38,052 nucleotides of DNA from Burkholderiales bacterium. Its GTDB lineage: Bacteria; Pseudomonadota; Gammaproteobacteria; Burkholderiales; Thiobacteraceae. Position 1 is the first letter of the stretch. Each line of letters opens with the position of its first letter. The translations under genes and the position numbers were made by a program. The notes under the pieces are model-generated. The model had not been told where the DNA came from. It did no database searches and saw nothing but the letters and a program-made list of their open reading frames with translations. The stretch is taken from positions 1 to 38,052 of the forward strand of contig JAIMAL010000023.1 of the NCBI GenBank assembly GCA_023511995.1, read 5' to 3'. This document shows, one piece after another, positions 1 to 38,052 of this stretch.

Positions 1-475
1 TGATGGGGCAAAATGCTCGCACATTCTGACCCACCTACCCGTTAATCAAAATTGCACTTCAAACTTGAATCCGCGAGCTTTTCCCTGGCGACATCGCCGC
101 TGTTATCCTCGATCAAACTACCCGGTCGCCGACTTTCCGGGCCGGAAGAAGGCCAATCGCCCCTCGAAAGACCTTCGGCAGACAGATCACCCGCGTCGCC
201 AGACTGAAAATTCATGGCCAATAGCCCACAGGAAAAGTCTCAGCTTCAATGACCACGGGTTCAGGCAGAATTCAACCCCGCGACAGTTCTGTTGCGGCTT
301 GCGGGCGCTGCCCAGGTGCATCACGTGCTTTTTGCGCTCACGGTGGTGTCGTGCGGCTGCGGCGCGTGCGCGGCCCGCGAGCCAGCGCGGCGGTTTCGCC
401 GGCGGCCGGCAGCAGGATTGGGTGTGATTTTGCCAGACGAGAGGGGCTGGGCCGGCTCCAGCGTACAATGGTGCC
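1..475. other. Left edge without a supportable gene
   Basis: I see no convincing gene in this stretch. Open frames exist on both strands, but none gives a protein I recognise. The first 70 bases are noticeably AT-richer than the rest of the window, and GC content rises after about 290. This might be a remnant of a mobile element or a decayed gene cut by the window edge, but no terminal repeat, transposase motif or target duplication is visible. A TACAAT hexamer at 464-469 could be a -10 element for the next gene, although no good -35 lies 16-18 bases upstream. Confidence 0.5.
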
Positions 476-1057
476 ATGAAGGAGCTAGATGCGTTGCTTG
501 CCGAGATTCGTGCCTGCCGGGTGTGCGCGCCGCATCTGCCCCTGGGGCCGAAGCCGGTGCTGCGGGTCTCTTCGACGGCGCGGCTGTTGATCGTGGGCCA
601 GGCGCCTGGCCGGCGGGTGCATGAGACGGGTCTTCCCTGGAATGACCCCTCCGGGGACCGGCTGCGTGCCTGGCTCAACATGGATCGGGAGCAGTTCTAC
701 GACGAGCGGCGTATCGCCATCGTGCCCACGGGCCTGTGTTATCCCGGCTCCGGGCCGCGGGGCGATGCACCACCGCGGCCGGAATGCGCTCCCCTGTGGC
801 ATCCGCGCCTGATTCCGTTGATGCCCCACCTCCGCCTGACTCTTCTGGTGGGACAGTATGCCCAGGCCTATTACCTGGGTCGGCGGGCCAAACGGAGTCT
901 GCGCGAGACCGTGGCCAGTTGCCGGGAGTATCTGCCGGAGTATTTTCCGCTGCCCCATCCGAGTCCCCGCAATCAACTGTGGTTCAAACAGAATCCCTGG
1001 TTCGAGGCGGAGGTGCTGCCCCTGTTGCGGGAACGGCTGGCGATGCTGGGATGCTGA
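476..1057 (+). CDS. Uracil-DNA glycosylase superfamily protein, probable Fe-S type
   Basis: A 193-residue protein of the uracil-DNA glycosylase superfamily, expected to act in base-excision repair in the cytoplasm. The first active-site motif is GQAPG (residues 41-45), followed by TGLPWNDPSG; the second is HPSPRN near the C-terminus, which supplies the usual histidine. Four cysteines at 14, 17, 88 and 104 match the spacing of the iron-sulfur cysteines of family 4 enzymes, so a [4Fe-4S] cluster is likely. The first motif differs from classical family 4 (usually GEGPG or GEAPG), so this may be a sister family and uracil activity is inferred. The ATG at 476 has only a weak ribosome site. The gene overlaps the next one by 7 bases, suggesting translational coupling. 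Confidence 0.8.
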   Translation: MKELDALLAEIRACRVCAPHLPLGPKPVLRVSSTARLLIVGQAPGRRVHETGLPWNDPSGDRLRAWLNMDREQFYDERRIAIVPTGLCYPGSGPRGDAPPRPECAPLWHPRLIPLMPHLRLTLLVGQYAQAYYLGRRAKRSLRETVASCREYLPEYFPLPHPSPRNQLWFKQNPWFEAEVLPLLRERLAMLGC

Positions 1058-1758
1058 CCTGGGTCCTCTTGCCGGGACTGGATGGTATCGGCCGTTTCCG
1101 TACCCTAAAGGCGACGCTGGCGGGCAGGGTGCCTGTGCAGGCGATCTCCTACCCGCCCGATCTGCCTTTGGGTTATGACGCGCTCCTCGAACGGGTGGAG
1201 GCGGCGCTGCCGGCGACGGAGTACTGCCTGGTGGCGGAATCCTTTTCCGGCCCGCTTGCCATCCGGCTTGCCGCGAAAAGGCCAGTAGGACTGCGGGCGC
1301 TGGTGCTGGCGGCGGGTTTTTGTTCCTGCCCGCTGTCAATGCCCTTGCGCCTCTTTGTGCCCCTGCTTCGGGGCAGGCTGTTGTCACGGCCGCCGCCGGT
1401 GTGGCTGGCGAAGTTTTTCTTTCTCGGCCGCGAGGCGTCTCCCGATCTCCTTGCCGATCTTGCGGCTTCCAGCAGGCTGGTGCGGCCCGAGGTGCTGGCC
1501 TGTCGCCTGCGGGAGATTCTCCGCGTCGATGTCTGCGATGCGCTTGCGGCGGTTACGGTGCCGATGCTCTATCTTGGCGCGCGCCATGACCGGCTGGTGC
1601 GGCCGGCGGTGGCGGAAGCCATGCGCCGTGTTGCGCCGCAGCTTTCGGTGTGTATGCTGCCCGCGCCCCACATGCTGCTGCAGACCCATCCCCATGAGGC
1701 GGCCAGGGCCATTGCCGCTTTTCTCGCCCGCCACGGGCTGGGACAGCCGTTGTTATAA
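1051..1758 (+). CDS. Alpha/beta hydrolase
   Basis: A 235-residue alpha/beta-hydrolase-fold protein, probably a cytoplasmic esterase or thioesterase-like enzyme of unknown substrate. The nucleophile elbow reads AESFSG instead of the classical G-x-S-x-G, a variant I associate with small proteobacterial members of this fold. The acid is probably the Asp in GARHDRL, and the base the His in [11 protein letters not shown]. The oxyanion region is LLPGLDGIG near the start. The ATG at 1051 was chosen because the domain begins directly there and it overlaps the upstream stop by 7 bases. A much longer open frame extends upstream but runs through the glycosylase gene in another frame. The stop codon overlaps a TATAAT that may serve acnB. 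Confidence 0.78.
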
Positions 1759-1759
1759 T
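1754..1759 (+). promoter_or_regulatory. Possible -10 element upstream of acnB
   Basis: A consensus TATAAT lies 33 bases before the acnB start and overlaps the stop codon of the hydrolase gene. There is no recognisable -35 hexamer 16-18 bases upstream (the sequence there is CCACGG), so an activator or extended contacts would be needed. The position suits a separate acnB transcript, but it could be a chance match. Confidence 0.4.
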
Positions 1760-1792
1760 CGCGACTTTGTCTGCAGAAGAAACGATCCCACC

Positions 1793-4354
1793 ATGCTCGA
1801 AGCCTATCGTGCCCATGTCGCCGAACGCGCGGCGCAGGGTTTGCCGCCGCTGCCCCTCAATGCCGAACAGGTCGCCGCCCTCGTGGAGCTCATCAAGCGG
1901 CCGCCGGCAGGGGAGGAGGATTTCCTCCTCGATCTTCTGGAAAACCGTGTGCCCCCCGGGGTGGACCAGGCCGCCTACGTGAAGGCCGCCTTCCTCGCCG
2001 ATGTCGCCCGCGGCAGGGCAGAAACGCCGCTCATCTGCCGTCAGCATGCGGTGCAGATTCTGGGCACCATGCTGGGCGGCTACAACGTCGCGCCCCTCAT
2101 CGAGCTGCTGGACGATCCCACCCTGGCGCCGGACGCGGTGCAGGCGCTGTCCCATATCATCCTCATGTTCGATGCCTTCCACGACGTGGTGGACAAATTC
2201 AGGGCCGGCAATCCCCACGCCCGGGCGCTTCTGGAATCGTGGGCGGAAGCGGAATGGTTCATAAGCCGCGCGCCGCTTTCGGAAGCGATCACCTGCGTGG
2301 TGTTCAAGGTGCCGGGCGAAACCAATACCGATGATCTTTCACCGGCGACGGAAGCCTGGTCGCGGCCCGACATCCCCCTCCATGCCCAGGCCATGCTGGC
2401 CAACAAGATGCCGGAGGCGCTGCGGATCATCGCCGAACTCAAGCAGAAGGGCCTGCCCCTTGCCTACGTGGGCGATGTGGTGGGAACGGGCTCCTCGCGC
2501 AAATCCGCCATCAACTCCCTGCAGTGGCACATGGGCCAGGACATTCCCCATCTGCCCAACAAGCGCACGGGCGGCATCGTGCTGGGGGGGAAGATCGCCC
2601 CCATTTTCTTCAATACGGCGGAGGATTCCGGCGCGCTGCCCATCCAGTGCGACGTCAGCCGCATGGAAATGGGACAGGTGATCACGATCCACCCCTATGC
2701 GGGCCGCATCACCGACGAGCGCGGTGAAGTGATCGCCACCTTCGAGCTCGCGCCCCTCACCCTTCCCGATGAGATCCGGGCCGGCGGACGCATTCCCCTG
2801 ATCATCGGCCGGGGGCTCACCAACAAGGCGCGGGAGGCGCTGGAGCTTGCGCCTTCCGAACGTTTCATCAAGCCGGTGGTGCCACGGGATACGGGGCGGG
2901 GCTACACCCTGGCCCAGAAAATCGTCGGCCGCGCCTGCGGCGTGGCGGGCGTGCGGCCCGGCACCTATTGCGAGCCGAAAATGACCACCGTCGGTTCCCA
3001 GGACACCACCGGTGCCATGACGCGGGACGAACTCAAGGAACTGGCCTGTCTGGGCTTTTCCGCCGACCTGGTATTGCAGAGTTTTTGCCACACCGCGGCC
3101 TATCCCAAGCCGGTGGACATCAAGCTGCAGCACGAGCTCCCCGAATTCATCATCTCCCGCGGCGGTGTGTCCCTCAAGCCGGGGGATGGCGTGATTCATT
3201 CCTGGCTCAACCGCATGCTGCTGCCGGATACCGTGGGCACCGGCGGTGATTCCCATACGCGCTTCCCCATCGGCATCAGCTTCCCCGCCGGCTCTGGCCT
3301 CGTGGCCTTCGCCGCCGCGATGGGGGTGATGCCGCTGGACATGCCGGAATCGGTGCTGGTGCGCTTCAAGGGCAAAATGCAGCCCGGCATCACTTTGCGC
3401 GATCTGGTGAATGCCATTCCCTATGTGGCCATTCAGCAGGGCGTGCTTACCGTGGGCAAACAGGGCAAGAAAAACGTCTTCAACGGCCGCATTCTGGAAA
3501 TCGAAGGGCTGCCCGACCTTAAAGTGGAACAGGCGTTCGAGTTCGCCGATGCCTCGGCCGAGCGTTCCGCCAATGGTTGCACGGTGCGCCTGAACAAGGA
3601 GCCGGTCATCGAATTCCTCAATTCCAATATCGTGCTCCTGGAACACCTGATCGAGTCCGGCTATCAGGATGCGCGCACCCTCAGGCGGCGCATCGATGCC
3701 ATGCGTGCCTGGCTTGATGAGCCTCAGCTGCTTGAACCCGATGCCGACGCCGAATATGCTTATGTCCTGGAAATCGATCTCGACCAGATCCGGGAGCCGC
3801 TGGTCGCCTGCCCCAACGATCCGGATGACATCAAGCCACTGTCGGCCGTGGCCGGGGACCGCATCGACGAGGTGTTCATCGGCAGTTGCATGACCAATAT
3901 CGGGCACTATCGGGCTGCGGCACGGGTGCTGGAAGATGCGGCGTCGATTCCCACCCGTCTGTGGATTGCGCCGCCCACGCGCATGGATGAGGCCCAATTG
4001 CGGGAGGAGGGCGTCTATGCGGTGTTCGGCCGCGTCGGTGCCCGCACCGAAATGCCCGGCTGTTCCCTTTGCATGGGCAACCAGGCGCGGGTGGCGGATC
4101 ATGCGACGGTCTTTTCCACCAGCACACGCAATTTCGACAACCGCATGGGCAAGGGCGCGCGCGTCTATCTGGGCTCGGCGGAGCTTGCCGCCGTGTGTGC
4201 GGTGCTGGGCCGCATTCCCACCGTGGAGGAGTATCTCGCCGTGGTGCAGAACAAGATCGCGCCGCTTGCGGAGAATATCTACCGCTACCTCAATTTCCAC
4301 CAGATGGAGCGCTACATCAGGCCGGGGAAGGTCATCCCGGTGATGCAGGTGTAA
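1793..4354 (+). CDS. acnB: Aconitate hydratase B (bifunctional 2-methylisocitrate dehydratase)
   Basis: AcnB, 853 residues (family usually about 860), isomerises citrate to isocitrate through cis-aconitate in the TCA cycle. AcnB enzymes can also hydrate 2-methyl-cis-aconitate. It has the AcnB order: an N-terminal HEAT-like domain (about residues 1-160), the swivel domain that precedes the core in the B type ([10 protein letters not shown] and [10 protein letters not shown] are visible), then the catalytic core. The [4Fe-4S] ligands are the Cys in GSCMTN and the two in CSLCMGN. The core motif GGDSHTRFP is intact. The ATG at 1793 starts the conserved N-terminus; the frame is open much further upstream but that part is antisense-like sequence over the hydrolase. 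With icd at 9259 this gives two consecutive TCA enzymes in the window. Confidence 0.97.
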
Positions 4355-4436
4355 GAGCGCCACTGCGCAGGACACGGAGTCAATGCAGAGAAACGCTGCG
4401 CAGGCGGTGGTTCAGGACTCTAAGTAGGAACAACAC

Positions 4437-5048
4437 ATGAAACTGATCGGCTCGCTCACCAGTCCTTTCGTGCGCAAGGTGCGCATCGTGGCCATGGAAA
4501 AGCACATCGAGCTGGAATTCGTGGTGGATGTACCCTGGGAACCCGACACCCGCGTACCGGAGGCCAATCCCCTGGGCAAGGTGCCGGTGCTGGTGATGGA
4601 TGATGGCAACACCCTTTTTGACTCGCGGGTGATCGTCGAATATCTGGACTCGGTCACGCCGGTGTCGCGGCTCATCCCCGAAGGCAACCGCCAGCGCATC
4701 GCGGTCAAGCGCTGGGAGGCGCTGGCGGATGGGATCGTCGATGCCGCGGCGCTCATCTTCCTGGAACGCACGCGCCGCGCGCCCGAGTGCCAGAGCCGCG
4801 ACTGGATCGTGCGGCAGGAGCAGAAAGTTTTCCGGGGCCTGGAAGCCATGTCCGAGGAGCTGGGGGAAAAGCGGTTTTGCACCGGCGAGACCATGAACCT
4901 CGCCGACATCGCCGTGGGCTGCTGCCTTGGCTATCTGGATTTCCGTTTTCCTGAAATCCAGTGGCGGGAGGCTCACCCCAACCTTGCCCGCCTCGCGGAG
5001 AAGCTCTTCGCCATGGAGCCCTTCCAGCGCACCGTGCCGGTGGCCTGA
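4437..5048 (+). CDS. Glutathione S-transferase family protein
   Basis: A 203-residue soluble protein with an N-terminal thioredoxin-like domain and an all-helical C-terminal domain, the glutathione transferase layout. The start MKLIGSLTSPFVRKVR has the SPFVRKVR signature of the YibF-like group, in which Ser9 would activate glutathione. NPLGKVPVL contains the cis-Pro before the glutathione gamma-Glu site, and DSRVIVEYLD provides the Glu/Asp-Ser glutathione contact (DS). The C-terminal domain has the N-capping motif NLADIAVG. The substrate is not predictable. An AGGA lies about 9 bases before the ATG. The 82-base gap after acnB contains no clear terminator, so read-through is possible. Confidence 0.88.
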   Translation: MKLIGSLTSPFVRKVRIVAMEKHIELEFVVDVPWEPDTRVPEANPLGKVPVLVMDDGNTLFDSRVIVEYLDSVTPVSRLIPEGNRQRIAVKRWEALADGIVDAAALIFLERTRRAPECQSRDWIVRQEQKVFRGLEAMSEELGEKRFCTGETMNLADIAVGCCLGYLDFRFPEIQWREAHPNLARLAEKLFAMEPFQRTVPVA

Positions 5049-5083
5049 GGCCGCCCCCTTGAGAGCCGGCAGGGGGCCTCGCC

Positions 5084-5600
5084 ATGGATTCTGCACGGCT
5101 TTCCCGCAACGGGACCCAACTGGCTCAACCTTCCCCCTGGGTCGTGCGCTGGAGTCCGGCAATCCCGGCGCGCGGCCGGGTGCTGGACCTCGCCGCGGGC
5201 AGTGGCCGGCATGCCCGATGGCTCACGGCGAGCGGCTATCGCGTGCTGGCGGTGGACCGCGATGCCGACGCCCTCGCCGGCCTCACACGGGAGGGCATCG
5301 AAGTGATGCAGGCGGACCTCGAACAAGGCCCCTGGCCGTTGCCCGATGCACATTTCGATGGCATCGTCGTCACCTGCTATCTGCACCGGCCGCTCTTTCC
5401 CCTGCTCGAAGCAGCGCTTGCCCCGGGCGGCGTGCTGATCTACGAAACTTTCATGGTGGGACAGCAGGACTTCGGGCGTCCCACGCGTCCGGACTTTCTG
5501 CTGCGGCCCAACGAGCTTTTGGGTGCTTTTCCGGGCCTTGTCGTGCTTGCCTTCGCCCAGGGCTACAGCCAGGCACCGCGCCCGGCGATGATGCAGCGCA

Positions 5601-5620
<20 letters not shown>
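5084..5620 (+). CDS. Class I SAM-dependent methyltransferase (TehB-like)
   Basis: A 178-residue Rossmann-fold methyltransferase. Motif I is VLDLAAGSGRHARWL (residues about 33-47), motif II is VLAVDRDADAL with the acidic ribose-binding residue, and the later motif LAPGGVLIYETF matches motif VI of the fold. It resembles the short TehB-like group, whose members methylate small oxyanions or metabolites, but the substrate cannot be read from the sequence. The start ATG at 5084 follows a purine-rich GCAGGGGG. The 3' end overlaps the convergent four-Cys gene by 20 bases, so the two transcripts must be antisense at their ends. Confidence 0.8.
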
Positions 5621-7471
<1,851 letters not shown>

Positions 7472-7472
<1 letters not shown>

Positions 7473-7918
7473 CACGTGAGATGGCGGAGGAGTTCCAGGG
7501 AATAGCGCCGGCCCGCCAGATGGTCCTCCACGCAGCGGCTCACCAGGGGGCTGCGGTGTTGCGCGGCCTGGGCGCGAATTTCCTCCGGCGTCAGCCACAC
7601 CGTGCGCACGATGCCCGCATCGAGGGGGCGCGTGGGATCGAAGTCTACGATCTCGCCGGCGAAGGCGAAGCGCAGATAGGTGATGGCTTTTGCGGGATGC
7701 GGCCAGCGGTAGATGCCCACCAGCGCCGTGGGCTGGAAGTGATAGCCGGTCTCCTCCAGGGTTTCCCGTATTGCGCCTTCGATGAGGGTTTCGTGCTGCT
7801 CCCAATGGCCCGCCGGCTGATTGAGCACCCGGGTGCCGCTGACGTATTCCTCCACCAAAAGGTAGCGTCCCTCGTGCTCCACCACGGCGGCCACGGTGAC
7901 ATGGGGTGTCCAGATCAT
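7472..7918 (-). CDS. nudJ: Nudix hydrolase NudJ
   Basis: A 148-residue Nudix hydrolase. The Nudix box runs from Gly37 to Tyr59 with all key positions present: G37, E43, then REtlEEtGY (R51, E52, E55, E56, G58), which bind the divalent metal for diphosphate hydrolysis. The identification as NudJ, a phosphatase for HMP-PP and nucleoside di/triphosphates, comes from length, sequence character (start MIWTPHVTVAAVVE) and the neighbourhood shared with E. coli, where nudJ lies between rluE and mnmA. It follows marC after 12 bases and shares one base with the next gene. Confidence 0.9.
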
Positions 7919-7930
7919 GGATGCTTGGTC

Positions 7931-8569
7931 TTACGCGAGTCGGGGGAAAAGTTCCATGAGGCCGCGGGCAATGGTTTCCACCGCCATGGCCGCCAGGATC
8001 AGGCCCATGAGCCGGGTGACGATGTTGAGGCCGGTGCGGCCCAGCCGGCGGGCGATGCGGCTGCCCAGCAGGAACACCCCCCACACCACCAGGGTGACGG
8101 TGATGATGGGAATGAGGAGCAGCACATGGCCCAACAGATCGCCATGACGGAACTGGTGGGCGGCGATGATCACCGAGGAAATGGCGCCGGGGCCGGCAAG
8201 CAGAGGCACGCCCAGCGGCACCACACCAATGGCCTGGCGGTCGGCCACCTCCACCGCTTCTTCTGGCGTCTGGCGGATGGGACTTTCCCGGGCCTGCAGC
8301 ATGGAGATGGCAAGCAGCAGAATGAGGATGCCGCCACCCACCATGAAGGAGCCGATGCTCACGTTGAAAAAATCCAGGAGCCGGTCACCGAGGAAGGCGG
8401 CCAGCATGAGCACCAGAAACACCGTGAGGGCCACGGTGCGCGCGGTGCGGGCGCGTTCCCGTGCCGGCCAGCCGCGGGTGGCCCCGATGAAGACGGGAAT
8501 GCCGCCAAAGGGATTGACGATGGCAAGCAAAGCCACGGTGATCTTGAAGAGCTGTTGCCATTCGTGCAT
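7931..8569 (-). CDS. MarC family integral membrane protein
   Basis: A 212-residue inner-membrane protein with about six hydrophobic segments, of the MarC/YchE family (PF01914). Diagnostic sequences are VALLAIVNPFGGIPVF in the first membrane segment and GVVPLGVPLLAGPGAIS in the middle, which is the family's most conserved region. The family has no firmly established transport substrate. The start at 8569 (MHEWQQLFKI) was chosen because the frame upstream overlaps rluE and reads as shadow sequence. It lies 20 bases after rluE and 12 before nudJ. MarC is not in the corresponding E. coli row, so it is an insertion into an otherwise familiar gene order. Confidence 0.9.
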   Translation of the reverse strand: MHEWQQLFKITVALLAIVNPFGGIPVFIGATRGWPARERARTARTVALTVFLVLMLAAFLGDRLLDFFNVSIGSFMVGGGILILLLAISMLQARESPIRQTPEEAVEVADRQAIGVVPLGVPLLAGPGAISSVIIAAHQFRHGDLLGHVLLLIPIITVTLVVWGVFLLGSRIARRLGRTGLNIVTRLMGLILAAMAVETIARGLMELFPRLA

Positions 8570-8589
8570 CAAAGGATTCCCACAAATCG

Positions 8590-9159
8590 CTATTTTACCT
8601 GCCGCAGGCGGTGTGATGGGAGGCGCACCTCGCGCCACTCGCCCGGGGCCAGTCCTTCCAGGGTCCACGGCCCCACCGCCCAGCGGATGAGGCGCAGGGT
8701 GGGGTGGCCCACCGCAGCGGTCATGCGGCGCACCTGACGGTTCTTGCCTTCGCGCAGGATGACGGTGAGCCAGCTCGTTGGAATGTGTTTGCGAAAGCGC
8801 ACCGGCGGATGCCGCGGCCACAGGTGCGGCGGTTCTGCCATGGGCCACACCTCCGCCGGCAGGGTGACGAAGTCCCCGAGGTTCACGCCCTGCCGCAGCT
8901 TTTCCAGCGCCCGCTCATCGGGAATGCCCTCCACCTGCACCCAGTAAGTCTTGGGCAGTTTGTGCCGCGGGTCGGTGATGCGGTGATTGAGCCTGCCGTC
9001 ATCGGTTAAAATGACCAGCCCTTCGCTGTCCGTGTCCAGCCGACCGGCGGGATAGACGCCGGGCACCCGCACGTAGTCTTTGAGGGTGGAGTGCCGGCCG
9101 TCCGGGCGGAACTGGCAGATCACCCCATAGGGCTTGTTGAGCAGAATCAGACGCGACAT
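8590..9159 (-). CDS. rluE: 23S rRNA pseudouridine(2457) synthase RluE
   Basis: A 189-residue pseudouridine synthase of the RsuA/RluB/E/F family without the S4-like domain, as in RluE, which modifies U2457 of 23S rRNA. The catalytic motif is [20 protein letters not shown], with Asp42 as the nucleophile. [11 protein letters not shown] opens the protein, and [18 protein letters not shown] is the conserved C-terminal motif. The start [10 protein letters not shown] at 9159 is preferred over an open frame beginning at 9225, since the extra residues match no family member. It diverges from icd across a 99-base gap, exactly as in E. coli. Confidence 0.92.
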
Positions 9160-9173
9160 CGCCAAAAGAGAGC

Positions 9174-9233
9174 GGACAGGATTGGCAGCATCGGCAAAAC
9201 GCAGGCGAAATGCAAGGGCCGCCAATCCTGTCC
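9174..9233. repeat. 13-bp perfect inverted repeat between rluE and icd
   Basis: GGACAGGATTGGC at 9174-9186 is repeated as its exact reverse complement at 9221-9233, separated by 34 bases. The pair occupies most of the 99-base divergent intergenic region, so it could be a two-site operator, the stem of a long leader hairpin, or the ends of a small dispersed repeat. No obvious -35/-10 pair for icd was found. Confidence 0.7.
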
Positions 9234-9258
9234 ATTTTCATTGCATGCGGAATCCATC

Positions 9259-10500
<1,242 letters not shown>

Positions 10501-10502
10501 CG

Positions 10503-10526
10503 GCCGCGCCGCACCGGCGGCGCGGC
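10503..10526 (+). terminator. GC-rich hairpin after icd
   Basis: A perfect 10-bp stem (GCCGCGCCGC with GCGGCGCGGC) closes a four-base ACCG loop just after the icd stop. No T-tract follows, so it is either a poor intrinsic terminator or an mRNA-stabilising 3' hairpin. Confidence 0.5.
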
Positions 10527-10620
10527 ACTGTGGTATGTTAAGGGGAAGTGCGTCCGCCAGCCGGGGCGCTCGATGGCCTTGCCGGCGGACGCGGGGCAAG
10601 CCAGCGGGGGAGGAAAGGTC

Positions 10621-12108
10621 ATGTCCGTCACCAACGTTAAGCTGCATCCTGCCGCGGAGCTTCTGCCGGCGCGGCGCTATGCCGTCATCCTCGCCGGTGG
10701 CTCGGGTACCCGCCTGTGGCCCATCTCCCGCGCCAACAAGCCGAAGCAGCTTCTCGCCCTGAACGGCGGTGAAAGCCTGCTGCAGCAGACGGTGCGGCGC
10801 GTGCTGCCCCGGGTAGAGCCGGCGCGGGTGCTCACCGTTACCGCCAGCGAATACCGCTTCGAGGTGGCGGGCCAGTTGCATGCCATCCACCCGCTGCTCG
10901 CCAATGGCGTGCTGGCCGAACCCATGGGGCGCAACACGCTGCCGGCCATCGCCTGGGCCTGCGCTCGCATCGCCCGGGAAACGCCGGAGGCCACCGTGGG
11001 CGTGTTTTCCTCCGACCATGCGGTGGCCGATACCGATGCCTTCCTCGAGGCGTGGGAAAGCGCGGAGGCGGCTGCACAGCGCGGCCTCATCGCCCTCTTC
11101 GGCATGAAGCCCACCGAGCCGGCCACCGGTTACGGTTACATCCAGGCCGGGCCGCCGCTGGCGGCGGGGGAGAGCGGCCCCATCGGCCGCGTGCAGACGG
11201 CGATGCGCTTCGTGGAGAAACCGGACGCCGACACCGCCCGCCGTTATCTCACACAGGGGGATTATTTCTGGAACGGCGGCATGTTCGTCTTCCGCGCCGA
11301 CCGTTTCCTGGAACTGCTCAAGGCGCATCAGCCGGCGGTGTACGAGGTTGCCCAGGCGCTGGCGCAAAGCGGGTCGGCGCAGGCACCGGCGGAACTCTAC
11401 GCCACCATGCCCGATGTTTCCATCGACTACGGGCTGCTGGAACTCACCCGGGACGTGGCGGTGGTGCCGGTGGACATGGGCTGGAGCGATCTCGGCTCCT
11501 GGGAGGCCATCTATCAGCAACGGGAAAAGGATGAGCGGGGCAATGTCATCCAGGGCGAGGTGCTTGCCGTGGACAGCAGCGATAATCTGCTCTGGAGCGA
11601 GCACGGCCTGGTGGCGACCCTCGGTGTCGAGGGTCTCGCGGTGGTGCAGACCCGGGATGCCACCCTCGTCTGCCCGCGGGAACGGGTACAGGACCTCAAA
11701 ACGCTGGTGGCGGCGGTGAAGGAACGCCACGCCCATCTCGCGGAAACCCATCTCACCGTGACGCGTCCCTGGGGCAGCTATACCGTGCTGGAGGAGGGGC
11801 CCTTCTACAAGATCAAGCGCATCGTCGTCAACCCTGGTGCCAAGCTCTCCATGCAGATGCACTATCACCGTTCCGAGCACTGGGTGGTGGTGGCGGGCAC
11901 GGCGCGCATCACCAACGGCGAGACGGAAATCTATCTGGAGGAAAACCAGTCCACCTACATTCCCAAGACCCACCGCCACCGGCTGGAAAACCCCGGTCGC
12001 ATCCCGCTGCAGATCATCGAAATCCAAAGCGGCCCCTATCTTGGCGAAGACGACATCGTGCGCTTCGACGACGTCTATGGGCGCACCTGTGAAGGAGGGC
12101 AAGGGTGA
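10621..12108 (+). CDS. manC: Mannose-1-phosphate guanylyltransferase / mannose-6-phosphate isomerase
   Basis: A 495-residue type II PMI-GMP enzyme of the ManC/AlgA/CpsB family, making GDP-mannose for exopolysaccharide or lipopolysaccharide. The N-terminal nucleotidyltransferase has AGGSGTRLWP (residues 25-34), the FVEKP motif and the late VDMGWSDLGSW segment. The C-terminal cupin isomerase domain has QMHYHRSEHWVVV with the metal-binding histidines. The start is the ATG at 10621, behind a strong GGGGGAGGAAAGG; an ATG at 10573 in the same frame lacks such a site. Its stop overlaps the GTG of the GGDEF gene (GTGA), so a sugar-nucleotide enzyme and a c-di-GMP-type protein are translationally coupled. 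Confidence 0.95.
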   Translation: MSVTNVKLHPAAELLPARRYAVILAGGSGTRLWPISRANKPKQLLALNGGESLLQQTVRRVLPRVEPARVLTVTASEYRFEVAGQLHAIHPLLANGVLAEPMGRNTLPAIAWACARIARETPEATVGVFSSDHAVADTDAFLEAWESAEAAAQRGLIALFGMKPTEPATGYGYIQAGPPLAAGESGPIGRVQTAMRFVEKPDADTARRYLTQGDYFWNGGMFVFRADRFLELLKAHQPAVYEVAQALAQSGSAQAPAELYATMPDVSIDYGLLELTRDVAVVPVDMGWSDLGSWEAIYQQREKDERGNVIQGEVLAVDSSDNLLWSEHGLVATLGVEGLAVVQTRDATLVCPRERVQDLKTLVAAVKERHAHLAETHLTVTRPWGSYTVLEEGPFYKIKRIVVNPGAKLSMQMHYHRSEHWVVVAGTARITNGETEIYLEENQSTYIPKTHRHRLENPGRIPLQIIEIQSGPYLGEDDIVRFDDVYGRTCEGGQG

Positions 12109-13094
12109 CACCGCCCCTTTTCATCCTGCCCCCCTGGCTCAAGGATTTCCGCGCCATTGCCGTGGCCCTGCTGTCGGAAGAAGGGGAGATCATCGAGGCC
12201 AACGAGGGGTTTGTCGCCACCCTCGCCGGTCTCGCTGAAGGCACCCCCTCAAGCGTCTTCATCGAGCCCAGCTTCGCCCTGCTGCGCGCCTCGCCGGCGC
12301 AGGCCGACGGGCTGGTCTATCAGGGTCTGTTGCGGCTGGGTGCGCCGGACGGCCCCCAGCGTTCCCTCGCCGGCCGGGTCTATCGCATGAACCGCCTGCT
12401 TTTCGTCGCCGCCGAGATGGACATCAGCGCCTTCGAGGAGCAGAGCCAGGAGCTGGCCAAGACCCGGCAGGAACTGGACGAAGTGCGCCGGGTCCTCACC
12501 CGCCGCGGCCATGCCCTGCAACAGGCGCTGGACGAGATCGCCCAGTTGAAGCGCCTCGATACCGTGACGGGGCTGGCCAACCGGGCCGTGCTGGATCAAC
12601 GCATGGAGGATGAAATCCGGCGCTGGGAGCGCTCGCGGCGGCCCCTCGCTCTGCTGCTCATGGACATCGACAATTTCACCGCCATCAACGAAAACTACGG
12701 CCGCGAGGTGGGCGACGAGATCCTCGCCCACATCGCCACGCTGGTGAAACAGGCGGTGCGGGGCGTCGATCTTGCCGTGCGCTATGGCGGACAGGAATTC
12801 GCCCTGCTCCTGCCGGAGACCAACGAAATGGGCGCCATCATCGTCGCCGAGCGGATTCGCATGGAGCTCGAGGGGCAACTGATCCTGCCCGTGCTGGAAC
12901 CCATTACCGCCAGCTTCGGTGCCGCCACCTACATCGGCGGCGAAACCCGCGCCGAGTTCTATGCCCGGGCCTGGCGTGCCCTCAAGCATTCCAAGAGCCA
13001 TGGCAAGAACTGCGTCACCATGGCCGGCGTGGTGGCGGAGTGTGACCATCTCTACCAGGGGGGCGGCGTCCTGCAAGCCGGTTCGGAGGCATGA
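12105..13094 (+). CDS. PAS-like plus GGDEF protein with a GGQEF active site
   Basis: A 329-residue cytoplasmic protein. Residues about 12-105 look like a PAS-type sensor (LLSEEGEIIEANEGF), 110-148 are probably coiled coil, and 150-315 form a GGDEF domain. Metal-site MDIDNF (Asp187) and the guanine contacts INEN and VGDE are present, as is the RxxD inhibitory site (RGVD, 219-222). The signature loop is GGQEF (228-232), with Gln where Asp or Glu is normal. In characterised cyclases the acidic residue at this position is needed for catalysis, so the protein may be a c-di-GMP or GTP-binding effector, not a cyclase. The start is GTG at 12105 with GAAGGAGGGC upstream. It overlaps manC and cysM by 4 bases each. 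Confidence 0.88.
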   Translation: MTPPLFILPPWLKDFRAIAVALLSEEGEIIEANEGFVATLAGLAEGTPSSVFIEPSFALLRASPAQADGLVYQGLLRLGAPDGPQRSLAGRVYRMNRLLFVAAEMDISAFEEQSQELAKTRQELDEVRRVLTRRGHALQQALDEIAQLKRLDTVTGLANRAVLDQRMEDEIRRWERSRRPLALLLMDIDNFTAINENYGREVGDEILAHIATLVKQAVRGVDLAVRYGGQEFALLLPETNEMGAIIVAERIRMELEGQLILPVLEPITASFGAATYIGGETRAEFYARAWRALKHSKSHGKNCVTMAGVVAECDHLYQGGGVLQAGSEA

Positions 13095-13981
13095 TGTTCC
13101 ACACCATCGAACATTTCGTCGGCAACACGCCATTGGTGAAACTCAAACGCCTGCCCGGCAACACCACGAACACCGTGCTGGTGAAGCTGGAGGGCAACAA
13201 CCCGGCGGGCTCGGTGAAGGACCGTCCGGCGCTGTCCATGATCATGCGTGCCGAGGCGCGCGGTGAAATCAAGCCCGGTGACACCCTCATCGAGGCCACC
13301 AGCGGCAACACCGGGATCGCGCTCGCCATGGCGGCCGCCATTCGCGGCTATCGCCTGATCCTGGTCATGCCGGAGCACATGAGTGTGGAACGCCGCCAGG
13401 TGATGCGCGCCTTTGGTGCCGAGATCATCCTCACCTCCCGCGAGGGCAGCATGGAGGAGGCCATCGACGTGGCCAACCGCCTGCAGGCGGAAGGCAAAGG
13501 ACGCATCCTCAACCAGTTCGCCAACCCTGACAATCCCCAGGCCCATTACGAAGGCACAGGGCCGGAAATCTGGCGCGATACCGGCGGCACCCTCACCCAC
13601 TTCGTCTCCAGCATGGGCACCACCGGCACCATCATGGGCTGCTCCCGCTATTTCAAGGAAAAAAATCCCGCCATCCAGATCATCGGCGTGCAGCCGGAGG
13701 AGGGGGCGCAAATCCCGGGCATCCGCAAATGGCCGCCGGAGTATTTGCCCAAGATCTACGATCCCAGCCGCGTGGACCGCATCCTCTACGTGAGCCAGCA
13801 GGAGGCGGAGGAAATGACCCGGCGCCTTGCCCGCGAGGAAGGCATCTTCGCTGGCATTTCTTCTGGTGGCGCGCTGGCGGCGGCGCTGCGGGTGTCAGCG
13901 GAGGTGGAGAACGCGGTGATCGTCTCCATCGTCTGCGACCGCGGCGACCGTTATCTTTCCACGGGTGTGTTCCCCGCTTGA
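13091..13981 (+). CDS. cysM: Cysteine synthase B
   Basis: A 296-residue PLP-dependent O-acetylserine sulfhydrylase of the CysM type, which makes cysteine from O-acetylserine with sulfide or thiosulfate. Lys43 in NPAGSVKDRPA is the Schiff-base lysine, EATSGNTGIALA binds substrate, and SSMGTTGTIMG is the phosphate-binding loop. The B isoform is suggested by the CysM-like FKEKNPAIQIIGVQPEEGAQIPGI region (split here: FKEKNPAIQI, then IGVQPEEGAQIPGI) and the short length. It starts inside the stop of the GGDEF gene (ATGA), and the next gene begins 5 bases after its stop. Confidence 0.94.
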   Translation: MMFHTIEHFVGNTPLVKLKRLPGNTTNTVLVKLEGNNPAGSVKDRPALSMIMRAEARGEIKPGDTLIEATSGNTGIALAMAAAIRGYRLILVMPEHMSVERRQVMRAFGAEIILTSREGSMEEAIDVANRLQAEGKGRILNQFANPDNPQAHYEGTGPEIWRDTGGTLTHFVSSMGTTGTIMGCSRYFKEKNPAIQIIGVQPEEGAQIPGIRKWPPEYLPKIYDPSRVDRILYVSQQEAEEMTRRLAREEGIFAGISSGGALAAALRVSAEVENAVIVSIVCDRGDRYLSTGVFPA

Positions 13982-13986
13982 ACCCC

Positions 13987-15939
13987 GTGGGTGACACCCC
14001 GCGGCTCATTCTTGCCCTGCTGTGCTTTTTTCCCGCCTTCGCCTTGGCCAGTTCCCAGCTCAACCTGGACCTGGGCGGGCTTAAGGGCCCCGGCTTTGCG
14101 GCTCGGGGCGTGCGGCTCACCCTGTCCCTCGCCGGGCAACGGCCGGCGAGCCTCGACATCGCCGCCCTCACGGTGGGAAAGCAGCGTTTCCATGACCTGC
14201 ACCTTGCCTGCCAGCAGACCCAGTTCACCGCCGACCGTGTCGTCTGCGATGCGGGGCGCCTCAATTTCCTGCCGGACCTGGCCCTGCGGCTGGTTTATGA
14301 CCGCGAGCGGCGGGAGCTGGAAATCGCCCTCGGCAAGGAAGACGAAAGCTGGCGGCTTTCCCGCCGCCTGGGGGTCACCACCCTGCGGGTCGAAGGGGGC
14401 CGGATCAAGCGGTTCGCGGACTGGCTTTTAAGGCCGCTCCCCCTCACCGGCGGCCGGGTCGATGCCACGCTTGTCTGGCAGGCGGGTGATGCCGCCCTTT
14501 CCCTGGAGGGACGGCTGCGGGAGGTGGCCTTCTCCGACGTCCAGGGACTGCACGCGGGAGAAGGGCTTGCCCTGAGCTTTGCCCTCAAGGCGCGCCGGCA
14601 GACCGACTGGCAGGTGACAGGCAAGCTGAGCTGGGAGGCGGGCGAACTCTTCTGGTCCCCCTTTTACTTCGGCAATGAGCCGCGGCGGCTGCAATTTGCC
14701 GGCCGCTTCGATGGCCGCGAATTCATCCTGGATGACGCGCGCCTTCATGTGCCCAGTCTGGGGGAGGTGACCGCGAGTGCCCGCTTCGATGGGGGGACGC
14801 GGCAGTTGCAAGCGTTTTCCGTCGCGACTGAGGCGTTGGCTGTCGGCCCCGTCTATGACCTCTTCGTCAAACCCCTGATGGCGGGGCGCCTGTCCGGCGC
14901 CCTTGTGGTCACGGGCCGGGCGCGGGGGCGCATGACCATGGAGGCGGGTGAGCCCGCGCAGATCGAGCTTACGGTGCAGGACGGCCGGGTGGCCCACGAA
15001 AAAGACCTCTTTGCCCTGGAGGGGGTGAGGCTCGATATGATCTGGCGGCGCGGTGGGGAGGGAGAGGGGCAACTCGCTGCAGAGGGGGGACGCTTCCGTG
15101 GGCTTGCCTTGGGGGCCTTCCGCGCGCCCCTTCGGTTCACCGCCACGGGTGTGGGGATCGAGGCGCTCACGATCCCCGTCCTCGATGGTGCCCTCATCCT
15201 CTCCCACCTTGCCCTCGGCCGCGGCGAGACGGGTTGGCAGGCCGCGGGGGAAGCCCAGTTGAGACCGGTGTCCATGGAGGCTTTGTCCATGGCCCTCGGT
15301 TGGCCCCGCATGCACGGCACGGTATCCGGCATCGTGCCGCGGGTCCGCTGGGAGAAGGACACGCTCAGCATGGATGGGGCCCTGCTTTTGCACGTGTTTG
15401 ACGGAACGGTGGTGGTGAAGAATCTGCGCGTGGAGCATCTGACGCAGGGGGCAAACCTCACCGAGGCGGAAGTGGACATGGGGAACCTCGATCTCGACCT
15501 CCTGACGCGCACTTTTTCCTTTGGTCGCATGGAAGGAAGGGTGGATGTGGTGGTGCGGGACCTTGCCCTCATCAACGGCCGTCCCGTGCGGTTTTCCGCT
15601 TCCGTGGCGAGCAGCGCCGGGGATTATCCCCGCCGCATCTCCCAGCGCGCCGTGGACAACATCGCCGCCCTCGGTGGCGGCACCGCCGCGCCCCTAAAGA
15701 AAACCTTCTTGCGCGTTTTCGAGGATTTTCGCTACCGCCGGCTGGGGCTCGCAGGAAGGCTTGCGGACAACGTGCTCACCCTTGCCGGTTTGACCGCCCA
15801 CGATGGGGGCTTCGTCATCGTCGAAGGCGGCGGGATTCCCGCCCTGACGGTCATCGGCTACAATCGCCAGGTCGATTGGAAGGAACTGACGGAGCGGTTG
15901 TCCCGCATCCGGCAGGGTGCTTCCCCCGTCATCCGATGA
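13987..15939 (+). CDS. YdbH-like intermembrane lipid-transport protein
   Basis: A 650-residue protein with an N-terminal signal or membrane-anchor segment (TPRLILALLCFFPAFALA) followed by almost uninterrupted beta-strand-like sequence, as expected of an AsmA-like repeating beta-groove. The C-terminal part has the YdbH-type signatures QRAVDNIAALGGG and FRYRRLGLAGRL. In E. coli YdbH works with YhdP and TamB in moving phospholipids to the outer membrane, partnered by YnbE and YdbL. Here the two downstream genes occupy the same positions, which is the strongest support. The start is probably GTG at 13987, 5 bases after cysM; a TTG at 13978 is an alternative. It is shorter than E. coli YdbH (about 880 residues). 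Confidence 0.8.
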   Translation: MGDTPRLILALLCFFPAFALASSQLNLDLGGLKGPGFAARGVRLTLSLAGQRPASLDIAALTVGKQRFHDLHLACQQTQFTADRVVCDAGRLNFLPDLALRLVYDRERRELEIALGKEDESWRLSRRLGVTTLRVEGGRIKRFADWLLRPLPLTGGRVDATLVWQAGDAALSLEGRLREVAFSDVQGLHAGEGLALSFALKARRQTDWQVTGKLSWEAGELFWSPFYFGNEPRRLQFAGRFDGREFILDDARLHVPSLGEVTASARFDGGTRQLQAFSVATEALAVGPVYDLFVKPLMAGRLSGALVVTGRARGRMTMEAGEPAQIELTVQDGRVAHEKDLFALEGVRLDMIWRRGGEGEGQLAAEGGRFRGLALGAFRAPLRFTATGVGIEALTIPVLDGALILSHLALGRGETGWQAAGEAQLRPVSMEALSMALGWPRMHGTVSGIVPRVRWEKDTLSMDGALLLHVFDGTVVVKNLRVEHLTQGANLTEAEVDMGNLDLDLLTRTFSFGRMEGRVDVVVRDLALINGRPVRFSASVASSAGDYPRRISQRAVDNIAALGGGTAAPLKKTFLRVFEDFRYRRLGLAGRLADNVLTLAGLTAHDGGFVIVEGGGIPALTVIGYNRQVDWKELTERLSRIRQGASPVIR

Positions 15940-15947
15940 GGACTCCC

Positions 15948-16121
15948 ATGCGCTGTCTTCTGCAACTGGCGGCCCTGACGCTGGTCACAGTGCAGGGCGC
16001 GGCCTGTGTCACCATCAACATCTATTTTCCGGCTGCAGCCGCGGAGAAGGCGGCCGACCGCATCATCGACGAAGTGTGGCAGCTCAAGCCGGAGGCGGCC
16101 ACCGGGGAGAAGCCCAAATGA
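15948..16121 (+). CDS. Small YnbE-position lipoprotein
   Basis: A 57-residue probable outer-membrane lipoprotein. After a signal sequence (MRCLLQLAALTLVTVQGAA) comes Cys20 and the sequence VTINIYFPAAAAEKAADRI, followed by DEVWQ. The lipobox GAAC has Gly at -3, which is atypical, so lipidation is likely but not certain. By position it corresponds to YnbE, which extends the beta-groove of YdbH to the outer membrane. The short VTINIYF strand would suit that job. The start at 15948 has GAGG about 7 bases upstream; an alternative ATG at 15936 overlaps the YdbH stop (ATGA) but lacks a ribosome site. Its stop overlaps the next start by 4 bases. Confidence 0.75.
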   Translation: MRCLLQLAALTLVTVQGAACVTINIYFPAAAAEKAADRIIDEVWQLKPEAATGEKPK

Positions 16122-16540
16122 GACAGCAGATCCGGTTGCTCTGGGCCCTGTTTCTCTTCCTTGTCTGGAGCAGTGCCTTGGCGCAGGGCGCCAATCTGGA
16201 CATCGACACGCCGGCCATCGCCGCCATCAAGGCGGCGCAACAGGCGCGCCACGTCCACCTCAAGCCCTATTACGAGAGCGGCGCCATTGGCCTCACCCGC
16301 GACGGCATGATTGCCCTGCGGGACGCAAGCCTGGTGCCCCTTGCCCAACGGGCCACGGTGAGCGCCCTGGTGGCGGAGGAGAATCGCGATCGGGCGGCGC
16401 TCTATCGGGAAATCGCCCGCGCCAACGGACATCCCGAATGGGAGGCCGACATCCGCGCCACCTTTGCCAACCGCTGGATTGCCAAGGCGCCGGCCGGCTG
16501 GTATGTGCAGAATGCAGCGGGGGAATGGGTCAGGAAGTAG
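16118..16540 (+). CDS. YdbL-like periplasmic protein (DUF1318)
   Basis: A 140-residue secreted protein with a signal peptide (MRQQIRLLWALFLFLVWSS, cleavage near ALAQG) and a helical YdbL/DUF1318 domain. Typical features are IKAAQQARHVHLKPYYESGAIG (read as IKAAQQARH, then LKPYYESGAIG), GLTRDGMIALRD, and the C-terminal PAGWYVQNAAGEWVRK. In E. coli YdbL is thought to modulate assembly of the YdbH-YnbE bridge. The ATGA overlap with the lipoprotein gene and the same order as in E. coli support one operon. The 3' end overlaps the convergent 90-residue gene by 11 bases. Confidence 0.85.
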   Translation: MRQQIRLLWALFLFLVWSSALAQGANLDIDTPAIAAIKAAQQARHVHLKPYYESGAIGLTRDGMIALRDASLVPLAQRATVSALVAEENRDRAALYREIARANGHPEWEADIRATFANRWIAKAPAGWYVQNAAGEWVRK

Positions 16541-16802
16541 GGCGGCGCGGCTGTGTATCCCAGGCGATGGCCCAGACATCCGTCCCCAGCGGCGAGGGCG
16601 GTGCAGGATTCCGGGTCTTCAGCAGACCATCGAGGAAGACGAGCTCCGCCCAGGCCTCTTCGTCGAAACCATGGCGCTCCGGCCGCTGCCGGCTGGTGAA
16701 GAGGAGCGCCTCCAGGTAGCGGGACGCCTCCGCATCGTTTCGCCAGGTTTCCGTCAGCCGGCGGACGATGTGGGGAAAACGCAGTTCCAGCGCACTGTGC
16801 AT
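16530..16802 (-). CDS. Small conserved hypothetical protein
   Basis: A 90-residue soluble protein with no recognised domain. The start MHSALELRFPHIVRRLTETW resembles a family of short betaproteobacterial proteins I know only as hypothetical. It is helical and charged, with a recurrent LEALLFTSR-type segment and a Pro-rich stretch (NPAPPSPLGTD) near the end. The start at 16802 has GGGGAGA six bases upstream, which is better than an alternative ATG 27 bases before it. It converges with the YdbL-like gene and diverges from the exonuclease gene across a 95-base gap. Confidence 0.65.
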   Translation of the reverse strand: MHSALELRFPHIVRRLTETWRNDAEASRYLEALLFTSRQRPERHGFDEEAWAELVFLDGLLKTRNPAPPSPLGTDVWAIAWDTQPRRPTS

Positions 16803-16897
16803 GGTGCTCTCCCCATGGGGTTTATTCATCTGGCATTGTGCGCCCTTCCTGAGGCAAGTCAAGGTCGCCCGGGTTTCCCTTTGGCAGGAGTTTTCCC

Positions 16898-17677
16898 ATG
16901 GTTCCCATTCTCGTCTTCGATATCGAAACCGTCCCCGATACGGAAGGGCTGCGTCGGTTGTGGCAGCTCGACGCCGGGGCAACGGCCGAGGAGATCGCGG
17001 AGATCGCCTTCCAGCGGCGTCGGCAGGCGACCGGCAGCGATTTTCTGCCCCATCATCTGCACCGGGTGATCGCCATCTCCTGCGTTTTGCGCAACGACGA
17101 GGGCTTCCGGGTCTGGTCCCTCGGCACGCCGGAGGCAGGCGAGCCGGAGCTCATCCAGCGTTTTTTCGACGGAATCGAGAAATACACACCGCAGCTCGTA
17201 TCCTGGAATGGCGGCGGCTTCGACCTGCCGGTCTTGCATTACCGCGCGCTGATCCACGGTCTGTCCGCGCCCCGTTACTGGGACATGGGGGAGGATGACC
17301 GCGAGTTCAAATGGAACAACTACATCAGTCGCTACCACACCCGCCATCTGGACCTCATGGACCTGCTCGCCCTCTACCAGCCGCGGGCGAATGTGCCTTT
17401 GGACGAACTGGCGCGGCTCATTGGCTTTCCCGGCAAGCTGGGGATGGACGGCTCCCAGGTGTGGTCGGCATGGTGCCGGGGTGAGATCGCCTCCATCCGC
17501 GCCTACTGCGAGACCGACGTGGTCAACACCTTCCTCGTTTACCTGCGCTTCCAGTTGCTGCGGGGTTTCCTCACCCGCGCCGCCTATGACGGCGAAGTGG
17601 CGCGGGTGCGCGACCATCTCGCCCAGTTGCCGGATGCCCACTGGCGGGAATACCTCGCCGCATGGAAGACCCCTTGA
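16898..17677 (+). CDS. 3'-5' exonuclease of the DnaQ fold (PolB exo2 type)
   Basis: A 259-residue exonuclease related to the proofreading domain of family B polymerases (PF10108 type). Exo I is FDIETVPD with Asp8 and Glu10, Exo II is [12 protein letters not shown] with the catalytic Asp, and Exo III is YCETDVVNT, all in the correct order and spacing. The polymerase part is absent, as is normal for this stand-alone family. Its biological substrate is not established. GGCAGGAG lies upstream of the ATG at 16898. It precedes rlmD by 37 bases and may share its transcript. Confidence 0.88.
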
Positions 17678-17714
17678 GGTTCCCCGTCTTCCACCTTCTG
17701 CGCTGCCGCCTGCC

Positions 17715-19010
17715 ATGAGTGTTTACATCGAATCCCTGGATCACGAGGGGCGTGGGGTGACCCACGTGGAAGGCAAGGTCGTCTTCATCGAAGGCGCGCT
17801 GCCGGGGGAATGGGTGGAATACCGGACGTTGCGCCGCAAACCCACCTATGAGCTTGGGGAAGTGACACGGGTGGAAAAACCCAGCTTCATGCGCGTTGTC
17901 CCCCGCTGTCCCCATTTTGGTATCTGTGGCGGCTGTCTGCTGCAGCACATGGAAGCTTCCGCCCAGGTGGCCGCCAAACAGCGGGTGCTGGAGGAGAATC
18001 TGGCGCGGATCGGCAAGGTGGAGGCGGAGGAAATTCTGCCCGCAGTCCACGGCCCAGCCTGGGGCTACCGGCATCGGGCGCGTCTTTCGGTGCGGCTCGT
18101 GCCGAGGAAAGGTGGCGTGCTGGTGGGTTTCCACGAGCGCCGCAGCAGCTTTATTGCCGACATGCACCGCTGTGAGATCCTGCCGCCGCGCATCTCGGCC
18201 CTGATCGATCCTTTGCGGGAACTCATCGGCGCGCTGTCCATCCGTGACCGCGTGCCCCAGGTGGAGGTGGCGGTCGGTGAGGAGGGGGTGGTGCTGGTGC
18301 TGCGCATTCTCGAACCCCTCACGACGGACGACGAAATCCGGCTGCGGGATTTTGCCGACCGCTACGGCATTCAATGGTGGCTGCAGCCCAAGGGGCCGGA
18401 CAGCGTCTATCCCTTCTATCCCCTGGAAGCGCCGCCCTTGGCCTACACGTTGCCGGAATTTGGGCTCACGCTTCCCTTTTCGCCCACCGAGTTCACCCAG
18501 GTCAACTTCGCCATCAACCGCGTGCTGGTGCGGCGCGCCCTGCGCCTGTTGGATCCGCAGCCGGGCGAAAAAATCGCCGATCTCTTCTGTGGCCTGGGCA
18601 ATTTCAGCCTGCCCATGGCACGGCGTGGCGCGCAGGTGCTGGGTGTGGAAGGCAACCCGGCCCTGGTGGTGCGGGCCGGCGCCAATGCCCGCGCCAATGG
18701 CCTTGAGGGCACCGTCCATTTCGTCGCCGCCGATCTTTTTGCGGTGACGGAGGCGGCGCTGAAGGAGTTGGGCAGCTTCGACAAGATGCTCATCGATCCG
18801 CCCCGGGATGGCGCCATCGAAGTGGTCAAGGCTCTGGGGCCGGGCGCCCCGTGGCGCATCGTTTATGTCTCCTGCAGCCCCGCCACCCTGGCGCGGGATG
18901 CTGCGGTGCTCTGCCACGAGAAAGGCTATCGGCTCAAAGCCGCGGGCGTGGTGAACATGTTTCCCCACACCGGGCATGTGGAGTCCATCGCCCTCTTCGA
19001 GCGGGCATGA
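17715..19010 (+). CDS. rlmD: 23S rRNA (uracil(1939)-C(5))-methyltransferase RlmD
   Basis: A 431-residue RlmD (RumA), which methylates U1939 of 23S rRNA. An N-terminal TRAM domain (residues 1-55) binds RNA. A [4Fe-4S] site is formed by Cys65, Cys71, Cys74 ([10 protein letters not shown]) and Cys153. The Rossmann methyltransferase domain has [14 protein letters not shown] for SAM, DPPRDGA, and the catalytic Cys387 in [12 protein letters not shown]; the final [11 protein letters not shown] is typical. The ATG at 17715 gives the exact TRAM start, whereas the frame remains open far upstream across the exonuclease gene. The gene ends next to a hairpin that terminates the convergent gene. Confidence 0.96.
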
Positions 19011-19014
19011 AAAA

Positions 19015-19035
19015 GGGGCGGCAAGGTGCCGCCCC
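19015..19035 (-). terminator. Intrinsic terminator of the BI-1 gene
   Basis: A perfect 9-bp stem, GGGGCGGCA with TGCCGCCCC, closes a 3-base loop. On the minus strand it is followed by TTTTTCATG, the classical T-tract, placing it 19 bases after the BI-1 stop. On the plus strand it lies directly after rlmD without a T-tract and could still slow read-through. Confidence 0.75.
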
Positions 19036-19053
19036 CCGTGGCGGAGGCAAGGC

Positions 19054-19755
19054 TCAGTCGTGCTCGCCCATGAAGAAACCCAAAAGACTCAGCAGACTCG
19101 TGAACAGGTTGTAGAGGGAGACATAGAGGCCGATAGTGGCCAGCACGTAATTGGTCTCCCCACCATTCACGATTTCCCCGGTCTGATAGAGGATCATGCC
19201 GCACATGAGCACGGCGAACAGCGCCGACACCGTGAGCGCAAGCTGGGGCAGCGGATGGCCGAGGAGGGCCGCCACCAGGGAGACGATGCCCGCGACGAAG
19301 GCCACCAGGACGCCGGCGAGGAGGAAACTTGCCATGAAGCTGAAATCCCGGCGGGAAGTCAGCGCATAGGCCGACAGGCCGAGGAAGGTGATGGCGGTGA
19401 TCCCCAGGGCGAGCATCACGATCTGCGCACCATTGGCGAGGCTCAGGTAATGGTTCAGCACCGGCCCCAGGCCGAAGCCCAAAAGTGCAGTGATGGCGAA
19501 GACCACACCGATGCCGGCCGCGGAGTGAGCGGTGCGCGGCAGGCCAAACCACAGCAGCGCCAGTGCCACCAGGCTGCTCACCAGGCCCACGCCATAGGGC
19601 AGGTGGATGACCATGGCGATGCCCGCCGTCACCGCACTGGTGAGAAGCGTCATCGCCAGCAGCGCATAGGTGTTGCGCAAAACCTTCTGCGCCGCGGGAA
19701 CGGCCGTGACCGCCGCAGGCATCGTGGAATGAGAGCTCGAAAGTTCAGGTTGCAT
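19054..19755 (-). CDS. Bax inhibitor-1/YccA family membrane protein
   Basis: A 233-residue inner-membrane protein with seven predicted hydrophobic segments, of the BI-1/YccA/YbhL (TMBIM) family. Members act as pH-sensitive calcium leak channels or, as for YccA, interact with the FtsH protease. The first segment (LRNTYALLAMTLLTSAVTAG) and the last cytoplasmic-side motif ETNYVLATIGLYVSLYNLF are typical, and the terminal SLLGFFMGEHD is close to the common family ending. The start at 19755 has an excellent AAAGGAG ribosome site; a longer frame from 19806 has none. It has its own promoter candidate and terminator, so it is probably monocistronic. Confidence 0.93.
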   Translation of the reverse strand: MQPELSSSHSTMPAAVTAVPAAQKVLRNTYALLAMTLLTSAVTAGIAMVIHLPYGVGLVSSLVALALLWFGLPRTAHSAAGIGVVFAITALLGFGLGPVLNHYLSLANGAQIVMLALGITAITFLGLSAYALTSRRDFSFMASFLLAGVLVAFVAGIVSLVAALLGHPLPQLALTVSALFAVLMCGMILYQTGEIVNGGETNYVLATIGLYVSLYNLFTSLLSLLGFFMGEHD

Positions 19756-19861
19756 GGATACTCCTTTGGAATCGAAAAACAGTACCGGCTGCTTCAAGGA
19801 AACCAACGCGGCCGGCTTTCCGCCCGCCTCTTCGGGAGAGGGCGGTCTTCAGGCTCCCGTA

Positions 19862-19890
19862 AGACTAGCCAAGGCCGTGAGAAGTTGCAA
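19862..19890 (-). promoter_or_regulatory. Possible promoter of the BI-1 gene
   Basis: On the minus strand TTGCAA (19885-19890) and TAGTCT (19862-19867) are separated by exactly 17 bases, a sigma-70-like arrangement with moderate matches. The resulting leader of about 100 bases would contain a GC-rich hairpin around 19820-19845. Confidence 0.35.
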
Positions 19891-19939
19891 TCGCGGGTGT
19901 CAGATGCCGTTTTCCCCAGTATCATTGCAGCGGTTTTGA

Positions 19940-20009
19940 CCCTGTCGCAGGCGACAGGGCAGTGGAGGCTAACGTTCGCCCAGGCGAACGTTAAGCCCGC
20001 GCGAGCGGG
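19940..20009. repeat. Three consecutive palindromes upstream of tRNA-Ser
   Basis: Three hairpin-forming units follow each other: CCCTGTCGC/GCGACAGGG (19940-19959, 2-base loop), TAACGTTCGCC/GGCGAACGTTA (19970-19993, 2-base loop, extendable over a bulged A), and CCCGC-GCGA-GCGGG (19996-20009, a GNRA loop). A smaller CCGCC/GGCGG stem follows at 20025-20041. The array lies between the BI-1 promoter and tRNA-Ser. It resembles a compound extragenic palindromic element; no IS ends or integrase lie nearby. Confidence 0.7.
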
Positions 20010-20047
20010 AGGCCGGAACTAAAACCGCCAGGGAAAGGCGGGTCATC

Positions 20048-20137
20048 GGAGGCGTGGCCGAGTGGTTTAAGGCAGCGGTCTTGAAAACCGCCAGGGGTTT
20101 GCGCCCCTCGTGAGTTCGAATCTCACCGCCTCCGCCA
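20048..20137 (+). tRNA. tRNA-Ser(UGA)
   Basis: A 90-base class II tRNA with encoded CCA. The acceptor stem GGAGGCG pairs with CGCCTCC, the anticodon stem GCGGT/ACCGC frames CTTGAAA with anticodon TGA at 20082-20084, and the T arm contains GTTCGAATC. The long variable arm is that of serine tRNA. It would read UCA and, with wobble, other UCN codons. The D arm starts at GGCCGAGTGGTT as usual. Confidence 0.97.
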
Positions 20138-20235
20138 GTTTGCGGGCGCAGCCGCCCATGCCAGGGAAGGCTGCGCAATGATGCCAGCGGTCTGGGGCAC
20201 ACGCCTCCTGGCTTTGGCGCACGAGCAAACAAGAA

Positions 20236-20263
20236 AGGGCTGCCCGGGGGCAGCCCTCTTTGT
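20236..20263 (+). terminator. Terminator after tRNA-Ser, probably bidirectional
   Basis: AGGGCTGCC (20236-20244) pairs with GGCAGCCCT (20249-20257) around a 4-base loop and is followed by CTTTGTTTC. On the other strand the same stem is followed by TTTCTTGTTT, so it can also end the convergent tRNA-Arg transcript. Between it and the tRNA a second weaker inverted repeat, GCGCAGCC/GGCTGCGC (20146-20176), is present. Confidence 0.7.
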
Positions 20264-20293
20264 TTCAGCCTTGTTGACTGGCTGAATGGTGAC

Positions 20294-20370
20294 TGGCGCG
20301 CCCGAAGAGATTCGAACTCCTGACCCCCTGGTTCGTAGCCAGGTACTCTATCCAACTGAGCTACGGGCGC
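20294..20370 (-). tRNA. tRNA-Arg(ACG)
   Basis: A 77-base tRNA with encoded CCA. The acceptor stem GCGCCCG pairs with CGGGCGC, the D arm is TAGCTCAGTTGGATAGA, and the anticodon stem CCTGG/CCAGG holds CTACGAA with anticodon ACG (plus-strand bases 20334-20336). The first anticodon A would be deaminated to inosine by TadA to read CGU, CGC and CGA. Confidence 0.97.
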
Positions 20371-20380
20371 AAGCCCGGCA

Positions 20381-20408
20381 ATTATAACAAAAACGTTTCC
20401 CCAGACAA
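20381..20408 (-). promoter_or_regulatory. Promoter of tRNA-Arg
   Basis: On the minus strand TTGTCT (20403-20408) is followed after 16 bases by a consensus TATAAT (20381-20386). Transcription would begin a few bases before the tRNA 5' end, giving a very short leader. Confidence 0.7.
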
Positions 20409-20525
20409 TGCCCTGCCCCATGCTTTTCACCCCGGGGCGCCCGCCGTCGCCCTCAAGTTTTCCCACCCCCTGCCGCAAAAAGGCCAACAGCACGGGTCCA
20501 TGCATAAGAGCGGGAGGAGGTCGCT

Positions 20526-21686
20526 TTGTTTCGGAAAGTTGCGCTTTATCTCGGGGTCTGGGGCGTGGTCGCGGCCGCGGTGTGGTGGGGTGGGCCGGTG
20601 CCGGGCCTCCTCGCCGTGGCCGCTGCCGGCGCGGCGGGGCTCCTTCTGGTCATCCGGGCACGGCCGCCGGCATCCCCGCCGGTGCCGAATGTAGCGGCGG
20701 GTCAGTCGGTGGCGGGGGTGCGGGTCGCGGTGGAGGCCTGCCAGCGTGAGGCGCGGACCCTGTGCCGGGCCGGCGTCGAAGATCTGGACCGGGTCAAGGC
20801 CCTTTCGGCGGAGGCCATCGAAAAACTCACCGGTAGCTTCGGCGGCATGCACGCCAAGATCCAGCACCAGCGGGACCTGGCGCTGGCCATCGCCCGCGGC
20901 GCCGCGGGGGAGCTCAATGGCGGCCACCACGTGAGCTTTGCCGAATTTGTCGGTGAGACCCAGGCGACCCTGGATGCCTTTGTCCAGAACACGCTGGAGA
21001 ACAGCAAGTTTGCCGTGGAGCTGGTGGAGGTGATGGAAGGCATCAACCGGGAAGCCAGCGCCATGCTGCGTATCCTCGATGAAATCGAAGGCATCGCCAA
21101 GCAGACCAACCTGCTGGCCCTCAATGCAGCCATCGAGGCGGCGCGGGCGGGTGAGGCGGGGCGTGGCTTTGCCGTGGTGGCGGACGAGGTGAGGGCGCTG
21201 TCGGAGCGGACCAATCACTTCAGCCAGCAGATCCGCGGCCGCATGGATACGGTGCACAACGATCTTAAGCGGGCGAGCCAGTCCATCCAGACGGTGGCGG
21301 CGGTGGACATGAGCTTCGTTCTGCAATCCAAACAGCGGGTGGAGGAGGCCATGCGCCACCTGCAGGAGCTCAATGGGGACATGGCCCGCGCCGTGCAGGA
21401 GATCGACAGGTTGGCTGGCGAGGTGGATGCGGACGTCAACCAGGCGGTCACCGCGCTGCAGTTCCAGGATTTGTCCAGCCAGTTGATCGGCCATGCGCAA
21501 AGCCGCATCCAGGGCGCCGAGGCGGTGCTGGAAAGTTTCCTCCACGGGCTGGAAGAGCAGCTGGAGCTCGACGCCGCCCTGCAGCAGGCGCTCGAGCGGG
21601 TCCGGCAGACGGTCGCCGGGCTCGATGAGCGCCGCAGCCCGGTGAGCCAGCAGAGCATGAGCGCTGGCGAAATCGAATTGTTCTGA
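20526..21686 (+). CDS. Membrane-anchored receptor-like protein with CheZ-like motif
   Basis: A 386-residue protein. Residues 5-22 and 26-44 are two membrane segments with almost no periplasmic loop, so it has no ligand domain. Residues about 187-229 are the receptor signalling hairpin ([20 protein letters not shown] and [15 protein letters not shown]). Further on, residues 312-321 read [10 protein letters not shown], matching the D-x-x-x-Q catalytic pattern of CheZ (FQDLTGQ); here Asp315 and Gln319. The C-terminus is SAGEIELF. It may therefore sit in the array through its hairpin and dephosphorylate CheY-P, which is encoded directly downstream; the phosphatase part is inference. The start is a TTG at 20526 behind a strong GGGAGGAGG. 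It is first in the che cluster, 14 bases before cheY. Confidence 0.85.
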
Positions 21687-21700
21687 AGCGAGGTACAGCC

Positions 21701-22066
21701 ATGGGGAAAGTCGTATTGACAGTCGATGATTCTGCTTCCATCCGGCAGATGGTGAGTTTCACCCTGAAAAGCGCCGGCTACGAGGTGGTGGAAGCGGCGG
21801 ATGGCGAAGAGGGCCTGACCAAGGCCAAGGGGCGGACGGTTGATCTCGTGCTGACCGACCAGAACATGCCGAAAATGGACGGCCTGACCCTGATCAAGAG
21901 CCTGAGGGGGCTGCCCCAGTATCGATCGACGCCGATTCTGATGCTCACCACCGAGTCTTCAGAGGCGATGAAATCCGCCGGCCGCAGCGCCGGAGCCACT
22001 GGTTGGCTGGTCAAGCCCTTTGACCCCAGCAAGCTCCTCGAGGTGGTGAAGAAGGTCATCGGCTGA
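21701..22066 (+). CDS. cheY: Chemotaxis response regulator CheY
   Basis: A stand-alone receiver of 121 residues. The acidic pair Asp9-Asp10 (TVDDSAS), the phosphoacceptor Asp53 (VLTDQNMPKMDG), the Thr in MLTTES and the Lys in LVKPFDP form a complete phosphorylation site. LTDQNMP is typical of CheY proteins in this type of cluster. It would be phosphorylated by CheA and carry the signal to a motor or another target. AGCGAGG precedes the ATG. It lies between the receptor-like protein and cheA. Confidence 0.95.
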   Translation: MGKVVLTVDDSASIRQMVSFTLKSAGYEVVEAADGEEGLTKAKGRTVDLVLTDQNMPKMDGLTLIKSLRGLPQYRSTPILMLTTESSEAMKSAGRSAGATGWLVKPFDPSKLLEVVKKVIG

Positions 22067-22105
22067 ACTGCCGCAACGAAGAACAAGAAAGCGAAGGAAG
22101 GCGCG

Positions 22106-24277
22106 ATGAGCATCGATTTGAGCCAGTTCCATCAAGTGTTCTTCGAGGAGGCGGCGGAGCATCTGGCGAGCATGGAGACGCTGCTTCTGGCGCTTAATCT
22201 GGCCTCGCCCGCGCCGGACGACCTGAATGCCATTTTCCGTGCCGCCCATTCCATCAAGGGGGGCAGCGGTACCTTCGGCTTCACCGACATGACAGAGGTC
22301 ACCCATGTCGTGGAGACCCTCCTGGACAAGGTGCGCAAGGGCGAACTGACATTGACGGCGGAAATGGTGGATGCGTGCCTTGCCGCCGGCGATGTGCTCA
22401 AGGCCCAGCTCAGCCAGCATCAGGGCGGCCCAGCCGTGGAGGAGGAACTGGTGCGGGACATCGTCGCCCGCCTGGAGGCGCTGGCGAGCGGCAGCGCAAA
22501 GGGGCGCGCAGACGCCGGGGCAAAAGTCCGCTATGGAATCGAATGCACGCTGACCCGTGACTGCGCGGGGGAAGCAGCTTGTGTGGAAAACCTCCTTTCG
22601 GCCTTGAAGGAGCTGGGCGACTGCCAGCTCCTCGCCCCCGCCAGCGCGGAAAACCCGCGCCTTGCCCTCTGGCTCGACACGGAGCGGGAGCCGGCCGCAA
22701 TCCGCGAAGTGCTCGAGTTCTATGCCCCATCGGAGGAGATTCGCATCGAAGCGCAGCCTGCGGCGGCGGATGAGGGAGGCGGGGAAGCCTGGGGGCTTTT
22801 TGCCGAGGCACCGGGTGCGCCGGCGCCCAAGGAGGAAGCAGGCGCGGCCTATGGCTTCTTCAGCGACGCGCCTGGCGCTCCGGCGCTAAAGGAGGAGGCA
22901 GGCGAGGGTTTCGGCTTTTTCACCGACGCGCCGGGCGCGCCAGAGGGGAGTCAGGCGGCACAAAGCGCTGCGGTTGCTGCGCCTTCGCCCGCCTCGGCGC
23001 AAACGCCGGCGGGTGCCAAAGCGGCAGAGGCAAAGGACACCCGTCCGCGACCCGTCGCGGCGGTTTCCCTGGAGACATCGAGCATCCGGGTGTCGGTGGA
23101 AAAGGTGGATCAGCTCATCAACCTGGTGGGGGAACTGGTGATCACCCAGGCCATGCTGGCCCAGTCGGCCAGCATCCTCGACCCAGTGCATGCGGAGCGC
23201 GTCCTGGCGGGGATCGACCTTTTGTCCCGCAACACGCGGGACCTGCAGGAGGCCGTCATGTCCATCCGCATGCTGCCCATGAGCACGGTGTTTTCCCGTT
23301 TTCCGCGGGTGGTGCGGGATCTCGCCAAGAAGCTGGGCAAGGAAGTGGAGCTGAAGACCATCGGCGAGAGCACCGAACTGGACAAGGGCCTCATCGAAAA
23401 AATCACCGACCCCCTCACCCACCTGGTGCGCAACAGCCTCGATCATGGCATCGAGGCGCCGGAGGTGCGTGAAGCGGCGGGCAAGCCGAGAAAAGGCACC
23501 CTTACCCTCAAGGCCTCTCACCAGGGGGGCAAGATCGTCATCGAAGTGATGGACGATGGCGCCGGTCTCAATCGCGCCAGGATCCTCGCCAAGGCGCGGG
23601 AGCGGGGTTTGCCGGTGAGTGATGCCATGGGCGACGCGGAAGTGTGGCAGCTCATTTTCGCGCCGGGTTTTTCCACGGCGGAGGCGGTGACCGAAGTGTC
23701 GGGCCGGGGGGTAGGCATGGACGTGGTCAAGCGCAACATCGAAGCCCTTGGGGGCCGCGTGGAGTTGGAATCCTCGCCCGGTTTCGGCACCCGTGTGGTC
23801 ATCAGCCTGCCCCTCACCCTCGCCATCCTGGACGGCATGTCGGTGCGCGTGGGCAGCGAGACGTACATCGTCCCCCTTACCGTGGTGGTGGAGTCCCTGC
23901 AGCCCCGCCGCGAGGATATCCGCACCATCGCCGGCCAGGGGCGGGTGGTGGCCATCCGCGGCGAATACCTGCCCCTCATACCGCTCGCCGAGGTCTTCGC
24001 CGTACCGGGGGCGCTCCATGAGGCGAGCGAGGGCATCCTCGTCGTCGTCGAGGGCGAAAGCGGCAAGGCGGCGCTGCAGGTGGACGAACTGTTGGGCCAG
24101 CACCAGGTGGTGATCAAGAGCCTGGAGACCAATTACCGCAAGGTCGAGGGCATATCCGGCGCCACCATCATGGGGGATGGCCGGGTGGCGATGATTCTCG
24201 ACGTCTCTGCTTTGACCCGCATGGGCCTGCGCCTCACCCGGCAGGCCAAGGCGCCGGCCGAGACTTTGCCAGCATAA
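22106..24277 (+). CDS. cheA: Chemotaxis histidine kinase CheA
   Basis: A 723-residue CheA. P1 (residues 1-105) has His48 in [15 protein letters not shown], the autophosphorylation site. Residues about 140-220 form a P2-like CheY-binding domain. Residues 227-281 are an unusual triple repeat (see separate entry), followed by an Ala/Pro-rich linker. P3 begins at [18 protein letters not shown]. The P4 ATPase has [14 protein letters not shown] (N box), VMDDGAGLN (G1) and [10 protein letters not shown] (G2). P5 is a CheW-like domain ending near the C-terminus. All catalytic motifs are intact. GCGAAGGAAGG precedes the ATG. It receives input from the receptors through CheW and phosphorylates CheY and CheB. 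Confidence 0.97.
22784..22942 (+). repeat. Three 60-bp in-frame repeats in the cheA linker
   Basis: Three tandem copies with a 60-base period encode [36 protein letters not shown] and [11 protein letters not shown]. The aromatic-Gly-hydrophobic-Phe core and the acidic-APGAP tail are kept although many third codon positions differ, which suggests selection on the peptide, not a recent duplication. Confidence 0.85.
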
Positions 24278-24287
24278 GGGAGAGAGC

Positions 24288-24782
24288 ATGGAACAGACGA
24301 ACGTACCGATGACGGAAGGCCGGCTGCCTGCGGGCTCGGGGGAGTATCTCACCTTCACCCTGGGCAGGGAGGAGTACGGCATAGACATCCTCAAGGTGCA
24401 GGAAATCCGCGGCTACGAGCAGCCGACCACCATCGCCCACGCTCCGCCCTTCATCAAGGGTGTGATCAATCTGCGCGGTGTCATCGTGCCCATCATCGAC
24501 CTGCGCATCAAGCTCGACGTGGGCACGGCGACCTACGACCAGTTCACCGTGGTCATCATCCTCAACGTCGCCGGGCGCGTGGTGGGTATCGTCGTCGATG
24601 GCGTGTCGGACGTCATCCAGCTCGGCGCGGAAAACCTGCGCCCACCCCCCGATTTCAGCTCCGTGCTGGATACCCGCTACATCCTGGGCCTGGGCACGGT
24701 GGATGAGCGGATGATCATCATCGTCGATATCGAAAAACTCATGACCAGCCGCGACATGGCCCTGGTCGAGGAAACCGCCTGA
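24288..24782 (+). CDS. cheW: Chemotaxis coupling protein CheW
   Basis: A 164-residue CheW scaffold that links receptors to the P5 domain of Che[21 protein letters not shown] opens the first beta-barrel, and [20 protein letters not shown] is the family's most conserved stretch, containing the NLRG motif with the receptor-contact Arg. [11 protein letters not shown] and the final [11 protein letters not shown] are also typical. GGGAGAG lies before the ATG at 24288. It is 10 bases after cheA and is followed at once by the ribosome site of the receptor gene. Confidence 0.96.
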
Positions 24783-24796
24783 AAGGAGGCATGACC

Positions 24797-27142
24797 ATGC
24801 GCATCAATCTTCCCGTGACCAATGTCGAACGCATCATGCGCGATGGCGAGTACATCGTGTCGCGCACCGACACGCGCGGCATCATCACCTACGCCAACCC
24901 CTATTTCTACGAAATCAGCGGCTTTTCCGAGGCGGAGATCATTGGCCAGCCCCACAACGTGGTGCGCCATCCGGATATGCCGGTAGAAGCCTTCAAGGAC
25001 CTGTGGGAGACACTGCAGGCGGGCAAACCCTGGACGGGCTATGTGAAAAACCGCTGCAAGAACGGGGATCACTACTGGGTGGTGGCCAACGCCACACCCA
25101 TCTGGGAAAACGGCCAGATCACCGGCTACCTTTCCGTGCGCACCAAGCCCGATCGCGCGGCGGTGGAGGAAGTCAGCAAGATCTACGCGAAATTCAAGGC
25201 CGGGGAGGCCAAAGGTCTGCGCATCCAGGAAGGCAAAGTGGTGCGCACCGACGCCTTCTCCCAATTCCTGCGCCGCCTGCGGGACATGCCGCTGGCAACC
25301 AAGATCAACGCCCTGGCCGCCTATTTCCTGCTGCTCGCGGTGGGGGCGGGCCTGGGCGGCGCCCTGTTCGGGGCAACGGTCGGGGACACCATTGCCATTG
25401 CCGGTGGCGTCGTCGGTTTCGTTGGGGCGGCACTGATCCGGCGTGGCCTCAAACCCCTGCAGGTGCTGACCAGGCAGATGCGCCAGGTCTCCCAGGGGGA
25501 CTTCAGCGTCATCGTCGCCAAGGAGGCCAATGACGAGATTGGCGCCATGACCGACGCCTTCCGCTCCCTCTACATCCGTCTGGGCGATGATCTGGCCCGT
25601 TCCCGCCAGCAGGCGGAGGAAATGCTGCGGGTCAAGATTGCGCTGGACAATGTGAGCACCGGGGTGATGATTGCCGATGCCGAGCGCCGGATCATCTACC
25701 TCAACCGCGCCGTGCAGTCCCTGCTGAAAAACGCCGAGGCGGACATCCGCAAGGATCTGCCCAACTTCAACGCCGACAGGCTGCTGGGGGCCAGCATCGA
25801 CCAGTTCCACAAAAATCCCCAGCATCAGGCGCAGATGCTGGCGCAACTCAAGGGCACCCACACCGGTCGCTTCGAGCTGGGGGGCCGCAGCATGATGGTG
25901 CGCGCAAGTCCGGTGCTGGACGAAAAAGGCAACCGTCTGGGCGCGGTGGCGGAGTGGACCGACCGCACGGCGGAAGTGGCGGTGGAGCGCGAGGTGGCGG
26001 CGCTGATCGAAGCGGCCGCCAGCGGGGATTTGAGCCGGCGCCTCAAGGTGGAGGACAAGGAAGGCTTCTTCCGCCAGCTCTCCGAAGGCATCAACCGTTT
26101 GGTGGAGACCACCGAGCGCGGCCTGAACGACGTGGCGCGGGTGTTGGGGGCCCTTGCCGAAGGCGACCTCACCCAGCGCATCGAGGCCGACTACCAGGGG
26201 CTCTTCGGCGCCCTGAAAGAGGCCACCAACACCACCTGTGACCGCCTGCAGGAGATCGTGACGCAGATCCGGGAGGCAACGGATGCCATCAACACCGCCG
26301 CCCGCGAGATCGCCAGCGGCAATGCCGACCTCTCCGCGCGCACCGAAAGCCAGGCCTCCAGCCTCGAGGAGACGGCAAGCAGCATGGATGAGCTGACCTC
26401 GACGGTGAAACAGAACGCGGAGAACGCGCGCCAGGCCAACCAGCTCGCGGTGGGCGCCTCGGAAGTGGCGGTCAAGGGCGGCACCGTGGTGGGCGAGGTG
26501 GTGCAGACCATGAACGCCATCGCCGAAGCGTCGAAGAAGATCGCCGATATCATCACCGTGATCGACGGTATCGCCTTCCAGACCAACATCCTCGCCCTCA
26601 ATGCCGCCGTGGAGGCGGCACGGGCCGGCGAGCAGGGGCGAGGTTTCGCCGTCGTCGCCGGCGAGGTGCGCAACCTCGCCCAGCGCAGCGCCGCGGCGGC
26701 CAAGGAGATCAAGCAGCTCATCTCCGATTCGGTGGAGAAGGTCAACGACGGCTCCAAGCTGGTGGAGCAGGCCGGCGCCACCATGGATGAAATCGTGCGC
26801 GCGGTGAAGCGGGTGACCGATATCATGGGCGAGATTTCCGCGGCCAGCGCCGAGCAGAGCCAGGGCATCGAGCAGGTGAATGCCGCCGTGGCGCAGATGG
26901 ACGAAATGACCCAGCAGAACGCCGCCTTGGTGGAAGAGGCGGCCGCCGCCGCGGAAAGCCTGCAGGATCAGGCGGATGGTTTGGCGCGGGCAGTGAGCGT
27001 GTTCAAGCTGGCCACCGCCGGCAGCCGGACACCGGCACCACTGCGCGCGGTGCCGGCACGAAGCGAACGCAAAAGCCCCGAAGCCGCCCGCCCGCGCCCG
27101 AAACTGGCCGCCTCGGGGGACGACGAGTGGGAGGAGTTCTGA
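24797..27142 (+). CDS. Aer-like PAS chemoreceptor with CheR/CheB tether
   Basis: A 781-residue methyl-accepting protein. The N-terminal PAS domain (residues 1-120) closely follows E. coli Aer, including VRHPDMP with Arg57, His58 and Asp60, the residues linked to FAD binding, and [14 protein letters not shown]. This suggests redox or energy sensing. Two adjacent membrane segments (about 172-190 and 194-214) are followed by HAMP-like sequence, a second PAS (about 280-390), another HAMP-like stretch and the signalling domain ([20 protein letters not shown]). It ends in DDEWEEF, a good match to the C-terminal pentapeptide that tethers CheR and CheB. The ATG at 24797 is preferred over 24791 because AAGGAGG lies 7 bases before it and only one base before the other. 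Confidence 0.93.
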
Positions 27143-27247
27143 TTCAGGTTACAGGGGACAGGGGACACGTGTTCCGTCTCCCCGGCACTCTGATCCCTGA
27201 CCGCTGATTTCTGCTTCCCGACACCTGATACCTGAAGCCCGAGAGCA
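27143..27247. repeat. Degenerate CTGA/CAGGGGA low-complexity intergenic sequence
   Basis: The gap between the receptor gene and cheR holds ACAGGGG twice in direct succession, then a run of variants of CCTGA (CTGATCCCTGACC, CTGATTTCTG, ACACCTGATACCTGAAG). It encodes nothing and resembles the dispersed CCTGA-rich spacer repeats of many proteobacterial chromosomes. No promoter is evident, so the upstream transcript probably continues into cheR. Confidence 0.6.
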
Positions 27248-28156
27248 ATGTCGCCCACGGTCAGCCGCGAGTTCGAATTCACGCCCCGGGACTTCGCCGA
27301 AATCCGCGCCCTCATCCACAGCCACGCCGGCATTTATCTGACCGATGCCAAGATGGACATGGTCTACAGCCGGCTGGCGCGGCGGCTGCGGGCCACGGGG
27401 CTGAAAACCTTTCGCGATTATCTCGCGCGGCTGAAAAGCGGCGACGAGGCGGAATGGGAGGCCTTCGTCAATTCGCTCACCACCAATCTCACCGCCTTTT
27501 TCCGCGAGGCCCATCACTTCGCCATCCTCCGCGAATTCCTGGCGGAGCGCCCGGCGCGGCCCATCACCATCTGGAGCGCGGCCTGCTCCACGGGCGAGGA
27601 GGCCTACTCCATCGCCATGACCGCGGCGGAGGTGTTTCCCAACGATCCGGGCCGGGTGCGGGTGATTGCCTCCGACCTCGACACCCAGGTGCTGGCGCGG
27701 GCACGGGAGGGGATCTACCCCCTGGAAAAGGTGGAGCGGCTGAGTGTGGCGCAGCGGCAGCGGTTTTTCCTCAAGGGCAAGGGGCAGCGGGCGGGATTCG
27801 TGCGCGTGCGGCCGGAGATCCAGGCCATGGTCAGCTTCCTGCGGGTCAATCTGCTGGATCCGGTTTGGCCCGTGCGCGAGCCGCTGGATGCCATCTTCTG
27901 CCGCAATGTGATGATCTATTTCGACAAGCCGACCCAGTACCGCATCCTGCAGAAAATGAAGCCGTTGCTGAAGCCGGATGGCCTATTGTTCGTGGGACAC
28001 TCGGAGGCGCTCTATCACGCAGCCGATCTTTTCCGCCTCAAGGGGCAGACGGTGTATGTGCATGCCGAGGCGGCCGCGCACGGCCTGCGGCACGGACAGC
28101 GGCACGCCCAGGGGATGGTTCGCGCCGGCGGCCAGGCGCAAGGGCACGCAGGATGA
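27248..28156 (+). CDS. cheR: Chemotaxis protein methyltransferase CheR
   Basis: A 302-residue CheR, which methylates glutamates on the receptors using SAM. The N-terminal helical domain runs to about residue 80 (SLTTNLTAFFREAHHF marks the junction). The SAM-binding loop is WSAACSTGEEAYSIAM. DAIFCRNVMIYFD and PDGLLFVGHSEAL are conserved in the catalytic domain. The C-terminal 30 residues (HGLRHGQRHAQGMV and on) are a His/Gly/Gln-rich extension not needed for the fold. A tethering pentapeptide on the neighbouring receptor suggests a pentapeptide-dependent CheR. Its stop overlaps the cheD start (ATGA). Confidence 0.96.
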   Translation: MSPTVSREFEFTPRDFAEIRALIHSHAGIYLTDAKMDMVYSRLARRLRATGLKTFRDYLARLKSGDEAEWEAFVNSLTTNLTAFFREAHHFAILREFLAERPARPITIWSAACSTGEEAYSIAMTAAEVFPNDPGRVRVIASDLDTQVLARAREGIYPLEKVERLSVAQRQRFFLKGKGQRAGFVRVRPEIQAMVSFLRVNLLDPVWPVREPLDAIFCRNVMIYFDKPTQYRILQKMKPLLKPDGLLFVGHSEALYHAADLFRLKGQTVYVHAEAAAHGLRHGQRHAQGMVRAGGQAQGHAG

Positions 28157-28773
28157 AGCGGCGCATGGCAGCCCAGCACCTGGAGGAGATCCGTGCTCCG
28201 AACCACTATTACGACCGCACCTTCGACATCGAGGCGGTCAAGCTGCTGCCAGGGGAGTATTACGCCACGGGGCGCAACATGCTGCTGGTGACCGTGCTGG
28301 GTTCCTGTGTCGCCGCCTGTCTGCGCGATCCCGTGAACGGGATCGGTGGCATGAACCATTTCATGCTGCCGGAAGGGGGCGACCCCCATGATCTGCGCTC
28401 GGCCTCGGCCCGCTATGGCGCCTATGCCATGGAAGTGCTCATCAACCAGTTGCTCAAGCTGGGCGCGAGCCGAAGCCGCCTGGAAGCCAAGGTGTTCGGC
28501 GGTGCAGCGGTGCTCAAGGGTATGGAGAGCGTCAATGTCGGCGATGCCAACAGCGAATTCGTGCTGGATTTCCTCGCCAATGAAAAAATCCCCGTCCTGG
28601 CGGAAGACCTGCGGGGACCATATCCGAGGAAGGTGTATTTCTTTCCAGCCACGGGCCGGGTGCTGGTGCGTAAACTGAAAAATCTGCACAACGACACCAT
28701 CATCGAGCGCGAGCGCGACTACAAGAAGCGCCTCACCCGCGCGCCGGTGTCGGGTGAAGTGGAGCTGTTCTGA
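28153..28773 (+). CDS. cheD: Chemoreceptor glutamine deamidase CheD
   Basis: A 206-residue CheD, which deamidates specific glutamines of receptors. The catalytic Cys52 lies in [11 protein letters not shown] and His69 in [20 protein letters not shown] is another conserved block. After the catalytic domain the protein ends in PVSGEVELF, nearly the same as the end of the first protein of the cluster (SAGEIELF). In Bacillus CheD also stimulates the CheY-P phosphatase CheC, but no CheC is encoded here. The start at 28153 overlaps the cheR stop; an ATG at 28165 is an alternative. The stop shares one base with cheB (TGATG). Confidence 0.95.
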
Positions 28774-29819
28774 TGTCCCGCAAGATACGCGTCCTGGTGG
28801 TGGACGACTCGGCGCTGATGCGCCGGCTGCTTACCGAGATCATTGGTTCCTTCCCCGACATGGAGGTGGTGGGGACGGCGCCCGATCCCTATGTCGCGCG
28901 CGAGCTCATCAAGAGTCTCGATCCCGATGTGCTCACCCTGGATGTGGAAATGCCGCGCATGAATGGGCTCGAGTTTCTGGAAAAGCTCATGCGCCTGCGG
29001 CCCATGCCGGTGGTGATGCTCTCCAGTCTCACCGAGCAGGGCTCGGAGGTCACCCTGCGGGCACTGGAACTGGGCGCCGTGGATTTTATCGCCAAACCCA
29101 AGCTGGGACTGGCGGAAGGGATCACCGCGGTGGCGGAGGAGATCGCGGAGAAGATTCGCGCGGCCGCCCACGCCCAGGTGCGGCGGGCGGCGCCCGCCCG
29201 GCAGCCGACGGTGCTCGCCGGCAGATTGTTCGGGACCACGGAAAAAATCGTCTGCATCGGTGCCTCGACGGGCGGCACCGAGGCCATCAAGGAAATCGTC
29301 TCCCGCATGCCGGGGGACGCCCCTGCGCTCCTCATCACCCAGCACATGCCGGAGGGCTTCACCCGCTCCTTCGCCGAGCGCCTCGACCGCCTGTCGGCGA
29401 TGACCGTGAAGGAAGCCCAGCATGGCGAGCGCGTGCTGCCGGGTCATGCCTACGTGGCCCCCGGCCATTCCCACCTCCTGGTGCGCAGAGGTGGCGCCTA
29501 CTATTACACCGAGCTTTCCCAGGCACCGCCGGTGAACCGCCACCGCCCTTCCGTGGACGTGCTGTTCCAAAGTGCGGCGGAGACCCTGGGCCCCAATGCG
29601 GTGGGGGTCATCCTCACCGGCATGGGGCGCGACGGGGCGGAGGGCCTGGCGGCGATGCGCAAGGCCGGGGCTTACACCCTGGCCCAGGATGAGGCGACCT
29701 CCGTGGTCTGGGGCATGCCCAAGGCCGCGGTGGAAATGGGCGCGGCGGCCGAGGTCTGTCCCCTGCCCCAGATCGCCGGACGAATCCTTGACTACCTGGC
29801 CGGCGCCAAGGGCGGCTGA
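28773..29819 (+). CDS. cheB: Chemotaxis methylesterase CheB
   Basis: A 348-residue CheB with a receiver domain (Asp10, Asp11 and phosphoacceptor Asp57 in [11 protein letters not shown]) and a C-terminal methylesterase domain. The catalytic triad is Ser165 (IGASTGGTE), His191 (TQHMPEGF) and Asp287 (GMGRDGAEG). It removes methyl groups from receptors when phosphorylated by CheA, giving adaptation together with CheR and CheD. The ATG at 28773 shares one base with the cheD stop, so the two are translationally coupled. Confidence 0.97.
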
Positions 29820-29842
29820 ACGACAACGAAAGGAGAACTGCC

Positions 29843-30151
29843 ATGCAGATACCGGTTCAAACCGAAAACGGGCGGGCGCGCCTGCGCCTCGATGGCCGTT
29901 TCGACTTCAGCGTGCATCGGGAATTTCGCGATGCCTACATGCCCCTCCTCGAAGACAATTCGGTGCGGGAGATCGTTATCGATCTGGGGCGGGTGGAGTA
30001 TGTGGACAGCTCGGCGTTGGGCATGCTGCTGCTTCTGCGGGAAAGGGCGCAGACTTCAGGCAAGCAGGTTGTCTTGAGCGGCGCCCGGGGCACGGTCCGC
30101 CAGGTTCTGGAAGTGGCCAACTTCGGCAGAATGTTCACCATCGAGGGCTGA
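29843..30151 (+). CDS. STAS-domain anti-sigma-factor antagonist (HsbA-like)
   Basis: A 102-residue single STAS domain of the SpoIIAA/RsbV type. The phosphorylatable serine lies in the conserved motif YVDSSALGMLLLLRE, at Ser56 or Ser57. Such proteins bind an anti-sigma factor or other partner only when dephosphorylated. AAAGGAGAA precedes the ATG at 29843. The next gene, one base after its stop, encodes a protein with both a PP2C phosphatase and a HATPase kinase domain, which could set the phosphorylation state of this serine. The pair recalls HsbA/HsbR of Pseudomonas, where the STAS protein binds FlgM or a diguanylate cyclase; the partner here is unknown. Confidence 0.9.
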   Translation: MQIPVQTENGRARLRLDGRFDFSVHREFRDAYMPLLEDNSVREIVIDLGRVEYVDSSALGMLLLLRERAQTSGKQVVLSGARGTVRQVLEVANFGRMFTIEG

Positions 30152-30152
30152 A

Positions 30153-31838
30153 GTGACCGAGAGTTCCCTCACCATCCTCATCGTCGATGATGCGACTGCC
30201 AATCTCAAGCTTGCGGAAAAAGTCGTCCAGCAGCTCGGTCACCGCGCCGTCCTCGCCCATGACGGGGAGGAGGCCCTGCAACGCTTCGACGAGGTACAGC
30301 CTGATCTGGTGTTGATGGACGTGATAATGCCGGTCATGGACGGCATCACCGCCACCCGCGCCCTGCGTCAGCGTCTTGCCCACACTGCCCAGCATGTGCC
30401 CATCCTCCTCCTTTCCGCTCTGGATGGTACGGATGACGTGCTGCGGGGCCTCGAGGCCGGTGCCGATGATTACCTGCCCAAGCCCATCAACGTGGCCATC
30501 CTCCAGGCCAAGCTGCGCAATTTCGCCCGTCTGGTGGAAAGCCAGCGACAGCTGGCGCGGCAGAACGAGGAGCTCGCGGACAGGCGGGCCCGCGCTGAAG
30601 AAGAAGCGCAACTGGCCGCCCATGTCTTGACTCACCTGACGGACCGGGAAGACACCCACGATCCCCAACTGCGGATCTACCAGGTGCCCTATGGGGAGGT
30701 GAGCGGGGACCTGGTGTGTGGGGCGCGTACCCCTGCCGGTGTGCTGCACGTGCTCCTTGCCGATGCCACCGGTCATGGTCTGCCCGCCGCGCTTTCTGCG
30801 CTTCCGGTGACGGACGTGTTCCACAGCATGACGGCAAAGGGTTATTCCGTGTCGGCGATTGCCCGGGAGATCAACCGCAAGCTCAAGCACCTGTTGCCCG
30901 TGGACCGTTTCGTCGCCGCCACCCTCATCGCCGTGGATGGGGCGCAACAGGTCGTCGAAATCTGGAATGGCGGCAACCCGGATGTGGTCTGGCGCGATGG
31001 CAGCGGCAAGGTAACCCGTTTCCGCTCCGCCCATCCGCCGCTGGGGATCCTGCCGGAAAAGGATTTCTGCAGTCAGCCGCAAGTCTTCACGTACACGCTG
31101 CCGGGTGAACTCATCGTCTGTTCCGACGGCCTCATCGAAGCCGAGTCGCCGGAGGGCAGACCCTTTGGCCTGGAGGCGGTCATCGCAAACGCCACGGCGG
31201 AAGGCAAAGGCTTGCAGGCCGTGGTGGGGGCCTTCGAGGCGCATCTCGGCGGCGGGCCGCTCCACGACGATGCCACCCTGCTTTTCATCGGGCTGCCGCA
31301 GCAGTGCCAGGTGGTCTCCGTCGCCGTTCCCCCACAGGAGAGGGGGGCGGAGAGCACCGGCTATCGTCTTGGCCTCTGCCTTGGCCCCAGCGAGCTTCGT
31401 CAACTGGAGGTGGTGCCGGGCGTGATGGATTTTCTGATGCGCATTCCCGCCCTGAAACCCCATCAGGGTGCGCTTTTCGTGGTCCTTTCCGAATTGTTCA
31501 ACAATGCCCTGGATCACGGGGTGCTGGGCCTGGATTCCCGCCTCAAGGCGGAACCAGGCGGCTTCGAGCGCTATCTCCAAACGCGTATCGAACGCCTCTA
31601 CACCCTGCAGGAGGGCAAGATCGAGTTACAGTTCCACCTGCACAATGTGGAAGGCGGCAATGTGCTCGATGTCACCATCACAGACAGTGGCCCGGGGTTC
31701 GACTACGGGGCGTATTTGGGGGAACCCTTGACCCATGATCGTCCCCATGGGCGAGGCATCGCCTTGGTGCGCAGCCTCTGCTCGGAACTCGTCTATTCCG
31801 GTGTGGGCAACAGCGTGCGCGCCCGTTATGCGCTGTAG
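30153..31838 (+). CDS. Receiver-PP2C phosphatase-HATPase protein (HsbR-like)
   Basis: A 561-residue three-domain regulator. The receiver (residues 1-125) has Asp12-Asp13 and phosphoacceptor Asp56 (LVLMDVIMPVMDG). A coiled-coil linker (about 128-155, REQ/E-rich) leads to a SpoIIE/RsbU-type PP2C phosphatase with EVSGDLVCG, LLADATGHGLPAAL and HDDATLLFIG metal motifs. The C-terminal HATPase resembles RsbW/SpoIIAB kinases: VVLSELFNNALDHGV, ITDSGPGFDYG and HGRGIALVRSL. It would dephosphorylate and phosphorylate the STAS partner encoded just upstream, with the receiver deciding the balance. The start is GTG at 30153, one base after the STAS stop. It is the last gene of the che cluster. Confidence 0.92.
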   Translation: MTESSLTILIVDDATANLKLAEKVVQQLGHRAVLAHDGEEALQRFDEVQPDLVLMDVIMPVMDGITATRALRQRLAHTAQHVPILLLSALDGTDDVLRGLEAGADDYLPKPINVAILQAKLRNFARLVESQRQLARQNEELADRRARAEEEAQLAAHVLTHLTDREDTHDPQLRIYQVPYGEVSGDLVCGARTPAGVLHVLLADATGHGLPAALSALPVTDVFHSMTAKGYSVSAIAREINRKLKHLLPVDRFVAATLIAVDGAQQVVEIWNGGNPDVVWRDGSGKVTRFRSAHPPLGILPEKDFCSQPQVFTYTLPGELIVCSDGLIEAESPEGRPFGLEAVIANATAEGKGLQAVVGAFEAHLGGGPLHDDATLLFIGLPQQCQVVSVAVPPQERGAESTGYRLGLCLGPSELRQLEVVPGVMDFLMRIPALKPHQGALFVVLSELFNNALDHGVLGLDSRLKAEPGGFERYLQTRIERLYTLQEGKIELQFHLHNVEGGNVLDVTITDSGPGFDYGAYLGEPLTHDRPHGRGIALVRSLCSELVYSGVGNSVRARYAL

Positions 31839-31932
31839 GGGCAAGCCGGCCGGAAGCAGGCTGCCGTGGCCTGGCTCCCGGGGTTACCCTTCGTGGTGCG
31901 CCCTCTGAGGGGCCCGGTAAAAGCGCCCTGCC

Positions 31933-32625
31933 ATGGTGGAACTCCTCTCCTATCTGCCCCAGTACTGTGAGCGAAGCGTCCCGGGTTTGTGGGGCGAGCC
32001 CGTCAATACCGTCAGCAATCTCGCCTTTTTCCTCGCCGCCTGGGGGCTCGTGCGCAGCCCGGCCTGGCCCGGCACGGCCACGGCGCGGCTCATTATTTCC
32101 CTGCTCGTGGCCATCGGGGTTGGCAGCACCCTCTGGCATCTGACCGCGTGGCGCTGGACCCTCTGGGCGGATGTGTTGCCCATCGGCGCCTTCATGGGCG
32201 TATTTGCCTGGGTGTTTCTGCGCCAGGTGGCAGGCTTTGGCTGGGGCAGGGCGCTTGCCGTCTTTGCCGCCTTCGTCGCGGTGGAAGGCGTGCTGGCGTG
32301 GGTGATGCCGCCCCACCTGCTCAACGGGGTGGGCTTCTACCTGCCGGCGGTGGCCTTCGTGGCGGGGATGGCCGCCTGGCTTGCCCTGCAGGGCAGAGCG
32401 GCAGGGGGCTTTGCCGCCGCGGCGGGGCTTCTGCTGCTGGCCATCGCGGCGCGTCTTTTGGATTTCGCCATCTGTCCCTTCTGGCCCATCGGCAGCCATT
32501 TCCTCTGGCACCTGGGCGCGGCAGCGGCGCTTTTCCTGCTGATTCAGGAAAGCTTCAAGACGCAACGACATCCCTCTCCCCTAGGGGGAGCAGAGGGCAA
32601 GGGGGCAAACGATCCGGGCGGATGA
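31933..32625 (+). CDS. Ceramidase-like integral membrane hydrolase (CREST family)
   Basis: A 230-residue protein with about seven membrane segments. YCERSVPGLWGEPVNTVSNL is the alkaline-ceramidase signature (CE, EPxNTxSN). The metal-site residues of the CREST superfamily are visible as Ser65, His69 (GSTLWHL), Asp80 (LWADVLPIG), His189 and His193 (IGSHFLWHLG), so a Zn-dependent amide hydrolase is likely. The substrate is unknown, since most betaproteobacteria lack sphingolipids; an amide-linked lipid such as an ornithine or acyl-amino-acid lipid is possible. The last 20 residues (RHPSPLGGAEGKGANDPGG) are encoded by a palindromic repeat and are probably not functional. Confidence 0.85.
   Translation: MVELLSYLPQYCERSVPGLWGEPVNTVSNLAFFLAAWGLVRSPAWPGTATARLIISLLVAIGVGSTLWHLTAWRWTLWADVLPIGAFMGVFAWVFLRQVAGFGWGRALAVFAAFVAVEGVLAWVMPPHLLNGVGFYLPAVAFVAGMAAWLALQGRAAGGFAAAAGLLLLAIAARLLDFAICPFWPIGSHFLWHLGAAAALFLLIQESFKTQRHPSPLGGAEGKGANDPGG
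32572..32597. repeat. Palindromic repeat in the 3' end of the ceramidase gene
   Basis: CCCTCTCCCCTAGGGGGAG followed by CAGAGGG forms an imperfect palindrome around CTAG. It has the look of the CCCTCTCCC-GGGAGAGGG repeats scattered in proteobacterial chromosomes, and supplies the C-terminal codons of the gene. A related sequence lies at 34108-34146. Confidence 0.55.
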
Positions 32626-32629
32626 GCCT

Positions 32630-33001
32630 TCAGCGCCAGGCCTCGAGCACGGCGGAAAGCGCAGCCTCGTTGACGGGCACGGGGAGGGCCGCATCGATGC
32701 GCAGCCGTGCCCGCACCTGGGTGAGCGCGGTTTCGCTGCCCGGCTCATACAGCACCAGGATGCGGGTGTCGGCGAGGGGCTGGGCGGCGGCGAGCAGCGA
32801 TTCCAGATTGGACAGGCGGTCGCGGAAATCGGCCTGGAAGTAGAAATCGGCCACGATCACGTCCGGCTTCAGGCTGCGTACGCGGGAGACGGCCTTGCGC
32901 GCCTGGAATTCGGTGGTCACCTCAAAGCCCAGTTGCCGATAGAGGGCCGGCAGGCGGGCGTGGCCCATGAACTCCACCAGGGCGAGGAGTTTGCGGGCCA
33001 T
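32630..33001 (-). CDS. Receiver-like protein of unknown function
   Basis: A 123-residue protein with an alternating alpha/beta pattern like a response-regulator receiver. SLKPDVIVADFYF resembles the third strand with the phosphoacceptor (Asp in VADF), and RILVLYEPGS the fourth strand. The usual acidic pair after the first strand is missing (LLALVEFMGHAR), and no Lys-Pro pair is found near the end (ALPVPVNEAAL), so phosphorylation by a kinase is unlikely and it may be a pseudo-receiver. It starts 3 bases after the stop of the Arg-rich protein and converges with the ceramidase-like gene, with 4 bases between the stops. Confidence 0.7.
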   Translation of the reverse strand: MARKLLALVEFMGHARLPALYRQLGFEVTTEFQARKAVSRVRSLKPDVIVADFYFQADFRDRLSNLESLLAAAQPLADTRILVLYEPGSETALTQVRARLRIDAALPVPVNEAALSAVLEAWR

Positions 33002-33004
33002 GGT

Positions 33005-33337
33005 TCAGACTTTTTCGTCGATGCGGAAGGTGGGGTCGTCCCGTCGCCGTTTGCTGCGCCGGCGGTCGAGGCCGGAGCGGGTGTCCACCAGCACCGGCAG
33101 GTTGGCCTTGCGCCGGTCGCCTTTGCGCCGGTCTTCGCCGCTGCGGCGCTCCACCGCGGGCGGGACGGGTTCCGCCGGGGCGGGGGTGGCGCTGGGGCGG
33201 GGCCGGCGGGGAAACAGGCGGCTTTGGGCAAGGGGCGTGCCTACCGGGCGCAGGGGCCGGATGGCGGTCGGCTGCTCGATCAGGTAGGGGTCCTCCACCA
33301 CGCCGATGGGAGGGGGCGGATCCACGGGAAAACGCAT
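33005..33337 (-). CDS. Arg-rich protein with DRR repeats
   Basis: A 110-residue basic protein of unknown function. The N-terminal half is Pro-rich (FPVDPPPPIGVVEDPYL), the C-terminal half carries repeated DRR units: GEDRRKGDRR and SGLDRRRSKRRRDD. Such GxDRR-repeat proteins are common but uncharacterised in betaproteobacteria; nucleic-acid or membrane-phospholipid binding is conceivable. The start at 33337 has AAGGGAA upstream. It is probably co-transcribed with the receiver-like gene and diverges from imuA across 102 bases that hold the operator described below. The long open frame continuing upstream on this strand is a shadow of imuA and imuB. Confidence 0.7.
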   Translation of the reverse strand: MRFPVDPPPPIGVVEDPYLIEQPTAIRPLRPVGTPLAQSRLFPRRPRPSATPAPAEPVPPAVERRSGEDRRKGDRRKANLPVLVDTRSGLDRRRSKRRRDDPTFRIDEKV

Positions 33338-33404
33338 CGCCGGTTCCCTTGGGTTTGCGAATGTTTTGATTTTACGGCCAAAAGGGCGAAGGCTTGAGAC
33401 CCCC

Positions 33405-33433
33405 TTGACCATCGAACGATCGTTCGATAGGCT
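33405..33433 (+). promoter_or_regulatory. Promoter of the imuA-imuB-dnaE2 cassette
   Basis: TTGACC (33405-33410) and TAGGCT (33428-33433) are separated by exactly 17 bases. The spacer is almost wholly occupied by an 18-bp palindrome, the arrangement expected of a tightly repressed promoter. The predicted transcription start lies at or next to the imuA ATG (33440), so the mRNA would have little or no leader. Confidence 0.6.
33411..33428. promoter_or_regulatory. LexA-type operator (TCGAAC-N4-GTTCGA)
   Basis: ATCGAACGATCGTTCGAT is a perfect 18-bp palindrome. Its core CGAAC-N4-GTTCG is the SOS box known from Gram-positive bacteria and mycobacteria, where it also controls imuA/imuB/dnaE2 homologues. 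Betaproteobacterial LexA normally uses CTGT-N8-ACAG. The position between -35 and -10 of a mutasome cassette makes an SOS-type repressor the obvious candidate; which one is unknown. Confidence 0.75.
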
Positions 33434-33439
33434 GGGATC

Positions 33440-34159
33440 ATGATGGCCTCTGCGCTTTCCCCTTTGTTGCAGCACCCAGCCCTGTGGCGGGGGGATGCCC
33501 TCGCCCCAGTGGCCGTGCCCGGTCTGGCCAGCGGCTACCCGGCGCTGGATGCCGAGCTGCCCGGGGGTGGCTGGCCGGTGGGGGCGCTCACCGAGCTGCT
33601 CCTGGACCGGGAGGGGATAGGGGAGCTGCGGCTGCTCATGCCGGCGCTGGCGGGCCTCACCCGCGCGGGGCGCTGGGTCGCCTGGGTGGCGCCGCCCCAT
33701 CTGCCCTATGCGCCTGCTCTGGCGGCGGCGGGCGTTGTGCTTTCCCGTCTGCTGGTGGTGGGCAGAAGCCATCCCCGGGAGGCGTGGTGGGCGGCGGAGC
33801 AGGCCCTGCGGGCCGGCGTCATGGGGGCGGTGGTGTGCTGGCCGGGGGAGATCGACGGGCGGGCCCTGCGCCGGCTGCAGCTTGCGGCCGAAGCGGGGAG
33901 GTCGGCGGGTTTCCTTTTCCGTCCCCTGCAGGCGGCGGAGGCGCCCTCGCCGGCCGCCTTGCGGCTGGCGCTGGCACCCAAAGGCGGCGGGCTTGTCCTG
34001 CGCATCCTCAAACGCCGCGGGGCGGCGGCAACCCTTCCCCTCCACCTGCGTTTTTCCGCGCCCCTTTCCCGGCTGGGGGAAGGCGGGGAGGAGGGCGCAG
34101 GCAGCGCCTTCACTCCCACCCTCCCTCCAGGGGGAGGGGAGGGCCGGCAGGCCGCCTGA
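33440..34159 (+). CDS. imuA: Mutasome accessory protein ImuA
   Basis: A 239-residue ImuA, a RecA-like (SulA-like) protein that accompanies ImuB and DnaE2 in SOS-induced translesion synthesis. Typical are LWRGDALAP near the start, GYPALDAELPGGGWPVGALT and the Glu-rich LLLDREGIGELRLLMPAL that follows, and WVAPPHLPYAPAL. It lacks a full Walker A, as usual. The start ATG at 33440 is supported by the conserved N-terminus; a second ATG follows at 33443. The last 30 residues, after PLHLRFSAPLSRL, are Gly/Glu-rich and come from a palindromic repeat. It is followed by imuB after 27 bases. Confidence 0.9.
   Translation: MMASALSPLLQHPALWRGDALAPVAVPGLASGYPALDAELPGGGWPVGALTELLLDREGIGELRLLMPALAGLTRAGRWVAWVAPPHLPYAPALAAAGVVLSRLLVVGRSHPREAWWAAEQALRAGVMGAVVCWPGEIDGRALRRLQLAAEAGRSAGFLFRPLQAAEAPSPAALRLALAPKGGGLVLRILKRRGAAATLPLHLRFSAPLSRLGEGGEEGAGSAFTPTLPPGGGEGRQAA
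34108..34146. repeat. Palindromic repeat in the 3' end of imuA
   Basis: CACCCTCCCTCCAGGGGG followed by AGGGGAGGGC is a GC-rich imperfect palindrome similar to the one at 32572-32597. It encodes the final TPTLPPGGGEGRQAA of ImuA. Confidence 0.5.
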
Positions 34160-34186
34160 TTCCCGGCCCTTTCCCCTGCGTGTCCC

Positions 34187-35599
34187 ATGCTGTGGCTTGC
34201 CCTCCATCTGCCCCAACTGCCCCTCGAGGTCTTCACTCGCGGCATGGCGGTGAGGTGTCCGGCGGTGGCGGCGGAGGGGGGGAGGGTGGAGGTGGCCAAT
34301 GGGCCGGCCCAAGCCGCCGGGGTCCGGCCGGGCATGACGGTGGCCGCCGCCCAGGCGCGGCTGGAATCTCTGCAAGTCTTTTGCCGCGACAGGGGGCGGG
34401 AGGCCGAGGCCCTGGCGGGATTGGCCGGCTGGGCCGGGCGGTTCACGCCCCACGTGACCCTGGAGGAGGACGGGCTGCTCTTGGAGATCGGGGGGTGTCT
34501 GCGGCTCTTTGGCGGCGCGGCAAAACTGCTCACGGGGTTGGAAAGGGGCGTGCGCGGTCTGGGTTATCGCGCCTTGCCGGCGGTGGCGCCCACGGCCCGG
34601 GCGGCGATGTGGCTGGCCCGCGCGGGGGAGCGCCGCCTCATCACCGATCCCGCGGAGCTGCCCGCTGCAATCGGGGGATTGCCCCTGCTGCTGGCGGAAG
34701 GGGCGCGGGAGCACGCCGATTGCCTGTTGGCCATGGGGGTGACCACCGTGGGGGAGTGCCTGGCCCTGCCCCGCGCGGGAGTGGCGCGGCGTTTCGGCAG
34801 CGCCCTGCTCGAAGCCCTCGACCAGGCCCTCGGCCGGCTGCCCGATCCCCGTCCCTGGTTCGAGCCGCCGGCGCAGTTCGCCTCCCGCCTGGAACTGCCG
34901 GCGGAGGTGCAGGACAGCGGCGCCCTGCTCTTCGCCGCCCGGCGTCTCCTCGAGGAACTGGAAGGCTTTCTGCGGGGCCGCGGCGCCGGGGTGCAGCAAT
35001 TCCATGTGGATCTTCTCGCCGGTACCTCGCCCCCCACCCGGCTGACGGTGGGATTGGTCTCCCCGGCCCGCGATGCCCGGCGTCTTTTTTCCCTGTTGCG
35101 GGAGCACATGGCGGGGCTTGTCCTGGCGCAGCCGGTGCGGGAAATCGTTCTCCTCGCGCCGGCTCTTCTGCCCTATCGGCCGCGCAATCTGGAGCTTTTC
35201 CCCGATGCCAAGCCGGAGGAGGAAAACGCCGCTGCCCTCATCGAACGCCTGCGGGCGCGGCTGGGTGAGGGCATGGTGCACAGCCTGCAATGCGTGGCCG
35301 ACCACCGGCCGGAGCGGGCGATGAAAGCGGCCGAGCCCGGCGCGGTCGATGGGGTGGATTTTTCCGCCCCCCGCCCCCTCTGGCTGCTGCCGCGACCGCG
35401 GCCCCTTCCCCTGCGCGGGGGGGTGCCCCACTGGGGTGGCCCGCTCACCCTCTGCCAGGGGCCGGAACGCATCGAGGCCGGCTGGTGGGAGGAGCCCGTG
35501 GCTCGGGATTATTTCATCGCCGAAGCCGCCGGCGGCGCCCGCTATTGGGTGTACCGCGAGGCGACAGGGGCATGGTTCCTGCACGGGATTTTTGCGTGA
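34187..35599 (+). CDS. imuB: Y-family polymerase-like mutasome protein ImuB
   Basis: A 470-residue ImuB, a Y-family polymerase homologue that is catalytically inactive and links DnaE2 to the sliding clamp. The N-terminus MLWLALHLPQLPLEVFTRG begins like other ImuB proteins, where the catalytic Asp of true polymerases is absent (LHLPQLPLE instead of a DxD-type motif). Other landmarks are GVRPGMTVAAAQARL, LLLEIGGCLRLFGG, and the little-finger segment REIVLLAPALLP. The C-terminus RYWVYREATGAWFLHGIFA is characteristic of ImuB. It lies between imuA and dnaE2 as in typical cassettes. Confidence 0.93.
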   Translation: MLWLALHLPQLPLEVFTRGMAVRCPAVAAEGGRVEVANGPAQAAGVRPGMTVAAAQARLESLQVFCRDRGREAEALAGLAGWAGRFTPHVTLEEDGLLLEIGGCLRLFGGAAKLLTGLERGVRGLGYRALPAVAPTARAAMWLARAGERRLITDPAELPAAIGGLPLLLAEGAREHADCLLAMGVTTVGECLALPRAGVARRFGSALLEALDQALGRLPDPRPWFEPPAQFASRLELPAEVQDSGALLFAARRLLEELEGFLRGRGAGVQQFHVDLLAGTSPPTRLTVGLVSPARDARRLFSLLREHMAGLVLAQPVREIVLLAPALLPYRPRNLELFPDAKPEEENAAALIERLRARLGEGMVHSLQCVADHRPERAMKAAEPGAVDGVDFSAPRPLWLLPRPRPLPLRGGVPHWGGPLTLCQGPERIEAGWWEEPVARDYFIAEAAGGARYWVYREATGAWFLHGIFA

Positions 35600-35607
35600 A
35601 GCCATTT

Positions 35608-35646
35608 TCCTGAAGCACGGTTTTCTGGAAGGCACGGTTTTCCTGT
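35608..35646 (+). repeat. Short degenerate tandem repeat between imuB and dnaE2
   Basis: Three imperfect copies of about 16 bases follow one another: GCCATTTTCCTGAA, GCACGGTTTTCTGGAAG and GCACGGTTTTCCTG. They fill most of the gap between imuB and the probable dnaE2 start, and read as neither a terminator nor a promoter. Confidence 0.55.
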
Positions 35647-35689
35647 GTCCGCCGCGGTGAGAAACCGGCATTTTTTGCGATGGATTTTT

Positions 35690-36628
35690 ATGGCTTCCTT
35701 GCCCGCCTACGCTGAGCTGCACTGCGTGAGCAATTTCAGTTTCCTGCGCGGCGCCTCCCATCCGGAGGAGCTGGTCGTCTGCGCCCATGAGCTGGGCTAT
35801 GGGGCGTTGGCGATCACCGACGAGTGTTCCCTTGCCGGCGTGGTGCGGGCGCATCTGGCGGCGAAGGAGGTGGGGCTCAAACTCCTCATCGGGACGGAAA
35901 TCAGGCTCGCCGACGGACCGCGTCTGGTGCTGCTCGCCACGGACCGGGAAGGTTACGGCAATCTCTCCCAGCTCATCACCCACGGCCGTCGCGCCGCGGT
36001 GAAGGGGAGCTATCGGTTACAGCGGGCCGATCTGGAAAAGGGATTGCCCGGCTGCCTTGCCCTGCTGCTGCCCGATGCGCGGCTGCAGGCGGCGGAGGTG
36101 GCCTGGTGGAAGGCGCGCTTTCCCGAGGCCTGCTGGCTCGTCTGGGAACGCCTGCTGGGTCCCGACGACGAAGCACGCCTGCGGCAGGTGCAGGCGCTTG
36201 GTCGCGCCTGTGGCGTGCCCCTGGTGGCGGCGGGCGATGTGCACATGCACGTGCGCGCCCGCCGAGCCTTGCAGGATACCCTGACGGCGATCCGCCTCGG
36301 CGTGCCGGTGAAGGAGGCGGGCTTTGCCTTCTTTGCCAACGGCGAGCGTCATCTGCGTCCCCTGGCGCGGCTGGCGCGGCGCAACGGCCGGTACTGGATG
36401 GCCATCGTGCCCGGCGAGTTCCTGGAGTTCTCCCCGGAGAAGGCGGCCGCCAAGGCCAGGGCCACCACCCCGCAGTGGCCGCACGCGTTCGCCAGGTTCA
36501 AGGTGCCGGCCGAGGAGTTCCTCGGCGAGTACGACTCCAACCACATCCACGGCGTCTACGGCGACTACGTGGAGGACCTGGTGTGGTTTTGCAAGATGGC
36601 CGGCATAGAACCCCGGGTCTTCGCGTGA
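35690..36628 (+). CDS. dnaE2: Chimeric frame: DnaE2 N-terminus joined to isomerase C-terminus
   Basis: Residues 1 to about 225 (from the ATG at 35690) are the PHP domain region of the error-prone polymerase DnaE2/ImuC: YAELHCVSNFSFLRGASHP, ALAITDECSLAGVVRAH, LLIGTEIRL, AAGDVHMHVRARRALQDTL, ending in GERHLRPLARLA. DnaE2 is normally over 1,000 residues, so the polymerase, finger and OB regions are missing. From about 36,375 on, the same frame encodes the C-terminus of a sugar isomerase (NGRYWMAIVPGEFLEF onward). The joint coincides with a 9-bp direct repeat (CTGGCGCGG at 36362 and 36371). A GTG at 35645 is an alternative start. The ORF is real as sequence but unlikely to be a working protein; an assembly joint is most probable. 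Confidence 0.8.
   Translation: MASLPAYAELHCVSNFSFLRGASHPEELVVCAHELGYGALAITDECSLAGVVRAHLAAKEVGLKLLIGTEIRLADGPRLVLLATDREGYGNLSQLITHGRRAAVKGSYRLQRADLEKGLPGCLALLLPDARLQAAEVAWWKARFPEACWLVWERLLGPDDEARLRQVQALGRACGVPLVAAGDVHMHVRARRALQDTLTAIRLGVPVKEAGFAFFANGERHLRPLARLARRNGRYWMAIVPGEFLEFSPEKAAAKARATTPQWPHAFARFKVPAEEFLGEYDSNHIHGVYGDYVEDLVWFCKMAGIEPRVFA
36375..36628 (+). pseudogene. C-terminal fragment of L-arabinose/L-fucose-type isomerase
   Basis: About 84 residues, beginning near RNGRYWMAIVPGEFLEF and including TTPQWPHAFARF and SNHIHGVYGDYVEDLVWFC, match the end of sugar isomerases of the L-arabinose/L-fucose family, whose C-terminal His (SNHIHG) helps bind the metal. Some 400 N-terminal residues are absent. 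An isomerase followed within 7 bases by a ribulokinase is a normal arabinose operon, so this fragment belongs with the right-hand piece of the window and not with the mutasome cassette. Confidence 0.8.
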
Positions 36629-36635
36629 GGGCGCC

Positions 36636-38052
36636 GTGGCCACGCGCTACACCATCGGCATAGACTTTGGCACCGAATCGGTGCGCGCGGTGCTGGTCGA
36701 CGTGGCCGACGGCCGCATGGCGGGTACGGCAACCTACACGTATCCGCACGGGGTCATCGACCGGGCGCTGCCCGACACCGAGGAACGGTTGCCGCCGGAC
36801 TGGGCCCTCCAGCACCCCGGTGACTGGGTCGAGGCGCTGGAGACGCTGCTGCGCACCCTGGCCGCGGCGGCGCCGGCCGAAGCCATCATCGGGATCGGTG
36901 TGGATTTCACGTCGTGCACCGTGATGCCGGCCACGGCCCAGGGCGCGCCGCTGTGCCTGCTGCCCGAGTTCGCCAGGATTCCCCACGCCTGGCCCAAGTT
37001 GTGGAAGCACCATGCGGCGCAGCCGTACGCGGACCGGATCAATGCCACCGCAGGCCGGTCGGGGGGAGAGTTCCTCCAGTGGTACGGAGGGCGCACGTCG
37101 TCGGAGTGGTCCTGGGCCAAGGCCTGGCAGGTGCTCGCCGAGGCGCCGCAGGTGGCCGCGGCCGCCGCCCGTTGGATCGAGGGCGGCGACTGGATCGTCT
37201 GGGAACTGGTCGGGGCAGAGGTGCGCAGCGCCTGTCAGGCCGGGTACAAGGCGCACTGGCAGAAGGACGCGGGCTTTCCTCCGGCCTCCTACTGGGCGGC
37301 GCTGCACCCGGAACTGGCGTCGTTCCTCCACAAGCTGGGGCCCAAGCCGCAGCCCGTCGGCGCCCGTGCGGGCGGCCTGTGCGACGCCTGGGCGCGGCGC
37401 ACCGGCCTGCGGCCGGGCACCGCCGTGGCCGTGGCGGTCATCGACGCGCATGCCGGCGTGCCCGCGGTCGGCGTCTTTCGGCCCGGCCAGCTCGTGGCCA
37501 TCATGGGCACGTCCACCTGTCATTTGCTGGTCGACCCGCGCCGCCAGGCCGTCCGCGGCATCTCGGGCGTGGTCGAAGACGGCATCCTCCCAGGGCTCTT
37601 CGGCTACGAAGCCGGACAGGACTCGGTGGGAGACATCTTCCAGTGGTTCGTGCGCAACGCGGTCCCGGCCGCATACGCCGCGGGTGGGGGCGAGGCCGCC
37701 GCCTACGACCGCCTGGAAGCCGATGCCGCGCGTCTGGCCCCGGGCGAGAGCGGCCTGCTGGCCCTCGACTGGTGGAACGGTTGCCGCACGCCGCTGGTGG
37801 ACGCCGAGCTGTCCGGACTCATCGTGGGCCTCACGGTGACGACGCAGCCCCACGAGATCTACCGGGCGCTGCTGGAGGCCGCGGCATTCGGGACCCGGCG
37901 CGTCATCGAGACCTTCGAGGCCGGCGGCGTGCCGGTGCGGGAGGTCCACGCCTGCGGGGGGCTCGCCGAGCGCAACCCGCTGCTGCTGCAGCTGACCGCC
38001 GACATCATCGGCCGCGAGGTGCTGGCTGCCCGGGTCCAGCACGCCTCCGCGG
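36636..38052 (+). CDS. araB: Ribulokinase, cut by the window end
   Basis: The first 472 residues of a FGGY-family sugar kinase, running off the right edge. It starts with GTG at 36636, 7 bases after the isomerase stop. The ATP-binding and substrate motifs fit AraB, which phosphorylates L-ribulose: TIGIDFGTESVRAVLVD (residues 5-21), GVDFTSCTVMP, WWNGCRTPLVD, and GTSTCHLLVDP; HACGGLAERNPLLLQLTAD is the start of the second signature. Ribulokinases are about 560 residues, so roughly 90 are missing. The GC content and strong use of CTC/CTG, GTC/GTG and TCG codons are higher than in the rest of the window. No betaproteobacterial gene in the window relates to pentose use. Confidence 0.88.
   Translation, partial: MATRYTIGIDFGTESVRAVLVDVADGRMAGTATYTYPHGVIDRALPDTEERLPPDWALQHPGDWVEALETLLRTLAAAAPAEAIIGIGVDFTSCTVMPATAQGAPLCLLPEFARIPHAWPKLWKHHAAQPYADRINATAGRSGGEFLQWYGGRTSSEWSWAKAWQVLAEAPQVAAAAARWIEGGDWIVWELVGAEVRSACQAGYKAHWQKDAGFPPASYWAALHPELASFLHKLGPKPQPVGARAGGLCDAWARRTGLRPGTAVAVAVIDAHAGVPAVGVFRPGQLVAIMGTSTCHLLVDPRRQAVRGISGVVEDGILPGLFGYEAGQDSVGDIFQWFVRNAVPAAYAAGGGEAAAYDRLEADAARLAPGESGLLALDWWNGCRTPLVDAELSGLIVGLTVTTQPHEIYRALLEAAAFGTRRVIETFEAGGVPVREVHACGGLAERNPLLLQLTADIIGREVLAARVQHASA

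Follow-up and report, generated by a model that had tools for sequence, protein, structure and literature searches.

How is the CheY-P signal ended in an F7 chemosensory cluster that has no cheZ of its own? No explanation was found in the portions of the literature examined, and the McpA-like receptors are puzzling in print: their genes stand among those of F7, the F7 array does not require them, they are reported in the F6 array, and the role of their strikingly conserved C-terminus is given as unclear (available part of PMC7184735). The question is raised here by a receptor-like gene lying just ahead of cheY in the window, by which we mean the whole stretch of 38,052 nt that was analysed (Burkholderiales bacterium, Thiobacteraceae; assembly GCA_023511995.1, contig JAIMAL010000023.1, positions 1-38,052, forward strand). 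E. coli CheZ contains the stretch FQDLTGQ with the catalytic residues Asp143 and Gln147; its Asp orients CheY, and its Gln is catalytic and positions the water. Judged from the sequence, the receptor is rather probably an McpA-like receptor of an F7 cluster with a built-in, putative CheZ-like CheY-P phosphatase site, whose catalytic activity we infer. A receptor-embedded site of this kind would explain both the role of the McpA-like receptors and the ending of the F7 signal. If this is true, receptors would control the kinase and also remove the kinase's product, and CheZ-type catalysis would be built into, or derived from, the receptor bundle.

The receptor and its cluster

The cluster comprises ten genes, all on the same strand, assigned mainly by Pfam:

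20526..21686, + strand: McpA-like membrane receptor with a CheZ-like DxxxQ motif (386 aa, TTG start; MCPsignal 6.5e-31; 132-member family)
21701..22066, + strand: cheY, F7 type, the proposed substrate (Response_reg 6.1e-29; equivalents of K26, N59 and E89 present)
22106..24277, + strand: cheA (Pfam)
24288..24782, + strand: cheW (Pfam)
24791..27142, + strand: Aer2-like PAS/HAMP receptor, C-terminus DDEWEEF, of the CheR-tether type (Pfam; tail inspection)
27248..28156, + strand: cheR (Pfam)
28153..28773, + strand: cheD, C-terminus VSGEVELF (CheD 2.6e-32; start codon chosen by hand)
28773..29819, + strand: cheB (Pfam)
29843..30151, + strand: STAS-domain protein of the anti-sigma-factor-antagonist type (Pfam)
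30153..31838, + strand: response regulator (REC)-SpoIIE phosphatase-HATPase protein, the final gene of the cluster (Pfam)

The Aer2/cheYAWRDB gene content around the receptor is that described for F7 in the available part of PMC7184735, and the cluster is F7 (Aer2-type), a class given by gene content and not by a class-specific model. Relatives in Vibrio (L047, L051) and Salinimonas (L053) lie in clusters of equal gene content. The REC-SpoIIE-HATPase protein (30153-31838), 3' of the STAS gene, forms a partner-switching output module at the cluster end. As an earlier note on this DNA had it, cheY is the next gene, its start lying 14 nt 3' of the receptor stop codon. The same note had stated that cheZ, cheC, cheX and fliY are missing; by Pfam assignment none of the four is indeed found among the genes from 20526 to 31838, and the statement stands for the cluster. 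It does not stand for the genome, which has a true cheZ on another contig (see below).

The receptor reading frame starts with TTG, with GGGAGGAGG just upstream, and encodes 386 aa with the following features:

20529..20588, + strand: first predicted membrane helix, residues 2-21 (AlphaFold helix)
20595..20660, + strand: second predicted membrane helix, residues 24-45 (AlphaFold helix)
20814..20840, + strand: conserved N-helix stretch A97-L101-F105 (F105 in 119/124, L101 in 112/123 and A97 in 101/123 sequences)
21084..21212, + strand: receptor signalling hairpin, residues 187-229 (Pfam MCPsignal; invariant columns in the family alignment)
21462..21482, + strand: CheZ-like motif F313-Q-D315-L-S-S-Q319 (D315 in 124/124, Q319 in 123/124; at 313, 120 F and 3 Y in 124)
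21642..21683, + strand: C-terminal tail, residues 373-386, a putative docking peptide common to CheD (F386 in 123/124; CheD tails)

The Pfam MCPsignal match extends over residues 160-310 (6.5e-31), with the hairpin core at about 193-215, in line with the signalling hairpin that had been placed in residues 187-229. The AlphaFold model (mean pLDDT 76, pTM 0.36) consists of helices 2-21, 24-45, 62-126, 138-344 and 348-368, followed by a low-confidence tail; its first two helices are consistent with the two membrane segments, and no ligand domain, described earlier. The motif FQDLSSQ (residues 313-319), whose codon coordinates 21462-21482 proved exact, lies in helix 138-344, and had been expected in a predicted helix. 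The stretch A97-L101-F105 is probably opposite the motif within the bundle, as judged from helix lengths. With a simple hydropathy threshold, 124 of the 132 members of the family have a hydrophobic N-terminus. By a similarly crude hydropathy test, L186, L187 and L190, from genomes without a CheZ match, and L031 have no obvious membrane segment.

The model (pTM 0.36) predicts a long helical hairpin, and its best PDB matches in a fold search are MCPs (2ch7_B, Z 14.6 over 280 residues, rmsd 3.4); a CheZ structure is absent among the fold matches listed, which is evidence neither way. Pfam lists neither a CheC nor a CheX domain for the receptor. Its HisKA_3 match is weak (E=0.11) and covers residues 59-101, away from the motif. 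Weak matches to DUF948 and other coiled-coil Pfam families were set aside as helical look-alikes.

Conservation of the motif in the receptor family

By itself, the motif is near chance, with three DxxxQ occurrences in the receptor against 1.1 expected from composition, so that its significance rests on conservation. The family was delimited with a profile of 16 relatives against 236 receptor-like ORFs, of which 132 scored at least 209 bits and the rest at most 153 bits or not at all. A class-wide profile search gave matches in 139 of 276 genomes, many to ordinary receptors, and the stretch around each match at E 1e-60 or better was taken. Scoring was limited to ORFs of at least 200 aa in which a hairpin could be recognised, and duplicates, defined by identical last 150 residues, were merged. 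An 80% identity filter removed eight sequences and brought the 132 members to 124. Two alignments, A1 with 20 relatives hand-picked from 60 related genomes and A2 with 15 picked from 80 loci, were also used. The one other genome of the window's genus has no orthologue of the receptor; the match that scored best there (E 3.4e-22) extends no further than residue 291.

Among the 124 non-redundant members (below 80% identity), D315 is invariant and is the sole invariant residue outside 170-245; Q319, Q312 and the C-terminal F386 are kept in 123 sequences each. The sole exception at Q319, an Arg in L244, comes from a match with two in-frame TGA codons, that is, an interrupted gene. Position 313 is Phe in 120 of these sequences and Tyr in three, and 314 is Glu or Gln in 115, while over all 132 members residue 310 is Ser or Ala in 108. 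The Asp is placed 111 residues past the hairpin Glu in 130 of the 132 and 112 in the other two. At identities of 30-47%, every one of the 20 relatives from the 60 related genomes has Q312-F313-Q314-D315 and Q319; in the 15 relatives from the 80 GTDB loci (Vibrio, Stenotrophomonas, Alteromonas, Salinimonas and others), position 314 varies and Q312, F313, D315, Q319 and F386 are kept. D315 and Q319, together with Q312 and F386, are thus the most conserved residues outside the hairpin, which is the outcome that the main check proposed in the earlier note called for, and as far as sequence conservation goes, the observation is much stronger than the earlier note could know.

Ordinary receptors provided a control. 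Among the 104 non-family ORFs, five were too short for the offset test; in the remaining 99, an Asp stood at the equivalent offset in 20, a Gln four residues on in 23 and both in ten, and a Phe or Tyr two residues before the Asp in none. The position is thus not alien to receptors, and it is the fixed F-x-D-x-x-x-Q that marks the McpA-like family; the idea of a motif unique to the family was rejected on the same ten sequences, none of which has F/Y at -2.

This control also bears on another explanation, in which D315 and Q319, with Q312, form an adaptation or structural site, modified by CheD, CheR or CheB or serving in packing, with no action on CheY. Q312, counted from the hairpin Glu, is level with the methylation site Glu493 of Tsr. 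Moreover, the cluster includes cheD, cheR and cheB, and ten of the 99 ordinary receptors, nine of them with a 147-residue C-arm, have [IV]xDxxxQ at an equal offset. Methylation sites, however, swap Gln and Glu, whereas 131 of 132 members have Gln at 319 and none has Glu, and an invariant Asp315 is needless for methylation. The E/Q pair usual at such sites is lacking, residue 318 being Ser, Arg, Thr or Asn in most members, and the Asp has a bulky LQ[FY] before it. At a bundle-packing position, conservative exchanges should be tolerated. We regard an adaptation or structural site as unlikely. Both D315 and Q319 lie on the membrane-proximal part of the C-arm, where ordinary receptors have their methylation sites, and a phosphatase site there could sense the bundle packing that adaptation controls.

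CheY as candidate substrate, CheZ elsewhere and the array

In the proposed mechanism, the CheZ-like active site would lie in the membrane-proximal helical bundle, with Asp315 orienting CheY-P and Gln319 placing the attacking water next to the phospho-aspartate of CheY. Held at the membrane, the receptor dimer would serve as the CheY-P phosphatase dedicated to a pathway that lacks CheZ, possibly tuned by the packing state of the receptor. The motif, its nearly complete conservation, the order of the genes, the occurrence of both receptor classes beside a cheY and the conserved N59 and E89 of those CheYs are observed, whereas the catalysis, the choice of CheY as substrate, the control by receptor state and the role of the tail are what we infer.

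Under the script's criteria, a CheY gene lies within 500 nt 3' of the receptor on the same strand in 51 of 132 cases, a number that leaves out L055 and L196, in which the cheY frame extends further into the receptor gene. The next gene encodes a STAS protein for 40 of the 132, and neither CheY nor STAS was found for 41, partly owing to short stretches. All 51 adjacent CheYs have N59, T87, E89, W106 and K109, and 42 of them K26. In a first set of 40 loci, N59 and E89 occurred together in 29/29 adjacent CheYs vs 0/17 other receivers, the latter comprising nine CheB-like proteins (none with N59, three with E89) and eight others (four with N59, none with E89). The F6 CheY also has N59 and E89, and these residues therefore mark the type of CheY and not the use of an McpA-like receptor.

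Two receptor classes could be recognised. In class 1, the residue after the Asp is mostly hydrophobic and the tail ends in ELF (70) or DLF (22). Class 2, with Arg316 in 31 of the 132 members, mostly has FQDRxxQ, a tail in TFF in 20 of 31, and a place just ahead of cheY within a che cluster whose gene content differs; CheY was directly 3' of 9/9 class-2 receptors in the early set. Residue 58 of the adjacent CheY is Val, Leu or Ile with Arg316 receptors (28/28) and mostly Gln with the others (21/23), a pairing that follows the two classes and may reflect shared ancestry only. In an observation apart, a class-2 cluster (L060) lies on a contig labelled Klebsiella pneumoniae, from a metagenome bin, and the label looks doubtful.

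In the genome of the window, a true cheZ (G000:C3:72551-73141, 256.7 bits) stands on a different contig, next to a cheY and a cheA of its own, in a second cluster with cheY, cheZ, cheA, CheW-REC proteins and two receptors that is F6-like by content; CheC and CheX gave no match at E<=0.001 in this genome. A soluble receptor with a zinc-binding CZB domain (L011, 15705-16832 on contig C3) adjoins this cheZ-containing cluster. Within the window's order, CheZ was found in 26/26 genomes chosen for the search, of which only a part carry the receptor. Class-wide, the search covered every genome, other than the window's, whose family match reached E 1e-60 or better; CheZ was present in 66 of these 72, one of the 72 (G139) having an interrupted receptor gene. 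The suggestion that the receptor replaces CheZ was accordingly rejected on the co-occurrence in 26/26 and 66/72 genomes.

The six genomes without a CheZ match (E<=0.001) all keep the receptor's Asp and Gln; CheC is absent in all six and CheX is present in two. Four of them (G119, G236, G130 and G325, the last alone among the four having CheX) have the receptor inside a che cluster. In another CheZ-less case (L185), there are only two receiver-domain proteins nearby in 17 kb, and the L188 receptor (7397-8617), from a genome without a CheA match (G248), keeps both residues (FDDAARQ) and has lost the conserved tail. The receptor is thus no stand-in for CheZ, yet it persists without CheZ. The earlier note had regarded a dedicated cheZ co-occurring elsewhere as evidence against its proposal, and such a gene does co-occur, in the window genome and in the 66 genomes above; being located, in the window genome, in a separate cluster with its own cheY, it weakens the phosphatase idea and does not refute it. 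The reading of the receptor as a receptor-borne CheY-P phosphatase accordingly gains from the conservation of D315 and Q319 and from an adjacent CheY with N59 and E89 in 51/51 cases, and loses from the cheZ genes found elsewhere.

The location of the receptor is a further point. In the available parts of PMC7184735 and PMC7534058, the F7 array is intact after deletion of the McpA-like receptor in V. cholerae and P. aeruginosa, and an earlier study cited there placed McpA in the F6 array; the heights given are 25 nm for F6 and 38 nm for F7 (PMC7534058). From the AlphaFold model, we estimate that the helical arm between the tip and residue 60, about 146 residues, measures about 22 nm, nearer to the F6 height of 25 nm than to the F7 height of 38 nm, which would be in line with the published F6 location. 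That the receptor localises signal termination to the array, as had been put forward, is doubtful for the F7 array in view of the deletion results and the F6 placement. According to a printed statement, McpA-like receptors always adjoin the F7 cluster; four McpA-like receptors with the tail GAGTVELF (L049, L155, L157 and L158, one named Stenotrophomonas) run counter to this, with no che genes in their stretches (some 15 kb in the case of L049 and less in the other three).

The F6 location also suits a different substrate: the receptor could dephosphorylate another receiver, be it the F6 CheY that acts at the motor or the cluster's own REC-SpoIIE-HATPase protein, and would couple pathways rather than close the F7 one. 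The published F6 placement (available parts of PMC7184735 and PMC7534058) and the fit of the ~22 nm arm to the 25 nm F6 array rather than to the 38 nm F7 array (PMC7534058) agree with it, as do the STAS and receiver-bearing genes 3' of the receptor in many clusters. The adjacent F7-type CheYs, however, keep N59 and E89 in 51/51 cases, with E89 in 0/8 of the other non-CheB receivers, and the F6 CheY is already served by CheZ, so that we hold this choice of substrate to be quite improbable and retain the adjacent CheY as the candidate.

Likeness to CheZ, the C-terminal tail and known systems

The CheZ signature, AxxFQ and DxxxQ in a logo from more than 1800 CheZs, is fitted position by position as AxxFQDxxxQ by the family context [AS]-L-Q-[FY]-[QE]-D-x-x-x-Q (available part of PMC7750401). 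Beyond the motif, similarity is weak. The Pfam CheZ model (PF04344) gave the receptor 14.3 bits, below its cut-off of 30.7 (E=0.038, residues 271-350), and was listed for 3 of 16 A2 members, at best with E 0.0024. In hhalign comparisons with CheZ, P was 0.0034 for 31 family members (probability 9.5%), 0.005 for nine class-2 members and 0.17 for 60 ordinary receptors, the control being 60 of 80 such receptors and one sequence, L061, class 1 by tail, having been moved by hand to class 2. With a CheZ HMM, the medians were 4.35 vs 1.2 bits for 40 family and 80 ordinary sequences, and an Asp was aligned with CheZ position 143 in 24 of the 40, while the best ordinary receptor (13.6 bits) exceeded the best family member (12.7). 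A six-frame search of the 72 genomes with the CheZ Pfam model gave nine sub-threshold matches, four of them in family genes (G259, G263, G157, G247) with coordinates covering the motif; in one genome such a match had E 9e-5 to 2.3e-4. As the hhalign and HMM comparisons include the motif itself, they are no test of homology apart from it. Homology to CheZ in sequence was not accepted: the motif is often in register, significance was not reached, and an ordinary receptor outscored the best family member. We therefore speak of a CheZ-like site and make no claim of common descent.

The C-terminal tail, GEIELF in the window receptor, ends in the near-invariant F386 (123/124) and has Val or Ile at the aromatic position of the CheR tether in 118/124 members; it is thus a conserved C-terminus without the tether aromatic. 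The CheZ-type CheY-P-binding helix VDxLLxxLGF was not found in the receptor. A role of the tail as such a helix, 67 residues after the Gln and with a terminal Phe, was considered and dropped, peptides of the same type terminating 18 of 26 CheD proteins. The ends of CheD (28750-28773) and of the receptor (21663-21683) are indeed alike ([VI][ED]LF), and both proteins end in ITFF in L243, in a class-matched manner. The tail is best read, from these shared termini, as a putative docking peptide for a partner common to CheD, and receptor and CheD may dock on one partner.

A C-terminal residue as conserved as the motif (F386, 123/124), in a tail common to CheD, invites the idea that the motif likewise binds CheY-P as a sink or scaffold, with no catalysis. 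The Gln, however, which is catalytic in CheZ, would be needless for binding and is nearly as conserved as the Asp, which makes a mere binding site highly improbable in our view. Extending the preferred reading of a phosphatase site, we put forward, as a speculative and rather doubtful scheme, that the two receptor classes with CheZ-less clusters are signal-regulated CheY-P phosphatases, with a receptor-tipped, CheZ-like dimer bundle gated by packing; being reported in F6 arrays, McpA might drain F7 CheY-P at the motor-side array, coupling the two pathways, and the class-matched tail of CheD might bind the same partner as that of the receptor.

Among known systems, the receptor resembles CheZ (PF04344) in that both have AxxFQDxxxQ on the second arm of a hairpin of helices and, after it, a peptide at the C-terminus. 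In the receptor, 67 residues separate the Gln from the C-terminus (58-89 after the motif across the family), as they do in E. coli CheZ. The receptor differs from CheZ in the signalling tip on its hairpin, its N-terminal membrane anchors, its Pfam score under the cut-off and its tail, GEIELF vs VDELLESLGF in the CheZ of the window genome. HisKA_3-type DxxxQ phosphatase motifs act on receiver domains by a spaced Asp/Gln chemistry; the receptor motif is like them in this spacing and unlike them in lying outside any kinase dimerisation domain.

Among receptors, McpA-like proteins of F7 were described in 2020 (Ortega et al., PMC7184735, available part) with a conserved C-terminus and a role stated as unclear. 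We found no statement on a CheZ motif in McpA-like receptors in the open-licence literature, preprints being outside this scope (available parts of PMC7184735, PMC7534058, PMC7750401, PMC11253619 and PMC11940527), and no published report, in the same literature, of phosphatase activity of these receptors. The window receptor is like PA0180/CttP and VCA1088 in gene content, transmembrane region, hairpin and a C-terminus without the CheR-tether aromatic, and unlike the accounts of PA0180 and VCA1088 in its CheZ-like motif, which is not mentioned in the available part of PMC7184735. In V. cholerae, VCA1088 (F7) and VC1394 (F9), of which little is known, are both of class 24H, alike in topology and both encoded with core genes (available part of PMC7534058); matched by this published description alone, they may be representatives of our two classes. 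VC1394 shares McpA topology and a place among core che genes with the family described here, and, compared by description, is perhaps of the same kind as class 2 (PMC7534058, available part).
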